From assembly GCA_027307165.1 (NCBI GenBank), contig DAHUXM010000027.1, positions 186,001 through 250,000 of the forward strand: a stretch of 64,000 nt of DNA, written 5' to 3'. How positions within the stretch are numbered: the first letter of the stretch is position 1; every line of letters starts with the position of its first letter. This DNA is from Gemmatimonadota bacterium (lineage in GTDB: Bacteria; Gemmatimonadota; Gemmatimonadetes; Gemmatimonadales; Gemmatimonadaceae). This document shows positions 1-64,000 of the stretch, piece after piece. A program made the position numbers and the translations under genes. The notes under the pieces are model-generated. The model saw nothing but the letters and a program-made list of their open reading frames with translations, ran no database searches and was not told the origin of the DNA.

Positions 1-472
1 CTCCCGAATCGGCGGCAACGGTAGCGAATGGCGTTCCGACGGCTATGCCACCGGTTGTGTGCGGCCCCGTGTGCGTGATGAATACTCTTCGCAGCGTGTC
101 GTTCTGGAATGTGAGCGTCACCGTATCCTTGCCGATGCCGCGAACGACGATGATGTCCTCACTGTCGCGGCCAGCGCGCGCACTGATCGCGTACACGAAC
201 GACATCACCGGCCGTCTCCACTCGCCGACGTGCAACGGGCCGACAGCTTCCCGCCGGATGATCGAATGGTCGCCTTCCATCAGGGGGCCTTCGTCCGCCG
301 ACTTCGCTGCCGGGCCCGTGTCCGTTGTGCGCTGTGCAACGGTTTGCCCGGAGGGGGTGGATGACGCGTCTTTGGTGACGTCCTTCGCCCCGCCGCCGCA
401 CGCCACAAATCCGGACACGGCCGTCGCCGCGATACCTATCGCCCGGACTCTGGCGTGCAAGACTGCGCGCAT
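1..472 (-). CDS. Partial lipoprotein, C-terminus beyond window start
   Basis: The frame opens with ATG at 472 and stays open to base 1, so the 3' end is missing and at least 157 residues are present. Residues 1-25 form a lipoprotein signal peptide with a lipobox ending in FVAC-G. A low-complexity Lys/Ser/Thr linker follows, then a beta-rich segment around residues 65-157 (for example SFVYAISARAGRDSEDIIVV and TVTLTFQNDTLRRVF) that looks like a small periplasmic or outer-membrane-anchored domain. The start lies 8 bp after the stop of the upstream small membrane protein gene, so the two are probably cotranscribed. I do not recognise the family. Confidence is high that it is coding and low on function. 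Confidence 0.75.
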   Translation of the reverse strand, partial: MRAVLHARVRAIGIAATAVSGFVACGGGAKDVTKDASSTPSGQTVAQRTTDTGPAAKSADEGPLMEGDHSIIRREAVGPLHVGEWRRPVMSFVYAISARAGRDSEDIIVVRGIGKDTVTLTFQNDTLRRVFITHTGPHTTGGIAVGTPFATVAADSG

Positions 473-480
473 TATTTCGG

Positions 481-861
481 TCACACGCGCTCGCGCGCCT
501 TCTGTGCACGCTCGGCGCCATACTGGCGTCCGTAATTCGACGACGCCCAGATGACCAACAGGACTGCGCCGACCACTATGTAGTAACCCCTTGCGACTCC
601 GTTCCAGTTGACGATCCATGGCAGGACTATAAGCACGATTCCGACCACCAGCTCTATCATGCCATGATTTCGGAGCGATAGCGGCTTGTGTCCGGTGTCG
701 GGGAATTTCGTCGATAGCGTGACGATGAGATGGATTGCCGCCAGAACGTACGACACGATCGCCGGAGGCCCGCTCATGCCGAGCAGGATGGGAGCCGCGA
801 TCAGGCCGATCACGGAAACCATGTCGAGGGAGCGGTGCACGGACGCCGGTATGAGTTTCAT
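481..861 (-). CDS. Small four-helix membrane protein, SPW-repeat-like
   Basis: This encodes 126 residues from the ATG at 861; a longer upstream start at 1011 would run into the divergent RNase gene and adds residues with no membrane character. The protein has two similar halves, each with a pair of hydrophobic helices: residues about 14-50 (VIGLIAAPILLG and a following helix) and about 70-115 (LVVGIVLIVLPWIVNW and a following helix). The LPW-type ends of the helices resemble SPW-repeat membrane proteins, a family of unknown function. It lies just upstream of the partial lipoprotein and is divergent from the RNB exoribonuclease with about 107 bp between them. Confidence 0.7.
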   Translation of the reverse strand: MKLIPASVHRSLDMVSVIGLIAAPILLGMSGPPAIVSYVLAAIHLIVTLSTKFPDTGHKPLSLRNHGMIELVVGIVLIVLPWIVNWNGVARGYYIVVGAVLLVIWASSNYGRQYGAERAQKARERV

Positions 862-968
862 CTGAGATCCTGATGGAGACGCCTCCAACATACCAAATCT
901 GCGCCGAACTGGCGCGGCCGACCGCCGTACCGGCTTGTGGCGGCTCACGCCGGCAGGCACGTTATGGC

Positions 969-2438
969 ATGTCAAAATCCTTCGACCTGCGTGCCGCAGC
1001 GCATCAGGCAATGCTGGACAACGGCTTCATCCCCGACGTGCCCGCTCAGGTTACGGCCGAGGTTGCCGCCGCGATCGAGCCGAACGGCGCGGTGGCGGCC
1101 GGTGTGTTCGACCTTCGAGATCTCCCCTGGTCCTCGATCGACAACGATAATTCCAGAGATCTCGACCAGCTCGAGATCGCGGAAAAACTTCCTGATGGAA
1201 CGGTGCGCGTCCGCGTCGCCATCGCCGACGTAGATACCACCGTGCCGAAGGACTCGGCTACCGATCGCTTTGCGAGCGCAAACTCGACATCGGTGTACAC
1301 CGGAATCATCACCTACCCGATGCTCCCGGACCGATTGTCGACCAATCTCACCTCGCTCGGTCAGGACGACGATCGCATGTCGGTGGTAATCGAATTCGTC
1401 GTTGCTGCGGATGGAAGCATCGTGTCGCACAACGTGTACATGGCGCGCGTCTTCAATCACGCAAAGCTCGCTTACAACAACGTCGGCGCGTGGCTCGACG
1501 GCAGCGCGAGCCTGCCGGCCAGCGGCACGCCTGTAATTCAGGATCAACTCCGCCTTCAGGATAGCGTTGCACAGACACTCCGAGCGGTTCGCGCCCGCAA
1601 TGGCGCGCTGGATCTCGAGACGATAGAAGCGGAGCCCGTGGTGCATCCGGACAATTCGGTGGACGTCGAGCTGGTGCAGAAGAGTCGCGCCGGCCGCCTG
1701 ATCGAGGATTTCATGATCGCTGCCAACGTGGCGATGGCGCGATTTCTGGACGAGCACAATTCTCCCACGATTCGACGCATCGTGCGATCGCCGGAACGGT
1801 GGAATCGGATAGTCGCGCTCGCCGCCAAGCTTGGAACGACGCTTCCGGGCCAGCCGGATTCCCTGGCACTGTCCGAGTTCCTCGTCGCGCGACGGAATGC
1901 CGATCCGGACCACTTCGCCGATCTGTCGCTCACAGTCGTCAAGCTGATCGGCCCCGGTGAGTACGCCGCACATGTGCCGGGCGAGACCGACGTCGGTCAT
2001 TTCGGGCTCGCAACCAATGACTACACCCACTCGACAGCGCCCAACCGCCGCTTCGCTGATCTCGTTACGCAACGACTTCTAAAGGCCGCGCTGGCGGGGA
2101 AGCCGTCGCCGTACACACGCGATGAGCTCGCGGCGGTCGCCGCACACTGCACCGAGCGCGAGGACAGCGCGCGCAAGGTCGAGCGTCAGGTGCGCAAGTC
2201 AGCTGCCGCTGTATCGATGTCGTCTCACGTAGGCGAGGACTTCGATGCGATAGTAACAGGCGTCAATCCGAACGGGACCTTCGTCCGCCTGATCCACCCA
2301 CCGGTCGAAGGACGAGTCATGCGCGGTGAGGCCAACCTGGACGTTGGAGACCGGATACGGGTCCGGCTCCTGTCCACCGATCCTACCCGCGGCTTCATCG
2401 ACTTTTCCGCGGAATCCCGTAACGGCGCCGCTCACTGA
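969..2438 (+). CDS. RNB-family 3'-5' exoribonuclease with S1 domain
   Basis: This is a 489-residue protein from the ATG at 969; an upstream in-frame ATG at 873 adds 32 residues that overlap the divergent promoter region and look non-coding. The RNB catalytic domain covers roughly residues 45-395, and a short S1 RNA-binding domain covers about 422-489. The metal-binding motif reads ID58-NDNSR-D64-L-D66-Q67. In E. coli RNase II the corresponding residues are four aspartates, so the last is Gln here; this RDLDQ form is, to my recollection, typical of a separate RNB clade. A HSTAPNRRFADLVTQR segment matches the conserved C-terminal part of the RNB domain. No cold-shock domains precede it, so it is more compact than RNase R. 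The expected role is cytoplasmic RNA turnover. Confidence 0.9.
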   Translation: MSKSFDLRAAAHQAMLDNGFIPDVPAQVTAEVAAAIEPNGAVAAGVFDLRDLPWSSIDNDNSRDLDQLEIAEKLPDGTVRVRVAIADVDTTVPKDSATDRFASANSTSVYTGIITYPMLPDRLSTNLTSLGQDDDRMSVVIEFVVAADGSIVSHNVYMARVFNHAKLAYNNVGAWLDGSASLPASGTPVIQDQLRLQDSVAQTLRAVRARNGALDLETIEAEPVVHPDNSVDVELVQKSRAGRLIEDFMIAANVAMARFLDEHNSPTIRRIVRSPERWNRIVALAAKLGTTLPGQPDSLALSEFLVARRNADPDHFADLSLTVVKLIGPGEYAAHVPGETDVGHFGLATNDYTHSTAPNRRFADLVTQRLLKAALAGKPSPYTRDELAAVAAHCTEREDSARKVERQVRKSAAAVSMSSHVGEDFDAIVTGVNPNGTFVRLIHPPVEGRVMRGEANLDVGDRIRVRLLSTDPTRGFIDFSAESRNGAAH

Positions 2439-2514
2439 TCGCGTCGCTCTGGTCACCCGGCCGACCCGGAGTTACGATATCCGGACAATCCTCCGACCTC
2501 CGAACAACTCAGCG

Positions 2515-4635
2515 ATGCCAAACAGACGCATCTCGGCCATGGCCATGCACATTGCGAGCGCACGCTTCGCATCCACGCTCGCGCTTACCATAATTGCGAT
2601 TGGAATCGGTGCGCCCTCACTCCGCGCACAAGCGACGACCGCCAGCTCTGCGGTACCGATTCCGCCAGTACTCAAGGTCTTCGATCCATCGTTTATCGAT
2701 ACGACCGCCCATGCGTGCCGCGACTTTTTCGCGTTCGCCAACGGCGCGTGGCTCAAGCGCGATACGATTCCAGCGGCATTTTCGACGTCGGGTGTCGGCA
2801 AGGACATGACCGACGCGAACGAGCTGGTAGTGCGCTCGGTTCTGGACGAGGCGATGGCATCGCGCCACAGCGAGCCGCCGAACAGCACTCGCGCCAAGCT
2901 CGGCACTTTCTACGCAACGTGCATGGACTCGACACTCGCCGAAAAACAGGGCGTGAGCCCGATCCGCGCGCAGCTCGACGGCATCTCCGCGATCAAAACG
3001 CGCAGCGAGCTCGTACGACAGATTGGCGCGTTGCAGAAATCAGGCGTCGGAGCGCTCTTCGAATTCGGTCCCGGTGCAGACCCGAAGGACGCGAACCACT
3101 ATATAGTGTGGGTCAGCCAGGGCGGGCTCGGCATGCCGGATCGCGATTACTACACGAAACCCGATCCCGCGTCGGATTCGCTCCGCAGGAAATACGTCGC
3201 CCACCTCGAACGGTCGCTCGCGCTCGCGGGTGAATCAGCCGCTGACGCAGCGACCGACGCACAGCGTGTGATGAAGCTGGAGACGGAGCTCGCGAAAGCA
3301 TCGATGACACGTGTAGCGATGCGCGATCCAAATGCGACCTATCACAAGACGGCGCTCGCGGATCTTGAGCGTACAGCGCCGGCGATCGAGTGGCCGAGCT
3401 ATTTCCGGACCGTCGGACTCACCGTTCCGGTGCAGTTCGTCAACGTCGCGCAGCCGGAGTTCATTCAGAAGGCGAGCGCCCTCGTCCAGACCGCGCCAAT
3501 GGAGGAATGGCGCGCGTATCTCAGGTACCATCTCATCTCCAGTGCGTCGCCATGGCTCAGCTCGCCATTCGCGAACGAGAGCTTTGCCTACTCGTCGCTC
3601 TACAGCGGCGCGAAGCAGATGCTCCCGCGCTGGAAGCGCTGCCTCCGTGCCGCCGATCGCCAGATCGGCGAGGCGCTGGGTCAGGCGTACGTCGACAGGA
3701 CTTTCCCTCCAGCGGCCAAGGCCGCGGCGAAGCAGGTGATCGATGACATTCGCTCGTCGTTCCACGATCGTCTACTCGCGCTTACGTGGATGTCGGATTC
3801 CACGCGAAAGTATGCGCTCACCAAGCTCGCGAAGATGAACGAGAAGGTCGGATACCCAGACCACTGGCGCGACTATACCGCGCTGCGCGTCTCCGACGGC
3901 GCATTCGTGCACAACGTGTTCAACGCAAACGTGTTCGAGTGGAACCGCGTCATCAATCGCCCCGGAAAGGTCGTCGACAGAACCGAGTGGGGAATGACTG
4001 TGCCGACCGTCAATGCGTACTACGATCCGTCAGTGAATGAAATGGTCTTTCCCGCGGGTGCGCTGCTCCCGCAGACGTTCGACGCGAGTGGCGACATGGC
4101 TGCCAACTACGGCGCGCTCGGCGGAAGCTGGGCTGGTCACGAGCTCACGCACGGCTTCGACGATGAGGGCCGCCACTACGACGCCGACGGCAACCTGCGC
4201 GACTGGTGGGTCGCGAGCGATACGTCGCGATTCGACGAACAGGCACAACGCATCGTCGATCAGTTCAACGGTTACATCCAGATCGACACCACGCACGTGA
4301 ATGGCAAGCTCACGCTGGGCGAGAACATCGCTGATTACGGCGGCCTGCTCACTGCCTACGACGCGATGGAGCGCGCGCTGAATCGCACCGGAAGGCGCGA
4401 AACGATCGACGGCTACACGCCGGAACAGCGTTTCTTCATCGCCTACGCTCAGACCTGGCGCGAGCACTCCCGGCCCCAGACGATGCTCACCAGAGTGACC
4501 GTCGACCCGCACGCACCTGCGGAATGGCGCACCAACGGTCCGGTTTCGAACATGCCGGCCTTCGCGAAGGCATTCAACTGCAAGCCGGGCGATCCCATGG
4601 TTCGCCCGAAGGACCTCGTGCCGCAGATCTGGTGA
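2515..4635 (+). CDS. Secreted M13 family zinc metallopeptidase (neprilysin/PepO type)
   Basis: The 706-residue form uses the ATG at 2515; two further ATGs at 2539 and 2545 are also possible and still leave a full signal peptide (hydrophobic stretch then SLRAQ). The N-terminal M13 domain occupies about residues 50-470 and the catalytic domain about 485-706. The zinc motif HELTH is at about 542-546 and the third ligand is E603 in ENIAD. The conserved segment NAYYDPSVNEMVFPAG precedes the zinc site, as in other M13 enzymes. The C-terminus ends in PQIW, close to the usual CxVW end. It would cleave oligopeptides in the periplasm or outside the cell. Length fits the family. No obvious operon partner: the next gene follows after about 135 bp. 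Confidence 0.95.
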   Translation: MPNRRISAMAMHIASARFASTLALTIIAIGIGAPSLRAQATTASSAVPIPPVLKVFDPSFIDTTAHACRDFFAFANGAWLKRDTIPAAFSTSGVGKDMTDANELVVRSVLDEAMASRHSEPPNSTRAKLGTFYATCMDSTLAEKQGVSPIRAQLDGISAIKTRSELVRQIGALQKSGVGALFEFGPGADPKDANHYIVWVSQGGLGMPDRDYYTKPDPASDSLRRKYVAHLERSLALAGESAADAATDAQRVMKLETELAKASMTRVAMRDPNATYHKTALADLERTAPAIEWPSYFRTVGLTVPVQFVNVAQPEFIQKASALVQTAPMEEWRAYLRYHLISSASPWLSSPFANESFAYSSLYSGAKQMLPRWKRCLRAADRQIGEALGQAYVDRTFPPAAKAAAKQVIDDIRSSFHDRLLALTWMSDSTRKYALTKLAKMNEKVGYPDHWRDYTALRVSDGAFVHNVFNANVFEWNRVINRPGKVVDRTEWGMTVPTVNAYYDPSVNEMVFPAGALLPQTFDASGDMAANYGALGGSWAGHELTHGFDDEGRHYDADGNLRDWWVASDTSRFDEQAQRIVDQFNGYIQIDTTHVNGKLTLGENIADYGGLLTAYDAMERALNRTGRRETIDGYTPEQRFFIAYAQTWREHSRPQTMLTRVTVDPHAPAEWRTNGPVSNMPAFAKAFNCKPGDPMVRPKDLVPQIW

Positions 4636-4740
4636 TTACTGCCGGCGCCACTGGCGCCCGTCGCCCGCTCACGCCACGTTATCCGCTCGCCCGCCGTATG
4701 TAGGGCAACGATCCGGGTGCCTCCATCGCGCCCACAGACC

Positions 4741-4760
4741 GCCCGCTCGAATGAGCGGGC
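4741..4760. terminator. Short hairpin between M13 and M28 genes
   Basis: A perfect inverted repeat, GCCCGCT with a 6-nt loop and AGCGGGC, lies between the M13 stop and the M28 start. It has no T-run, so intrinsic termination is uncertain. Because it would bury an ATG at 4751, it argues for a start further downstream for the next gene. Confidence 0.35.
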
Positions 4761-4771
4761 TCACTCCAGCT

Positions 4772-6406
4772 ATGGTCAGCATGCTTCGTAAGACACTTGT
4801 TGTTGGCGCACTGCTCCTCGCGCCCTACATCCCGCTGCACGCGCAATCCTTCCCAACCGATGACCCGATCATCAAGCGAATCTGGGCGCTCGGCATGGAC
4901 AGCACTCACGTGTATGAGCTGTCCCAGGCCCTCTTCGATTCCGTAGGGCCGCGACTGCAGGGCAGCGACGAGCTTCGCGCCGGCAACGACTGGCTCGTGA
5001 GCAAGTACAAGTCGTGGGGCATCGAAGCCCACAATGAGCAGTATGGCACCTGGCGCGGATGGCGCCGCGGCTACTCCCACATCGATCTGATCTCGCCGCG
5101 CGTCCGCTCGCTCGAAGGACAGATGGTGGGGTACAGCCCGGGCACCGGCAAGAAGGATCTCACCGCGACGACGATCATCCTTCCTCGCTTTGCGGACAGC
5201 ACCGAATTCGTCAAATGGCTCCCCAACGCCCGCGGGAAGTTCATCCTCGTCTCCGCGCCACAGCCGACCTGCCGTCCGCGCGAGGACTGGGCGACCAACG
5301 CCACGCCCGAATCCAGGGCTCGCATGGACAGCCTCCGCACTGCGATCAACGCCGAGTGGGGAGGACGCAACGTTCGCGGAACCGGCTACAGTCTCGCGCT
5401 CGGCGGCGGTGAGCTCGGCAAGCGCCTCGAAGAAGGCGGAGTTGCCGGCCTCATCACGTCACGCCCGAAGGACGGCTGGGGGACGATCGAAGTATTCGAG
5501 ACCTACAACACCAAGGCACCGACCGTTGCGCTGAGCTGCGAGGACTACGGCCTTGTCTTCCGTCTTACGGAAAACAAGCAGAACCCGCAGGTCCGGATGA
5601 ACCTCGACGCCGATCTGCTTGGTGAGCGTCCTGTGTTCAACACCATCGCCGAGATCAAGGGAACGGAGAAGCCCAACGAGTACGTGATGCTCTCGGCCCA
5701 CTTCGATTCGTGGGACGGCTCCTCCGGCGCGACCGATAACGGAACCGGTACCATCACCATGCTGGAAGCGATGCGGATTCTCAAGCAGGTGTATCCGCAC
5801 CCCAAGCGCACGATTCTCGTCGGCCACTGGAGCGGTGAGGAAGAAGGCGAAGTGGGATCCAAGGCCTTTACCGAAGACCATCCTGAAGTCCTCAAGGGAC
5901 TGCAGGCGCTGTTCAACCAGGACAACGGAACAGGCCGCATCGTTCGCATGGGCGGCGCTGGTCTTCCGAATGCCGCTGTCCACATCGAGCAGTGGCTGTC
6001 CAAGGTTCCGACGGTCTTCCAGGAGCAGGTCAAGTTCAACGGACCTGGCTTCCCGGCCGGCGGTGGAAGCGATGACTTCTCCTTCGGCTGCAATGGTCTG
6101 CCCGCCTTCGGACTCGGCGCCCTCAACTGGGACTACGGGAACTACACCTGGCACACCAACCGCGACACTTACGACAAGATCGTCTTCGACGACCTCAAGT
6201 CCAACGCGACGCTCACGGCGATGCTGGCCTACCTCGCCTCGGAAGATCCGACGATGATCACGCGCGAGCGCGTGGATCTCGCCGCCGAGGCAGCTCGCAT
6301 GGCAGCGCAGAATCCCGCAGCTACCGGCAATGGCCGGTTCCGTGCGCCGACGACCTGGCCCGCGTGCGTCAAGGCACCGCGGACGACGAACCCGCGTCTC
6401 AAGTAA
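4772..6406 (+). CDS. Secreted M28 family metallopeptidase
   Basis: The coding region gives 544 residues from 4772. Starts at 4751 and 4781 are alternatives; 4751 lies inside a hairpin, and all give the same signal peptide ending IPLHAQ. A PA-like insert occupies about residues 120-265, followed by the M28 catalytic domain. Zinc ligands and catalytic residues are visible: H310 in HFDSWDG, D in SGATDNG, E356-E357 in SGEEEGE, D in NQDNGTG and a late His in YTWHTNRDTYD (near residue 461). The protein is expected to be an aminopeptidase or carboxypeptidase acting outside the cytoplasm. A strong hairpin follows the stop. Confidence 0.93.
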   Translation: MVSMLRKTLVVGALLLAPYIPLHAQSFPTDDPIIKRIWALGMDSTHVYELSQALFDSVGPRLQGSDELRAGNDWLVSKYKSWGIEAHNEQYGTWRGWRRGYSHIDLISPRVRSLEGQMVGYSPGTGKKDLTATTIILPRFADSTEFVKWLPNARGKFILVSAPQPTCRPREDWATNATPESRARMDSLRTAINAEWGGRNVRGTGYSLALGGGELGKRLEEGGVAGLITSRPKDGWGTIEVFETYNTKAPTVALSCEDYGLVFRLTENKQNPQVRMNLDADLLGERPVFNTIAEIKGTEKPNEYVMLSAHFDSWDGSSGATDNGTGTITMLEAMRILKQVYPHPKRTILVGHWSGEEEGEVGSKAFTEDHPEVLKGLQALFNQDNGTGRIVRMGGAGLPNAAVHIEQWLSKVPTVFQEQVKFNGPGFPAGGGSDDFSFGCNGLPAFGLGALNWDYGNYTWHTNRDTYDKIVFDDLKSNATLTAMLAYLASEDPTMITRERVDLAAEAARMAAQNPAATGNGRFRAPTTWPACVKAPRTTNPRLK

Positions 6407-6428
6407 TCAGATCGCGGTCTGAAACAAG

Positions 6429-6465
6429 GATCCCCGGCTGCGCAAGCGATGCGCAGCCGGGGATC
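6429..6465 (+). terminator. Strong stem-loop after the M28 peptidase gene
   Basis: GATCCCCGGCTGCGC and its exact complement form a 15-bp perfect stem with a 7-nt loop, 22 bp after the stop codon. The tail is TGCTTATGT rather than a T-run. It separates the M28 gene from a convergent small gene and could end transcripts from both sides. Confidence 0.65.
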
Positions 6466-6493
6466 TGCTTATGTCTGGGCGTCGCGGTGGACT

Positions 6494-6748
6494 CTAACCG
6501 CTTTCCGGCGCTGCTTCCGGATGCGGCTGCGCGGGTCCGTCGATCAGCGCCAGCAGCGCACGATCGCTCAGCTCCTGCCATCCAGCCGGAAAGCTCCAGA
6601 ATCTCCGAATGACCATCTCGTTGAGAGCGATGAGCGACTTTCGAGCGACTGATCCGTCGCCTTCGGACATCTCCATCTCGCGCACCCGCCATTTCTTTCC
6701 CTGAGCGTCGGCCACGTCGCGGCACGCCCCCTGATGCTGGATGTTCAC
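6494..6748 (-). CDS. Small conserved hypothetical protein (84 aa)
   Basis: The ORF encodes 84 residues with a mixed, soluble composition. The pattern KKWRVREMEM, then MVIRRFWSFPAGWQELSDRALLALID, looks like a conserved small protein rather than chance: Trp-rich, with an amphipathic C-terminal helix. I recall similar short proteins with the WRVRE and WQELSD signatures from Gemmatimonadota genomes, where they carry no known function. The gene is convergent with the M28 peptidase gene and stands alone on this strand. Confidence 0.65.
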   Translation of the reverse strand: MNIQHQGACRDVADAQGKKWRVREMEMSEGDGSVARKSLIALNEMVIRRFWSFPAGWQELSDRALLALIDGPAQPHPEAAPESG

Positions 6749-7080
6749 TGTTCAGCGCATGATTTTGCGAACGACCGATTCATCAGAACCCACAGTTCAG
6801 AGATAGCTGCATAATTCACGGCCCCTTCGGACGTATCCGAATTGGTAAGCCAGCGAACCACCGCGAATTGCGAGCCAGTCTGGCGCGAATCGTGGCGATT
6901 AGCCCTACTTTGATTATCGCGGTGCGTAATCCATTTCTTGAGTAGGCCGGCACCCGGACGAATCAACGCCGTCCGAATGAATCGAACGAGCGTTCCAGTT
7001 CGATGAATTCCGTCGCCGGCACGGCTAGTTTTTGATGTGAGCCGGACTTCCGGCACCTGAATCGCAACCTGAATCCGACC
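6749..7080. other. Intergenic stretch upstream of yajQ, no gene seen
   Basis: About 330 bp between the divergent small gene and yajQ. I see no tRNA, no convincing ORF and no clear promoter boxes. It is locally more AT-rich than its surroundings (for example ATTCACGG, TTGATTATCG and CTAGTTTTTGATG), as expected for a divergent promoter region. Confidence 0.5.
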
Positions 7081-7581
7081 ATGGCACAACTGAATTCATT
7101 CGACGTGACGACGGGCGTCGATATGCAGGAAGTCGACAACGCCGTCAACCAGTCGCAGAAGGAGATCGGCCAGCGCTATGATTTCAAGGGCTCCAAATCG
7201 ACGATCGAGTTCAAGCGCGCCGAAGAGATGCTGGTGCTTGTTGCAGACAGCGAGTATCAGATGAAGGCGCTTACCGATGTGTTGTGGGGCAAGCTCGTGA
7301 AGCGCGGCGTTCCGGTAAAGAACCTCGACATTGGTGAAGTGAAGCCTGCCGGCGGTGATACTGTGCGGTGCGAGATAAAGCTCAAGACCGCGCTCGACAC
7401 TGACACGGCAAAGAAAGTCGCTGCAGCAATCAAGGAAGCCAGGATTCCCAAGGTTCAGACGGCGATTCAGGCGGACCAGGTGCGCGTGAGTTCGCCATCG
7501 CGAGACGATCTGCAGAACGCCATGGGTGTACTCCGCGCTGGCGACTTCGGCGTCGAGCTCAAGTTCGGCAACTATCGCTGA
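7081..7581 (+). CDS. yajQ: YajQ family nucleotide (cyclic di-GMP) binding protein
   Basis: This is a 166-residue protein of the usual YajQ length. It begins with the family signature NSFDVTTGVDMQEVDNAVNQ and continues with RYDFKGSKSTIEF, and ends with the typical FGVELKFGNYR. Two tandem ferredoxin-like halves are expected, with no signal peptide, so it acts in the cytoplasm. YajQ proteins bind c-di-GMP in some bacteria and were earlier described as nucleic-acid binding. The GNAT gene starts 3 bp after its stop, so the two are cotranscribed. A pilin gene and an HD-GYP gene elsewhere in the window give it a plausible signalling context. Confidence 0.97.
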   Translation: MAQLNSFDVTTGVDMQEVDNAVNQSQKEIGQRYDFKGSKSTIEFKRAEEMLVLVADSEYQMKALTDVLWGKLVKRGVPVKNLDIGEVKPAGGDTVRCEIKLKTALDTDTAKKVAAAIKEARIPKVQTAIQADQVRVSSPSRDDLQNAMGVLRAGDFGVELKFGNYR

Positions 7582-7584
7582 GCG

Positions 7585-8133
7585 ATGGCGTTGTCCGGCA
7601 CAGACACCGATCAATTGACAATTCGCATCGCGACGTGCGACGACGCCCCCGCGCTCGCTGAATTTGCAGAGCGATCGTTTCGCGATACATTCGGATGCGA
7701 CAACGTGGAGTCCGACATGGCGCAGTACGTCGCGCATGCGTTCGGTGACGAGACGCAGCGGGCCGAGCTCACCGAGTCGCGCCGCGTCGTCCTGCTGGCG
7801 GAAACCGGCGGCGTGATTGCGGGCTATGCGCAGCTGATGAATGACTCCGCGCCAGACGATATCGCGATGGAGCGGCCAGTCCTCGAGCTTGAACGATTTT
7901 ATGTCGCGCACGAGTGGCATGGGCGCGGAATCGCGCAGCAGCTCATGGCGCGTGCGACAGAGGCCGCAGCTCGCTCGGATGCAGCCACGTTATGGCTGGC
8001 CGCTTGGGAGCGTAATCCCAGAGCGATAGCTTTCTATCTCAAATCCGGCTTTGTGGACGTTGGGTCCAGGCTTTTTCTGCTTGGCAGCGACCGTCAGACG
8101 GATCGTGTAATGAGCCGGCTACTGCGAAGCTGA
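7585..8133 (+). CDS. GNAT family N-acetyltransferase
   Basis: This 182-residue protein has a GNAT fold: IRIATCDDAPALAEFAE for the first strand and helix, LELERFYVAHEWHGRGIAQQLM containing the acetyl-CoA binding motif (here WHGRGIA) around residues 105-120, and WERNPRAIAFYLKSGFVDVG, which is the typical motif B region near residue 150. The substrate cannot be named from sequence; similarity to RimI-like and small-molecule acetyltransferases is equally possible. It follows yajQ by 3 bp and is convergent with the pilin gene 14 bp away. Confidence 0.9.
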   Translation: MALSGTDTDQLTIRIATCDDAPALAEFAERSFRDTFGCDNVESDMAQYVAHAFGDETQRAELTESRRVVLLAETGGVIAGYAQLMNDSAPDDIAMERPVLELERFYVAHEWHGRGIAQQLMARATEAAARSDAATLWLAAWERNPRAIAFYLKSGFVDVGSRLFLLGSDRQTDRVMSRLLRS

Positions 8134-8147
8134 GCTGCCACAGATAG

Positions 8148-8546
<399 letters not shown>

Positions 8547-8611
8547 TGGGTTTGCCCTCACGTTGACAGGTCTCCGGTAAGCGTTGCGTTCTGACGGACA
8601 CCACTGGACTT

Positions 8612-8627
8612 GGCAACGCCTGCGCCA
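8612..8627 (-). promoter_or_regulatory. Sigma-54 promoter of the pilin gene
   Basis: On the minus strand the sequence TGGCGCAGGCGTTGCC matches the -24/-12 consensus TGGCACGNNNNTTGCW, with the invariant GG and GC ten bases apart. Initiation is expected near 8601, which gives a leader of about 55 nt before the ATG. Pilin genes in many bacteria are sigma-54 dependent, which supports the call. Upstream, at 8658-8666, TGTAACGCT matches one arm of a palindrome found upstream of the other sigma-54 promoter in the window. Confidence 0.75.
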
Positions 8628-8757
8628 CGTTGTGGCACAGATTGTAAGACGTTGCTGTGTAACGCTTTAGGTCGCCGTATGGTCGTCGCTAAACGTTTGG
8701 TGTCCGTTGTAATCCGCAACCATTATTGCGTTTCGCGGCTGTCTCGGCCGATCTTCG

Positions 8758-9936
8758 TCAGCTGCGTGCAGGCACCTTGACCGGCTTGATCGCGTGACCG
8801 TCGCGGATGTCGTCCGAGGGGTTCAGCGCGACCGTCGCTCCCTCGTCCACACCCGATAGTATCTCTACCGTAGCGCCGTAATCACGCCCGACAGCGACCT
8901 TGTGATAGTGCGCGACGTTATGGTCGTCTATCACGATCACCTGCGTGCCGCCGGCATTGAAGAGAAGCGCATTGGCCGGTACCACAACCGGCGCGAGCAT
9001 TCCGCCGGTCGCAAGATCCACCTGCACGAAGCTTCCGGAGAGCAGCGAATGATCGGTGTTCGCGACGTCCACTTCTACGAGAAGAGTTCGCGTGCCGGGA
9101 TCGAGTGCTGCAGCAGTGCGTGCAACCTTGCCGGAAAATACATGGTTGTGCTGCTCTGCCAGCGACACGCTGGCCTTCTGTCCGATCTGAATGGAAGGCG
9201 CCAGCGATTGCGGCACGTTCACGTAAACGCGCATCGTGTCCGTCTGCGATACGCGAAATAGCCCGAGTCCGCCGGTTCCCGCGCCACTGGTGCCTGGACT
9301 CACGAGGGTGCCGACATCGACATTGCGCGCGGTAACCACGCCGGCGAACGGCGCAGTGACCTTGTTGAATCCCTGCACGCTCGTGAGGCGCTGAACGTTG
9401 GCTCGCTGTGCATTCGCCGTAGCGGCGCTCGCCTCGTACGCCGCTGTCTTCTCATCCAATTCCTGCTGGCTCACTGCACTGTCGCGCGCGAGTGACTTCC
9501 ATCGATCCAGGTCGCTCTTTGCAAGCGCGAGCGACGCGTTTGCCTGGCTCAACTGCGCTTTCGCTTGCTGTACTTCCTGATCCACTTCGGGTGCTTCTAT
9601 GGTCGCGAGCACCTGTCCGTCCTTCACGCGGGCACCGATGTCGGCGTACCAGTGGCGGACGTATCCGGCGGAGCGTGCGTAGACGACGGCTTCGTGCAGT
9701 GGCTGAAGCGTGCCTGGCAGAACGAGCGGCGAGCTCTTTGCCCGCACGGCTGTCGAGACCGAGGTAGGCATGGCGGTGTCCGAAACCGCGCGGACTTCGT
9801 CAGCCAGCGCGCGTCGCTGCGCGATGCGGGGAATGATTCCGATCGCCAGCAGGATCATGACGATGGCGGCGAAGACCGGCAGTGTCGCGCGTGAGCGGCG
9901 CCGCGGGGCGGGGGAATGGGATGATGATTGCGTCAT
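8758..9936 (-). CDS. RND efflux periplasmic adaptor (membrane fusion protein)
   Basis: This 392-residue protein has an N-terminal membrane anchor (about residues 20-37), a biotinyl-lipoyl-like half (VLPGTLQPLHEAVVYARSAGYV), a coiled-coil hairpin around residues 110-180 (QEVQQAKAQLSQANASLAL to QELDEKTAAYEASAATANAQ), the second lipoyl half (FNKVTAPFAGVVTARNVDVG), a beta-barrel, and a membrane-proximal domain ending near residue 385. It links the inner-membrane pump to the TolC-like channel. It is the last gene of the efflux operon and overlaps the permease stop by 4 bp. Substrate class is not readable from sequence; there is no metal-binding Met/His extension that would suggest Cu or Ag export. 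Confidence 0.93.
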   Translation of the reverse strand: MTQSSSHSPAPRRRSRATLPVFAAIVMILLAIGIIPRIAQRRALADEVRAVSDTAMPTSVSTAVRAKSSPLVLPGTLQPLHEAVVYARSAGYVRHWYADIGARVKDGQVLATIEAPEVDQEVQQAKAQLSQANASLALAKSDLDRWKSLARDSAVSQQELDEKTAAYEASAATANAQRANVQRLTSVQGFNKVTAPFAGVVTARNVDVGTLVSPGTSGAGTGGLGLFRVSQTDTMRVYVNVPQSLAPSIQIGQKASVSLAEQHNHVFSGKVARTAAALDPGTRTLLVEVDVANTDHSLLSGSFVQVDLATGGMLAPVVVPANALLFNAGGTQVIVIDDHNVAHYHKVAVGRDYGATVEILSGVDEGATVALNPSDDIRDGHAIKPVKVPARS

Positions 9937-12900
9937 GAGTGCAACAGTGGGTCATCCACGCCACCCGGTGGTCGGATGCGCAGAACGCTGTAAACAACGG
10001 GAACGAGCACGAGTGTCGCGACTGTCGCGATGATCAATCCACCAATCACCGCTCTGCCAAGTGGTGCATTCTGCTCACCGCCCTCACCGAAGCCGAGCGC
10101 CATGGGAAGCATGCCGATTATCATCGCGAGCGCAGTCATGAGTACGGGCCGAAGACGCGTCTTGCCTGCGTCCAGCGCCGCCTCGACGGCATCGAGCCCG
10201 TCTGCACGGCGGGAATTTGCAAAGGTCACGACGAGGATGCTGTTGGCGGTCGCAACGCCCATCGCCATCACCGCGCCCATGAGCGACGGGACACTGAAAG
10301 TCGTGCGCGTGACGAAGAGCATCCAGACGATTCCGACCAGCGCGGCTGGAAGCGCCATGATGATGATGAACGGATCCAGCCACGACTGAAAGTTCACGAC
10401 CATCAGGAAGTAAACGAGCAGAATCGCGAAGGCCAGACCAAAACCCAGTCCGGTGAACGCATCGCGCATGCTGGAGACCTGTCCCCGCATCACGATGGTC
10501 GTCCCGACGGGCATCTTTTTCTGTATCTGTGCGACGACGTGATCGATGTCGCGCGCGACGCTGCCAAGGTCGCGGCCTTCCGCACCGGCATAGACGTCGT
10601 AGACGCGCTGAACATTGTAGTGGTCCACGACTGCTACCCCACTGCGTCGCGATCCGGTGGCGAGGTTGCCGAAGAGCTGCGGCGCCACGCCTGCGGCGAT
10701 CACTGGCGTCGATTCCAGATCGCTGAGCGATGACAGGCGATATTCCGGCGTCTGCACGGCAACCTTGTACGACACGCCGTTCTGGGGATTGAGGAAGAAG
10801 TTCGGAGCTGTCTGGCCGCTCGAGCTGAGCGAAATCAGCAGACTGTTCGCGACGTCGCGCTGCGTGAGGCCGAGTTGGGACGCACGCGTGCGGTCGACGG
10901 TGAAGTACAGCTCCGGTGCGTCGATGACCTGTTGCTGGCGCACGTCCACCGCTCCAGGGATGTGACGCATGGAGTCGGCTATCTGGCTCGCGACCGCATA
11001 TCCGTCGACGTTCTTGCCAGGCACCACCTGCACGTCGATCGCCGCCGGAAGACCGAGGTTGAGTATGCGATTGACTATGTCGGCTGGTTGGAATGCGAAC
11101 GTTACACCGGGAAAGCGCTGTCTGAAGTCGTCACGAAGCACGTTCATGTATTCGGCGGTGGAGCGCGCGCGGACCTCGTTGAGCGAGATCAGCAGCTCTG
11201 CATCCGCCGGCCCGATCGTCGCGTTGTCGCCCGTCGACAGGTTGATGCTGCTGGACGGAACTCCGACGTTCGCGAGGATCAGCCCGAGATCGCGGGGCGG
11301 AACGTCTTCGCGAATCGCGTGCTCGACCTGTGCTATGATGGCGTCGGTCTCCTCGAGCCGCGTTCCCGCCGGCGCACGGACATGAACTCGAAACTGGCCC
11401 GCGTCCACCCGCGGAAAGAAATCCTGGCCGACGAACGGAAGTAGCACGAGCGATGCGAGTACGGCACCCGTTGCACCGATGACGACGCGACGCCGATGCT
11501 GCAGCGCCGTCGTCAGCACGTTGCTGTACCACGCGCGCATGCGGTCGAAATGCGTCTCGAACCAGCGATTCACGCGCCAGAAGATGTCCGATACGGACGC
11601 ACCGCCGTGGTGCGCCGCGTACATCGTGACCTCGGCAGGCAGCAGATACCGCACCATCAACGGCACGAGAGTACGCGAGAGAACGTACGAGGCGAGCATC
11701 GCGAATATGACCGCCATCGCGAGCGGTTGAAACAGCGCGCCTGTCACGCCACCGAGGAAGAACACCGGCGTGAACACGACACAGATGGCAAGAGTCGAGA
11801 CGAATGCAGGTACAGCTATCTCGTCGGCACCATCGAGAATCGCCTGCATGAGCGGCTTGCCCGCTCCCAGGTTTCGATGAATGCTTTCTATCGTAACGGT
11901 AGCGTCATCCACCAGGATTCCGACTGCGAGCGCGAAGCCGCCAAGAGTCATGACGTTGAGACTCTGACCGAGCGCGGCGAGGCATATCATCGAAACCAGG
12001 ATGGACAACGGGATCGACGTCGCCACCACCAGCGTGCTGCGCCAACTGCCGAGAAAGAGCAGTATCATCGCCGCCGTCAGCAGTGCGGCTATGATCGCTT
12101 CGCGAAGCACCCCGTGCAACGAAGCGCGAACGTACAGCGACTCGTCCAGCATGAGGTTGAGCGATACACCCGCGGGAAGCGCCGCCTTGACGGCCGGCAG
12201 CGCAGCCTTGATGCGCGCGACTACGTCCAGCGTCGACGCATTGCCATTCTTTACGACGCTCTGGTAGACGCCGCGATGCCCGTTCTCCCGTACGAGATTC
12301 GTCTGAACTGCATAGCCGTCGCGAACCTGCGCCACATCCTTGATATAGACCGTGGTCCCGTTGACGGTCTTGATCGGCATGTCGTTGAGCATCGATGCGA
12401 CGTCGGGAGTGGAGTTCAGTCGTATGTAATACTCACGACTTCCGAACTTCGCCGTTCCGGAAGGCAGTACGAGATTCTGTACGTTGATTGCGTCGCTGAC
12501 ATCCGATGGTGAGACGCCTTTTGCGTACATCGCCGCGGGATCCAGGTCGACCATTACCTGGCGTGCCTTGCCCCCGTACGGCAAGGGAAGCGATGCACCC
12601 TGCACGGTGGCAAGCTTGAGCCGCATCGTGTTGGTCGCGAGATCATACAACTGCGTCTCCGACAGCGTCTTGCTGTCGACGCCGATCTGCAATACTGGCA
12701 CGTCCGTCGCGTTGAAGCGAAGGATGATCGGCGGCTGAATTCCCGGCGGGAGGTTCTTGACCGCGGTCTGTGAGGCGGAGGTGATCTCCGCGAGTGCGGT
12801 CGGTATGTCGGTGCCGGGCTGGAAATAGACCTTGATGACGCCAACGCCGTTGATCGATTGCGATTCGATGTGCTCGATGCTTCCGACGGTCGCGCTGTAG

Positions 12901-13109
12901 TAGCGTTCCGCAGTCGAGACGATCCGGCGCTCCATCTCTTCCGGGGGCATTCCGCCGTATTGCCACACTACCGTCACCAGCGGAATGTTGATGGCTGGGA
13001 AGATGTCGGTCGGCATCCTGAGCGCCGAGACGACTCCGAACAGCGCGATCAGTATCGAGACCACGACGAAGGTGTACGGCCTCCGAAGTGCCAGCTTGAC
13101 GATCCACAT
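9933..13109 (-). CDS. RND family efflux permease
   Basis: At 1058 residues it has the full RND length with 12 predicted transmembrane helices and two large periplasmic loops. It begins MWIVKLALRRPYTFVVVSIL, as is usual for TM1. The proton relay region in TM4 reads VGILVDDATVTIESIHRNL, with the paired Asp typical of hydrophobic/amphiphilic efflux pumps (HAE class), rather than the heavy-metal pattern. The ATG at 13109 abuts the stop of the TolC-like gene directly, and its own 3' end overlaps the adaptor gene by 4 bp, so all three are translationally coupled. Role: proton-driven export of drugs, lipids or other amphiphiles. Confidence 0.95.
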   Translation of the reverse strand: MWIVKLALRRPYTFVVVSILIALFGVVSALRMPTDIFPAINIPLVTVVWQYGGMPPEEMERRIVSTAERYYSATVGSIEHIESQSINGVGVIKVYFQPGTDIPTALAEITSASQTAVKNLPPGIQPPIILRFNATDVPVLQIGVDSKTLSETQLYDLATNTMRLKLATVQGASLPLPYGGKARQVMVDLDPAAMYAKGVSPSDVSDAINVQNLVLPSGTAKFGSREYYIRLNSTPDVASMLNDMPIKTVNGTTVYIKDVAQVRDGYAVQTNLVRENGHRGVYQSVVKNGNASTLDVVARIKAALPAVKAALPAGVSLNLMLDESLYVRASLHGVLREAIIAALLTAAMILLFLGSWRSTLVVATSIPLSILVSMICLAALGQSLNVMTLGGFALAVGILVDDATVTIESIHRNLGAGKPLMQAILDGADEIAVPAFVSTLAICVVFTPVFFLGGVTGALFQPLAMAVIFAMLASYVLSRTLVPLMVRYLLPAEVTMYAAHHGGASVSDIFWRVNRWFETHFDRMRAWYSNVLTTALQHRRRVVIGATGAVLASLVLLPFVGQDFFPRVDAGQFRVHVRAPAGTRLEETDAIIAQVEHAIREDVPPRDLGLILANVGVPSSSINLSTGDNATIGPADAELLISLNEVRARSTAEYMNVLRDDFRQRFPGVTFAFQPADIVNRILNLGLPAAIDVQVVPGKNVDGYAVASQIADSMRHIPGAVDVRQQQVIDAPELYFTVDRTRASQLGLTQRDVANSLLISLSSSGQTAPNFFLNPQNGVSYKVAVQTPEYRLSSLSDLESTPVIAAGVAPQLFGNLATGSRRSGVAVVDHYNVQRVYDVYAGAEGRDLGSVARDIDHVVAQIQKKMPVGTTIVMRGQVSSMRDAFTGLGFGLAFAILLVYFLMVVNFQSWLDPFIIIMALPAALVGIVWMLFVTRTTFSVPSLMGAVMAMGVATANSILVVTFANSRRADGLDAVEAALDAGKTRLRPVLMTALAMIIGMLPMALGFGEGGEQNAPLGRAVIGGLIIATVATLVLVPVVYSVLRIRPPGGVDDPLLHS

Positions 13110-14489
13110 CTATCTGAGCTCCCGGCCGAGCACGCGCTCGAGTCTGGCTCGCGCGATCTGGTAATCGTAGCGTGCCTGCACGAGCGAAGTTTCTGCCTGC
13201 GCGAGATTGAGCTGCGACGTCACCTCATCGAGAAAAGTCGACGCGCCGGCCCTGTACCGCAGCTCCTGCACGCGTAGATCTTCGCGCGCAGCATCGACTG
13301 CCTCGCGCGCGAATCCGATTCTCTGCGCCGCCACTGTCGCGTCGTCGTACGACTTCACCGCGTCGGCGCGCACACCGCGCTCGGTATCGACGGCGGCCGA
13401 GTGTGCTGCCACTGCATCCGCCTCTGCACGAGTGACGGAAGCGCCGCGCTGGAATCCGTTGAACAGCGGGTAGGAAATCCCGAGCTGTAACGTCCATCCG
13501 CCAACCGGGCGCGGATTCACCGAGCGCTGTTCCAGCCAACCGTAACCGCCGCTCGCAAGAACGGTGGGAAGGTACTGTGCACGTGCTGCCGTGATCGCCG
13601 CGTCCGCGGATTGCGCGGCGGCTGTCGCGGCACGTGCCACCGGCGCTGCGCTCACTGCATTCCTCACCAGCGAATCGCGAGAGACCGGAAGCGGAACCGA
13701 ATCGTCGTCGGGCACCGGCGCGGCATCTACAGGTACGTCGCTCCCGATCGTGCGGGCCAGCGCGAACCGGCTTGCTGTCTTCTGTGATCCAGCCGTTGCA
13801 AGTGCGTCCCGCGCCGTGGCGAGTGCGACCCGCGCGCGAAGTACGTCGGAGCGTGTGGTCGTGCCCGCCCGCAGGCGACTGTCGGCATCCCGCATTGCCA
13901 GCTGTGCCTGCGCAACCTGTGCTGTAGCGACATCGACGAGCTCGCTCGCCCGCAACACGTCGAAGTAAGCCTGCTTCGTCGCGAGCCGCACGTCGAATTC
14001 ACTCGCGGTGAGACCTGCATCCGCGGCGACCTGTTGCGCATCGGCGCTCTGGCGCTCTGCACCCCGCCGTCCACCCGTGAACACCGGAACGGCCGCTGAA
14101 ATCCCGGAGCCGTAGGTATCGTCCAGCGGGCGGATGGAAGACGAAACCGGAATCCCGTTTGTGACGCTACTTCCTCCTTGAACAGTCGTTCCACGACCGG
14201 CGGTGGAGGCAACGCCGAGTGATGGGAGGTATTCGCCGGTAACCACGCGTCGGTTTGCTCGGGCGGTCGTGACTGCTGCCTTGCCCGCCGCGAGCGCCGG
14301 ATTCACGCGCGCGGCCATCGCCAACGCTTCGGGCAGTGTTACGGTGCGAAGAGAGTCGGCCGGCCGCTGGGCGCGCATCAGCGCGGGTAACATCACGGCG
14401 CCGGCAAGAAGAGCGCGCAGCCTGAGAGAAAGTGGAACCGGAATGTTGGTTGGAGCTGGGATGGTGCGACTTGATGGCGGCTTGAGCAT
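13110..14489 (-). CDS. TolC-like outer-membrane efflux protein
   Basis: The 459-residue form starts at 14489; an ORF extension to 14666 adds 59 residues unlike a signal peptide and overlaps the divergent permease promoter. The start gives a basic N-terminus and a hydrophobic stretch ending ALMRAQ. Two repeated OEP domains follow, beginning at LPEALAMAARVNPALAAGKAAV and near TAAAQSADAAITAARAQYLP, each with the long coiled helices expected of a trimeric channel. It is the first gene of the efflux operon, unlike the more common adaptor-permease-channel order. Confidence 0.92.
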   Translation of the reverse strand: MLKPPSSRTIPAPTNIPVPLSLRLRALLAGAVMLPALMRAQRPADSLRTVTLPEALAMAARVNPALAAGKAAVTTARANRRVVTGEYLPSLGVASTAGRGTTVQGGSSVTNGIPVSSSIRPLDDTYGSGISAAVPVFTGGRRGAERQSADAQQVAADAGLTASEFDVRLATKQAYFDVLRASELVDVATAQVAQAQLAMRDADSRLRAGTTTRSDVLRARVALATARDALATAGSQKTASRFALARTIGSDVPVDAAPVPDDDSVPLPVSRDSLVRNAVSAAPVARAATAAAQSADAAITAARAQYLPTVLASGGYGWLEQRSVNPRPVGGWTLQLGISYPLFNGFQRGASVTRAEADAVAAHSAAVDTERGVRADAVKSYDDATVAAQRIGFAREAVDAAREDLRVQELRYRAGASTFLDEVTSQLNLAQAETSLVQARYDYQIARARLERVLGRELR

Positions 14490-14599
14490 GGGCGGGGCCC
14501 CGCCAGGACAGATACGCCCTGGTGCCGCCGCCTGTTGCAGTGGGTGGCGGCCGGAGTCCCGATCAACTAAGCTACGCGTTCCATGACATTGTGTCCTCC

Positions 14600-15436
14600 A
14601 TGAGTGTTCTTGCCATGACGGGGCTGGTCGCGATTGGCTCATTCGCGGCTGGTATGCTTGGAGCACTCACGGGGCTCGGCGGTGGCATGATCATCGTGCC
14701 TATGCTCACCCTGGTGTTCGGGGTGGATATCAGGTATGCGATCGGCGCTTCACTGATTTCGGTGATAGCGACCTCGTCCGGTGCGGCTGCCGCGTATGTC
14801 CGTGAGGGCTACACCAACATTCGAATCGGAATGTTCCTGGAAGTAGCGACCACGCTCGGCGCGCTGGGCGGAGCCTACATTGCCGGACTCATCTCGACAA
14901 GCGCCATAGCGGTAATCTTCTCCCTGGTACTGGCGTACTCGGCCTACCGGTCGTTTCAGCCGCGGGAAGAGCATTCCATCGACGGTCCGCCGGACAAGTG
15001 GGCGACTCGCCTCAGGATGGACGGCACATACCCGACCGCCGAGGGGATGCAGCCCTACACAGTCCACGCAGTGCCGACCGGCTTCTCGCTCATGTTCCTC
15101 GCCGGAATCCTGTCCGGGCTGCTTGGCATCGGGTCGGGAGCCGTGAAGGTGCTCGCAATGGATCAGGCGATGCGTCTTCCGTTCAAGGTCTCGACGACGA
15201 CGAGCAACTTCATGATCGGCGTGACCGCCGCGGCGAGCGCGGGCGTCTATCTGCATCGCGGGTACATCGATCCTGTGCTCGCGTTTCCCGTCATGCTCGG
15301 CGTGCTTGCCGGTGCGCTTACGGGTGCACGAGTTCTTGCCGGCGCCAAGGTGCGCGCACTGCGCACGATATTCACCGTCGTGATAGTGTTTCTCGCGGTG
15401 GAGATGGCTTATAAGGGTCTGCGAGGCGGCATATGA
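14600..15436 (+). CDS. TauE/SafE family sulfite or organosulfur exporter
   Basis: The product is 278 residues from the ATG at 14600, with eight or so hydrophobic helices and two related halves. The repeated signatures GMLGALTGLGGGMIIVPML (residues about 18-36) and GILSGLLGIGSGAVKVLAMD (about 170-190) are the hallmark of the TauE/SafE family. Members export sulfite, sulfoacetate or other anions, but substrates vary widely. It overlaps the DUF1634 gene by 4 bp (ATGA), a pairing that recurs in bacteria and implies a two-part membrane system. Confidence 0.93.
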   Translation: MSVLAMTGLVAIGSFAAGMLGALTGLGGGMIIVPMLTLVFGVDIRYAIGASLISVIATSSGAAAAYVREGYTNIRIGMFLEVATTLGALGGAYIAGLISTSAIAVIFSLVLAYSAYRSFQPREEHSIDGPPDKWATRLRMDGTYPTAEGMQPYTVHAVPTGFSLMFLAGILSGLLGIGSGAVKVLAMDQAMRLPFKVSTTTSNFMIGVTAAASAGVYLHRGYIDPVLAFPVMLGVLAGALTGARVLAGAKVRALRTIFTVVIVFLAVEMAYKGLRGGI

Positions 15437-15831
15437 GTGAGCCGCTGTGGCGCACCGGTCGCTGGAGCGACGAGCACGTAGAGCTCTTCGTCGGAAATCT
15501 CCTGCGTTGGGGAGTGATCATAGCCGCTGCCGTGACTGTTGTCGGTGGCGCGCTCTTCCTCTCGTTGCATGGCGGAAGAATCGCGGATTACCACGTATTC
15601 CATGGACAACCGGATGCACTCAAATCCGTCTCCAACGTCGTGGCCAACGCACTGCGGTTCCAGCCCGAGGCGGTGATCCAGCTGGGGCTGCTGTTGTTGA
15701 TCGCAACTCCGATCGCCCGCGTCGCACTGTCGCTGCTCGCATTCGTGAAGCAGCACGACCGCACCTACATCGTAGTTACGGCGATCGTGCTGGGCTTGCT
15801 TCTCTACAGCTTGACGGGAGCGGGCGCCTAG
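15433..15831 (+). CDS. DUF1634 membrane protein, partner of TauE/SafE permease
   Basis: This is a 132-residue protein with three hydrophobic helices (about residues 25-45, 75-97 and 108-128). The segments LLRWGVIIAAAVTVVGGALF and FQPEAVIQLGLLLLIATPIARV match the DUF1634 family, which is regularly encoded beside TauE/SafE permeases, as here by an ATGA overlap. Function is unknown; it may be a small accessory subunit of the exporter. Confidence 0.9.
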   Translation: MSEPLWRTGRWSDEHVELFVGNLLRWGVIIAAAVTVVGGALFLSLHGGRIADYHVFHGQPDALKSVSNVVANALRFQPEAVIQLGLLLLIATPIARVALSLLAFVKQHDRTYIVVTAIVLGLLLYSLTGAGA

Positions 15832-15870
15832 CCTGCCCACCGAAACCGTTCTCCGCAACAGGTCACGTCA

Positions 15871-17448
15871 ATGTTAGCGTCGATCGTCACACTCCTGACG
15901 TTGCTCGGCACGATATCACCTGCGCACGTCGCTCCGGCACCGGTCCCGCAGATTCACTACACCGTAGCGATGCCGGATCCGGCGTCGCACCTGTACACCG
16001 TCACCATCGATGTCGATGGCGTGAAGGGATCTGTCCTGAAGCTGCAGATGCCGGTCTGGTCCCCCGGACGGTACGCGCGTATGGATTTCGCCAAGAACGT
16101 ACAGGAGTTCTCCGTAACAGATGGTAACGGCAAGGCGCTCAAATGGGATCGCGAGAACGGATCGCTGTGGCGCGTCTACCCCGGTACTGCGCATCGCGTT
16201 GTAGCTCACTATCGCGTATTCGGCGACGATCTGTCCGGAACATTCAGCGTGCTCGACACGTTGCACGCGAACTGGAATGGTGCATCGCTCTTCATGTACG
16301 TCGAGGGCCGCAAGCCCTCGCCGGTGACGTTGCATGTCGACGCACCCGATGGGTGGCACATCATCAACGGAGATGCGCAGAAGCTCGACCAGACCGATTA
16401 TTCATTCGAGAACTACGACCGCCTGATCGACACACCTACCGAAGCCGCGCCTGGTTTCATGGTCGATTCGTTCACGGTCGACAACAGACTGTATCGCACG
16501 GTCGTTCATCACAACGGACCGACCACCCCCGAAGAACGCGCCCGCTTCGTGGCCTCGATTCGGAGAATCGTCGAGGCTCACAACCACGTGATCGGACCGC
16601 CGCCGCTGCGCATGTACACATTCCTCTTCCACATCGGCTTTCCCGGTGGCGATGGCATGGAGCACCTGTACTCCACGCAGATCATCGATCGCAGGCCGTG
16701 GGTGGATACTGCCTCCGTTCTCGCGGGAGTGGAAACCGCCGCGCACGAATACTTCCACGTGTGGAACGTCAAGCGCATCCGGCCGTTCGCGCTCGGGCCG
16801 TTCGACTACACGCGCGAGCAGTATCAGCCGAGTCTGTGGGTGGCGGAAGGATGGACGCAGTATTATGGCGAGATGGCGACATCGCGCGCGAAGCTTGGCT
16901 CGACCGAAGACACGTATGCGATGATGGCGGGAATCGTCCAGGCGAACCTGACCGCGCCGGGCCGCAAGGAAGTCTCCGCACGCACGGCCTCGTTCGAGGC
17001 TCCGTTCTTCGACGGCGCACCGCGTGCTCAGAAGACGAATGCGTCGCAAACATTCTTCACCTATTACTTCAAGGGTGCTGGCATTGCGCTCGCGCTCGAT
17101 CTGATGATCCGCGACCAGAGCAACAACGTGCGCTCGCTGGACGATGCCCTGCGTGCGCTCAAGAAGCTTTCGTGGGATCAGCCGAATGCGTCCTACTACC
17201 TGCAGGGACGCGGCTACACCGAGGCCGACGTGGAGCGCGCGGTATCTCAGGTCATGGGCAAGGACATGCATCCCTGGTTCGAGCGGCACGTGGGCGGAAA
17301 GGAAGACATAGACTTCGACCGCGTCCTCGCTCTGGCCGGTCTGAAGCTGAACCGCGATGCCACGCGCTGGACGATTACTGCCGATCCGAGCGCATCCTCC
17401 AGGCAGATCGCGATACGGGACTCGTGGCTGGCGGACTCCCAGCAGTAG
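15871..17448 (+). CDS. Secreted M61 family (glycyl aminopeptidase-like) metallopeptidase
   Basis: The protein has 525 residues with a signal peptide (about residues 1-20). The N-terminal M61 beta domain (LYTVTIDVDGVKGSVLKLQM, PVWSPGRY) is followed by the catalytic domain: HEYFH at residues 292-296 and the third ligand E326 in EGWTQYY. Most M61 proteins are about 600 residues and end in a PDZ domain. This one stops at ALAGLKLNRDATRWTITADP without a recognisable PDZ, so the domain appears to be absent. It follows the DUF1634 gene by 39 bp but has its own signal-bearing start, and may or may not be cotranscribed. Confidence 0.92.
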   Translation: MLASIVTLLTLLGTISPAHVAPAPVPQIHYTVAMPDPASHLYTVTIDVDGVKGSVLKLQMPVWSPGRYARMDFAKNVQEFSVTDGNGKALKWDRENGSLWRVYPGTAHRVVAHYRVFGDDLSGTFSVLDTLHANWNGASLFMYVEGRKPSPVTLHVDAPDGWHIINGDAQKLDQTDYSFENYDRLIDTPTEAAPGFMVDSFTVDNRLYRTVVHHNGPTTPEERARFVASIRRIVEAHNHVIGPPPLRMYTFLFHIGFPGGDGMEHLYSTQIIDRRPWVDTASVLAGVETAAHEYFHVWNVKRIRPFALGPFDYTREQYQPSLWVAEGWTQYYGEMATSRAKLGSTEDTYAMMAGIVQANLTAPGRKEVSARTASFEAPFFDGAPRAQKTNASQTFFTYYFKGAGIALALDLMIRDQSNNVRSLDDALRALKKLSWDQPNASYYLQGRGYTEADVERAVSQVMGKDMHPWFERHVGGKEDIDFDRVLALAGLKLNRDATRWTITADPSASSRQIAIRDSWLADSQQ

Positions 17449-17515
17449 GTCGCCAATGGTAGCTCCACAGTCGTAGCGCGCTGCCTCGAACCGCGTCCCG
17501 TTGCCGAACCATGAA

Positions 17516-17540
17516 GCGATGGCAGTGACACTGCCATCGC
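17516..17540. terminator. Perfect hairpin downstream of the M61 gene
   Basis: GCGATGGCAG and its exact complement form a 10-bp stem with the loop TGACA, 67 bp after the M61 stop and 33 bp before the next start. There is no T-run, so it may be a weak or Rho-assisted terminator or a leader structure for the next gene. Confidence 0.45.
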
Positions 17541-17573
17541 CGGATCGTCATTTGTCAACCTCAACGACGTGTA

Positions 17574-18848
17574 ATGCAACCTGGGTCCCCCTCACCTGCA
17601 CGGTCATGGCGCGCTGCGCTGGTCGTCGCCTGCCTTGCCGGCACGACGGTTGTGTGCGCCATCCTGGCAACGGAGGTACGGCAGGTCAATGCTGCCCTCG
17701 ACACGACTACATCGCAGACACTCCGGGACTACGCGACTTCGGCGGGCCGCATCCTGGGCACGGAGGCGATCCGCCGGTCGGAGGGGTTCAGGTCAAGACT
17801 CTACGGTCCGTTGATAGGCACCATAGTCGTGGATGGAGCAGCGCCGCCATTGGCCACCTTCGCGCACCGCGCCGACTCTCTCTACGCCGCAGAGAAATAC
17901 GACCCTGATTCGCTTCGCGGCTATATCCGCGTCGATGTGCGAACCCGACATTGGGAAGGCCTGGGGTCGATGGCCGATTCCAGCCGTGCGGCTGCGGTGG
18001 TGGCCAAGGCCCTGGCGAAAGCGAGACTGGATACGGCACGAACGCCGCTCCTCATGCTTCCCGGCGCGCACGAGCCCATAATCGTCTCGGCCGCGGCGGT
18101 CGCCGACTCGGCCGGGCATCAGTACATGTATATCGTCGTTCAGGCGCGTGCAACGAATTTTCGCCACGCGATGCAGGCGACAATGCAGTCTGTACCGCTC
18201 CTGCCGCCGTCATTCGCGGGATCTGCGTGGAACCTGGACAAGTCCGCCGCTGCCAACCACGTCTCGAACGATTCACTCATCGGGGTACGGATCACCGCAG
18301 TCGATGGAACGGTGCTGTACGTATCCCCCCATTCCTACGACGGACCCTACCGGGGAGAGTACCACTTCCAGAGCGGACCGGACGGCTTCACCATCGAAAC
18401 CGTCCTTCGTCCAAGTCTCGCTACAGCGCTCGTGCCCGCAGTCGTTCGCACCGCCAGCCGGTCGCTTTACATCGGGCTCGCACTTGTGGGCTGCTTCCTT
18501 CTGGCTGTTTCCCTCATCGCCTTCTGGGGTGAGATGTCGCATCAGACGGCCGAGCGTGCCAAATCGCTGCAGCAACTCACGACAGGACTTCGGCACGAGC
18601 TGAACAATGCGCTCGCGAGCGTCATGCTCGAATCCCAGATGCTCGCGGCTTCCGAGGACGCATCCCTCGATGCGCGCTATGCGGGTGCTGCCATCGCCGA
18701 ACAGGCGGAGCGGATGCGGAAAGCTTTGCGGCGGCTCGATAACATCGATCATCTGCCGGTGGTCAACTACTTCGAGGGAAAGTCGATGCTGGATCTCACT
18801 GGCTCGCACCCTCCGGAGCAGGAGCACGAAACCGCACACGTGAGCTGA
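17574..18848 (+). CDS. Membrane sensor with HisKA-like DHp helix but no ATPase domain
   Basis: This 424-residue protein has TM1 at about 13-33, an extracytoplasmic sensor region of roughly 260 residues, TM2 at about 300-320, and a cytoplasmic tail. The tail contains LRHELNNALASVMLESQML with a candidate phospho-acceptor H341, an H-box typical of histidine kinases, then a second helix (AIAEQAERMRKALRRLDNI). The frame ends about 60 residues later with no N, G1 or G2 boxes, and no ATPase ORF follows: the next gene, hrpB, is convergent 18 bp away. It is either a natural phosphotransfer-type sensor or a truncated kinase. I saw no frameshift relic downstream. Confidence 0.8.
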   Translation: MQPGSPSPARSWRAALVVACLAGTTVVCAILATEVRQVNAALDTTTSQTLRDYATSAGRILGTEAIRRSEGFRSRLYGPLIGTIVVDGAAPPLATFAHRADSLYAAEKYDPDSLRGYIRVDVRTRHWEGLGSMADSSRAAAVVAKALAKARLDTARTPLLMLPGAHEPIIVSAAAVADSAGHQYMYIVVQARATNFRHAMQATMQSVPLLPPSFAGSAWNLDKSAAANHVSNDSLIGVRITAVDGTVLYVSPHSYDGPYRGEYHFQSGPDGFTIETVLRPSLATALVPAVVRTASRSLYIGLALVGCFLLAVSLIAFWGEMSHQTAERAKSLQQLTTGLRHELNNALASVMLESQMLAASEDASLDARYAGAAIAEQAERMRKALRRLDNIDHLPVVNYFEGKSMLDLTGSHPPEQEHETAHVS

Positions 18849-18866
18849 CCGAAGCTCGGGACGGCC

Positions 18867-21410
18867 TTATTCTCCCCTCCGTTTTGCCCTTGCCGTCGGC
18901 GCTGCAGTCAGTGGATCTTCCGGCCACACATGCCTTGGATACCGTCCGCGCAGCTCCTTCCGCACCTCGAAATAACTCCCGCGCCAGAAACCTTCCAGAT
19001 CACGCGTGACCTGCACCGGTCTGCGCGCTGGCGACAGCAGCTCGATCGTCAAGGGAACGCTTCCGGCATCGACGGTCGGTGTCTGCTTCACGCCGAACAT
19101 CTCCTGAAGTCTCACTGCAATGCTCGGCGCGTCCGGATTGCTGTAGTCGATCGCGACACGCGTGCCCGTCGGCGCGACATAATGAAGTGGCGCGAGTCTG
19201 TCGAGATCGCTGCCTTGCCGCCAGTCCATCATCGCGATCAATGCACGATCCAGATCGTTGCCCAGATCTCGCAGAGACGTGCGGCCCTCCAGGATGGGCG
19301 CCAGCCAGTGGTCGAGCGTCGCCGTGAGGAATTCGTCGGACATGTCGGGCCAATCCGCATGTCTCCCTCGCACGAATGCAACACGTTCGCGTACTGCCTT
19401 CGCGGCGCCACTCCAGGGAAGCGTCTGAATCCCTTCGCGGCGCACTATGTTCAGCATCAACTGCGGCGCGCCTTTCACTTCAGGATCGGTAACTAGCGAT
19501 TCACTCAGTGTGATAGCCCCGAGTCGCGTTCGCATTCGCGCACGAACGCTGCGCGCGCGATCATCCCACTCCAGAACCTCCTCGACCTCGATCTGATCTG
19601 CGAACTGCGCATCGATCTCGGATTGCGTCAACGATGCACCAAGAAATATTCGCGACGATCGCGCATCACCGTCGAGCTCGGCGGCTACTATGTATTGGGC
19701 TGACGACAGTCCCTGCGGGTGCGTGAGCGCTGCGCCGCGCCCGTTTCGAAGCAAAAAGCGCCCGTCCATGACGTCGCCCCGCGCCTGGCCGATGCGATCG
19801 GGATATGCGAGCGCCAGAACCGCTCCCGCGTTCGCTGTCTCAACCACGGAATGACCGGCAACACCCAGCTGACGTCGGAGCGCCGTACTTTCTGCCGTTA
19901 TACGTCGCAGTTGCGTCCCGTCGACCTGCGCGCCGTGCAGTGCGACGCGACCAGCGGGCCCGTGCAGCAACTCCAGACGAATCCCGATGTCCGCGTCGGC
20001 AGGTCCATCGACGCCACGTACGAAGTCACGCTCGCCAAGTATCGCGGCAATGTCACATGCGATCGCACCATTGCCGACAGCGATCGATCTGATCAGCATG
20101 TGTGCGATGCGTGGATGAACCGGCAGCGCCGCCATCGCGCGACCATGATGCGTGATGGTACCGGACTGATCGAGTGCGCCGAGCATCGTCAGCAATTGCG
20201 CTCCCTGCTCCAGCGCCGACGGTGGTGGAGCGTCGAGCCAGCGAAGCTCGTCCACATTCCTTATGCCTGCAACTGCAAGCTCGAGAACGAGCGGTGCGAG
20301 ATCAGCCTGAAGAATCTCCGGACTCGTGTGCTCCAGAAGATGATGCTGCTCGTGCTCCGGCCAGAGGCGGTAGCACCTGCCCGGCGCCGTTCGTCCTGCG
20401 CGTCCCGCGCGCTGGTCGGCGGAAGAGCGTGATATGCGGACGGTTTCGAGGCGCGTCATTCCGCTTCGTGGCGAAAAGCGCGGTGCACGCGCGAGTCCGC
20501 TGTCGATCACGACCCGGACACCTTCGATCGTGAGACTCGTTTCCGCGATCGGCGTCGAGAGCACGACCTTGCGCGATCCCCGCGATGCGGGTGCAATCGC
20601 CGCATCCTGTGCCTGCTGCGACAGATCGCCATACAGCGGCTCGACGTGAACGTTGTTCGGCACACGTCCCTCGAGCAGCGCGGCAACACGACGTATCTCT
20701 GCTCCGCCGGGAAGAAATACCAGAATGTCCCCGTCGTTGTCGTTGAGTGCAGCCACGACCCTCGATGCAACCGCCGCTGCCAGGCCCCGCGCGTCCGGCC
20801 GCGCCGAGTACGCCAGCTCGACAGGAAAGATCCGCCCTTCGCTTCTGATCACAGGAGCATCATCCAGAAGCGTTGCGACCCGCGCGCCGTCCAGCGTGGC
20901 CGACATGACGAGTATTCTGAGATCGGGCCGTATCAATGACTGCGATTGCAGCGCGAGTGCGAGCCCCGTATCGGCGTGAATACTGCGCTCGTGAAATTCG
21001 TCGAAGATGAGAAGCCCCACACCCTCCAGCGTTGCATCGCTCTGCAACATTCGCGTGAGAATTCCCTCCGTCACCACTTCGATCCGCGTTCTGGGCCCTA
21101 TTCGCGTGTCGCGCCGCACCCTGTATCCAACAGTGTCGCCGGTGCGCTCACCGAGCAGCTGAGACATGCGATGCGTTACCGCGCGCGCAGCCAGCCTGCG
21201 CGGCTCCAGCATCACGATCCTGGAGTTGCCGAGCCACCGCTCGCCGATCAGAGCGAGAGGGACGTGAGTCGTCTTTCCGGCGCCGGGAGGTGCCTGCAGT
21301 ACAGCGCCGTTCCCGCTCGCCAGCGCCGCGCGCAGGGCGGGGATCGCCTCGTCCACGGGAAGCCGCGCTCCAGGTAGTTCTTTGCCGCCGGCGTCGACTG
21401 GTCGAGTCAT
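18867..21410 (-). CDS. hrpB: ATP-dependent helicase HrpB (DEAH type)
   Basis: The protein has 847 residues, the usual HrpB size. Motif I is APPGAGKTT (near residue 43), motif II is DEFH, motif III is MSATLDG, and motif VI is DQRAGRAGR. A winged-helix/ratchet region is followed by the HrpB-specific C-terminal domain (YVAPTGTRVAIDYSNPDAP and RDLEGFWRGSYFEVRKELRG). HrpB proteins are RNA-helicase-like proteins of poorly defined function, probably in RNA metabolism. The gene stands alone, convergent with the kinase-like gene and divergent from the M28 peptidase gene. Confidence 0.97.
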   Translation of the reverse strand: MTRPVDAGGKELPGARLPVDEAIPALRAALASGNGAVLQAPPGAGKTTHVPLALIGERWLGNSRIVMLEPRRLAARAVTHRMSQLLGERTGDTVGYRVRRDTRIGPRTRIEVVTEGILTRMLQSDATLEGVGLLIFDEFHERSIHADTGLALALQSQSLIRPDLRILVMSATLDGARVATLLDDAPVIRSEGRIFPVELAYSARPDARGLAAAVASRVVAALNDNDGDILVFLPGGAEIRRVAALLEGRVPNNVHVEPLYGDLSQQAQDAAIAPASRGSRKVVLSTPIAETSLTIEGVRVVIDSGLARAPRFSPRSGMTRLETVRISRSSADQRAGRAGRTAPGRCYRLWPEHEQHHLLEHTSPEILQADLAPLVLELAVAGIRNVDELRWLDAPPPSALEQGAQLLTMLGALDQSGTITHHGRAMAALPVHPRIAHMLIRSIAVGNGAIACDIAAILGERDFVRGVDGPADADIGIRLELLHGPAGRVALHGAQVDGTQLRRITAESTALRRQLGVAGHSVVETANAGAVLALAYPDRIGQARGDVMDGRFLLRNGRGAALTHPQGLSSAQYIVAAELDGDARSSRIFLGASLTQSEIDAQFADQIEVEEVLEWDDRARSVRARMRTRLGAITLSESLVTDPEVKGAPQLMLNIVRREGIQTLPWSGAAKAVRERVAFVRGRHADWPDMSDEFLTATLDHWLAPILEGRTSLRDLGNDLDRALIAMMDWRQGSDLDRLAPLHYVAPTGTRVAIDYSNPDAPSIAVRLQEMFGVKQTPTVDAGSVPLTIELLSPARRPVQVTRDLEGFWRGSYFEVRKELRGRYPRHVWPEDPLTAAPTARAKRRGE

Positions 21411-21642
21411 TCACAGTTGAAGTTAACGACGCTCAACATGTTCCCGGTCGCACCATCGGTGGCGCACGGCGCCGGCTCCGCGATCGGGGAACACGGCCGG
21501 TGACCCGCGTGGAGCGGTGTGGACACGCCTTCGAACATGTGATCCGATAACCGGCCCGCCTGTCAGCCCACGCTGGCGACCGGTGAACCGTATATTCGGC
21601 GACTGGCTCGTGTCGGTCGTCAACCACTGCTGTGAGGGCTAC

Positions 21643-23898
21643 ATGCGATTTTTCAGTCTCCCGTTTCTCGCTTCGCTTGGCGTGCTCGCCGTCCCGCTGG
21701 TCGCGGCGTCTCCGCCTCCATCCGGCGACATCCTCGGCTTCACTCCAGCGTCGTCGCGAATTCAACGCGACTGGGAGAACAAGTTTCGCGCGTTACCCGA
21801 TCCAGCGCGCATGCGTGCGGACATGAAACTGCTCGCGGCGCGTCCACATCACGTTGGCTCGCCGTACGACAAGCAGAACGCGGAATGGATCCTCAAACAG
21901 TTCAAGGATGCCGGATGGGATGCGCACATCGAGACGTTCAACGTGCTCTTCCCGACACCAAAGCAGCGACTCGTCGAGCTCGTCGCGCCGACACGCTTCA
22001 CGGCGAAACTCCAGGAGCCACCGGTACCGGGAGACCCGACGTCATTCCAGACGTCGGAGCAACTTCCGACTTATAACGCATACTCGATCGACGGGGACGT
22101 GACGGGTCCGCTCGTCTACGTCAACTATGGAATTCCTTCGGACTACGATGAGCTTGCGCGGCGCGGTGTATCGGTCAAGGGCGCGATAGTCATCGCGCGT
22201 TACGGTCAGTCGTGGAGAGGCATCAAGCCGAAAGTTGCCGCGGAACACGGCGCGATCGGTTGTCTGATCTATTCCGACCCTGGCGATGACGGTTACAACG
22301 ATGGCGACGTCTTTCCGAAAGGACCGATGCGTCCGGCCGACGGCGTCCAGCGTGGCAGCGTGATGGACATGCCAACGTATCCGGGTGATCCGTTGACTCC
22401 GGGTGTCGGCGCTACGAAGGATGCAAAGCGTCTCGCACTCAAGGACGTGAAGGTACTCACCAAGATCCCCGTGCTTCCCATTTCGTACGGTGATGCAAAG
22501 CCATTGCTAGCGGCCATTGGCGGTGACGTTGCGCCGAGCGGCTGGCGTGGCGCGCTCCCGATCACCTACAAGGTTGGGCCCGGACCTGCGCGAGTCCATC
22601 TCGTCGTCAAGTCCAACTGGGACATCAAGCCGATCTATGATGTGATCGGCCAGTTGCGTGGAAGCTCGTCGCCAGACGAATGGGTGGTTCGTGGAAATCA
22701 TCACGACGCATGGGTGAACGGCGCGGACGATCCGATCGCCGGTCAGGTTGCGCTGCTGGAGGAAGTCCGCGCGTTGGGCGCGCTCGTCAAGCAGGGCTGG
22801 CATCCCAAACGCACGATCATCTACGCCGCCTGGGATGGAGAGGAACCCGGTTTGCTGGGTTCGACGGAATGGGCTGAAACGCACGCGAAGGAGCTCGCGG
22901 CACATGCAGTTGCGTATCTCAACAGCGACACCAACGGACGCGGTTATCTCGGCGTCAGCGGCTCGCACGTGCTGGAGAAGTTCATCAACGGTGTGATGCG
23001 CGACATAACCGATCCCGAAACCGGCGCGAGCGTCGAGAGTCGCGCACGCGCACGCTCACTCGCTCACGCCTCCGCGGCGACGCGCAAGGACATTCGCGGT
23101 CGTGCGGATCTGCACATCGGAGCGCTCGGCTCCGGCTCCGATTACACTGCGTTCCTGCAGCACGTCGGCGTTCCATCGATGAACCTGGGCTTCGGCGGCG
23201 AGGATCAGGGTGGTGTGTACCATTCGGTGTATGATGATTTCTACTGGTACACGCACTTCTCCGACACGTCGTTCGTGTATGGCAAGGCGCTCGCGCAGAC
23301 TGCCGGCACCGCCGTGATGCGCCTCGCTGACGCCGATGTGATTCCGTACGACTTCACCGATCTTGCGCAGACCGTCGGTACCTACGTGACCGAACTCAAG
23401 ACGCTTCACAAGACGATGGCATCCGATGTCGTCGAGCACAACCGTGAAGTTGCCGACAGTGGATTCTTCCTCACGAACGATCCGCGTCATCCGCTCACGC
23501 TTCCGAAAGCTGAAACGGCGATACCGGATCTCGATTTTGCGCCGCTGGACAGCGCGACCGCTGCATTGACCCGAGCCGCTACGCGCTATCAGGCAGCGTT
23601 CGCGCAATCGATGGATGGGGCAGCCACGGAGAGCTTCGTCAAGCTCAACACCGATCTGCTGCAGAGCGAGCGCGTGCTCCTGTCGGATGCCGGACTCCCG
23701 AACCGCCCCTGGTTCAAGCATCTGCTGTATGCGCCCGGTTACTACACCGGCTACGGCGTCAAGACGATCCCCGGCGTGCGCGAGGCGATCGAACAGAAGG
23801 AGTGGCCACTGGCAACGACCGAGATCGGCCGTGTGTCAGCGGCACTCAACGCCGAGGCCGCGTTGGTCGACAGAGCCGCAACGGAGTTGGGCCACTGA
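21643..23898 (+). CDS. Secreted M28B peptidase, glutamate carboxypeptidase II-like
   Basis: From the ATG at 21643, with GAGGG seven bases upstream, the product has 751 residues and a signal peptide ending near VAAS. It has the GCPII/transferrin-receptor layout: protease domain, PA insert (around residues 130-310) and a C-terminal helical dimerisation domain (about 590-751). Zinc-site residues are visible: H354 in NHHDAW, D in NGADDP, E-E in WDGEEPG, D in LNSDTNGRG and H in VYHSVYDDFYW. It should remove C-terminal residues from peptides outside the cytoplasm. A strong terminator follows. Confidence 0.95.
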   Translation: MRFFSLPFLASLGVLAVPLVAASPPPSGDILGFTPASSRIQRDWENKFRALPDPARMRADMKLLAARPHHVGSPYDKQNAEWILKQFKDAGWDAHIETFNVLFPTPKQRLVELVAPTRFTAKLQEPPVPGDPTSFQTSEQLPTYNAYSIDGDVTGPLVYVNYGIPSDYDELARRGVSVKGAIVIARYGQSWRGIKPKVAAEHGAIGCLIYSDPGDDGYNDGDVFPKGPMRPADGVQRGSVMDMPTYPGDPLTPGVGATKDAKRLALKDVKVLTKIPVLPISYGDAKPLLAAIGGDVAPSGWRGALPITYKVGPGPARVHLVVKSNWDIKPIYDVIGQLRGSSSPDEWVVRGNHHDAWVNGADDPIAGQVALLEEVRALGALVKQGWHPKRTIIYAAWDGEEPGLLGSTEWAETHAKELAAHAVAYLNSDTNGRGYLGVSGSHVLEKFINGVMRDITDPETGASVESRARARSLAHASAATRKDIRGRADLHIGALGSGSDYTAFLQHVGVPSMNLGFGGEDQGGVYHSVYDDFYWYTHFSDTSFVYGKALAQTAGTAVMRLADADVIPYDFTDLAQTVGTYVTELKTLHKTMASDVVEHNREVADSGFFLTNDPRHPLTLPKAETAIPDLDFAPLDSATAALTRAATRYQAAFAQSMDGAATESFVKLNTDLLQSERVLLSDAGLPNRPWFKHLLYAPGYYTGYGVKTIPGVREAIEQKEWPLATTEIGRVSAALNAEAALVDRAATELGH

Positions 23899-23928
23899 TA
23901 CGGCGACAGGCGTGATGTGATCAGACAC

Positions 23929-23965
23929 AACAACGGCACGCGTCGGAATGACGCGTGCCGTTGTT
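23929..23965. terminator. Strong bidirectional terminator
   Basis: AACAACGGCACGCGTC and its exact complement GACGCGTGCCGTTGTT form a 16-bp perfect stem with a 5-nt loop GGAAT. The arms end in AACAA and TTGTT, giving a T-rich tail in both directions. It lies between the convergent M28B and S10 peptidase genes. Confidence 0.8.
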
Positions 23966-23972
23966 CTAAGCT

Positions 23973-24076
23973 CGTCATTCCCGCGAAAGCGGGAATCCAT
24001 CTGATGCCGATCAACTTCCGGGTATCATCGCAACCAGAGATCGATAACATGGATTCCCGCTTTCGCGGGAATGACG
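23973..24076. repeat. REP-like inverted doublet
   Basis: A 28-bp unit at 23973-24000 (core ATTCCCGCGAAAGCGGGAAT) recurs as its reverse complement at 24049-24076, with 48 bp between. Each unit is itself a hairpin with an 8-bp stem and a GAAA or TTTC loop. This matches the widespread CGTCATTCCCGCGAAAGCGG-type REP sequence family found in intergenic DNA of many GC-rich bacteria. It sits between two convergent genes, the usual place for a REP doublet. I see no other copy in the window. Confidence 0.85.
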
Positions 24077-24099
24077 AATCGGTGACGCGGTATCCCTGC

Positions 24100-25692
24100 T
24101 CAGGGACCCGACGTCTTGTCGATGAACGCCGCGACGTTGGTCTTGAATTGCGCGAGTGACGGAACGTTGACGTAGATCATGTGCCCCGACATGTACTCGG
24201 CTTCGGTGATCTGACTGCGTACCTGCTTCGGAATGCCGAGATGATCCATGGTCCACTCGGCAGCAAAGTACGGCGTCGCGAGATCGAACAGGCCGCTGTT
24301 GAGCATCACGTGCAACTTGGGGTTCGTGCTCAATGTGTTCGCGAGATCCACCGCGACGTTGGTATGGCCCGGCCAGCCACGTCTGTCGCCATGCGTCCAA
24401 TCCCATGGATTCACTCTGCCGGAGATCGCGTAGAGCTTGTCGCGGCCGTAGTTGAGCTCCTCATGCATGTACTGGTTGAACAACGACACGTACGCCGAGC
24501 TGATGTCTGCCGACTGCGGATCGTACTCGGCGTTTTCCGCGAGCAGGTCCCCGGTCTCACCGACAAAGCGCGCATCGAGACGACCAACTGTCTGGCCGTG
24601 CTCGCGTAGCAGCTCCTTCTCGAACTGTCCAGCATTCACCCGAAGGTTGGCCTTGTCGATGTACGCACTGTTGAGTCCCGTGTACTGCTGCAGCTTCGCG
24701 ATGATCTTTGCGCGATCCGCGCTCGAGAGATTGTCGCCGGCCATAAGAGCCTGTGCATAGTCAGTCGTCGCAAAGTGCTCGACTTCCTTGAGAAACGGGC
24801 GCAACTCGGCCGGTCGACTCGCCAGTGCGTTGTGATACCACGCAACTGCCGCATACGATGGCAGATACATGACGTATGGCATGTCGTTCCCGGCGTCGAA
24901 CGTGATTGTCTGGAAGTCCAGCACCGACGACAGCAGAATCACACCATTCAGATCGATGTTGTAGCGATTCTGCAATACGGCCGATAGCGCCGCGGAACGC
25001 GTGGTTCCGTAACTCTCGCCCATCAGATAGCGCGGCGAGTTCCATCGTCCCGACTCGCTCAGGTAACGACTCACAAACTCGCCGAGAGAGCTGGCATCCT
25101 GATCCACGCCCCAGAAATTCTTTCCCTTCGCCTTGCCGACCGGCTTGCTGTATCCGGTTCCCACCGGGTCGATGAAAACCAGATCCGCCTTGTCCAGCAT
25201 GCTGTACTGATTGTCCACCAGATGATAAGGCGGCGGCGCTGAATGGACGGTGTCGGGAATGTCGACGCGTTTGGGCCCGAGCAATCCCATGTGAACCCAC
25301 ACCGACGACGATCCTGGTCCACCGTTGTACGCGAACATGATCGGCCTGCGAGAGCGGTCTGTTACGCCACGTTGCGTATACGCCGTGTAATAGATCTCCG
25401 CCGTTGGCTCGTCTGTGCTGTCGCGCAGAATTATGTTGCCGACCGTAGCGTCGTAATCGATTCGCTTGCCGCCGATCATCGCCGAGTGATGCGTGACGAC
25501 GTGCACCTCTCTCGCCGGTGCTGGAGCGCGGGAGCCTTGGAGGATGGTGGTTTCGACCGTTGTGTCGGCGCGACCGCGAACCGTCGTGTCGCGGCTGCTG
25601 TCGGGACGTGCTTCCCCGCGTCGCGTGGCACGCTGGCCGAACGCGGCGGCTGGAATCAAAACTGCCGCGACAAGCAAGGCGGCTCTCTTCAT
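24100..25692 (-). CDS. Secreted S10 family serine carboxypeptidase
   Basis: The 530-residue form starts at the ATG at 25692, giving the signal peptide MKRAALLVAAVLIPAAAFGQ; an ATG at 25722 is an alternative. A Thr/Arg/Asp-rich linker (about residues 22-60) precedes an alpha/beta hydrolase domain. The oxyanion region is YNGGPGSSSVW, the nucleophile is S227 in GESYGTTR, the acid is Asp in NSGLFDLATPY, and the catalytic His is in YMSGHMIYV. These are the S10 signatures. It would remove C-terminal residues from peptides, complementing the aminopeptidases in the window. Confidence 0.94.
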   Translation of the reverse strand: MKRAALLVAAVLIPAAAFGQRATRRGEARPDSSRDTTVRGRADTTVETTILQGSRAPAPAREVHVVTHHSAMIGGKRIDYDATVGNIILRDSTDEPTAEIYYTAYTQRGVTDRSRRPIMFAYNGGPGSSSVWVHMGLLGPKRVDIPDTVHSAPPPYHLVDNQYSMLDKADLVFIDPVGTGYSKPVGKAKGKNFWGVDQDASSLGEFVSRYLSESGRWNSPRYLMGESYGTTRSAALSAVLQNRYNIDLNGVILLSSVLDFQTITFDAGNDMPYVMYLPSYAAVAWYHNALASRPAELRPFLKEVEHFATTDYAQALMAGDNLSSADRAKIIAKLQQYTGLNSAYIDKANLRVNAGQFEKELLREHGQTVGRLDARFVGETGDLLAENAEYDPQSADISSAYVSLFNQYMHEELNYGRDKLYAISGRVNPWDWTHGDRRGWPGHTNVAVDLANTLSTNPKLHVMLNSGLFDLATPYFAAEWTMDHLGIPKQVRSQITEAEYMSGHMIYVNVPSLAQFKTNVAAFIDKTSGP

Positions 25693-25863
25693 GTTGGAAT
25701 TCCGATTTTGGCTGAATTTCATGGGCGTGTCAGATTCGCACGGTGGCGGGTAACAGAGGCAGATATTACACACACGATCGCGCTCCGCTAGCCGCCATCC
25801 GCTCGTAACAGCCCGTAGCCCGAATCCCTGCTCGCTCATTACCTATATTTCAGTCCTACGCCC

Positions 25864-26355
25864 ATGAAGACCGCATTCATATATACGGCTGCAGTCGTCG
25901 CCCTCGGCGCCTGCTCCCAGACGCCTGGGGTTGCGACGCAAACGCCTGTTCACTGGTCAATTGCCCCGGTTCGGGGTGCGATCAGCAATGGTACGGTATC
26001 GACCGTAAGGGTCGATGGGACCATTCAGGCCGGCTGGCACATCTACGCCATCAGCCAGCCGCCCGGCGGACCGTACGCCACGCGCATCTCCGTTCCGGAT
26101 GGTCAGTCGTTCGTCGCCGCCGGCAGCCCTTCGGCGGTCCTGCCACCGCACGTCGCATTCGACAGCGCCTTCAAGATGAATGTGCAGTTGCACGAAAAAG
26201 CCGCCAGCTTCGACGTACCCGTGCGCTTCACCGGAAAGTCCGCCGCTGGCGACTCCGTCCACGTGAACGTCAGATACCAGGTCTGCAACGCATCGCTCTG
26301 CCTTCCACCGCAGACCGCGAAGCTCGTGGCGGCAGTCGTACCAACGGCGAGGTAG
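25864..26355 (+). CDS. Lipoprotein with DsbD alpha-like (thiol-disulfide) domain
   Basis: This 163-residue protein has a lipobox (VVALGAC) and a single immunoglobulin-like domain. The segment GWHIYAISQPPGGPYATRI and the closing VRYQVCNASLCLPPQTAKL match the N-terminal periplasmic domain of DsbD, including the CxxxxC pair (VCNASLC) that exchanges electrons with partner proteins. In E. coli this domain is fused to the membrane part; here it is a separate lipoprotein followed 34 bp later by the membrane/thioredoxin protein, so the pair is a split DsbD. Confidence 0.9.
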   Translation: MKTAFIYTAAVVALGACSQTPGVATQTPVHWSIAPVRGAISNGTVSTVRVDGTIQAGWHIYAISQPPGGPYATRISVPDGQSFVAAGSPSAVLPPHVAFDSAFKMNVQLHEKAASFDVPVRFTGKSAAGDSVHVNVRYQVCNASLCLPPQTAKLVAAVVPTAR

Positions 26356-26389
26356 TCACAGCCGATGATTCTCAGCGTCGGATGAATCC

Positions 26390-27760
26390 GTGATCCAGGC
26401 ACCGGCGGGAATTTCTCCTGCGTTTCTCTGGCTTGCTGCCACCGCAGGTGCGTTGTCGCTGCTCACACCGTGCGTCTTTCCCATGGTGCCGATCACGGTG
26501 TCGTATTTCCTGCGTCACGCCCAGACGAGCCGAGCCCGCGCGTTCACCGCAGTCGCGATCTTCGGACTCGGCATCATCGTCACCTTCACCGCGCTCGGCG
26601 TTACCGTCGCAGCGCTCGTTGGTGCAGCGGGGCTGACGCGCTTCGCCGCCAACGCATGGGTGAACCTCGCGATTGCGGCAATCTTTCTCACTCTCGCGCT
26701 CAACCTGCTTGGCTTCTATCAGTTGAACGTGTCGAGCCGAGTGCTGAGCGGCATCGCCTCGGTCACGCGCGGCCGGAATGAATCCGACGCAACGAGCACG
26801 CTGCTCATGGGTGTGCTGTTCACGCTCACGAGCTTCACGTGCACCGCGCCGTTCATCGGCACGCTGCTGGTCGCCGCATCACAGGGCGAATGGCAACGGC
26901 CGATTGTCGGAATGCTGGTTTATGCCATCGTGTTCGCGCTTCCATTCATCGTTCTCGCGACTGTTCCGCGCTGGATCAACAGTCTGCCCAGCTCCGGCGC
27001 ATGGCTGAATCGCGTCAAGGTCGTGATGGGCTTCGTCGAGATTGCCGCGGTGGCGAAGTTCATATCCAACGCGGATCTCGTCTGGCACTGGAACATCTTC
27101 ACGCACGATGTCGTGCTCGCGATCTGGGTAGCGCTCGCGCTCATCGTCACGTTCTACCTGTTGGGCGCATTTCGTCTGCCGCATGAGCCGCCGCTCGCGC
27201 GTTCGGAAGCAACCCGGGCATCGCAGCGCGCTCTGCCGCACATCAGTGCGTCGCAGGCGATTCCGGCGCTTGTGTTTCTCGCGCTTGGCATGTGGCTGGC
27301 CACGGGCCTGACGGGTAGCACTCTCGGTACGCTCGAATCATTCCTTCCTCCCGTCGGCGGCGCACCGGCTTCGGTAAACGCCGCGGATGTCCCAGCCGAG
27401 CTCAACTGGCGACTCAACGATCTTCCCGCCGCACTCGCCGTAGCGCGCCAGGAGAACAGGCGTGTATTCATCGATTTTACCGGATACACATGCACCAACT
27501 GTCGCTGGATGGAAGCCAACATGTTCACTCGACCCGAGATAAAAGTGGCGATGAACCGCTTCGTACTCGCGCGTCTCTACACCGACGGCGACGGCGACAT
27601 CTACGACAAACAGCAGCAGATGCAACAGCAGCGCTTCGGAACGATTGCCCTGCCGCTCTATGCGATAGTCGATCCCGACGGTAAGACCGTCACGACATTC
27701 GCCGGGCTTACACGGAGCCCGAATGATTTTCTTTCCTTCCTGTCCGCCGGGCTGAATTAG
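26390..27760 (+). CDS. DsbD-type membrane electron transporter with C-terminal thioredoxin domain
   Basis: Translation starts at a GTG (26390); the nearest upstream ATG is out of frame. The protein has 456 residues. The membrane domain with eight helices (about 10-310) carries the paired cysteines in LLTPCVFPMVP and SFTCTAPF, the DsbD/CcdA hallmark. The periplasmic C-terminal thioredoxin-like domain (about 345-456) has the active site C368-TN-C371 in TGYTCTNCRWME. It would pass electrons from cytoplasmic thioredoxin to the periplasm for cytochrome c maturation, disulfide isomerisation or peroxide defence. It pairs with the upstream lipoprotein that supplies the alpha domain. Confidence 0.94.
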   Translation: MIQAPAGISPAFLWLAATAGALSLLTPCVFPMVPITVSYFLRHAQTSRARAFTAVAIFGLGIIVTFTALGVTVAALVGAAGLTRFAANAWVNLAIAAIFLTLALNLLGFYQLNVSSRVLSGIASVTRGRNESDATSTLLMGVLFTLTSFTCTAPFIGTLLVAASQGEWQRPIVGMLVYAIVFALPFIVLATVPRWINSLPSSGAWLNRVKVVMGFVEIAAVAKFISNADLVWHWNIFTHDVVLAIWVALALIVTFYLLGAFRLPHEPPLARSEATRASQRALPHISASQAIPALVFLALGMWLATGLTGSTLGTLESFLPPVGGAPASVNAADVPAELNWRLNDLPAALAVARQENRRVFIDFTGYTCTNCRWMEANMFTRPEIKVAMNRFVLARLYTDGDGDIYDKQQQMQQQRFGTIALPLYAIVDPDGKTVTTFAGLTRSPNDFLSFLSAGLN

Positions 27761-27781
27761 TCTGTTCCCGTCGATTTGTCC

Positions 27782-27796
27782 GGTACGGATCGTACC
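27782..27796. promoter_or_regulatory. Small palindrome upstream of the TolB-like gene
   Basis: GGTACG-GAT-CGTACC is a perfect inverted repeat. It lies between a possible -35 (TTGTCC) and a TATACG element, about 165 bp before the next start. It could be an operator; support is positional only. Confidence 0.3.
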
Positions 27797-27960
27797 ATGC
27801 TATACGTCAGATGTTGTATTTCTTGCCAGGCGAAAATCGCCGATTACCAACCCATGGGCGGCTCGTCCTAATGGGACGCACGCGATTGCGTGCTGAGGAA
27901 TTCGGGCGGAATCAGCTGTATGGGATACGTCCCAGTGGCGCACCTTTTGGAGGCTCGACC

Positions 27961-29595
27961 ATGTTGTCCCATCGCTCGTTGTGCATTGCGCTCCTACTAC
28001 TGCCGGCGCTTCCAGCGTTCGGCCAGAAACCCGCTGCGTCGCATCGTCCCGCGCGGGCGCACTCGCAACAAACGTCGGCATCTCTTGCTGCACCGCAGGT
28101 ACGCGCAGTCGTGCTTCCGGTCGACGGACTCGAGAGTGATTCGGTGCAGACGATCATCTCGCGCGATCTGAATTTCGGCGATCGCGTACAGGTCGTATCC
28201 GATCTGACACCTGTCATTCCATCCGCCAAAAAGGCACAGCAGCCAACTGCTGTGGTCAAGACAGTCGCCACTGCGACCGGAGTGACCGTGTCGCTCATCG
28301 ACCCGCTGAGCGGTACAGTCAGGCAGCAGCATGATTTTGCACTCCCTCAGGTGCCGCATCGTACGGAACAGGCAATTGCCGATTCGCTGAACCAGGCCTT
28401 CGACGCACGCGATCTCATGCGTCGCACGCGCATCGTTCGCGCGGAGATAGTTCGCGACTCGCTCCAGGTGGAGATGGCGAAGAAGGCGCCCAGGTTGCGC
28501 AACAAGGAGGCGAAGGCGCAGTACGCCGAGCTCGTCGCTCAGCGCAACAACATGCTCATCGGCGCGCTGGGAGAGCTGGCGACAATCCGTGGTGAGCGTG
28601 AGCGTGATGAAGCCGCCCGCGTCGGAGTCCAGCGCGATGCGATCGCACGTGAAGTAGTGATCCGCGATTCAGCGACCGCGGCTCGCCGCTGGGCAATCCA
28701 CGGCGTTTCTGACGCTGTCGAGGAATGGATGACTGGCCATCGCGGCATCGCACAGTCACGCGTCGCTTACGTATCTAACGGTGTGATTCGTGTCGTCGAT
28801 TTCGATGGCGCCAACGATCATCCCGTAACGCGTATCGACAAGGAAGGCGACAAGGCGATGTCACCTGCGTGGCGCCGCGACGGCACCGCCATTGTTTACA
28901 GCGAGATGAATGATGCAGGTACGCAGATCGCTCTGGTCAATCTGGTTACTGGAGCGACTCGCACGTTGGCGGCAACGCCGCGCGGCCTCAACATCACGCC
29001 GATCTTCTCCTCCGATGACAAGTCGGTCATATACGCGAACGGCTCCGATTTCCACACGGGCCTCGTCTCGGTCCAGCTCGACGCTGCCACGACGGCCAGG
29101 CCGCTTCCTGTAAACCGTGCCTTCGACGTCGATGAGCCCATTCTGAGCCCCGATGGTACGCGCATCGCCTATGTCTCCTCCCGCCCCAAGACCCCGCAGA
29201 TCTATTCCGCCAATCTCGACGGGACGGACGAGCGTGTCGAAGCACCGGCTCCCCCAAAGACACGGGTCTATCACACCAGCCCGGACTGGAGCCCCGATGG
29301 ACGCATGATCGCGTACCAGCAGCAGAATGGCGATTTCCAGGTCTGGGTAGTAAACCGGGACAATCACAACGTCCGCCGTCTCACCTCGGTTGGAGAGAAC
29401 GAGGACCCGTCGTGGGCACCGGACGCGCGCCACATCGCTCTCACATCCAACCGTGGCGGTGCCAAGGCCATCTGGGTTCTGGATATCCAGACCGGTCGCT
29501 TCCGCCAGCTCACGGCAGCTGGCGATGCCCGCCTGGCAGCATGGTCCGGCCCGCTAGGATCCAACGCTCCGGGACCCCTGGCGATAGCACGGTAA
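27961..29595 (+). CDS. Secreted TolB-like beta-propeller (PD40 repeats) protein
   Basis: The start at 27961 has GGAGG eight bases upstream and gives 544 residues with a signal peptide ending PAFGQ. The N-terminal part (about 40-240) includes a TolB-like N-domain (VLPVDGLESDSVQTIISRDL, DRVQVVSD) and a charged helical region (about 155-210). The C-terminal half is a six-bladed propeller of PD40 repeats such as LSPDGTRIAYVSSR, WSPDGRMIAYQQQNG and WAPDARHIALTSNRG. TolB acts with Pal and the Tol membrane complex in the envelope, but the gene is not beside other tol genes, so a different scaffold role is equally possible. Confidence 0.85.
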   Translation: MLSHRSLCIALLLLPALPAFGQKPAASHRPARAHSQQTSASLAAPQVRAVVLPVDGLESDSVQTIISRDLNFGDRVQVVSDLTPVIPSAKKAQQPTAVVKTVATATGVTVSLIDPLSGTVRQQHDFALPQVPHRTEQAIADSLNQAFDARDLMRRTRIVRAEIVRDSLQVEMAKKAPRLRNKEAKAQYAELVAQRNNMLIGALGELATIRGERERDEAARVGVQRDAIAREVVIRDSATAARRWAIHGVSDAVEEWMTGHRGIAQSRVAYVSNGVIRVVDFDGANDHPVTRIDKEGDKAMSPAWRRDGTAIVYSEMNDAGTQIALVNLVTGATRTLAATPRGLNITPIFSSDDKSVIYANGSDFHTGLVSVQLDAATTARPLPVNRAFDVDEPILSPDGTRIAYVSSRPKTPQIYSANLDGTDERVEAPAPPKTRVYHTSPDWSPDGRMIAYQQQNGDFQVWVVNRDNHNVRRLTSVGENEDPSWAPDARHIALTSNRGGAKAIWVLDIQTGRFRQLTAAGDARLAAWSGPLGSNAPGPLAIAR

Positions 29596-29627
29596 CCGGA
29601 TGTTCATGATGGGCTGAAGCGTTGCAC

Positions 29628-29646
29628 CTGTAACGCTACGTTACAG
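29628..29646. promoter_or_regulatory. Perfect palindrome, candidate enhancer site for sigma-54 activator
   Basis: CTGTAACGCTACGTTACAG is an 8-bp perfect inverted repeat around CTA. It lies about 64 bp upstream of the -24 box at 29710 and about 90-108 bp upstream of the predicted start of transcription, which is the usual place for dimeric activator binding. A half copy, TGTAACGCT, occurs upstream of the pilin sigma-54 promoter. The link to the activator encoded at 31587-32675 is inferred. Confidence 0.5.
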
Positions 29647-29709
29647 CCATTTCGTTTCGTAAAACGGCGGGTCGCATCGTAAGTCGTTGCTATTCAATGA
29701 CTTGACTTG

Positions 29710-29725
29710 TGGCCCGCCGGTTGCT
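29710..29725 (+). promoter_or_regulatory. Sigma-54 promoter of the lipoprotein-TPR operon
   Basis: TGGCCCGCCGGTTGCT matches the -24/-12 consensus with the invariant GG and GC spaced by ten bases and a full TTGC block. Transcription should start near 29736, leaving a leader of about 36 nt before the ATG at 29772. The downstream genes include a sigma-54 activator, which makes autoregulation possible. Confidence 0.7.
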
Positions 29726-29771
29726 TTAGAGCCCGGTGCAAGAACCTTCGCACATTACTGGAGCCAAGCAC

Positions 29772-30446
29772 ATGTTTCGTACTTCGATCGTTCGCTCTAC
29801 CATATTCGGTCTTGGCGTCGCGCTCGTCGCGACCGGGTGTACACCGGAGAACCTTTCCGGACCCCAGGCATCGCTGACCCCGCCGAATGCGGCAGTCACG
29901 GCGACGCCTGGAGCCAGTGCCAGCCTGCTTGGCGGAGTTCTCAGTCTTACTAGAACGGTCGTTCAAACCGTGAATGACCTGCTTTTCCCGGTCGTTCAGC
30001 GCCACCAGGCGCTGGCCCAGCCGATCACTGTCACCCAAACGATCGGTACAGCCGGCGGGTCGATCTCGATTCCCGCGGCAGGTTTCACGATAACGTTCGC
30101 CCGCGGCGCGGTGCTCACGCCCACGCCGATCACCGTCACTGCCGACTCTGGTAAGGCCGTCTCATACGAGTTTGGTCCGCACGGCACGCAGTTCTACGCG
30201 CCCGTAACGATCAAGCAGGACATGAGCCTGACGACGCTGGCGGACAATCCCGCCGCTGCTCCCGGTATCCATGGCGGTTACACCGCAAACGGCCTGCAGG
30301 ACATCATCAACGGATTGCTGGCACGTGTGGCTGAGATCATCAATGCCACGACAACGATCATCATTGGCCCCGATGGCAAGGCGCACCTCGGCACTTCCAG
30401 CTTCATAATCAAGCACTTCTCGGGCTATATCCTCATCAGCACCTGA
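29772..30446 (+). CDS. Lipoprotein with a ZU5-like beta domain
   Basis: From the ATG at 29772 the protein is 224 residues with a clear lipobox (VALVATGC). After a Pro/Ala/Thr linker, residues about 80-160 read TIGTAGGSISIPAAGFTITF, then GAVLTPTPITVTADSGKAVS and EFGPHGTQFYAPVTIKQDMS, which is the strand pattern of ZU5-like domains (glycine turn, P-G before the last strands). It is predicted to be exported and lipid-anchored. It is the first gene behind the sigma-54 promoter, and the TPR gene starts 8 bp after its stop. The specific role is unknown. Confidence 0.8.
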   Translation: MFRTSIVRSTIFGLGVALVATGCTPENLSGPQASLTPPNAAVTATPGASASLLGGVLSLTRTVVQTVNDLLFPVVQRHQALAQPITVTQTIGTAGGSISIPAAGFTITFARGAVLTPTPITVTADSGKAVSYEFGPHGTQFYAPVTIKQDMSLTTLADNPAAAPGIHGGYTANGLQDIINGLLARVAEIINATTTIIIGPDGKAHLGTSSFIIKHFSGYILIST

Positions 30447-30454
30447 GGCACCCA

Positions 30455-31504
30455 ATGAACTCCGAAGAGATGCACTTTCCACCCACACCGTTCGATGAGC
30501 TGCGCGCACGCGCAGCTCAGTTCATTGAAAAGGCCAAGACAGCGCAACGTCATGGCGACGCGGACAGTGCGCTGGCGCACTACGACGACGCGCTCTCGTT
30601 GATGGAGGATGAGGGCGATTCCCCCATGGCTGCCGATGCGCTCAGATGGAAGGGCTGGGTGCTCAGCGAACGAGGGGATACACCTGCCGCGTACAGGTTC
30701 TTCAATCGAAGTCTCGCAATGGCGGAGCGGCTCGACTACGTGAATGGCCAGGCGCATGCGCTCAACTGCCTTGGCACCATCGCACAGCGTCGTGGAGAGT
30801 TGAAGAACGCCGAGCGGCTGTACAGCCAGGCCTCATTTCGCGCCGAAGCGAGCGCAGACCGGCGATTGCTCGGAATGGTCGAGCTGAATCAGGGAGTGAT
30901 CGCATCGTCGTTGGGTGACTGGGACACTTCGATAGTGCGGTTGAGGCTGAGCCTGAAGGCGTTCGAGAGCGTCGGCGACAAGGAAGGAGCGTCCTACGCG
31001 CACAACAACATCGGACTGCATTACGTCGCAAGGAAACGTTATGCACAGGCGGTCGAATCGTTTGAAATGGCTCTTGCCATCGCGTACACGCGGGAAGACA
31101 TGGTGGTCGAGGCAACGGTCGAGCTGAACCTCGGCGACGTACGGATACGACAGGGGGAGCTTGACAGTGCGACGCGGTCGGTTGCTCGGGCGCTCAAGAT
31201 CGCTGAGATCCGGCGGGACCGCCTTCGCATGGCCGAGGCGCTACGGCTCAAGGCACGGATCGAGAGGTTGCGGGGACAGTTGGGGACAGCCGTGGAGACG
31301 CTGCGGCAGGCTCGCTATCAGGCTCGGGAGGGCGAGGATGCACTGCTTCAGCTGGAGCTCCTGACCGAGCTGGGCGAGCTTTGCCGGGAGCAGGGTGATT
31401 CGGAGCGAACCAGGGATGTTCTCCGGGAAGCCCTGGTCGGCTTTACCGAGATAGGAGCGATCAGACGAGCCGAGGCAATTGCGGAGGAATTGGCCGCTTT
31501 GTAG
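30455..31504 (+). CDS. TPR-repeat protein, cytoplasmic
   Basis: This 349-residue, all-helical protein has no signal peptide. TPR motifs run from about residue 15 to 345, with clear units such as ALNCLGTIAQRRGELKNAER, YAHNNIGLHYVARKRYAQAV and ELNLGDVRIRQGELDSATRS. Its repeats align with those of the TPR-HD-GYP protein encoded two genes downstream (shared AHALN, ERLY or EELY, and RA...D..LL...QN patterns), so the two are paralogues. Encoded between a lipoprotein and a sigma-54 activator that lacks a sensory domain, it could be the protein that controls that activator; this is an inference from context. Confidence 0.88.
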   Translation: MNSEEMHFPPTPFDELRARAAQFIEKAKTAQRHGDADSALAHYDDALSLMEDEGDSPMAADALRWKGWVLSERGDTPAAYRFFNRSLAMAERLDYVNGQAHALNCLGTIAQRRGELKNAERLYSQASFRAEASADRRLLGMVELNQGVIASSLGDWDTSIVRLRLSLKAFESVGDKEGASYAHNNIGLHYVARKRYAQAVESFEMALAIAYTREDMVVEATVELNLGDVRIRQGELDSATRSVARALKIAEIRRDRLRMAEALRLKARIERLRGQLGTAVETLRQARYQAREGEDALLQLELLTELGELCREQGDSERTRDVLREALVGFTEIGAIRRAEAIAEELAAL

Positions 31505-31586
31505 CCCTCTCGGGGGGCGCCATCTGGTTACAGCTTGATGCGAGGCTGGCCGACACTCTGAGGGTGTCACCTACCTCGCATCCGCA

Positions 31587-32671
<1,085 letters not shown>

Positions 32672-32675
<4 letters not shown>

Positions 32676-34300
32676 CGACGGCGACAATGGCCCGGACCGA
32701 CGCAGTACCGCATGCCGTTTCTCACGATTCGTTCGAGAAGATGGTCAGCGAGGCGAGGAGTCTCGAGCGGAACGGCAGATGGGCGGCGGCGCGCGCCTGC
32801 TACGAGAGTCTGCTGGATGATGACGCGCTCACTGCGGCGGCGCGCTCGTCGTTGTTACGCTGGATCGGACGCACGCATGCCGAGGAGGGGAATCCGGACA
32901 CGGCGTTTTCCGTGCTGGAGCGCGCAGTTGCGGCTGCGGAAGCGTCGGGTGAAGTGGGTGTGGAAGCACACGCGCTGAACGGGTTGGCTGTAGTCGAGCA
33001 GACGCTGGGCAATCTCGACCGTTCCGAGGAGTTGTACCTGCGCGCGCGAATCCGGGCCGCTGAAGCGCATGATGAGCTGCTGCTCGCGATACTGGATCAG
33101 AATCTCGCAACCGTCGCCAACATTCGTGGCAATCTGGAGCTCGCGCTGGAGTCGTACGGATCGAGCCGGAGGCGCTTCCATGCGCTGGGTCGCTCGTCGT
33201 ACGAAGCGCACGTGCTCAACAATGTCGGGATGGTGTTGACAGATCTTGGCCGGTGGGAAGACGCCGAAGCGGCCTATGGCTCCGCGTGCGAAGCTTGCGC
33301 AAGCAGCGACGACAGGGAGCTGCTGCGCAGGATCGAGGTGAACCAGGCCGAGCTCTGGATCGCACGCAACGATCTGCCCAAGGCGCGTGAACGTTGCGAG
33401 CGGCTCCTGAACGATGCGCAGCGCGAACACAACGTATCGGCACCGTGGCTCGGCGAGGTTTACAAACACTACGGCGTCGTGTGCAGGGAGCAGCGTCAGC
33501 TGGATCGTGCGGAGGGTTGGTTTGTGCAGGCGGCCAGGATCGCGGACAATTCGCATGACCTGCTGCTGGCCGCTGAAACGGCGCGCGAGCAGGCCGAGCT
33601 ATACTGGATTCAGGGGCGAAACAGTGACACGCTGCAGGCGCTGAACGCAGCACACGGCTGGTTTTCGCAGTTGCGCGCGGAGCGTGATCTCGATGCAATC
33701 GCGCGACGCAATGGACGCCTGGAAGAGCGGTTCCTCGAAGTGGTGCGGAAGTGGGGCGAATCGATCGAGAGCAAGGACTGTTACACACAGGGACACTGCG
33801 TACGTGTCGCAGACGTGGCGTGCATGCTCGCCGAGCGGATGGGCTTCGACCCGAAGACGTTGTTCTGGTTTCGCATTGGTGCCCTGCTGCACGACGTCGG
33901 CAAGTTGATTGTCCCACAGGAAGTGCTCAACAAGCCCGGCAAGCTCGATGACGACGAGTGGCGCATCATGAAGCGTCACCCCGAAGCCGGCGTGGAGCTG
34001 CTGGCCGACATCGAGTTTCCATGGGATGTGCGGCCGATGGTGCGCAACCATCATGAGCGTTGGGACGGTGCGGGGTATCCGGATGGGCTGGCCGGTGAAG
34101 CGATACCACTTTCAGCGCGCATTCTCTGCATTGCCGATGTGTACGATGCCCTGACGACGAATCGGTCGTACCGCAAGGGATTCGATCATGAGCGTGCCGT
34201 GGCCGTAATGACCGAGAACAATGCGAACGGCCACTTCGATCCAGCGATATTCGATCTCTTCCTCGAGTGGGCTGCGACGCACAATACACGGGTGGCATGA
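32672..34300 (+). CDS. TPR-HD-GYP protein, probable cyclic di-GMP phosphodiesterase
   Basis: The GTG at 32672 overlaps the upstream stop; an ATG at 32687 is an alternative. The 542-residue protein has TPR repeats over about residues 15-340 and an HD-GYP domain over about 350-540. Key residues are visible: H-D at 407-408 (LLHDVGKL), and [11 protein letters not shown] at 460-470 with the GYP signature. HD-GYP enzymes hydrolyse c-di-GMP to pGpG or GMP. No receiver or membrane segment is present, so TPR is probably the input or docking module. Within the operon it links c-di-GMP turnover to sigma-54 control. Confidence 0.93.
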
Positions 34301-35892
34301 CCATGTCGTTCATGTTTCAAGACAACGCTGGTGCGTCGTTGCGATCGGCCGTACTTGCCGTTCTGCTCATCGGCGTCGCTGCGTGCACGCCGGATGCGAA
34401 GGTCGCGAAGACGAGCGCTGCGGGAGGGACACTCGTTGTCGCCACCGCTGGTGACGCCGACAACCTGTTTCCGCCGCTCACAATGACGAGTCAGGGGCGC
34501 CAAGTGGTGGATCAGATATTCGATTATCTGGCCGACATCGGGCCCGACTTGAACACGATTGGCGATGGAGGCTTCACGCCCAGGCTCGCCGATTCATGGA
34601 GCTGGGCGCCCGACTCATCGTGGATAGCATTTCATATCGACCCCCGCGCACGGTGGCACGACGGGCAGCCCGTTCGCGCGGGCGACGTCCGATTCACGTT
34701 CAGATTGCTGACGGACTCGACGCTTGCGTCGCCGATCGCGGCGACGTTGCGCGGGATCGATTCCGTAAGCGTGCGCGATTCACTTACCGCGGTCGTGTGG
34801 TACGCGAGACGGACGCCGGAGCAGTTCTTCGATTTCGTGTACAATGTGGCGATACTGCCCGAGCATCTTCTGCACGAAGTTCCGGTAAAGTCGCTCGCGT
34901 CGTCACAGTTTGCGCGGCATCCGGTGGGCAGTGGCCGCTTCAGGTTTTCCAGATGGGACGGCGGATCGCGCATCGAGATCGTGAGCGACAGCAATAATTA
35001 TCGCGGACGCGCACGGCTCGATCGCGTTGTGTGGTTGGTGTCACCGGACATGCAGGCAGCGACGACGCGGTTGCTGGCGGGCGAGGCGGACTTCCTCGAG
35101 GTCGTGCGTGGTCCCGCAGTGGATCAGGTTGTCGCATCGCCCCGCGTGCGGCTGTTGACGTCGCCAAGTCTCGATTATGGTTTTCTGGCGTTCAACGTTC
35201 GGCGTGCGCCGTTCAACGACAGGGACGTACGACGTGCGTTGAGCATGGCCGTGGATCGGTCGGCGATGGCGCGAAACGTGTTCGACACGCTGGCGGTCCC
35301 GGGGCTCGGGCCTGTCACGCGCGCGCTGCCGGTCAGCAGGAGCGTTGTCGCACTTCCATACGATTCCGCGGCGGCGGTGAAGATACTTGCTGTGCACCGC
35401 CCGATCTCATTCAGGTTGCTCGTTCCCACGTCGAGCGCCGTGCGCGTCAAGTACGCGACGCTGCTTCAGGAGCAGTACCGTCGCTTCGGGGTGAAGGTGA
35501 CCATCGAGCCGCTCGAGGTCAACGCATTCGTTCAGCGACTCACGAGAGGCGACTTCGACGCTGTGCTCAATGCATGGCATTCCGACCCCAGTCCTGCGGC
35601 CGTCGTTCAGGCATGGGGGACGGCCGGTGCGCCGCCTGAAGGCGCCAATTTCGTCGGTTACACGAGTCGGAGCTTCGATGCGCTGGTGGATAGCGGAGCC
35701 CGCTCGTTCGATCCGGCGCGCGCGCGTGCCTACTATGCACGAGCCTATCGGGAGATCGATGCCGATGCTCCCGCGGTGTGGTTGTACGAGGCCCGGAACG
35801 CGAGTGGGGTGAGTCGCCGAGTGCACGTGGCGGGCAGCCGCGCGGACGCGTGGTGGTCCGATCTTCCGGACTGGACAGTCGACCAGCGTTGA
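34297..35892 (+). CDS. ABC transporter solute-binding lipoprotein, family 5 (oligopeptide/nickel type)
   Basis: The ATG at 34297 overlaps the TGA of the HD-GYP gene. The 531-residue protein has a lipobox (IGVAAC) and the SBP_bac_5 fold: GTLVVATAGDADNLFPPL, FTPRLADSWSWAPD, ARWHDGQPVRAGDV, and later VRRALSMAVDRSAM and FGVKVTIEPLEVNAF. These are the usual signatures of peptide-, opine- or nickel-binding proteins. No permease or ATPase genes are nearby, so it is an orphan binding protein. Its coupling to the regulatory genes suggests a sensing role, possibly of peptides, rather than or besides import. Confidence 0.92.
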   Translation: MTMSFMFQDNAGASLRSAVLAVLLIGVAACTPDAKVAKTSAAGGTLVVATAGDADNLFPPLTMTSQGRQVVDQIFDYLADIGPDLNTIGDGGFTPRLADSWSWAPDSSWIAFHIDPRARWHDGQPVRAGDVRFTFRLLTDSTLASPIAATLRGIDSVSVRDSLTAVVWYARRTPEQFFDFVYNVAILPEHLLHEVPVKSLASSQFARHPVGSGRFRFSRWDGGSRIEIVSDSNNYRGRARLDRVVWLVSPDMQAATTRLLAGEADFLEVVRGPAVDQVVASPRVRLLTSPSLDYGFLAFNVRRAPFNDRDVRRALSMAVDRSAMARNVFDTLAVPGLGPVTRALPVSRSVVALPYDSAAAVKILAVHRPISFRLLVPTSSAVRVKYATLLQEQYRRFGVKVTIEPLEVNAFVQRLTRGDFDAVLNAWHSDPSPAAVVQAWGTAGAPPEGANFVGYTSRSFDALVDSGARSFDPARARAYYARAYREIDADAPAVWLYEARNASGVSRRVHVAGSRADAWWSDLPDWTVDQR

Positions 35893-35895
35893 TGT

Positions 35896-35915
35896 CCGGT
35901 TCCGTACCGAACCGG
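35896..35915. terminator. Hairpin after the solute-binding protein gene
   Basis: CCGGTTC and GAACCGG form a 7-bp stem with a 6-nt loop, three bases after the stop codon. No T-run follows, so intrinsic termination is uncertain. Confidence 0.35.
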
Positions 35916-36073
35916 TGCGGCGCATGCGGCGCGTGCGGTCTGGCGAGGCGATGAATACAATTCAGGGAGTCCAACCTGTTCAGCCAGCGCCGTGTCTGAC
36001 CATTTTGTATAGCCGCTGGCACTGAGCCGCGGCGTCCTTGGTCAGCGATTCCATTCTTTCGGAGTAATCAGAA

Positions 36074-38029
36074 ATGCTTCAGCCAAGATCGGCCGCCGCG
36101 GTGGTCGTTCTCTTCAGCGCGCTCGCGGCAGGTGCGCAGCAGCCGACTCCACAGCAGACAGAAGCGGTCCGCAGAGGAGCTGGCGACACGTCGATCTTCG
36201 CACCGCTCGATCTGTATCCGTCGCCGAACGTGTACAGGACCGGTGACGGACGGCCCGGCGCTCATTACTGGCAGCAGCGAGCGGATTACGATCTGCACGC
36301 GACACTGGATACGGCGAACAAGTCGCTCAGCGCGTCGATGACGATGCGATACACGAACAACTCGCCGGACACGCTTCGATTCATCTGGGTGCAGACGGAG
36401 CAGAACGCGTTCCGGCCCGGCTCGCTCAACACGCTCGTGTTCGCACCGGACAGTCGCTTCGGATCACGCAGCTTTGTGGGTGGCGATGTGATCGATCACT
36501 TCAACCAAGTCGTCAACGGGCATGCGACTCCGCTCAAGTTGCGCGACAACGGAACGGTGACCAAGGTCGATCTGGCGGAGCCACTGGCGCCGGGCAAGAC
36601 GGCGACGTTCGACGCGGCATGGCACTTCCTGATTCCGGAGCATGGAGCCGATCGCATGGGTCGCGACGGTTCGCTGTTCGAGCTCGCACAGTGGTACCCG
36701 CGTGTGAACGTGTATGACGACGTGCGCGGCTGGAACACGGAGCCGTATCTCGGACAGGGCGAGTTCTATCTCGAGTACGGTGATTTCAATCTGAGCGTCA
36801 CGGTTCCATCGGGCTACATCGTGGCCGCGACGGGCACGCTCGCGAATCCGCGCGAAGTGCTGACGCCGACGGAGATCAGTCGTCTCGCCAAGGCGGCCAA
36901 ATCCGACACACCGGTACCGATCATCACGGCATCGGATCTCACCAGTGGAGCGGCGCGGCCGCGCACTACCGGCACGATGACGTGGCGCTTCAAGGCCCAC
37001 AACGTGCGCGATGTGGCATGGGCAGCCTCGCCCGAATACCAGTGGGATGCATCGAGCTGGAAGGGAATTCTGGCGCAGGCTTACTACAGGCCGAGCGCGG
37101 CGATCAACTGGGACGACGCTGCGGATCAGGCGCGCATGTCGATTCAGGAGTATTCGGAGCGCTGGTTCATGTATCCGTATCCTCAGATCACGGCAGTCGA
37201 GGGTCCGATCAGCGGCATGGAGTACCCGATGCTCGCGATGGAGACCAAGAGCCGCGACAAGCCGGATCTGTACAACGTCGTGACGCACGAGATCGGACAC
37301 AACTGGTTCCCGATGATCGTCGGCTCCAACGAGCGAGTGCAATTCTGGCAGGACGAGGGTTTCAACACGTTCATCAACACGTTCAGCGAAGCGCGTCGTT
37401 ATCCGCAGAACGGCAATCAGATGCAGCGCGCGGCCGAGGAGCGTGCACAGGTCGAGCAGACGCAGAAATTGAACATCGATGTTCCGATCATCACCAATCC
37501 GGATCGCATCGACCCGCGCAAGCTCGGCTTCACTGAGTACGTCAAGACGTCCGTCGGCCTTCAGCTTCTGCGCCAGGAGATCATGGGGCCAGCAGCGTTC
37601 GACGACGCGTTCAAGGAATACACGCGCCGCTGGGCGTTCAAGCATCCAACGCCGACTGATTTCTTCCGCACGATGGAATCGGTTGGTGGGCAGCGACTGG
37701 ACTGGTTCTGGCGCGAGTGGTTCTTCGAAGATCCACATTTCGATCAGGCCATAGAGTCGGTACAGACGGCCGATTCGAGCGGGGTGCAGCACGTCAGGGT
37801 GGTTTATGGCAACCGTGCACGCGGAGTGCTGCCGATACGCGCGCACTTTACCTTCAGCGACGGCACTACTCAGGATTTCGAGTATCCGGCGCTGGTCTGG
37901 AGCACCAACAGTGTTCGCTACGTCCGCGAATACGACTTCACCGGCAAGACCGTCAAGCGGATCGATCTCGATCCCGACCGGCGTCTCGTGGATGTCGATC
38001 GGACGAACAACAGCTGGATGGCGCAGTGA
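36074..38029 (+). CDS. Secreted M1 family metallopeptidase
   Basis: This 651-residue protein has a signal peptide ending AAGAQ. The N-terminal beta domain (about 60-280) is followed by the catalytic domain. The zinc motif is HEIGH at 405-409 with the third ligand Glu in WQDEGFNTFINTF. The exopeptidase-type motif reads GPISGMEYPML, with Tyr where classic aminopeptidase N enzymes have Asn (GxMEN); GGMEYP-like forms are common in secreted bacterial M1 relatives. A C-terminal beta domain covers about 565-651. The alpha/beta hydrolase gene starts 10 bp later. Confidence 0.94.
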   Translation: MLQPRSAAAVVVLFSALAAGAQQPTPQQTEAVRRGAGDTSIFAPLDLYPSPNVYRTGDGRPGAHYWQQRADYDLHATLDTANKSLSASMTMRYTNNSPDTLRFIWVQTEQNAFRPGSLNTLVFAPDSRFGSRSFVGGDVIDHFNQVVNGHATPLKLRDNGTVTKVDLAEPLAPGKTATFDAAWHFLIPEHGADRMGRDGSLFELAQWYPRVNVYDDVRGWNTEPYLGQGEFYLEYGDFNLSVTVPSGYIVAATGTLANPREVLTPTEISRLAKAAKSDTPVPIITASDLTSGAARPRTTGTMTWRFKAHNVRDVAWAASPEYQWDASSWKGILAQAYYRPSAAINWDDAADQARMSIQEYSERWFMYPYPQITAVEGPISGMEYPMLAMETKSRDKPDLYNVVTHEIGHNWFPMIVGSNERVQFWQDEGFNTFINTFSEARRYPQNGNQMQRAAEERAQVEQTQKLNIDVPIITNPDRIDPRKLGFTEYVKTSVGLQLLRQEIMGPAAFDDAFKEYTRRWAFKHPTPTDFFRTMESVGGQRLDWFWREWFFEDPHFDQAIESVQTADSSGVQHVRVVYGNRARGVLPIRAHFTFSDGTTQDFEYPALVWSTNSVRYVREYDFTGKTVKRIDLDPDRRLVDVDRTNNSWMAQ

Positions 38030-38039
38030 GGTAGTTGGG

Positions 38040-38696
38040 GTGACTTCGTCCGTACCTCCGGAATTCGAGCATCGGTACATCGCCGGCGAGGGAAACCTCG
38101 CCGGCCTCACCTTGTTGCTGCTGCACGGTACCGGGGGTGACGGCGATTCACTGCTTCAGCTGGGCTACACATTGGCGCCAGGGGCCACGCTTCTGAGTCC
38201 GACAGGGAATGTGCTGGAGAACGGTGCGCGGCGCTTCTTTCGACGATTGGCGGAAGGTGTGTTCGATCAGGCGGACCTGGCGTTGCGTACGCGGGAGCTG
38301 GGCGAGTTCATTCGCGACGCTGCACGTGCGTACAATCTCGATCGGCATCGGATCGTCGCTGTCGGATACTCCAATGGAGCGAACATCGCCAGCAGTCTCA
38401 TGCTGCGCCAGCCCGACGCACTCGCCGGCGCCGTGCTGCTCCGGCCGATGGTACCGTTCACGCCGGAGTCGCGCGTGCTGTTGAGCGGGGTTCCGATTCT
38501 GATCTGCGCCGGAGAGATGGATCCACTTCTGCCGTTCGGCGATACGGAACGTCTTGCGGACATCTTCCGATCGGCCGACGCGGATGTGACGGTGCACGTC
38601 GAGCACGCCGGTCACGAGCTTGCAATGGGCGACGTGATCGCAGCGCGCGACTGGATTGCGCAGAACTACAACACCGATGGTGCCCGATCGTCCTAG
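38040..38696 (+). CDS. Alpha/beta hydrolase, phospholipase/carboxylesterase type
   Basis: The start is a GTG at 38040 with GAGG a few bases upstream; upstream ATGs in the same frame lie inside the M1 gene. The product has 218 residues, the usual size of small cytoplasmic carboxylesterases. Motifs: LLLLHGTGGDGDSLLQL near the N-terminus (oxyanion hole), S111 in GYSNGAN, Asp in CAGEMDPLLPF and His in HAGHELAMGD. The natural ester or lipid substrate is unknown. The gene follows M1 by 10 bp, and its stop shares CTAG with the stop of the convergent regulator gene. Confidence 0.9.
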   Translation: MTSSVPPEFEHRYIAGEGNLAGLTLLLLHGTGGDGDSLLQLGYTLAPGATLLSPTGNVLENGARRFFRRLAEGVFDQADLALRTRELGEFIRDAARAYNLDRHRIVAVGYSNGANIASSLMLRQPDALAGAVLLRPMVPFTPESRVLLSGVPILICAGEMDPLLPFGDTERLADIFRSADADVTVHVEHAGHELAMGDVIAARDWIAQNYNTDGARSS

Positions 38697-39469
38697 GGCT
38701 CGTACCGCGTCGTAAGAGTGTCCACGATGCATTCCACGAAGCGCTCGATCGGCAGTGGCTCGCGGATCGCTGCGACCGCGAGTCCGCTGACAGCGATGCA
38801 CTGTCGCCGCAATGCACGCTCCGAGCTCAGCCCAACCGCTCTGGCGACGTCGAGCAGCGTGAGACTCCTGTCGGTGAGTAGGTCGTAATTCCTGAGTAGC
38901 GTGAGCGCAGCGACGAAGCCTGACGGAGACGCAATTCCTGCGTTCCTGAACTGACGCGACAGAGCCCAGCGCGTGACGCCGCAGACGCGGGCGAGCCGTT
39001 CGACCGAGTCGATTCTGTGCCCATCCTCGCTCACGTGATCGATGCAACTGTACAGCGCCGATGGTACCATCTTCAGTCGTTGCGACAGAGCGGTCGTGAG
39101 CAGGTGAGCGCGTGTGGCACGTGACTGCCGTCGCAGAATGTCGGCGAACGTCGTCGGATCGTCGTTGTATCCATAAGTGACGATCTCGCCGATGCCGAGC
39201 TCGCGAATGAGGTCGATCGATGCCTGCGCGTACTCTGGCGTGAGCAATATGTAGAGCACGGTGCCCAGGTGCGCGCGAGACAGCGAGCCGGGAATACCGC
39301 GATCGCGCTCTGCGAGCATCGGGTCCACGACAGCCACGTCGGACGATCCACGCGTCACGGCATCGATGAAGTCAGCTGTACCCGATCGTATCGTCACCGA
39401 TCCCGGAGGCATCACTGCTGCGCGAGCGCGGTCGTGAAACGGTCTCCGGAGCATTGCCAGCGCTCTCAT
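38693..39469 (-). CDS. AraC-type HTH regulator with degenerate receiver-like N-terminus
   Basis: The 258-residue form starts at the ATG at 39469. Residues about 1-115 have the alternating strand/helix pattern of a response-regulator-like domain (AVMPPGSVTIRSG, SDVAVVDPMLAERD, LYILLTPEYAQASIDLI) but lack the acidic cluster and clear phospho-site. The C-terminal 120 residues contain two HTH units, SVERLARVCGVTRWALSRQF and TLLDVARAVGLSSERALRRQ, as in AraC/XylS proteins. It is the last gene of a three-gene minus-strand unit (regulator, TPR protein, regulator). Its stop codon overlaps that of the convergent hydrolase gene. Confidence 0.8.
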   Translation of the reverse strand: MRALAMLRRPFHDRARAAVMPPGSVTIRSGTADFIDAVTRGSSDVAVVDPMLAERDRGIPGSLSRAHLGTVLYILLTPEYAQASIDLIRELGIGEIVTYGYNDDPTTFADILRRQSRATRAHLLTTALSQRLKMVPSALYSCIDHVSEDGHRIDSVERLARVCGVTRWALSRQFRNAGIASPSGFVAALTLLRNYDLLTDRSLTLLDVARAVGLSSERALRRQCIAVSGLAVAAIREPLPIERFVECIVDTLTTRYEP

Positions 39470-39518
39470 CTCATTCCGTGCGCCTTTTGCGTCAAGAATA
39501 TCCTTCCTCGCGTGTCCC

Positions 39519-40892
39519 CTACTGTGCACCGCTCATGGCAGTGCTCATGGCACCGCCCATGGCACCGCCCATGGCACTGCTCGTACCGACGCCGTGTCGG
39601 GCTGCCATGAAATCGAGCGATTCGGCAACCTCGCGAATCTCAACCGGCACGCTGTCCAAGTCAATGGAGATTGCGGACGGATTGGGCATCACGTCGTCAC
39701 TGACGGCGACGGTGTTCGAACGGAAGCGCTCCGGGCGCTGTGGTATCTCGCTGGGAGCGTTCTCGATTGCCCGCAGGATGTCACTCAGCTCGGTCTCTGC
39801 CTCGAACACAAGCTGGAAGTGCTCGTACCGGTTTGCGAGCTCGATGGCCCTTTGCGCAGCCGACCTGGCCTCGTCGAGTCGCGCGAATCGCCGGCATCCC
39901 TGTGCGGTGAACAGCGCGAATTGCGCCTGCTGGCGAGGCGTCAGCCGCTCGCCGGCGAGCTCGGCGCCGAGTGCGTCGAAGGCGGCGGCGTTTTCGTGAT
40001 GTGCAGCGAGAAAGAACAGATTGAGCGTCGCATGACGTCTGACGTGTCTCTCCGGCGCAGCTTTCTGTACGACGCGAAGCGCGGCGGATGCGACGGCGGG
40101 AAGTCCGTAGTCGCTGAGGAACGATGCGAGATCGACGAGCGTCTGGTACTTGAGCTCGTCGTCGTCCTCGAGCGTGTCGAGGATGCCGAACGCGAGCGAG
40201 ATCGCCTGCTCGTATTCACCGCTCATGTTCGCGACCCCCGCGAGCGCGAGCGTGACTCTGGGAACGACGGATGGACACGATCGTCGCGCCTGCCTGGCAA
40301 TACCCGTGAGACGCAGTCGCGCCCCCTGCAGATTGCCGCGGCTCCAGAGCAGGTTCGCCTCGCCGATCTGCGCGCGGAACGCGATGGACAGGTCGCCCGC
40401 CTCCCTGCCAAGCTGGGATGCACGGTGGTAGGCTATCTGCGCCATCTCCCAGTCGGCGCACATACGGTACGCGCGTCCCATCATCAGACGCGACTCCGCC
40501 GCGAGCCACGTTTCACCGTCAAGCTCGGTATCCATGCCCGCGAGTGCGAATACCTTTGCGGCCATCGCCCATTCGCCCTCGCTACCAAGCGCCTGTCCGT
40601 ACATGAGAAGTGAAGTGTAAGTCGCCTTTCTTCCCACGCGGACCGGTCCCGCGCTCTCCCAGAATTGAAGTGCGCAGGCCATCGCTTCGAGCGCTGCGCG
40701 CACGTTCGGTGCAGCGTCGATGGCTGCGACATCGGATTCGATCCCGTGGAGGGTATCGCGGTGGAATCCACTCAGGCCGTTCGTCTTGACGCTATCGTAG
40801 ATCTGCAGGATGGCGAATCCTGCGGCAGTGCGCGCGAATTCCGCATCCGATCGTGCTGCTGCGAGATGCTCGAGGAAGGATGTGTCGGTCAT
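39519..40892 (-). CDS. TPR-like helical protein between two AraC-type regulators
   Basis: This 457-residue, soluble, all-helical protein contains TPR-like repeats from about residue 60 to 380 (for example ESRLMMGRAYRMCADWEMAQ, LALAGVANMSGEYEQAISLA, FTAQGCRRFARLDEARSAAQ). The C-terminus is a Met/Gly/Ala tail, AMGGAMGGAMSTAMSGAQ, encoded by a 12-bp tandem repeat. The start overlaps the stop of the upstream regulator gene by 4 bp. TPR proteins of this shape serve as peptide or protein receptors in some bacterial signalling systems; here that is inferred only from context. Confidence 0.85.
   Translation of the reverse strand: MTDTSFLEHLAAARSDAEFARTAAGFAILQIYDSVKTNGLSGFHRDTLHGIESDVAAIDAAPNVRAALEAMACALQFWESAGPVRVGRKATYTSLLMYGQALGSEGEWAMAAKVFALAGMDTELDGETWLAAESRLMMGRAYRMCADWEMAQIAYHRASQLGREAGDLSIAFRAQIGEANLLWSRGNLQGARLRLTGIARQARRSCPSVVPRVTLALAGVANMSGEYEQAISLAFGILDTLEDDDELKYQTLVDLASFLSDYGLPAVASAALRVVQKAAPERHVRRHATLNLFFLAAHHENAAAFDALGAELAGERLTPRQQAQFALFTAQGCRRFARLDEARSAAQRAIELANRYEHFQLVFEAETELSDILRAIENAPSEIPQRPERFRSNTVAVSDDVMPNPSAISIDLDSVPVEIREVAESLDFMAARHGVGTSSAMGGAMGGAMSTAMSGAQ
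39534..39581. repeat. 12-bp tandem repeat, four units
   Basis: Four consecutive 12-bp units, two of them identical (CATGGCACCGCC) and two with changed ends (CATGGCAGTGCT and CATGGCACTGCT). The array codes for the Met-Ala-Gly/Ser tail of the TPR protein and could change copy number without a frameshift. Confidence 0.85.
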
Positions 40893-41794
40893 GGTTTGGT
40901 TGTCGGTTCGCCGGACGCCTTGAGGCGTACGTGTCGGGGGCGAGGTCTGCCCTGGATGAGTGTCAGCGACGGCTTGGCGTCTTCCGGCGGATTGCGTGGA
41001 GCGCTGGACCTCCGACGTGTCTTGCGTTCTGTGAGGCGCACTGCGAGTATATCCGCCGCCTCGGCGACTCTGAGCGGTCGAGTGCGAAGTCTGCCGGTCG
41101 TGGTATCGAGCAGGAGTGTGAACTGTGCGTCCATCGTTCGATGCGACTTGTATCCAAGCAGCGACGCGATGGTCGTGAACGGAATGCGAGATCTGGTGAT
41201 GGCCCTGTATGCCGACGTGAGGTGCGTCGCTTCGACCATTCTTCTCGTCGATACGAAGCCAGCATCGGCGATATAACGATCCATGGTGCGCCGCGGCAGC
41301 GAGACTGCTGCCGACAGCCCGTCGGGAGAATCGGGTCCATCGCCGGTGCGGAACATTGCGACCAGTCTCTCACGGATCGCAGCCGGGAGGAGATTGAGGT
41401 TGGCATCCAGTCTCGACAGCAGCGCGGCGCAGAACTCTGCGTCAGGCGTGAGAAGGACGGCGCGCTCCAGCAACGACCGCTCGTTCGCAGTACCTCGGAA
41501 GACGAACCGCGCGGGAGTCCGTTGCGCCAGGATCACGGAGCTTTCGAGTGCAGCGGTGCTCACTGAGCTGAAGGCGACGACGGGCCGCGGAAATTGCGCG
41601 ATGCTTGCTGCTATCGACTGCGCGATGCCCGGAGTGAGGAGTGCCGGATCCAGTACGAGGCAGTCGTCACTCGGAAGCGCCAGCGCGGCGAGGAGCTGGC
41701 GCGTGTCCGGAATGGACTCGATGATACCGTGTCCAGCGACGGCTGCGTACACGTAGCCCATCCCCTGTGGTGCCAGAAATACGATGTATCTCAA
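40889..41794 (-). CDS. AraC-type HTH regulator with degenerate receiver-like N-terminus and basic tail
   Basis: TTG at 41794 is the first available start, since an in-frame TGA lies just upstream; it overlaps the stop of a 12-codon minigene. The 301-residue product has a receiver-like N-terminal half (about 1-115: RYIVFLAPQGMGY, DDCLVLDPALL, PRPVVAFSSVS, ARFVFRG) without an obvious phosphorylation pocket. An HTH region (about 155-245) follows, including SLPRRTMDRYIADAGFVSTR and FTTIASLLGYKSHRTMDAQF. The last 50 residues are strongly basic. It is first in a unit with the TPR protein and a second regulator of the same layout. Confidence 0.78.
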   Translation of the reverse strand: MRYIVFLAPQGMGYVYAAVAGHGIIESIPDTRQLLAALALPSDDCLVLDPALLTPGIAQSIAASIAQFPRPVVAFSSVSTAALESSVILAQRTPARFVFRGTANERSLLERAVLLTPDAEFCAALLSRLDANLNLLPAAIRERLVAMFRTGDGPDSPDGLSAAVSLPRRTMDRYIADAGFVSTRRMVEATHLTSAYRAITRSRIPFTTIASLLGYKSHRTMDAQFTLLLDTTTGRLRTRPLRVAEAADILAVRLTERKTRRRSSAPRNPPEDAKPSLTLIQGRPRPRHVRLKASGEPTTKP

Positions 41795-41829
41795 TTCGGC
41801 CCCGTTGATGCAACTGCTGTCCGCGACAT
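41791..41829 (-). CDS. Possible 12-codon leader minigene coupled to the AraC-type regulator
   Basis: ATG at 41829, six bases after GGAAGG, starts a 12-codon frame (MSRTAVASTGPN) whose TGA overlaps the TTG start of the regulator (TTGA). The regulator start has only a weak GGGG upstream, so ribosomes ending the minigene could reinitiate there. This is a mechanism seen for translational coupling; no experiment supports it here. Confidence 0.4.
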   Translation of the reverse strand: MSRTAVASTGPN

Positions 41830-41891
41830 GGCATTCCTTCCCGAGCGACGAGAACCTTCAATAAGGTAGCGTCCGCCAGGTGCCGGGGAAA

Positions 41892-41937
41892 TGCGATTTC
41901 CGGCCAACCACTGCGATTTCCGGCCAACCCGGAAATC
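41892..41937. promoter_or_regulatory. AraC-style direct repeats plus inverted arm upstream of the regulator gene
   Basis: TGCGATTTCCGGCCAAC occurs at 41892-41908 and 41912-41928, a 20-bp period. A reverse copy of the core, CCGGAAATC, follows at 41929-41937, forming GATTTCCGG-CCAAC-CCGGAAATC. AraC-type proteins contact two 17-bp direct repeats about one-and-a-half to two helical turns apart (21 bp for araI), so this fits an operator. It lies about 98 bp upstream of the TTG start. Confidence 0.65.
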
Positions 41938-41958
41938 GGGGCAGGTTGGTCCGGATTT

Positions 41959-42002
41959 GATCCGATGCCGGCGGCATTTTGAGGACCGGCCGGCGTCGGA
42001 TC
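41959..42002. terminator. Long stem-loop after the small lipopeptide gene
   Basis: GATCCGATGCCGGC and GCCGGCGTCGGATC pair over 14 bp with one G-T wobble and a 16-nt loop. It lies 16 bp beyond the lipopeptide stop on the minus strand. No T-run is present. Confidence 0.45.
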
Positions 42003-42017
42003 AGGGCACTGTTTCCC

Positions 42018-42206
42018 CTATGGGAGTGCGACCTTGACGATGGTGGCAGCCTGGGAGGTGCTGTCGGTGCCGCAGTGGTCCCAGCCTTGGGTTCCGCCGC
42101 CGCTGCACACGGCGTTGGAGCGGGGGGCTGTCGGTTCTGCGCAAGCGACAGCGAGCGCTGCTAGGACGGCACCAAGGATGGCGATGTATCTGGTGGTACT
42201 GCGCAC
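42018..42206 (-). CDS. Tiny exported lipopeptide (62 aa)
   Basis: GTG at 42206 has GGAG five bases upstream. The 62-residue product has an almost complete lipoprotein signal peptide (MRSTTRYIAILGAVLAALAVAC), leaving a mature peptide of about 40 residues: a Pro/Thr-rich start, then NAVCSGGGTQGWDHCGTDST with two further cysteines, and a hydrophobic end (IVKVALP). No enzyme domain fits in this length. The upstream DNA carries the same 20-bp direct repeats found upstream of the AraC-type regulator, in opposite orientation. It may be a signal or surface peptide of that regulatory cluster; this is inference. Confidence 0.65.
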   Translation of the reverse strand: MRSTTRYIAILGAVLAALAVACAEPTAPRSNAVCSGGGTQGWDHCGTDSTSQAATIVKVALP

Positions 42207-42542
42207 ATTATCTCCGGCAAGGGGGTTGAGCAGGGAGATTACAGGGAGTTTTCCCAGTGCGAAATGCGCATTTGCGCCATTTACCTGCGCTTTTGTGCGG
42301 GTCGCCAGAATTGGCCGGAAATCGCAGTCCGTGGCCGGAATGCGCACTTGTCCGATCGCTGTCGGCAAGCAAATGTATGAGGTATGGCTGCGCTATGCGG
42401 AATCAACCGGGTCACGGCATGTGGCGTCGCTCGAACAATGAACTCAGCCAAGCGCCTTACAAAATGGGCGGCGTCACATGCCAATCCCCGCCTTCCGGGC
42501 CGGATCCCCACCACTTTCCATCAGCATCGCACACGATAAGTC
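42207..42542. other. Control region upstream of the lipopeptide gene, no other gene
   Basis: About 335 bp up to the next possible ORF on the plus strand. Besides the direct repeats at 42311-42346 it has a 12-bp palindrome AAATGCGCATTT (42262-42273) and a minus-strand TGTAAT (42238-42243) that could be a -10 box about 30 bp before the GTG. I see no further gene. Confidence 0.5.
42311..42346 (-). promoter_or_regulatory. AraC-style direct repeats upstream of the lipopeptide gene
   Basis: On the minus strand TGCGCATTCCGGCCAC and TGCGATTTCCGGCCAA occur with a 20-bp period. The second is identical over 16 bases to the repeats at 41892-41928. They lie about 105-140 bp upstream of the GTG, similar to the spacing at the regulator gene. 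This suggests one regulator acting at both sites. Confidence 0.65.
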
Positions 42543-42764
42543 ATGCTCGACTCAGTTGTTACGTTTGATGTCGCCTCCCGGGTACGCGAGCTCGAGCTAT
42601 CGATCGCTCGGCGCGTTCGGCAGGAGCTGCGACCCTACATTCGCGACGAGGCGCAACTGGAGCGCGCCACGAGTGAAGTCCTGATGATCAGCAGGGACTA
42701 CGCTGGATCCTTCCATGCGATCAATGATCGGGCGCGTATAAGGCGGGAGCGGGACGCGGAGTAG
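42543..42764 (+). CDS. Small hypothetical protein (73 aa)
   Basis: The ORF encodes 73 residues, mostly charged helix (ELELSIARRVRQELRPYIRD, RATSEVLMISRDYAGSF). The composition is plausible for a small helical, possibly DNA- or protein-binding protein, but no family is recognised and no clear ribosome binding site precedes the ATG. It might be a chance ORF; the helical pattern and absence of any competing gene are the only support. Confidence 0.4.
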   Translation: MLDSVVTFDVASRVRELELSIARRVRQELRPYIRDEAQLERATSEVLMISRDYAGSFHAINDRARIRRERDAE

Positions 42765-42881
42765 ACTGCCACACGGAACGGGTGGTCACCGCAGCCGAGC
42801 CTGGGCCCGAGCGGGTTCTTGCGCCGGCGTATCCCTGCGCACTGATTCTGTCACTGGCGATCCACACGTGAATCCGTGAGC

Positions 42882-43838
42882 ATGTTCAATCGAGTTCCAA
42901 TTGCAGCACTCATCGCGGGCTGTGTCCTGATCACGTGGGCACCGGCGACTGTCGATGCGCGCAACATGCCGGCACGAAAAGGCATCACAGCTCCGTCTGC
43001 CAGCGCTGACAGCACCGTCGTCGTGATGCTTGGCGTCGGAATGCCGAGACCCGATCCCGATGCATCCGGGCCGGCGACTGCGGTCGTCGTCGGTTCCCGT
43101 GTTTTTCTATTCGATGCTGGTCCGGGAATCATGCGGAGGATGGCAGCGGCGCATCTTCCGATAAATGGAGTAACGGCGCTGTTCATCACCCATCTGCACA
43201 GCGATCATACGCTCGGACTGCCGGACCTGATCTTCACGTCATGGGTGATGGGGCGAAAGAACGCACTCGAAGCTTACGGACCGCACGGATTGCAGGAGAT
43301 GACCACGCACATTCTGGAAGCGTGGAAGGTGGACGAGGGCGTTCGCACCAACGGATTGGAGCACGAACCTGCCAGTGGCTACGCGGTGAACGTGCATGAG
43401 ATCAGCCCGGGTGTCGTTTACGACAGCGGTGGCGTGCGCATCACTGCGATCCCTGTACTGCACGGCAGTCTCGAGGAAGCGTACGGATATCGGGTCGACA
43501 CGCCCACGCGCTCGGTAGTGATTTCGGGTGACACGCGACCATCGGACGCGCTGGTTGCTGCTTCGCGAGGCGTGGATGTGCTGGTGCACGAAGTGTATTC
43601 GGCGGCGAAGCTCGCGCCCGAGAAGCGGCCCGGGGGTGACGACTGGCCGCGCTACATGCACGAGTTTCACACGTCCGACGTGGAGCTCGGGAAGATCGCC
43701 GCGGAGGCGAAGCCCAAGCTGCTGGTGCTCACCCACATCATAAGAATGGGAAGCAGCGACGAGGATCTGATTCGCGCGGTACGAGCTGGCGGATTTGGTG
43801 GCAGGATCGTCGTCGGCCGGGATCTGGCCCGGTACTAG
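42882..43838 (+). CDS. Secreted metallo-beta-lactamase-fold hydrolase
   Basis: The 318-residue form starts at ATG 42882; GTG at 42876 would add two residues. A signal peptide (about 1-27) is followed by an MBL fold with THLHSDH (HxHxDH), a second metal His in VLHGSLEEAYGYRV, Asp in VISGDTRPSD, and the last His in LVLTHIIRMG. The order and spacing are like RNase Z/arylsulfatase-type enzymes (SVVISGDT...). The substrate is not evident; lactonase, phosphodiesterase and arylsulfatase activities all occur in this fold. Periplasmic location argues against a tRNA-processing role. Confidence 0.9.
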   Translation: MFNRVPIAALIAGCVLITWAPATVDARNMPARKGITAPSASADSTVVVMLGVGMPRPDPDASGPATAVVVGSRVFLFDAGPGIMRRMAAAHLPINGVTALFITHLHSDHTLGLPDLIFTSWVMGRKNALEAYGPHGLQEMTTHILEAWKVDEGVRTNGLEHEPASGYAVNVHEISPGVVYDSGGVRITAIPVLHGSLEEAYGYRVDTPTRSVVISGDTRPSDALVAASRGVDVLVHEVYSAAKLAPEKRPGGDDWPRYMHEFHTSDVELGKIAAEAKPKLLVLTHIIRMGSSDEDLIRAVRAGGFGGRIVVGRDLARY

Positions 43839-44155
43839 AGTTGGTCAGCGGTATCGGGGCGTCATGCGCGACGCCCGTGGTGTGGGCTGCCTGCGGTGCG
43901 TGCGTAGCCTTACCGCTTGAGTGCGGAGCAGCCACTGACGGCGCCCGTCCCACCGGGTTTTGCAATCACTGCGGAAAAAATAATACGCACTGTCCAGCGC
44001 CGGCGTTGTAATTCTTAGTGCACGTCGGCGGTCGGGGGTTGGATTCGGAATAGTAAATATTTTATCCGATCTTGACACTCAGAGACCCACCTTTATGTTC
44101 GCTTGAGATCGCTGGCCAGTCCCTTCGTGCACGGCCAGCACGGTACAGCGACCCA
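43839..44155. other. Intergenic control region upstream of the peptidase-SusCD operon
   Basis: About 315 bp without a gene. It starts with a small hairpin, GGGCGTC and GACGCCC around a 6-nt loop (43857-43876), which could end the hydrolase transcript. An AT-rich stretch (GTAAATATTTTATCC) precedes the promoter at 44072-44099. Confidence 0.55.
44072..44099 (+). promoter_or_regulatory. Candidate sigma-70-type promoter of the amidohydrolase operon
   Basis: TTGACA (44072-44077) and TATGTT (44094-44099) are spaced by 16 bp, just after an AT-rich stretch. The start of transcription would be near 44106, about 50 bp before the ATG. The -35 is a perfect match; the -10 is moderate. Confidence 0.5.
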
Positions 44156-45592
44156 ATGAAGATGAAGCGCCTCGCACTGTTGTTTCTGTCTCTCGTCACC
44201 GCGGGTCTTGCGACTGCGCAGAATGCGCCTCGAGAGCATGACGTACTCGTAACTGGCGGATGGCTGTTCGCATCGACAGGTAACCAGCGAGTTCGTAATC
44301 CCGGCATTCTCATTCGCGCGGGCAAGTTCCTGCGCGTCGGCGGTGACCTCTCCATAGCCGCGGCGGATGCCGAGCGCGTTCAGCTGGCAGATACGGAGAC
44401 GGTGATTCCCGGCCTTTTCGATCTGCACGCGCACTACGCGATGGATCTGTTCAACGCGGGGCGCAAGGACGAGACAACTGCGTATCCATCGCTCTTTCTC
44501 GCCAATGGTGTGACATCAACGTGGCCCGCGGGTGAGATGAAGCCGGACTCGATGATGGCGCTGCGCATCAGGATCGATCGTGGATTGGAGCCCGGTCCTC
44601 GGCTGCTGAATTCAGGACCGTACTTCGGAACCGCGCGGCCCGGGTGGGACAGCAACATATCCGTCGACTCGATCTACGCTGAAGTGGATCACTGGGCCGA
44701 GCTTGGAGTGCGCGGATTCAAGGCAAAAGGGATAAAGCCCTACCAGTTACGCGCGCTCATCGAGCGTGCGCATCAGCATGGGCTCACAGTGACTGGCCAT
44801 CTCGATTCCGGATTCGGTGAGTCGGTCAATCCGCGCGACGCGATCCTGATGGGAATCGATCGCATCGAGCACTTCATGGGCGGCGACGCGTTCACGCCGG
44901 ATCGTTCCGCGTACGCGTCGTACGAGCACATGACCTTCGACACGCCGGCGTTCAGGCGGATCGCCGCTCTGTACAAGACACAACACGTCTATTTCGACGC
45001 GACGTTGAGTGCGTACGGTTACTACGGCAAGAAGGATCCCGTCGTCTACACCTACTACACGGATGAAGAGCGCTTCCTCACGCCGTACATGCGCTCCGTG
45101 ATTGCCGCGCGGCCGCCACGCCCGGTGAATCAGCAGTTCGAGAACATCTACTGGACCAAGCGCAAGGAAGTGAAGGCGTTCTACGACGCTGGCGGCGCCG
45201 ATCTCATCACGCTCGGCACCGATCATCCGAGCTGGGGAGAATTCCTTACACCGTTCGCAGTGAACAGGGAATTGCTGTCGCTCTCGCTGTCGGGCATTCC
45301 GAACGCGGCCGTGCTGCGTATCGCGACTATCAACAGTGCGCGCGCGATCGGGCTTGGCGACAGACTTGGATCGATCGAAGTGGGGAAGTGGGCTGATCTG
45401 GTGGTCGTGCGCGGGAATCCGCTGGTTGACATTCGCCGAGTCAGATTGCCGCGACTGGTTATCAAGGCGGGGAAGATTTACGACCCCCAAGCGTTGATGA
45501 AGTCGGTAGAGGGAAAGATCGGACCGACCAGTGCCGCCGATACCGCCGTCTGGGCACCAACACCACGCCAGCCACGCCGCCCTGCACGCTGA
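44156..45592 (+). CDS. Secreted amidohydrolase-superfamily enzyme
   Basis: The 478-residue form from ATG 44156 has a signal peptide (MKMKRLALLFLSLVTAGLATAQ). The metal-dependent barrel carries HxH at H91/H93 (FDLHAHY), later His residues in TVTGHLDSGFG and RIEHFMGGD, and Asp in TLGTDHPSWGEF, the standard amidohydrolase set. The frame of the barrel (DTETVIPGLFDLHAH, and SIEVGKWADLVVVRGNPLVD at the end) resembles imidazolonepropionase and Xaa-Pro dipeptidase relatives. It is the first gene of an operon with an S9 peptidase and SusCD, so a peptide or cyclic amide substrate is likely. Confidence 0.92.
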   Translation: MKMKRLALLFLSLVTAGLATAQNAPREHDVLVTGGWLFASTGNQRVRNPGILIRAGKFLRVGGDLSIAAADAERVQLADTETVIPGLFDLHAHYAMDLFNAGRKDETTAYPSLFLANGVTSTWPAGEMKPDSMMALRIRIDRGLEPGPRLLNSGPYFGTARPGWDSNISVDSIYAEVDHWAELGVRGFKAKGIKPYQLRALIERAHQHGLTVTGHLDSGFGESVNPRDAILMGIDRIEHFMGGDAFTPDRSAYASYEHMTFDTPAFRRIAALYKTQHVYFDATLSAYGYYGKKDPVVYTYYTDEERFLTPYMRSVIAARPPRPVNQQFENIYWTKRKEVKAFYDAGGADLITLGTDHPSWGEFLTPFAVNRELLSLSLSGIPNAAVLRIATINSARAIGLGDRLGSIEVGKWADLVVVRGNPLVDIRRVRLPRLVIKAGKIYDPQALMKSVEGKIGPTSAADTAVWAPTPRQPRRPAR

Positions 45593-45623
45593 GGGCAGTC
45601 GATTCAACCAGGGCAGTTACAAC

Positions 45624-47663
45624 ATGAGATTCATCGCTCGATCCGTAGCCGTCGCGGCCGTCATGGTCGCGACCACTGGGGTATCGCTCACAGCCCAACA
45701 GGCGGCGGGGCTTGCGAGCACGGACATCTCGGCGCTGCGCGGCCTTGGAGATGTTCAGGTTTCGCCGGATGGGAGGCATGTTGCGTACGCGGTAACGCGA
45801 CGCGATACGCCTGGCAGGCCGCGTAGCGAGACCTGGATTCGCGATCTCGCGACGCAGGCCGAGTCGCGGCTTGGCACCGACGCAACGGGGGCATCGAGTC
45901 CACGATGGTCGCCGGATGGCCGCGCGATCGCATTCTTCGGCCGCGTCGGCGACAGCAGTGGAGTGGCAATCGCGAACGCGGATGGAAGCGACATTCGATT
46001 CATCGCATCCGTCAAGGGAACCAATCACGTTCTTCCGTCGGTCGGGGAGCGCCTCTCGTGGTCGCCGGACGGACACCGGCTTGCCTTCATATCGAGCACG
46101 CCGGGGCCGGAGTCGGATGCGAACGGTGATCCGATGGTCATCACTCGGTATTCGTACAAGCCGACAGCGAGTGAAGGGCTGACGCGCTTCAACGACAATC
46201 GCCGTCTGCACATCTTCGTAGCCGATCTCACCACGAAGCACGTGACGCAGCTCACGACAGGCAACCATTACGAGCACAGCATCGAGTGGTCGCCATCGGG
46301 CGCCGAGATCATGTTCGTGTCGAACCACGGTGCCGACCCGGACCGTGTTTTCAACTATGACGTGTTCGCGGTGAACGTGGCGTCCGGCGCGCAGCGCCAG
46401 ATCACGAAGACTGCATCGCCCGAATATCAGCCTGTGTGGTCGCCCGACGGGCGTCGCATCGCCTACCTTGGCACCAAGCGTTCGCTGACGTCGTCCGAGA
46501 CGACCATGGAGGACACGCACGTCTGGGTAATGAACGCCGACGGATCGAATCGCCGGGAGGTTGGCATATCCGTCGACAATCGTCAACGTGCACCGCGGTG
46601 GTCTCGCGATGGTACGTCGCTCTACACGGTGGTGCAGGTGCACGGCGACAGCAAGCTGTATCGCATTCCCGTGGATGGCGGCTCGCCGCATGTAGTGGTG
46701 GGCGACGAGGGCCAGATCGGATCGTGGTCGCTGATGTCGGACGGCGGGCTGATCTATGCCTTCGCCTCACCGACCGAGCCGGCGATGCTTCGCGAGATGA
46801 ATGCATCGGGCGTTGCTCACGACATCGTTCGGCTCAACACTGCACTACTCGCGAAACGCCGTGTCGCACCGGTCGAGCACTTTACGTTCAGGTCGCGTGA
46901 CGGGCTTCAGGTCGAGGCGTATTTCACCGTGCCGCTGGATCGCACAGCCAACTCGAAGTATCCAATGATCGTGCAGATCCACGGTGGGCCGCATGGTGCG
47001 CAAGGCTCGGCATTCAACGACAAGGCGCAGGTGTATGCCGCGCACGGCATGGCGTCGTTGATGGTGAACTATCGCGGCTCCACCGGATACGGTCAGAAGT
47101 TCGCGGACGCGATCTTCAAGGATCAGGACGGTCGCGAGGCAGAGGACGTGATGGCGGGCGTGGATGCCGCACTCGCGCGTCATCCGTGGCTCGACTCGAC
47201 GAGAATGGGAGTGGAGGGAACGAGCTACGGCGGACAACTGGCGGACTGGCTGGTCACGCGCACCAACCGCTTTGCGGCGGCGATCCCGACTGCCGGAATC
47301 GCGAATCTGATCAGCTTCAACTACATGTCGTACTACCACGACTACCTGGCCGTGGAGTTCGGTGCGTACCCTCACGTGGGTGCGTTGATGGACACGCTGT
47401 GGAAGCGTAGCGCGCTGCGTTACGTCTCGCGCGTGAAGACGCCGGTGATGCTGGTGCACGGAGAGAACGACAACGACGTGCCGATTGCGGAGGCGGAACA
47501 GTTCTACATAGCACTGAAGGATGTCGGCGTGCCTGTGGTGATGATTCGTTATCCGCGCGAAGGGCACGGAGTGCGTGAGACGAAGCACGTCATCGATTTC
47601 ATCGACAGAAGTATCGCGTGGTACAACCGCTGGTTTTCTCATTCGGGCCCAAGGGAGGGTTGA
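45624..47663 (+). CDS. Secreted S9 family peptidase (dipeptidyl/acylaminoacyl peptidase type)
   Basis: The 679-residue protein from ATG 45624 has a signal peptide ending VSLTAQ. A beta-propeller with WSPDG-type blades covers about 40-400 and an alpha/beta hydrolase domain covers about 420-679. The catalytic residues are S534 in GTSYGG, Asp in HGENDNDVP and His in REGHGVRE, as in S9C enzymes. It begins 31 bp after the amidohydrolase stop, and its TGA shares a base with the ATG of the SusC-like gene (TGATG). Role: cleavage of di- or oligopeptides before or during uptake. Confidence 0.95.
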   Translation: MRFIARSVAVAAVMVATTGVSLTAQQAAGLASTDISALRGLGDVQVSPDGRHVAYAVTRRDTPGRPRSETWIRDLATQAESRLGTDATGASSPRWSPDGRAIAFFGRVGDSSGVAIANADGSDIRFIASVKGTNHVLPSVGERLSWSPDGHRLAFISSTPGPESDANGDPMVITRYSYKPTASEGLTRFNDNRRLHIFVADLTTKHVTQLTTGNHYEHSIEWSPSGAEIMFVSNHGADPDRVFNYDVFAVNVASGAQRQITKTASPEYQPVWSPDGRRIAYLGTKRSLTSSETTMEDTHVWVMNADGSNRREVGISVDNRQRAPRWSRDGTSLYTVVQVHGDSKLYRIPVDGGSPHVVVGDEGQIGSWSLMSDGGLIYAFASPTEPAMLREMNASGVAHDIVRLNTALLAKRRVAPVEHFTFRSRDGLQVEAYFTVPLDRTANSKYPMIVQIHGGPHGAQGSAFNDKAQVYAAHGMASLMVNYRGSTGYGQKFADAIFKDQDGREAEDVMAGVDAALARHPWLDSTRMGVEGTSYGGQLADWLVTRTNRFAAAIPTAGIANLISFNYMSYYHDYLAVEFGAYPHVGALMDTLWKRSALRYVSRVKTPVMLVHGENDNDVPIAEAEQFYIALKDVGVPVVMIRYPREGHGVRETKHVIDFIDRSIAWYNRWFSHSGPREG

Positions 47664-50600
47664 TGTCGAAAAGATCAGGTAGCCATTGGCTACTGTTCGC
47701 GTTGTTGTCGTTTGCGGGGGTAGGCGTTTCCGGAGCTGTTGCTGCGGGCGTTGCTGGAGCACAGGCCGGCGTCGCGCCACAGGGAACTGCAACGATCACG
47801 GGAACAATTACCGACTCGGCGGGACATGCTCCGATCGCGGGAGTTCAGGTCTCCGCGGGTCCGGCGGGTGTCACGTCAGGCACGACGATCAAAGGCGCAG
47901 TGACCGCTCCGAACGGACGATTCACGATCACCGGAGTCGCGCCTGGCGCGGTGACGGTTCGCGCACGCCTGCTCGGCTTCGCGCCGGTCACGAGGCAGGT
48001 TGCCGCGACTGCAGGAAGTGTCACAACTGTCGACATCGCGTTGATGCACCAGACCGCATTGCTCGATCAGGTCGTCGTAACAGGTACAGCAGGAGCGACG
48101 CAGCGTCGCGCGGTTGGCAACGTGATCGAGAGCATAAAGGCGACCGACATCCTGACCGTCGCGCCAGTCACCACTGTCGGTCAGCTGGTGGAGGGTCGCA
48201 CGGCGGGCCTCACGGTGCTGCCTTCATCCGGACAGGTCGGTACCGGATCGCAGCTTCGCGTGCGTGGTGTGAGCAGCCTTTCGCTTACCAACGAGCCGCT
48301 GATCTACATCGATGGCGTGCGCATGGACGGCAACGCCAGTCGCGGTCCATCACAGCGTGGTGGCATGGGCACCAGCGCACTCGACGACATCAATCCTGAA
48401 GACATCGAGAGCATCGAAGTCATCAAGGGGCCGGCGGCCGGTACGCTGTACGGCACCGAAGCGTCGAATGGTGTGATTCAGATCATCACGAAGCGTGGCC
48501 GGAGTGGCAAGGCATCGTGGAACTTCAGCCAGCGACTTGGCACCAACTGGCTTGCGAATCCGGGAGGCCGGGCCGGCACTCTGTACGCCAAGGATCCGGC
48601 GACGCAGCAGCTCGACAGTGTCAACCTCTACCTCCACGAGGCACAGTCGGGCAACGGGCCCATCTTCACGAATGGAATGCTCGAAGGCACCAACCTGAGT
48701 CTGGCCGGCGGCTCGGACCTCGCCAGATACTTCACGTCGGTGAACTACGATGATGATGTCGGCGTCGTTCGATGGAACGTGGCCAAGAAGCTGGGCGCAC
48801 GGGCGAATCTCGATCTGCTCGTCGGCAACAAGCTGAAGATCACGACAAACATGGCCTACCTGCGTAACAGGATCCGGCTCGCGCAGGGCGCGATCGACAT
48901 CGATCCGTTCAGCAACCTGATCTGGGGCAATCCGCTCACGCTCGCAAAGGGCCAGCGCGGCTTCAATACATCGCCACCGGAAGAGTGGTCGACGGTGGAG
49001 AGCCACGCCGACGTCGATCGGACGACGTCGAACCTGACGCTGAACTACACTCCGATCTCGTGGTTCACCAATCGCCTCATAGCCGGACTGGATGCGAGCA
49101 CCGAGAACAACTGGGTGCTGTACCCGCGTCAGCCCAAGGGCAACCTCGACTTCCTGGGCAACAACGGCCTCGGCTCGAAGTCAGTCTCGCGCGCGTTGCA
49201 CAATTTCATCACGCTCGACTACTCCGGCTCCGCCAAGTATCATCGCGGTGACAATCTCGACTTCACGAGCAGCATCGGGTTGCAGTACTACCATCAGGAT
49301 CTGAACACGATTACTGCCACCGGCTCCAACTTCCCGGCGATTCCGATCACGACTGTCAGTGGCGGAACGACGCGCACTGGCACCGAGACGTATACGGGAA
49401 ATGCGACGGTTGGTATTTTCGGCCAGGAAGAGATCGCATGGCGCAACCGCGTCTTCCTCACCGCCGCGCTGCGCGGAGACGACAACAGCGCGTTCGGAAA
49501 GCAGTTCAAGGCTGCGTACTATCCCAAGTTCAGCGGATCGTGGGTCATCGGCGAGGAGCCGTGGTTCCACGTACCGCTCGTCAACAGTCTGCGGTTGCGT
49601 GCTGCGTATGGCGCGTCGGGCACACAGCCCGGTGCCTTCGATGCATCGCAGCTGTACGCACCGTCGGTAGGCTACGCGGATCAGCCCGGTCTCGTACCGA
49701 GCGCATTCGGAAATCCTGCGCTGCGTCCGGAGCTGAGCAAGGAACTCGAAATGGGCTTCGAGAGCACGATACTCGGCGGCAGCACGGACCTGAGCTACAC
49801 GCACTATCATCGCAACATCACGGACGCGATCGTGAACTCGCCGCTTCCACCATCGACCGGTTTCCCTGGTTCGCAGATCGTGAACATCGGGCGCGTAACG
49901 GGCTGGGGTAACGAGCTCGCCATCAATACGCGGCTCATCACGCGCGACAAGTTCTCATGGGCGGTCGGCTCGTCGTACTCCAGGAACGGGAATCGCATCG
50001 AGGACATGGGTGGGATTCCATTCATCACGATCACCGGCGGTCAGGCGCAGAATCGCGTCGGATTCGGGATCGGCGACATCTTCATGTACAAGGTTCTGTC
50101 GGCAACCATCGACTCGGCGGGCTTCGTCGCGTCGGCGATGTGCGACGGCGGAACGGGCAAGCAGGGGCTCGAGATGGGCGGCAAGGCGGTTCCTTGCTCG
50201 TCCGCGCCGCGTGTGCGATGGGGCCCGTCGCAGCCGACGTGGCAGCTCGGTGTGAACACCACGGTGACTCTGTTCAAGCGACTGACTCTCTTCGCGTCGG
50301 CTGACGGTAACGGTGGCAACTATCAGTCTGACACCGAGATCCGTGCGCTGCACAATCTCGGACTCACCCGCGCCGTGATCAAGCGCGACGATCCAATTCT
50401 TCAGGAATACCGCGCCATCGAGAACGATGCGACCGGTACGTTCCTGGCAAGCTTCGTCCGACTGCGTGAGCTCTCGGCGACGTACAACCTGCCGAATCGC
50501 TTTGCCGGCCGGATCGGTGCGAACGGCGGATCGTTCAGCCTGGCGATGCGCAACGTTGCGATGCTGTGGACTGGCGCGCAGGGTTGGAACACGTCACGTG

Positions 50601-50740
50601 ACGGCCTAGTGTACGTACCTGTCGCGAACCAGCACGTCTGGGATGCGGAGACTCGTGCCGCAGGCCAGCTGTCGCAGGGCTATCAGACAATTCTGCCTCC
50701 CGCGGCAAGCCTCACGGCGACGCTGCGGCTCTCCTTCTAA
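47663..50740 (+). CDS. SusC/RagA-type TonB-dependent outer-membrane transporter
   Basis: The ATG at 47663 follows AAGGGAGGG and overlaps the S9 stop by one base, giving 1025 residues. Layout: signal peptide (about 1-34), a carboxypeptidase regulatory-like domain (about 45-130; TITGTITDSAGHAPIAGVQV), a plug with TonB box-like LLDQVVVTG and RVRGVSSLSLTNEPLIYIDG (about 135-280), and a 22-strand barrel ending in LTATLRLSF with a terminal Phe. This is the standard SusC architecture. With the downstream SusD-like lipoprotein it would import oligomers, here probably peptides given the operon. Confidence 0.95.
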   Translation: MSKRSGSHWLLFALLSFAGVGVSGAVAAGVAGAQAGVAPQGTATITGTITDSAGHAPIAGVQVSAGPAGVTSGTTIKGAVTAPNGRFTITGVAPGAVTVRARLLGFAPVTRQVAATAGSVTTVDIALMHQTALLDQVVVTGTAGATQRRAVGNVIESIKATDILTVAPVTTVGQLVEGRTAGLTVLPSSGQVGTGSQLRVRGVSSLSLTNEPLIYIDGVRMDGNASRGPSQRGGMGTSALDDINPEDIESIEVIKGPAAGTLYGTEASNGVIQIITKRGRSGKASWNFSQRLGTNWLANPGGRAGTLYAKDPATQQLDSVNLYLHEAQSGNGPIFTNGMLEGTNLSLAGGSDLARYFTSVNYDDDVGVVRWNVAKKLGARANLDLLVGNKLKITTNMAYLRNRIRLAQGAIDIDPFSNLIWGNPLTLAKGQRGFNTSPPEEWSTVESHADVDRTTSNLTLNYTPISWFTNRLIAGLDASTENNWVLYPRQPKGNLDFLGNNGLGSKSVSRALHNFITLDYSGSAKYHRGDNLDFTSSIGLQYYHQDLNTITATGSNFPAIPITTVSGGTTRTGTETYTGNATVGIFGQEEIAWRNRVFLTAALRGDDNSAFGKQFKAAYYPKFSGSWVIGEEPWFHVPLVNSLRLRAAYGASGTQPGAFDASQLYAPSVGYADQPGLVPSAFGNPALRPELSKELEMGFESTILGGSTDLSYTHYHRNITDAIVNSPLPPSTGFPGSQIVNIGRVTGWGNELAINTRLITRDKFSWAVGSSYSRNGNRIEDMGGIPFITITGGQAQNRVGFGIGDIFMYKVLSATIDSAGFVASAMCDGGTGKQGLEMGGKAVPCSSAPRVRWGPSQPTWQLGVNTTVTLFKRLTLFASADGNGGNYQSDTEIRALHNLGLTRAVIKRDDPILQEYRAIENDATGTFLASFVRLRELSATYNLPNRFAGRIGANGGSFSLAMRNVAMLWTGAQGWNTSRDGLVYVPVANQHVWDAETRAAGQLSQGYQTILPPAASLTATLRLSF

Positions 50741-50758
50741 CGTTACGGGAATTCTAAG

Positions 50759-52042
50759 ATGCAATATCACAACTCAAACGGCAGCGGGAGAAAACCGTTC
50801 GGTCGAAGCGTTGCGAGATCAATTCTGGTGCTGGGTCTCGCAGCCGCAACTGCTTGCAACAGCCTGCTGGACGTTACCAACCCGGGCGTTGTAAAGAGCA
50901 GCGATCTTTCCGATCCTTCGCTGGCTCCGACGCTCGATGCAGCGGCACTGGGCACCTTCAACTGCGCGTTTGCGCAGTACGTGGCGACGGCCGGCGTGCT
51001 GTCGGGAGAATACATCGTCTCCAACTCGTTCGTCGATGCAAACCAGTGGGGTTGGCGCGGCGTGGAAACCAAGACACAGCCTGGAACCTGTCCAGCGAGC
51101 CGCGCTACGACGTCGCTGGGCTTCTACACGCCGATGCAATCGGCGCGCTTTCAGGCCGAGGATGCTGCGAAGCGCATAACGGCGTTCACCGCCGCTCAGG
51201 TGCCGACGCGCGCAAACATGCTGGCCGAACTCACCACCTACGCCGCATACACGTACGTACTGCTAGGCGAGGGAATGTGCAAGATGACGGTCGACAACGG
51301 ACCGCTCATAACGCGCGACAGCACGTTCAAGATCGCCGTTGCCAAATTCACCGCGGCGCTGGCTCTTGCGCAGACGGCGAACTATGCGGCGATGACGAAC
51401 ATGGCGCTCGTCGGTCGAGCTCGAGCGCAGCTCGATCTCGGGAATCTCGCCGCTGCGAAAGCGGACGCGCAGGCAGTACCGGCGGGCTTCGTTCGCAATG
51501 CGGAGTATTCGGAGACGACGATTACACGTGAGAACCGCATCTACAATCTGACGATCAGAAACGACTTCCTGTCGGTCGGTCCGGACTACCGCGGTCTCAC
51601 CGTTGGCGGCGTGCCCGATCCCAGGGTGCCGGTGCTGAATACGGGCCGTTTCGGAAACGATGCAGTCACGCCGCAGTGGCAGCAGCGGAAGTTCATCGGA
51701 ACGGGCGCGGTGCCAATGCCGATCGCGTCATGGGCCGAGGCGCAGCTCATCTACGCGGAAGCTGCTGGCGGACAGGAGGCGAAGGATGCCATCAACCGCG
51801 TACGCGCGTCGCGTGGCGTTGCGCCGCTCGACGGCAGCGAAGGCTCGGACATAGAGGCAATAGTGCTCGAAGAGCGCCGGCGCACGCTCTTCAGCGAAGG
51901 ACAGCGTCTTGGAGACATGCTGCGGACGAACATTCCGTTTCCGTCCGGTGTGAATCACAAGGGGCAGACGTACGGTCCGACCACGTGCGTACCACTGCCG
52001 GATGTGGAGACGCAGAACAATCCGAACCTGCGCGGTTCGTGA
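50759..52042 (+). CDS. SusD/RagB-type substrate-binding lipoprotein
   Basis: The protein has 427 residues with a lipobox (AAATAC) and the SusD helical scaffold. The segment NSLLDVTNPGVV at the start of the mature protein, TPMQSARFQAEDAAKRI and the closing EERRRTLFSEGQRLGDMLR are typical. It follows the SusC gene by 18 bp. It would bind the ligand at the cell surface and close the SusC barrel. It is shorter than most Bacteroidota SusD proteins (about 500-600), mainly in its middle region. Confidence 0.92.
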   Translation: MQYHNSNGSGRKPFGRSVARSILVLGLAAATACNSLLDVTNPGVVKSSDLSDPSLAPTLDAAALGTFNCAFAQYVATAGVLSGEYIVSNSFVDANQWGWRGVETKTQPGTCPASRATTSLGFYTPMQSARFQAEDAAKRITAFTAAQVPTRANMLAELTTYAAYTYVLLGEGMCKMTVDNGPLITRDSTFKIAVAKFTAALALAQTANYAAMTNMALVGRARAQLDLGNLAAAKADAQAVPAGFVRNAEYSETTITRENRIYNLTIRNDFLSVGPDYRGLTVGGVPDPRVPVLNTGRFGNDAVTPQWQQRKFIGTGAVPMPIASWAEAQLIYAEAAGGQEAKDAINRVRASRGVAPLDGSEGSDIEAIVLEERRRTLFSEGQRLGDMLRTNIPFPSGVNHKGQTYGPTTCVPLPDVETQNNPNLRGS

Positions 52043-52096
52043 ACGGATAAACCAGCCGCATCGCATCTGAGCCTGGCCAGCTCAAGAGGGTGGAAG

Positions 52097-52140
52097 CCGG
52101 GATCGCTCCGTACTCGTCAAGGACTGCGGAGGGATCCCGG
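52097..52140 (+). terminator. Terminator of the amidohydrolase-S9-SusCD operon
   Basis: CCGGGATC-G-CTCCG pairs with CGGAG-G-GATCCCGG over 13 of 14 positions, with a 16-nt loop, followed by TTTATGG. It lies 54 bp after the SusD stop. Confidence 0.75.
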
Positions 52141-52266
52141 TTTATGGCTGTGACGTCTCCACCCGACCACTCATCGCTGGAACTCCACCGCCTGCCGCAA
52201 GCTCGCTGTTGTGTCTGGATGTAGCAGGACAGTTTCCAGGTTTCCTCCGCACGGAAACCATACTCG

Positions 52267-54105
52267 ATGAAGATACGTCTTACGGTAGCGCTTGTGCTCG
52301 GTATTTCCGCGTGCGCCGTGCCATTAAAACTCACTGGCGCGCAGGTGCGCTCGACAGGTCCACGCATGCTGTTTGCGGCGGAACGCGCCGCCGTGGGCGG
52401 TGCTGCATGGGACGGGCTCGCCGCAATCCGTACTGTGGGATCGGTGACGGTCGCTGGCGCGGTTGGCAGCTTCAGCACGACGATCGATCTACGCACTGGC
52501 TTCATGCGCATGATCACCGACGAGGGGCCGGCGCACGATGTATCGGGCTTTGACGGATTTGCATGGGACGCGCAGGGAGGCGAAATAACGCAGGCCGATC
52601 TACCCGGACTGCAGGCCGACGCGGTGACACAAGCGTACGTCGCGCGTAACGGGTGGTGGCGAACCGGCGACAGCGCCGCGATGGTGCCACTCCGTGCCGA
52701 GCATGCTGGCACTGGAACGTTCGACGTCGTACGGGTAACTCCGCGTGGCGGGAGCCCCATCGATGCGTGGATCGACCGCGACACGCACCTCCTGGTGCGG
52801 ACGGTTGCTCACACTGATGGGGGTGTGATGTCTACCGAATACAGCGACTATCGCAAAGCGGGCGGAATCCTCATTGCCTATCATCAGATGCTGACCGATG
52901 GGACCGGCGCGCGTACTGACTACCGCGCGAAGAGCGTAACGATTTCACAGAACCTTCCGAGAGGGGCGCTGGCACGACCTGCTCAGCGGGTTTACGGAAC
53001 TCTTGGCGCAGCTGCTTCGACAATCCCATTCACACTGCTTGGCGGGACCTTCGGGCAGATAGCGATCCACGCTTCACTTGATGGCCATGATGCAACGCTG
53101 CTATTTGATTCCGGAGGTCAGAACTTCCTGACTAACAGTGCTGCGCGGCGTCTGAACGTCGTGACGGGCGGTGGAGCGAACCTGAGCGGCGGTGGCGCCG
53201 GTAACGAGTCTGCCACGTTCGGGCAGGTCAGCAGTGTCGTCATCGGTTCGGCACGTCTCGCCGCTCAGCAATTTATTGTCGCGCCGCTACCATACGTGAT
53301 AGTCCACCCGTCGCACGACGTGACGATCGACGCCCTCGTCGGAAGCGAGATCCTCAACGCATTTCGGACTACCGTCGATTACAAACACCGTACAATCACA
53401 TTCGCGTCGTTCAAGTCTCCACCCTTGCATGACGGTGTCACCGTGCCGTTCCTCAGTGACGGTCAACACGTGTATGTTCGCGCGGTAATCGACGGGGTGA
53501 GCGGATTGTTCGGGATCGACACAGGGGATGGGGGCGGGGTCACGATCTTTGCTCCGTTCGCAACCGCGCATGGAATACGCGGCGGAACGCCGTACGTATC
53601 AGCCGGTGGAGTCGGTGGAACGGTGTCAGGTTCAACGTATCGAGGACGCACGCTGGTGATAGGTGGGGTAACGCTCGCGCGGCCCGTGGTCAATATCAGC
53701 GGACCTCAGGGTGGTGCCTTTGGATCACGGTCGATTGCGGGAAATATCGGCGAGCGAGTGCTGGATCGGTTCACGCTGACCTTCGACTATCGGGCGCGAG
53801 AGCTGACTTTCACGCCGAACGACAGGATCCACGAGCCTTTTGTCGCGAGCACGACGGGCGTTCACTTCACGCAGCAGGATAGCAGCGCGTTTACCGTTCT
53901 CTCGGTCGTCAGCCATTCACCAGGCGACGTCGCCGGACTGCGTCCCGGGGACCGGATCGTAGCATGGAATGGGCGATCCGTCGGAGAGTATCACCTCGGC
54001 GCATATGATTCCGGAATTGCGAATCCGGTCACGCCTTTTACTGTGACTGTCCTGCGTGCCGGCAATGTATCGACCGTCACCATAACACCGCGTCAGGTTC
54101 TCTGA
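52267..54105 (+). CDS. Secreted double retropepsin-like protease with PDZ domain
   Basis: This 612-residue protein has a signal peptide (about 1-25) and an N-terminal beta domain (about 30-250). Two retropepsin-like units follow: the first has D281 in LLFDSGGQN, the second D418 in FGIDTGDGG, each followed by strand patterns typical of aspartyl protease monomers. A PDZ domain occupies about 525-612 (VLSVVSHSPGDVAGLRPGDR). With both D-[ST]-G motifs on one chain, the two units could form a pseudodimeric active site, as in pepsins. The substrate is unknown. It lies 224 bp after the SusD gene, behind a terminator. Confidence 0.9.
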   Translation: MKIRLTVALVLGISACAVPLKLTGAQVRSTGPRMLFAAERAAVGGAAWDGLAAIRTVGSVTVAGAVGSFSTTIDLRTGFMRMITDEGPAHDVSGFDGFAWDAQGGEITQADLPGLQADAVTQAYVARNGWWRTGDSAAMVPLRAEHAGTGTFDVVRVTPRGGSPIDAWIDRDTHLLVRTVAHTDGGVMSTEYSDYRKAGGILIAYHQMLTDGTGARTDYRAKSVTISQNLPRGALARPAQRVYGTLGAAASTIPFTLLGGTFGQIAIHASLDGHDATLLFDSGGQNFLTNSAARRLNVVTGGGANLSGGGAGNESATFGQVSSVVIGSARLAAQQFIVAPLPYVIVHPSHDVTIDALVGSEILNAFRTTVDYKHRTITFASFKSPPLHDGVTVPFLSDGQHVYVRAVIDGVSGLFGIDTGDGGGVTIFAPFATAHGIRGGTPYVSAGGVGGTVSGSTYRGRTLVIGGVTLARPVVNISGPQGGAFGSRSIAGNIGERVLDRFTLTFDYRARELTFTPNDRIHEPFVASTTGVHFTQQDSSAFTVLSVVSHSPGDVAGLRPGDRIVAWNGRSVGEYHLGAYDSGIANPVTPFTVTVLRAGNVSTVTITPRQVL

Positions 54106-54177
54106 GGTGTGTCACGCGGAAGAGTGCTGGCGGCGGCAAATGATTCTCGATTCCGTCATTCACTGACGCTGGTGTGT

Positions 54178-54222
54178 AACAGCAACAGGCGAGCGCTATC
54201 GTGACGCTCGCCTTTTGCTGTT
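54178..54222. terminator. Strong bidirectional terminator with T-run
   Basis: AACAGCAA-CA-GGCGAGCG pairs with CGCTCGCC-TT-TTGCTGTT over 17 of 18 positions, with a 9-nt loop. The plus strand has TTTT inside the right arm; the minus strand has a similar T-rich end. It closes the protease gene and the convergent small peptide gene. Confidence 0.85.
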
Positions 54223-54230
54223 GTATTGAC

Positions 54231-54443
54231 TTACCAGCCCGATCCCATCGATCCGGGGCCGTACGTGCACTTGCTGCACTGCGAGCCGCTGCTGGCGGTC
54301 CAGCTGTCGACTGCAATACGGCTGGCGGATGACGATAGTGAGGTGTCCTGTGATGCGCGAGGGCGCTGCGACGCCATCGCATCGAGCATGACACGCGCAG
54401 TGGACGCGGAAGCGCTGGTAAGGTCGATCGATTTCGGTTGCAT
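54231..54443 (-). CDS. Short Ser-rich peptide with Cys/Gly tail (70 aa)
   Basis: ATG at 54443 follows AAGGA with ideal spacing, and the strong terminator at 54178-54222 lies 9 bp after the stop, so a real transcription unit is likely. The 70 residues have no signal peptide. The middle is rich in Ser and Ala (TSLSSSASRIAVDSWTASSG) and the end reads SQCSKCTYGPGSMGSGW, with a CxxC and Gly/Trp tail. Such leader-plus-Ser/Cys-core shapes occur in modified peptide precursors, but no maturase gene is near. Function unknown. Confidence 0.6.
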   Translation of the reverse strand: MQPKSIDLTSASASTARVMLDAMASQRPRASQDTSLSSSASRIAVDSWTASSGSQCSKCTYGPGSMGSGW

Positions 54444-54710
54444 TGAATCCTTGCTGTGGATGAGGTGAAAACTGAGCTACTCCCTCAGTGTCGGCGTGCG
54501 ATCGGCCGCTCGTGCAAGCACAACGCAAGATTGCTGTATGGAAGGTCTGATGAACGCGGCGCAAGCTCAACGAGGTATCCGTGCCGTTCGCCGCGGCGTA
54601 TCGGATGTTCGCATGTCCAGACTGGCAGACTGGCAGTAGTACATCACGGGGTTCGGCGTGATCGGATTTGTGGTCAGGTTGTGCTGAATCCTCATGGAGC
54701 TTACCGGCGC

Positions 54711-55760
54711 TCAGCTACCGGGCGTCGACACACCTGCCATATCACGGAGACGGTGCATAGCGGTCGTGTCCAAGGCAATCGAGTACATTTTGAGATTTCC
54801 GTTTTCGTAGCCGGTGAGCTCTTTCGTGAACGCGGTCGCGTCTACGCGGTGCGGACGAACGCCACGGAACGGCAGTCGAACGCTGGTGAAGTACAGCGTG
54901 GTTCCGTCCGGAGATACTGATGGCGCCATGTCAGTCGCACTGCTGTTGACGGCCTGACCGAGATTCACCGGCTCACTCCAGTGTTGGCCGCGGCGAAAGC
55001 TGATGTACAGGTCGCCGCCGCCGAACCCACCTTTACGGTCGCTCACGAAGATCATGTATGACTCGTCCGGTGATACGTACGCTTCCTGCTCGCTGGCCGC
55101 GGTGTTGAAATCGACGGGAACCGGATCGGCGTAGTGATCACCCGCCCAACGTGCGTAGAAGATGTCGCTGCTTCCCTTTCCGCCGTCGCGGCCGTGTGCA
55201 TGAAAGTAGAGTGTTCCGTCCCTGGTAACTGCTGGGAACCAGACGCTTCCATGACCGTTGATCGGCGATCCAACATTGATTGGCTGCGACCAATTGCCTC
55301 CCTTGGCTCGCTCCACGTACCAGATATTGAATGTAGGCGACGGGTGGCTGGCGGAATCGCCGTCCATCGGTCGGTTGGAGACGAAGTAGACCCGCCGTCC
55401 ATCCGGACTCACAAATGGATCTGTGTCCATCCACTTGCCAGAGAATGGTGCAACCTCCGGCGCCGACCACACCGTTCCTACGCGCGTCGAGACCATGATC
55501 GTCCAGAACAGACCGCGTGAGAAGAACACTTTGCGTCCGTCCGGTGTGAACGACGTGTTCCACTCGGGGAACATTGTCGAAACGGTACCTGCGGCGAAGA
55601 GGACGGGGGTGGCACCCGAACTGGTGACGCCGGGCGCGGCAGTGGCCTGCGCCCGGCCACTCCGTGGAATAACTACGAGCAGCAACGACAGTCCTGCGCA
55701 ACGCATGTACTTCCGACCCGCGAACATACGGGTCAAGGCATTAATGCGAGCTGCTTTCAT
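54711..55760 (-). CDS. Secreted PD40 beta-propeller protein
   Basis: This is a 349-residue protein. The ATG at 55760 is used; ATGs at 55727 and 55706 are alternatives that keep the hydrophobic signal stretch (GLSLLLVVIP, cleavage near GRAQ). Residues about 60-330 hold PD40-type blades: TSFTPDGRKVFFSRG, PFVSPDGRRVYFVSNR, PAVTRDGTLYFHAHG, AYVSPDESYMIFVSDR and PSVSPDGTTLYFTSVR. Such proteins often serve as surface or periplasmic scaffolds. It lies 267 bp upstream of the Ser-rich peptide gene on the same strand. Confidence 0.85.
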   Translation of the reverse strand: MKAARINALTRMFAGRKYMRCAGLSLLLVVIPRSGRAQATAAPGVTSSGATPVLFAAGTVSTMFPEWNTSFTPDGRKVFFSRGLFWTIMVSTRVGTVWSAPEVAPFSGKWMDTDPFVSPDGRRVYFVSNRPMDGDSASHPSPTFNIWYVERAKGGNWSQPINVGSPINGHGSVWFPAVTRDGTLYFHAHGRDGGKGSSDIFYARWAGDHYADPVPVDFNTAASEQEAYVSPDESYMIFVSDRKGGFGGGDLYISFRRGQHWSEPVNLGQAVNSSATDMAPSVSPDGTTLYFTSVRLPFRGVRPHRVDATAFTKELTGYENGNLKMYSIALDTTAMHRLRDMAGVSTPGS

Positions 55761-56182
55761 TGACGCTGTGGTTAGTGTTGCAAGTCGCGTGGTGCGCTGC
55801 TCGGAGAACTCGACCTAATTCTGTCACTCAAGGTAGGCAACGTGTTGACGTCAGTCGCTACTGTTGCCGCCAGTGGCGGCATGGGATCAGTGAACGGTAC
55901 CGCTTGCGGATCGTGAGCTCGGTCGGTCGTTTCGCGCCGGTTGACGCCGGAGCGTACGAAGTAACCGTTCGCTGCGCGACTCCCACCGCTCCCTGAAGTA
56001 CCTCTGCTCTCAAGTGCGATCGTCGCGTAAACGATTTGCGAGTTGGTGGCAACTAAGGTTTCACGGCCCAGACGCCGCATTAGCATTTCGCCGGATTCCG
56101 TGGGGCACGGGGTCGCCGGTGCTCACTCGTCCGATGCGGATCGAAGCGTCGCGATATCGTACATGTACAAGGGGTTTCGAAA
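55761..56182. other. Intergenic stretch between divergent genes, no gene seen
   Basis: About 420 bp between the divergent PD40 and deacylase genes. The ORFs here are short, overlap each other on both strands and show no protein-like pattern. A divergent promoter region is expected, but I could not place boxes with confidence. Confidence 0.45.
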
Positions 56183-56695
56183 TTGGATCAACAAGGCATA
56201 TATAGCCGCGGCTTGGCCGGGCGATACGATTGGAAGCCGATCCTGGCGGCTGTTCGACGATGGGTAAGAGACCGGGGCTGCGGATGCATCGAGGTACGGG
56301 TGGACGATGTAGATACGGAATTCGGGATCAAGCACGTTTCTCCTCGCGCCAGTACGTTGCTGGTAAGCGCATGCCATGGCAGCGAAGAGAGTTTTTTTCT
56401 CCTTCTGAAGCCCGCAGGAGTGCGAGCCGACATGCGTACTATCCGTCGCGCGATCGACGCGGACTCGGCGCGGCTCGCTTCGCACGCCGAGGTACATGCT
56501 ACGACGCAGTGCCGCCCCGGCTGCCTGCCGCCGATCGGTGACGTGTTTGACTTTCCGTTGCTGATCGATTCACGTCTCGCCAGTGTCAGTGAGATATTTG
56601 TTCCGTCCGGTCAGCCTGGGTTTGCAATTCTCGTCCGCACGCGAGACCTCCTTCGCATGGGGTCGGCGCGCGTCGTCAGTGAAATGCAGGATTGA
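56183..56695 (+). CDS. YbaK/ProX-like aminoacyl-tRNA deacylase domain protein
   Basis: The start is TTG at 56183 with AAGGGG about nine bases upstream. The 170-residue product has the YbaK pattern: VSACHGSEESFFLLLKPAG with the likely catalytic Lys, then ADSARLASHAEVHATTQCRP, GCLPPIGDVFDFPLLIDSRL (the P-x-G loop region) and SEIFVPSGQPGFAILVRTRDLLRM. Members hydrolyse mischarged aminoacyl-tRNAs (Cys-tRNAPro, Ala-tRNAPro), usually in the cytoplasm. The specificity cannot be assigned. The family call rests on motif shape rather than a search. Confidence 0.75.
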   Translation: MDQQGIYSRGLAGRYDWKPILAAVRRWVRDRGCGCIEVRVDDVDTEFGIKHVSPRASTLLVSACHGSEESFFLLLKPAGVRADMRTIRRAIDADSARLASHAEVHATTQCRPGCLPPIGDVFDFPLLIDSRLASVSEIFVPSGQPGFAILVRTRDLLRMGSARVVSEMQD

Positions 56696-56786
56696 GATCT
56701 CAGCGCCGCCGTCAGGTACGGAATAAGCAAGCGAGTTCACTAACCGTACCGGAGCGTCCGTCGATTAGAGGCATGCAGCGGGCGTA

Positions 56787-57284
56787 TTACAGTCGCACGA
56801 CTTTCGTAGCGCTCGTTTGCTCACGAAGTGCGGCAACGAGCCATCGTGCGCCTTGGCGTTTCAGTATCACCGTGAGTATTCCGCGCTCAGGGGGCTTCGA
56901 CGCTCCATCCGCTGTAACGGCGCCGCTGATTTCCCATTCTGCATCGACGAGCATGATGTTCGCGGTGATGTGCCGGATCTGAGCGATGGTGGCGGAAGTG
57001 CTGCTGCCACGATATCCATGGGCGAACACGGACGTGTAAAAACCGGCCACCTTCGCCTGTCCGTGCAGCAACTCTCCGGTGGGAATTATAAGATCTCCGT
57101 CCCCGGTAAACAGGCTGCCGAGCCTGGGTCCATCCGCTGACTGCCACGCCTGCTTGAATTCAGTGAGCAGCGTGGTAGCAACTCTTACGTCGGCGACCGA
57201 GTCTGGCGAGAGAGCCCGGTGGGTAGTCATCGACGCATTTGGCAGCGACAGTGCGATGCTTGCAACGGCCAGCAAACTGAACAT
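56787..57284 (-). CDS. Secreted SnoaL/NTF2-like (DUF4440-type) protein
   Basis: ATG at 57284 follows the near-perfect ribosome binding site AAGGAGG, so this start is preferred over 57326. The 165-residue protein has a signal peptide (MFSLLAVASIALSLPNAS) and a single NTF2-like cone fold: LLTEFKQAWQSADGPRLGSLFTGDG, then IIPTGELLHGQAKVAGFYTS, and a closing ILKRQGARWLVAALREQTS. Such domains bind small hydrophobic ligands or act as simple isomerases; activity here is unknown. Confidence 0.85.
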   Translation of the reverse strand: MFSLLAVASIALSLPNASMTTHRALSPDSVADVRVATTLLTEFKQAWQSADGPRLGSLFTGDGDLIIPTGELLHGQAKVAGFYTSVFAHGYRGSSTSATIAQIRHITANIMLVDAEWEISGAVTADGASKPPERGILTVILKRQGARWLVAALREQTSATKVVRL

Positions 57285-57722
57285 CAGTTCCTCCTTGAGC
57301 GTGTCGATAGTTGCTTTCGCTTGCACTCCTTAGGCCAGCGGAACGAGCGGATGGTTGTCATTCTTTCCGGGTCAGGGCTGCGAACGGTAGCGTCGGGTGG
57401 TTGAGCGGCGTAAAGAAACGGTCGGTGGCTGGCCATTGCGACTGGAACGCGGCGAGATGCAATCACATCGCGGGAGAATCGACAACGACTGTATCCGCTG
57501 GAAGGTGCTCGAAGGTCAGATCCACGGTACGGCCCATTGCACGGGTCCGGTGCACGGTTCGCGCTGGTATTGGCTCCGCAGTGGCGGCAAGTGCTTCCAG
57601 CGCGCTTACAACGCCGGGCGTTGCCAGCTTGAAATGGCGATGACGGCCACGACACTCCCCACGTTGCTCGTCCGACGCTGAGCCGCTCTACCACTCGTTG
57701 CAATCCCCGTAGGATCTACCAG
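57285..57722. other. Stretch with no supported gene
   Basis: About 440 bp upstream of the NTF2-like gene. ORFs of 94 residues (plus, 57397-57681) and 139 residues (minus, 57284-57703) overlap in opposite directions and both look like Arg/Cys-rich chance frames. I see no RNA gene. Confidence 0.4.
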
Positions 57723-58064
57723 ATGGCGCGGGAACACATGCATCCAAAGCTCATTGTAGGGCTCACGAGCGCGTCCACGCCCGAGACATTGCAGCGATGC
57801 GGTGCGTACGCTGATGGACTGCTGATTCCTACCAGCTTCGCACCAATGACGCCTGCTACCGCCAGCGCCGCTGCGGCAGTCGAACGCCGGGGCGGTATCG
57901 CCGACCTGCACAGCATGGCTGCGAGGGAAATACTCTACACGCTCAAGCAAGTGATCGAGAAACAGGGTATGCTCGACACGCCAGCGAGTGTTACCTCCGA
58001 TCGCGACCCCATCAAAACGGGTCTCGCGAGCCTTCACACGAAAATGGCTTGCTCGGCACAATAA
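57723..58064 (+). CDS. Possible small protein (113 aa), uncertain
   Basis: The ORF starts with ATG, with AGGA about ten bases upstream. The sequence has some protein-like features, such as an amphipathic helix REILYTLKQVIEKQG, and no signal peptide. No family is recognised. Third-position GC is lower than in the sure genes, and a 185-residue minus-strand ORF overlaps, so it could be a chance frame or a decayed gene. Confidence 0.3.
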   Translation: MAREHMHPKLIVGLTSASTPETLQRCGAYADGLLIPTSFAPMTPATASAAAAVERRGGIADLHSMAAREILYTLKQVIEKQGMLDTPASVTSDRDPIKTGLASLHTKMACSAQ

Positions 58065-58187
58065 ATCGCACGCCGGACCGGGAATCGCAGAAGCCGTTTG
58101 TCCTTGTCGAGGCACGTCACGGGACCTGGCACGTCGTTCACGTTCCGGCGCCGGAAATTTCACACCGATCGTAGTACTTGGCTACCG

Positions 58188-58937
58188 CTACGGTTCCAGC
58201 TTCATATAGAAATGAGGTCCGGCAACGTGACGCTCCACCTCGTATCGCACCATCTCTCTGGTGCTGCCGTCAATGCCGTAGTGCCCGATGATGACCTTGT
58301 CGGCAAAGCGAACGTTCCACACTCCCTTACTGTCCCGACCTTCCACGCGTACGGTATCCATCTCGAGCGCATCGTCACCTTCGGAGTACAACGGCAGGAT
58401 TGCGTAATAACCCGCGCGCAGTGGCACGGATCGAATCAGCTGGTTCAGCTCGTTGAAGTGAAAGACCGGAACATCATACGTATGTTCAACCCGGCGCAGC
58501 GCCGTGTCGGGTGCAGAGTCGCTTCTACGTACACGCGTGCCGCTGTAGTCGATTCTGATGGAGTGCGCTCCGGAGTGTTGAATCTCCCAGATTGGCGATA
58601 GCCCGTCTCGACGCACCAGAGCGCTATCGATGAAAACCCTGCCTCGTGTCGTGGAGCCCTGGATGAGCAGCATGGCCGGAACTCCTTTGTAGGAAGTCAG
58701 CCGAGTCGTGTCGCTTGACTGCGCCACTTCACGTTCCGGCGTGTTGGCCGAGCCGGCCTGAAACACGTGATACGTGATCGACGCATCATGGAAGTGAGTT
58801 GTAGTGAGATCGGCATCTTCCGGTAGCACCACCTTTCCGGTGGGCGCCAACGATCGAGCGTGCGATTGCGCGCATGCCGCGACCAACAGCGCACCGGACA
58901 AACACATTCCCCGAAAGACGGCATATGCGGTATGCAT
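58188..58937 (-). CDS. Lipoprotein with DUF3108-like beta domain
   Basis: ATG at 58937 follows a run of six G that can act as ribosome binding site; the ORF extends to 59060 but without signal-like sequence. The 249-residue protein has a lipobox (GALLVAAC). The mature part has long beta strands, with SPIWEIQHSGAHSIRIDYSG, PVFHFNELNQLIRSVPLRAG and YAILPLYSEGDDALEMDTVR resembling DUF3108-type periplasmic proteins. Function is unknown; these proteins often adopt a lipid-binding half barrel. Confidence 0.82.
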   Translation of the reverse strand: MHTAYAVFRGMCLSGALLVAACAQSHARSLAPTGKVVLPEDADLTTTHFHDASITYHVFQAGSANTPEREVAQSSDTTRLTSYKGVPAMLLIQGSTTRGRVFIDSALVRRDGLSPIWEIQHSGAHSIRIDYSGTRVRRSDSAPDTALRRVEHTYDVPVFHFNELNQLIRSVPLRAGYYAILPLYSEGDDALEMDTVRVEGRDSKGVWNVRFADKVIIGHYGIDGSTREMVRYEVERHVAGPHFYMKLEP

Positions 58938-59318
58938 TCGCCCCCCTTCGACGCGTCCCACGCGATGATCTCTGGTGATTACATCGGGAAGCCGCGCGGC
59001 GCGGTCTGAAGGGGACTGGAATGCGTTGTGTGGGGCTAGCGACGTGGATCCTCGATTCATCGAGCTGACTCAACAAGGGAATTGGAAGTCGAGCCCGATC
59101 TCAACAATGCGGGCTCACGCGTAACGGACAGACAGAAGTGTATGTCCGTGATGCTGTAGCTTCGTGCGCGTTGCAGCCGGTGGTCATTGCTGGTCAGTGG
59201 ACGGCGTCAAGACGGTCGTGGTTGCGTGCTCGTGTCCAGGTCCCATGGGGAACGGGCGCGCCAACTCACCAATCGTGACTTCCCTTCCAGCCAGGCGTGA
59301 CGATTGCCCGTCGCGAAC
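58938..59318. other. Intergenic stretch, no gene seen
   Basis: About 380 bp between the outer-membrane protein stop and the lipoprotein start, both on the minus strand. A 61-codon ORF (59207-59392) extends into the outer-membrane protein gene in another frame and is probably chance. No hairpin with a T-run was found. Confidence 0.4.
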
Positions 59319-60863
59319 TCAACGGTGACCCAACGACGGTTGTTGGCTGGAAGTGACCATGCCTGCATTGCGTGCAGGCGTGTGCATCGCACCCGGGCGC
59401 AGGCGCAGAAAGACAGTAGCGCCCATCGGCGTGCGTGTGCCGTACGTGTCCTTCAGAGCCAATGGAACCATGTTGACAGTGCCGGCCGCGCCGAGTCCGA
59501 GGCTCCCGCCGTACACCGATGTGAGCTCCCGCACGTAACCGAGAGTTACCTCACCGACGTCGTACTGAGTGGACGGCAATGGTTTCGTGATCACGATCAT
59601 GCTTGCGCGTGTCGGTTGCGCGAGTGACGAAGCGGGTGTCATCAATGCTGAAATTGGAAGATCCTCCGGGCCTTTCTGTACGAACTCAGCGCGAGTGAAA
59701 ACGCTGTTGCGCTGATCGATCGTGAGATTGCTCTCGGCGAGCAGGCTATTTGCCAGACTGGCCGGCCCGGTGTGCTTGTTCGCTCCGTAGATGAATGAGC
59801 TCGCCCAGTTGCCGGATGTTCCAAAGGCCCGTCCGTACAGCACCGATGCGCTGATTCGGTGCAACGATTCTTCGGGGTGCAGCTGCTCCGGGCTCTTGAG
59901 ATATGCGTAGGATCCCGAAAGACTCCAATTCTCGCTCGGATTCACCGTGAGACGTCCAGCGTAGGAATCCAGGCTGCGCCCCTTGTAATCGAAGTTGGTG
60001 CGAGTCTCATCCGGCTCTCGGCCGTTGAAGATCGATCCTTCCAGGCGCAGGGTGCGCGTGTAGATGCCAGCCGTGAGCACGCCGAACGAAATGTGAGTCG
60101 CATCCTGCCAGTGATGGCCGATCGGTGCAAGTGGATCGTTTGCGGCGCTCGGACGGTGTGGGAATGCGACCGGTCCAATTGCAGGCTCGCCGACTGGAGC
60201 GGCGTAGAGCGATACAGCGAGATTGTCGCCAATTGCGTGATCGTACAGCGCGGCGATCTCCATGAAGAGATCGTGCGGATGTTGCCGATCGTAGAGCGAT
60301 CGGCCGCGGTAGGACTCTCCGGACTGCAGCAGCAATGGATAGCCATGCGAGCCGACGGTGAATGGCTCTGCGCTCACCATTCCGCGCAGGCCGAGGCGGC
60401 CGCCGGCGAGATCGTGGCCGGCCATGAGCATTCCCCAGTTCACACTGCCGAATTGCCTCTCGCCGCGCCTGGTGCCCTGGTCATCGTACTGCAGGAACGC
60501 AACGCCATGCAGCATAATGTCCCAGGCGCCGAGCATGGTGTGTGATGCATGCATCGTCGTTGCGTCCGGCACCCAGGAAGTGCCAGATCCTATGCGCTGC
60601 ATGGGAATGCCGAGCGGTGCCGATGCCATGGACATGTGACGCATGGAAGGTAGCGTCGTGTCGTTGCGTGCCGACATTCCGTTCATGCTCTGCATGGACG
60701 GAACCGGTGATGGTTTTGCGGAACTGTCGCGCGCGGGCTTGTGACGCGCGGAATCGGTCTGTGGTGGATGACCGTGTTGTGCGAACGCGCGCGGAGCCAC
60801 GAAGGTCGACGCGAAAGCCGCGACAATGAGCGTGCACGCGTGGGAGCGCAATGAAAGCGACAT
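59319..60863 (-). CDS. Met/His-rich outer-membrane barrel protein, probably metal related
   Basis: The protein has 514 residues with a signal peptide ending RAFAQ. Residues about 29-110 are rich in His and Met (AQHGHPP, MQSMNGMSARND, MRHMSMASAP, MHASHTMLG), a pattern of copper- or silver-binding segments. The rest is beta-barrel-like (for example GMLMAGHDLAGGRLGLRGMV, LLLQSGESYRGRSLYDRQHP), with the strongly conserved-looking block YDRQHPHDLFMEIAALYDHAI. I recall proteins of this type beside copper-efflux genes, but no such pump is in the window. It follows a Cys/His-rich small protein on the same strand. Confidence 0.82.
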   Translation of the reverse strand: MSLSLRSHACTLIVAAFASTFVAPRAFAQHGHPPQTDSARHKPARDSSAKPSPVPSMQSMNGMSARNDTTLPSMRHMSMASAPLGIPMQRIGSGTSWVPDATTMHASHTMLGAWDIMLHGVAFLQYDDQGTRRGERQFGSVNWGMLMAGHDLAGGRLGLRGMVSAEPFTVGSHGYPLLLQSGESYRGRSLYDRQHPHDLFMEIAALYDHAIGDNLAVSLYAAPVGEPAIGPVAFPHRPSAANDPLAPIGHHWQDATHISFGVLTAGIYTRTLRLEGSIFNGREPDETRTNFDYKGRSLDSYAGRLTVNPSENWSLSGSYAYLKSPEQLHPEESLHRISASVLYGRAFGTSGNWASSFIYGANKHTGPASLANSLLAESNLTIDQRNSVFTRAEFVQKGPEDLPISALMTPASSLAQPTRASMIVITKPLPSTQYDVGEVTLGYVRELTSVYGGSLGLGAAGTVNMVPLALKDTYGTRTPMGATVFLRLRPGAMHTPARNAGMVTSSQQPSLGHR

Positions 60864-60999
60864 CTATGAATCCGGAAGCAATCGTCGCGGCGCTGTTGCC
60901 TGTGACGATCAATGGTATTTGTTATCGGTGTCAGCCGTGGCACTGGGGAGTCTCCGCGGACGGTGCGTGACTCGAAACGCCGCGGATCGCGGCAGAGGG

Positions 61000-61392
61000 C
61001 TACGCTTTGGGAGGGGGCGGTTCCGGCGCGACTGCCATCGCGATCGGCAACTCGTTGTAGTCGGCATGGACCGACGCCACGAGCGCTGTTGCCGGTTGCG
61101 GTGCGACGACCGTCGATGGGAGCGCTATCACGCTGCATCCCGCGACTGCGGGACAGCAGTTCATCCCCGTGGAGCTATCGCAAGGGGAGTGGTTGTGCTG
61201 ACCGGGTGGAGCTTTGGTCGGATCGTTGTCGGCGTGACGCGAGCTGTGTTGGGACGTGGAGGGCTCTGCGGGAGCTGCGGTGCCGGACATGGATGCCGAC
61301 TGTGCCATCGCCGTGCACGGTGTCAAGCCGATCCCTGTCAAAAGAGGGATCAGGAGAGCGCTCAGCAGGACTCGAACGACACGGCCAGTCAT
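61000..61392 (-). CDS. Small secreted Cys/His-rich protein, possible metal partner
   Basis: This 130-residue protein has a signal peptide (LLSALLIPLLTGIGLTPC, cleavage near AMAQ). The mature part contains HSSRHADND, HNHSPCDSSTGMNCCPAVAGC and a Pro-rich end (APEPPPPKA). The cluster of His, Met and four Cys suggests metal binding, similar to short proteins encoded with copper-resistance outer-membrane proteins. The gene lies 136 bp upstream of the Met/His-rich barrel gene on the same strand and is probably cotranscribed with it. Confidence 0.75.
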   Translation of the reverse strand: MTGRVVRVLLSALLIPLLTGIGLTPCTAMAQSASMSGTAAPAEPSTSQHSSRHADNDPTKAPPGQHNHSPCDSSTGMNCCPAVAGCSVIALPSTVVAPQPATALVASVHADYNELPIAMAVAPEPPPPKA

Positions 61393-61620
61393 GATGCGAA
61401 ATTTAAGCCTCGAATCACGGACCGTCAGCCGTTACGCGGGTTGGCTTGCAATCCATCACGTGATCGGGCGATAATTGGTGGCCCGGGTGGAGGGGGGACA
61501 TGCAGAATCGGTATGGCGCATCGGGATGCACAGATCATGCGACGGTCCGACGTATGCGTGTCACTTGCAGTTTCGATCCGGATTTGCGACCGTCGTATCC
61601 CATACACTGTAAGGTGCAAC

Positions 61621-62391
61621 ATGCGTGCAACAACGATTCATGTCAGAGTGGAAAGCTCGAGCTTCGGCATCGTGCGGCAGACCGCCGGAGCCACTTTTCT
61701 GATCCTCGCGGCCGGCGCCGTTCTGGGCTGCTCCAAAGGCGAAACGTCTTCCTCAGTGGGCATGTCCGGAACTCGATCGGACTCCAGCGCGATGGCGGCG
61801 CAGCCGGCGGCGTCGTCGAACCTTTCACCCGTTCGCGGCACGGTAGCCAGCGTCACCGACAGCGTGCTCACGGTATCTTCGGACAGCGGGCAAGTGCGAG
61901 TCGCGATCGCGGCTCCGCTGGATGTGTACGTTCGCGTGCCGGCCAAGCTGTCCGATGTAAAGGAAAACACGTTCGTGGGCGTTACGTCGGTAGCGCAACC
62001 CGACGGATCACAGCGTGCGACCGAGATCCATATCTTTCCCGACAAGCTGCGCGGAACGGGCGAGGGCAGCTACCTCATGACGCAGCAAGCCGGTGCGTCT
62101 GGTGGTAACAGGAGCACGATGACCAACGGTACGGTCACCGCGCCACGCATGACCAACGGCAGCATCAGCGCGCAGTCGGGTGGAAAGCTCATCGTGCAAT
62201 ACAAGGGTGGTACTCAGACGATCACTGTGCCTCCAAACATCTCCGTCAGTGCAATCGCACCATCGCAGGCCAGACTGACACCGGGCTCGAGGGTCATTGT
62301 CCTGGCGGCCCGACAGCCGGATGGCACACTCAAGGCGTCGGCCGCGCTGCTGGCCGATACGACGGCGAAAGCGAAGCAAGCAGCCCGGTAG
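61621..62391 (+). CDS. Lipoprotein with DUF5666-like domain
   Basis: ATG at 61621 follows AAGG about nine bases upstream; the ORF upstream to 60826 is antisense to the metal-related genes and is not coding. The 256-residue protein has a lipobox (GAVLGC). After a Ser/Ala/Gly linker, PVRGTVASVTDSVLTVSSDSGQVRV and the later GGKLIVQYKGGTQTITVPPN look like two small beta domains of the OB-like DUF5666 type. Function is unknown. The beta-propeller gene follows after 65 bp and may be cotranscribed. Confidence 0.82.
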   Translation: MRATTIHVRVESSSFGIVRQTAGATFLILAAGAVLGCSKGETSSSVGMSGTRSDSSAMAAQPAASSNLSPVRGTVASVTDSVLTVSSDSGQVRVAIAAPLDVYVRVPAKLSDVKENTFVGVTSVAQPDGSQRATEIHIFPDKLRGTGEGSYLMTQQAGASGGNRSTMTNGTVTAPRMTNGSISAQSGGKLIVQYKGGTQTITVPPNISVSAIAPSQARLTPGSRVIVLAARQPDGTLKASAALLADTTAKAKQAAR

Positions 62392-62456
62392 GACTGGAAT
62401 CAATAGCGCAGCAACAAGACGGGCGAAGGTTCTTTACCCAAATCGACAGAGGGGTT

Positions 62457-63557
62457 GTGGCGATTCAGGCGTTGGTCAGACAGTCGGTGATTTCGGTCAT
62501 CGCTGCAATTGTGGCACTCGTTTCGACGAGCGCGTCGCTCCATGCGTTGCCGGACAAGCCGGTGTCATGTGCTGCAACACCAACCTCACTCACGCCGGAA
62601 GGTTATCGTCGCGTACTTCCGTCGACACGCGCGCCGGCGAGTACCGACCTCCGTCTCGTCACGGAATTGCCGCTACCGGGACCGGCCAACCGGTTCGATT
62701 ATCAGAGCTTCGATCCGATCGCTCACAAGTTGTACATGAACCACATGAATGCTGGAGAGACGCTGATCTTTTCGACAGACAGCGGCCGTATCACCGGACG
62801 AATCACCGGAGTACCTCGTGCAACCGGTGTTCTGGCGATTCCGTCGCGGCACATGGTGTACATATCGGCCGCTGGCGCCCATGAGGTTGCAGGAGTGGAT
62901 GATCGGACTCTCAAGATCGTTCAGCGAATTGGCGGCATTCAGTTTCCCGACGGGATTGCGTATGATGAAAACACGGGAAGGCTGTTCGTATCCGACGAAT
63001 CGGGCAGTGCAGATGTCGTGATCGATGTTGTCACCGGCAGAAAGCTCGCTACAATCGCACTCGGCGGCGAGGCTGGCAACACGCATTACGATTCGGTCTC
63101 GCATTGTGTGCTGGTCGCGGTGCAGACGCGGAATCAACTCGTGGCCATCGATCCTCTGAGCGAGAAGATCGTGGGCCGTTATGATCTGCCTGGCTCAGAG
63201 CATCCTCACGGTTTCGCGCTCGACGAACCCGGTCGGTTGCTGTTCATGTCGTGCGAGGGAAATGCAAAGCTGCTCGTGCTGGATCTCACCAGCATGAGCG
63301 TCATCGGAACGCACGACGTTGGCGAGAGTCCCGATGTACTCGCCTGGGATGCAGCGTGGCGACGACTGTATGTCGCGTCGGAAGGTGGTGTCCTGTTGGC
63401 GTTCTGGGCAGACGGAACGACGCTTCGTCCGGCCGGCGAGTACCGCGCGGCACACGCGCACACAGTTGGACTCGACTCACGCACGCACCGCCTGTACCTG
63501 CCGCTCCAGGACATTGGCGGTCGTCCGCTGCTTCGTGTTCTCGCGCCTTCGAGTTAG
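62457..63557 (+). CDS. Secreted beta-propeller protein (YVTN/NHL type)
   Basis: GTG at 62457 follows GAGGGG. The 366-residue protein has a signal peptide (about 1-30) and a seven-bladed propeller: RFDYQSFDPIAHKLYMNHMN, GVLAIPSRHMVYISAAGAHE, DGIAYDENTGRLFVSDESGS, HGFALDEPGRLLFMSCEGNA and VLAWDAAWRRLYVASEGGVL are successive blades. Repeats of this kind occur in surface proteins and in enzymes such as lactonases; no catalytic residues stand out. It is convergent with the partial outer-membrane protein gene 40 bp away. Confidence 0.87.
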   Translation: MAIQALVRQSVISVIAAIVALVSTSASLHALPDKPVSCAATPTSLTPEGYRRVLPSTRAPASTDLRLVTELPLPGPANRFDYQSFDPIAHKLYMNHMNAGETLIFSTDSGRITGRITGVPRATGVLAIPSRHMVYISAAGAHEVAGVDDRTLKIVQRIGGIQFPDGIAYDENTGRLFVSDESGSADVVIDVVTGRKLATIALGGEAGNTHYDSVSHCVLVAVQTRNQLVAIDPLSEKIVGRYDLPGSEHPHGFALDEPGRLLFMSCEGNAKLLVLDLTSMSVIGTHDVGESPDVLAWDAAWRRLYVASEGGVLLAFWADGTTLRPAGEYRAAHAHTVGLDSRTHRLYLPLQDIGGRPLLRVLAPSS

Positions 63558-63597
63558 CTCGTCGTTCGCAATGCCGGTGGCGTCTGCGGCGCGGGTA

Positions 63598-64000
63598 TCA
63601 CGGACGTGACGCCGGAAAGCCGGGAATCCGGCCGACATTGTACGTGAGTCCCGCGTACGCAGAATTGCCGCCCATGTGCTGAGCGTTCAGGATCACTCCG
63701 GCATCGAACACCAACCACGGCCGGACTTGCAGCGTGGGGCCGGCGAGCACGCCAATTTGCGGCGGCGTGCCTGAGGCTCCGCTGGTCCCGGGATAGGTAA
63801 AGAGCTCGACGACAGCGCCCAGCGCGTCGCGAATCGGTGCTCCGAAGGATGCGGTAAGGAGCGTGGCATTGACGGGCGCAGTGGATCCGTTGCCAGAGCG
63901 GCGCGTGTAACCGGCATTCAGATCCAGCTCTCCGCTCCCGATCGGACGGCTCGAGATAACGAGCAGCGACACATCAGTTGTCCCGGTACTGATTCCGTGC
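63598..64000 (-). CDS. Partial outer-membrane transporter-like protein, N-terminus beyond window end
   Basis: Reading the minus strand from the window end, the frame is open from 64000 to the stop at 63598, so only the last 133 residues are present. The segments STGTTDVSLLVISSRPIGSG, ELDLNAGYTRRSGNG and AGPTLQVRPWLVFDAGVILN are typical of the last strands of barrels in the MetA-pathway/phenol-degradation-like transporter family. A GTG at 63972 is an internal codon, not a start. Confidence 0.75.
   Translation of the reverse strand, partial: HGISTGTTDVSLLVISSRPIGSGELDLNAGYTRRSGNGSTAPVNATLLTASFGAPIRDALGAVVELFTYPGTSGASGTPPQIGVLAGPTLQVRPWLVFDAGVILNAQHMGGNSAYAGLTYNVGRIPGFPASRP

Follow-up and report, generated by a model that had tools for sequence, protein, structure and literature searches.

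The window analysed here, a 64,000-nucleotide stretch of a Gemmatimonadota contig, raises the question of why a very small, putatively exported lipopeptide should be encoded beside a TPR protein that is flanked by two AraC-type regulators. Gemmatimonadota are common soil bacteria, and many of them are represented by metagenomes only. The original prediction made from this DNA was a possible peptide-sensing circuit. Its parts, their co-conservation, the repeats and tandem peptide units support the idea in part; the layout with two regulators proves to be genus-specific. The reading preferred here, with a probability of roughly 65%, is that the module represents Rap-Phr-like peptide signalling in a Gram-negative (diderm) phylum, built from other parts. 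Searches for peptide signals that TPR receptors read inside the cell have covered Firmicutes together with their phages and plasmids (PMC10075063). No such system was found for Gemmatimonadota or, within the literature searched, for another Gram-negative group, and no description of peptide communication in Gemmatimonadota was found.

All four components are present where they were first placed, on the minus strand. The lipopeptide gene (42018..42206) has 62 codons, a GTG start and the lipobox LAVAC, and its translation yields the mature part CAEPTAPRSNAVCSGGGTQGWDHCGTDSTSQAATIVKVALP. It is followed by the genes for regulator 1 (40889..41794, TTG start), the TPR protein (39519..40892, 457 aa) and regulator 2 (38693..39529). 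The TPR gene and regulator 1 overlap by 4 bp. The regulator 2 reading frame also overlaps the TPR gene, and the ATG at 39469 is its likelier start. The placement of the TPR gene between two AraC-type regulators stands for the window and its genus, to which it is restricted; elsewhere one regulator is the rule. In the five loci of this genus the lipopeptide gene is placed upstream of regulator 1, which in the window separates it from the TPR gene. In most loci outside the genus, in contrast, the two are direct neighbours, and the lipopeptide gene sits divergently between the TPR gene and the regulator. A tree identifies regulator 1 as a copy specific to the window's genus; regulator 2 is the counterpart of the phylum-wide regulator.

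Among 92 TPR-regulator loci compared across Gemmatimonadota, 91 have a tiny lipobox gene (83 from an automatic scan, five of the window's genus and three read by eye), against a background of about 0.10 lipobox open reading frames per kb. The gene is mostly divergent from the regulator, inside a gap of 200-450 bp. Four loci appeared to lack it. When read by eye, three of these have the gene, two of them with tandem ETQGSNN units, and in the one exceptional locus it is interrupted by a stop codon. The expected co-conservation of the TPR gene, an AraC-type regulator, the lipopeptide gene and tandem repeats thus extends through the phylum. Because the parts stay together in this way, homologous clusters do not turn out to be devoid of the lipopeptide gene and repeats, and every testable sequence-level prediction came out as proposed. 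Single genomes carry several parallel modules with different peptides, and peptides and TPR proteins co-vary (Mantel r 0.59, uncorrected for shared ancestry). A plasmid search with the TPR protein gave no match, and a genome scan by narrow alignment gave matches in MAGs only. Weak lipopeptide matches in other genera (L071, L081, L082, L083 and L085), considered as orphan peptide genes, turned out to fall within other reading frames and were discarded.

The precursors in 91 loci carry the n-region, hydrophobic stretch and lipobox of a lipoprotein signal sequence, identified by pattern or by eye, which implies export via Sec and signal peptidase II. They are 62 aa long in the window, 36-71 aa in nearly all other loci and 95 aa in one. 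In ten loci, the C-terminus consists of two to six tandem copies of a unit of about seven residues, including (HTLGSGN)x6, (HGPDAGS)x4, (HNPDSGN)x3 and (ETQGSNN)x3. Copies of HTLGSGN, HNPDSGN, HTPDSGS and ETQGSNN have synonymous differences only, a feature that these loci share with multi-copy pheromone precursors. Copies of the HNPNVG/HNPNIG and APTLPW units differ by substitutions too. The tandem units, which provide the strongest of the new evidence, are one of two findings beyond the original prediction that favour peptide signalling; the other is a linked oligopeptide-binding protein, described below.

Small lipoproteins can also be end products. The lipopeptide might be a structural output, for example, an entericidin- or pilotin-like lipoprotein of the outer membrane or periplasm, with the TPR protein and regulator setting its amount upon another cue. 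Its lipobox is ordinary in small lipoproteins, as are the CxxPTAP tether and the lack of Asp at +2 in the mature peptides, and repeats before the gene fit simple regulation. However, for a structural lipoprotein with about 20 mature residues it is hard to account for heptapeptide copies whose codons vary synonymously while the residues stay identical, as seen in several lineages. Nor would one expect a single genome to hold parallel modules whose peptides differ, or a TPR gene to adjoin the lipopeptide gene at almost all loci, leaving this an unlikely alternative. Repeated C-terminal units on small precursors also resemble the multi-core precursors of secreted antimicrobial or modified peptides, for which the TPR protein and regulator would be regulators or an immunity part. 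The TPR protein even has a weak, far-below-cut-off match to a RiPP-associated TPR model. This origin is very improbable given that genes for a modifying enzyme, a protease or an exporter are not conserved beside the module and that Sec/lipoprotein signals are unusual in such precursors.

The 91 mature peptides contain either one cysteine, which is lipidated, or three, and never two. Paired cysteines would suit redox sensing, and the genes linked to the repeat motif discussed below include envelope machinery, namely a type II secretion operon and a TonB-dependent receptor. Such features could point to an envelope sensor or retained modulator that reports lipoprotein export, redox state or envelope stress, a state that the TPR protein would sense indirectly and with no diffusible peptide involved. 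Yet 25 of the 91 mature peptides are without the cysteine pair, and the module includes no conserved membrane protein to relay a periplasmic signal to the cytoplasmic TPR protein. Since tandem units would also be left unexplained, a sensor of this kind seems quite improbable.

If the lipopeptide is instead a signal precursor, its active part would lie in the mature sequence. Orthologues of the window's lipopeptide occupy the same position in four other loci of the genus, and comparison with a 95% identical orthologue (dN 0.023, dS 0.21) indicates coding constraint. The cysteine-bounded loop CSGGGTQGWDHC (42072..42107, minus strand) is the best-conserved part of the mature peptide in alignments within the genus and is a candidate for the signal. 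The active part is uncertain in this case because the mature peptide has no tandem repeat and its tail is genus-specific. NCBIfam holds no named family for the lipopeptide or the TPR protein.

The AlphaFold2 model of the TPR protein (pLDDT 90.4, pTM 0.88) is an all-helical TPR superhelix with no DNA-binding domain. TPR_12 scores above cut-off in relatives and sub-threshold in the window's protein, whose assignment is backed by profile, structure model and conservation despite its Pfam score. Most homologs are about 410-450 aa long, and those of the deepest lineages reach about 600 aa with an additional N-terminal region. Foldseek matches include MalT domain III, LGN and Rap proteins, some of them solved with pheromones: Rap phi3T, Rap pLS20, RapH-Spo0F and a Rap-CSF complex. 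The Rap matches have E values of 9e-5 to 1.6e-3 and TM scores of 0.38-0.55, and MalT and LGN match equally well. With a moderate Rap match and equal scores for eukaryotic TPR proteins, the comparison therefore speaks to fold, not function. None of the 60 top-ranking sequence matches listed for the TPR protein is an RRNPP chain. The protein is predicted to be a peptide receptor. Judged from sequence, the module appears to have essentially the five-point signature of RRNPP systems, which comprises a precursor of 10-100 aa, Sec secretion (of the signal peptidase I type there, predicted as signal peptidase II here), a receptor of 250-500 aa, TPRs and neighbouring genes (PMC10075063).

Both regulators combine a receiver-like domain, a (beta-alpha)5 one in regulator 2, with an AraC-type helix-turn-helix. 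HTH_18 scores above the Pfam cut-off in regulator 2 and relatives and below it in regulator 1, whose assignment is backed by profile, structure model and conservation. AdpA and further structures of the AraC type are matched by the regulator profile, in keeping with an AraC/XylS helix-turn-helix. Regulator 2 has a model with pLDDT 91.3 and an invariant Asp-Pro. The invariant Asp that ends strand 3 and the AraC-type double helix-turn-helix recall FixJ-like response regulators and the AraC family. Unlike phosphorylatable receivers, however, the domain lacks an acidic pair following strand 1, its usual lysine region holds no canonical Lys, and the sites linked to these regulators are direct repeats of 20-21 bp. 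No partner kinase gene adjoining the regulator was noted.

Paired repeats with a 20-bp period occur upstream of both the regulator unit and the lipopeptide gene. Two exact copies of TTGGCCGGAAATCGCA precede regulator 1 (41892..41927, minus strand; copies at 41912 and 41892). The lipopeptide-side pair, TTGGCCGGAAATCGCA / GTGGCCGGAATGCGCA (42311..42346), has an exact copy at 42311 and a partner with three mismatches at 42331, both on the plus strand, opposite to the lipopeptide gene. The window repeats are also denoted GGCCGGAAATCGCA repeats. The regulator 1-side pair is kept in L055, L058, L059 and L062, and the lipopeptide-side pair in L055, L058 and L062. Pattern searches of the 3.7-Mb genome for the 16-mer with up to two mismatches recover only the window sites and one second locus (reversed control, zero), and the paired motif has exactly four matches, at four promoters (control, zero). 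Elsewhere, the 21-bp period over the whole gap was set aside as a promoter signal. Peptide repeats of seven codons partly produce it, and the test was therefore repeated on the promoter part alone. Direct repeats of 21 bp are present in 29 of 83 divergent promoters, versus 0.1 expected. A sister family has its own family-specific tandem site, on the regulator strand, in all 28 loci. Upstream of the TPR gene itself, direct repeats amount to weak, scattered cases.

A signalling cycle can be proposed from these parts. The small gene would give rise to a Sec-exported, lipid-anchored precursor, and the signal would be its C-terminal part, either a short linear unit, at times in tandem, or a cysteine-bounded loop. 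Being lipid-anchored, the precursor would need cleavage before a peptide could travel; no dedicated protease gene is conserved beside it. The released peptide would re-enter the cytoplasm, probably via a periplasmic oligopeptide-binding protein, and bind the TPR superhelix, thereby altering the action of the TPR protein on the receiver-like/AraC-type regulator. The regulator would bind the direct repeats, spaced 20-21 bp, that precede the lipopeptide gene and those that precede its own, which would create feedback, and outputs may include the type II secretion operon.

The closest parallel is Rap-Phr of Bacillus, its phages and plasmids, in which a TPR protein without a DNA-binding domain is encoded beside a short Sec-exported precursor of a C-terminal peptide. 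The targets of Rap proteins are either receiver-domain proteins, as in RapH-Spo0F, or DNA-binding regulators such as ComA. Many pairs operate in parallel in one genome, and import is by oligopeptide permease. In contrast, the Gemmatimonadota precursor is, by its lipobox, a lipoprotein, often with a cysteine pair, in a diderm phylum. Its gene is usually divergent rather than downstream, the module has a dedicated regulator, and no sequence homology to Rap-Phr is evident beyond the TPR. PlcR-PapR, NprR-NprX, Rgg-SHP and ComR-ComS likewise pair a cytoplasmic TPR receptor with an autoregulated precursor gene, but PlcR, NprR, Rgg and ComR have the DNA-binding domain fused to the receptor; in the module that domain belongs to a separate AraC-type protein. 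The enterococcal sex pheromones cCF10 and cAD1 are lipoprotein-derived signal peptides, with the TPR receptor PrgX reading the signal. They are cut from the lipoprotein signal sequence, whereas here repetition and conservation are found at the C-terminal end of the mature part.

The broader proposition, held with slightly better than even confidence, is a phylum-wide diderm family of genetically encoded peptide pheromones. Its lipid-anchored precursors would carry single- or multi-copy C-terminal signals. Cytoplasmic TPR receptors would read these and control a receiver-like/AraC-type regulator that is a protein of its own, and each genome would have several private channels. Such a family would have been invented independently of the Gram-positive RRNPP systems or be related to them only very distantly. 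If it exists, it supplies predicted signal peptides that are ready to be synthesised and tested, and a new question arises as to how a peptide freed from its lipid-anchored precursor gets across two membranes and back.

A possible import component is the SBP_bac_5 oligopeptide-binding lipoprotein encoded 5 kb from the TPR gene (34267..35892, plus strand). Homologues are located immediately upstream of the TPR gene in nine loci of two other genera, so that the linkage is limited to three genera. Genes for oligopeptide-binding proteins total just 3-5 in four of five genomes checked, and that of the window is one of only three SBP_bac_5 genes in its genome.

All parts of the original prediction, a tiny lipopeptide gene beside a TPR protein gene flanked by two AraC-type regulators, are found on the minus strand of the window. 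From its basic N-terminus, the product of the lipopeptide gene (62 codons, 42206-42018) runs through a hydrophobic stretch and a lipobox into a mature part of 41 residues. The genes for regulator 1 (41794-40889), the TPR protein (40892-39519) and regulator 2 (39529-38693, with a probable ATG at 39469) overlap one another in an operon-like manner. The end of the TPR gene (39519-39590) contains a short 12-bp tandem repeat (MGGAMGGAM) that overlaps with the beginning of regulator 2.

This gene order is retained in all four genomes of the window's genus, one of which carries a second, divergent copy of the module. Comparison of the window lipopeptide with that of the nearest species (dN 0.023, dS 0.21) indicates purifying selection. 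Regulator 1, regulator 2 and several orphan copies fall in one clade of the regulator tree, so the second regulator is a genus-specific duplication.

Of 346 Gemmatimonadota genomes, at least 108 have a relative of the TPR protein by profile search; scoring was limited to the five best candidates in each genome, so the true number may be higher. In the surrounding loci, which were searched with TPR-protein and regulator profiles, the general layout is a TPR gene, a gap and then a regulator gene on the same strand. An automatic scan, recognizing lipoproteins by pattern rather than with a trained predictor, finds that 83 of 92 loci have a small lipobox open reading frame in this gap, on the opposite strand and divergent from the regulator; the background frequency of such reading frames is about 0.10 per kb. 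Five of the other nine loci belong to the window's genus, where the lipopeptide gene lies upstream of regulator 1. In three more the gene was recognized when the sequence was read directly, and in the last it is broken by a stop codon. Co-conservation of TPR protein, regulator and lipopeptide, expected if the predicted circuit is real, thus holds across the phylum, with the lipopeptide gene in 91 of 92 loci, although these loci are related by descent and do not count as independent events. All named matches come from metagenome assemblies. At locus L178 (5930-6240) a stop directly follows the lipobox cysteine of the lipopeptide gene, with TPR gene, regulator and repeats intact; a signal-negative strain and a sequencing error are both possible.

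In the aligned lipopeptides, the lipobox cysteine is mostly followed by T[AG]P and then by a short tail. The mature part contains one cysteine in 25 loci and three in 66, but never two, a pattern that fits one lipidated cysteine and, where there are three, two that pair as a disulfide outside the cytoplasm. Aspartate never directly follows the lipidated cysteine. In E. coli, a residue other than aspartate at this position would favour the outer membrane.

The extreme C-terminus is tandemly repeated in ten loci: (HTLGSGN)x6 in L193, (HGPDAGS)x4 in L198, (HNPDSGN)x3 in L195, (ETQGSNN)x3 in L165, (ETQGSNN)x2 in L169, (HTPDSGS)x2 in L197, HNPNVG-HNPNIG in L196, two copies of NWQGSGT in L174, two of SGHQGSGT in L162, and about four units of the APTLPW[VA] type in L201. 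Copies in L193, L195, L197, L165 and L169 differ at several codons, every one synonymously, and those in L198 at one synonymous codon; units in L196 and L201 also carry substitutions. In relatives of L165 the unit occurs just once (ENQGSNN, ETQGSNN or EGQGSNN). Such a pattern would be expected if the unit itself were what the gene serves to make, as it is for multi-copy pheromone precursors. Among the arguments against a purely structural lipoprotein it is the strongest.

The high-confidence model of the TPR protein (pLDDT 90.4) is an unbroken TPR superhelix and contains no DNA-binding domain. By fold, the best solved relatives of the protein are LGN, MalT domain III and Rap receptors, including several structures solved with a pheromone, and its sequence profiles reach mostly designed and eukaryotic TPR proteins; given these relatives, the predicted fold suits peptide binding without proving it. 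TPR proteins of the deepest lineages (L193, L196, L197 and L198) are about 600 residues long, of which about 190 at the N-terminus form an additional region that lacks a Pfam match and appears GAF-like by eye. The regulator model combines a (beta-alpha)5 receiver-like domain with an AraC-type DNA-binding domain. Asp-Pro is invariant at the phosphorylation position, but the receiver-like domain has neither the acidic pair nor the lysine that functional receivers possess.

We would say that the module works like a Rap-Phr system. The precursor is predicted to be exported and lipidated. A C-terminal unit or loop would then be released and imported, and the TPR protein may bind it. The peptide-bound TPR protein would alter control of the regulator, which may feed back on the lipopeptide and regulator promoters through the conserved motifs described below. 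Genomes of genus g18 have three to five TPR matches each, and the presence of several modules with different peptides in a single genome fits private signalling channels. Distances between TPR proteins are strongly correlated with those between regulators (r 0.85) and moderately with those between peptides (Mantel r 0.59, p 0.001), both without correction for shared ancestry.

RRNPP systems have been defined by five published criteria (PMC10075063), and most loci show the features that these name, though the signal sequence here is of a lipoprotein type. The window departs from the neighbour-gene criterion, as regulator 1 lies between the lipopeptide and TPR genes. The module is not filed as a proven RRNPP member because the relation seen at protein level is that of the TPR fold, and peptide binding is a prediction. 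A search of open-licence papers found none describing such a system in Gemmatimonadota.

Immediately after the regulator, about 40 loci (for example, L144:6811-7239) encode a single-domain CheY-like protein with a seemingly complete active site; it recalls Spo0F, which partners Rap proteins and likewise has a single domain. About 20 sister-family loci have a GspH-type pseudopilin gene divergent from the TPR gene. In nine loci from two genera, an SBP_bac_5 oligopeptide-binding lipoprotein gene lies directly upstream of the TPR gene on the same strand. In one genome with five SBP_bac_5 genes, each of the two TPR genes is directly preceded by one of them; there are only three in the window genome, one of them 5 kb from the module, and one of five genomes checked has 22. 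Such linkage would be expected of a peptide-import step, but it is not universal. Directly before the oligopeptide-binding protein gene in the window, a protein (32672-34300) with TPRs and, by eye, an HD-GYP-like C-terminus matches the TPR profile weakly (45.8 bits).

Direct repeats TTGGCCGGAAATCGCA with 20-bp spacing are present, as first noted, upstream of both regulator 1 and the lipopeptide gene, the latter pair being oriented on the strand opposite to that gene. Across the whole 3.7-Mb genome, the 16-mer (at most two mismatches) occurs at the window sites and in one other place only. The two-box pattern (at most three mismatches) has exactly four matches and its reversal none. Of these, two lie in the window promoters. 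The remaining two are on another contig, one by a close relative of regulator 1 and one by the divergently oriented start of a type II secretion operon (gspE, gspG, gspF and pseudopilin-like genes); this locus is L008:3536-9552 (contig C3:43535-49551). At this second locus, a variant form of the paired repeat (GGGATTCGCA) precedes both the operon and the orphan regulator 1 copy.

Boxes upstream of the lipopeptide gene and regulator 1 are conserved in sister species too. Between the lipopeptide and regulator starts, near-perfect direct repeats with 21-bp spacing occur in 29 of 83 loci (0.1 expected from shuffles), and other spacings are at or near background. AraC-type proteins typically use direct repeats about 21 bp apart. 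The loci of one sister family all have the site TTTTGSGRCA-N11-TTTTGSGRCA (28 of 28, at most three mismatches), which lies on the regulator strand close to the regulator start and is almost absent from the rest of the locus. Further sites in ten sister-family genomes, some with mismatches and against one control match in each of two genomes, lie near a GspH-like pseudopilin gene, a TonB-dependent receptor gene (two genera) and a CheY-like gene (two genera), which are candidate targets only. The receptor sites, at position 1501 of loci L247 and L248, are of the regulator type.
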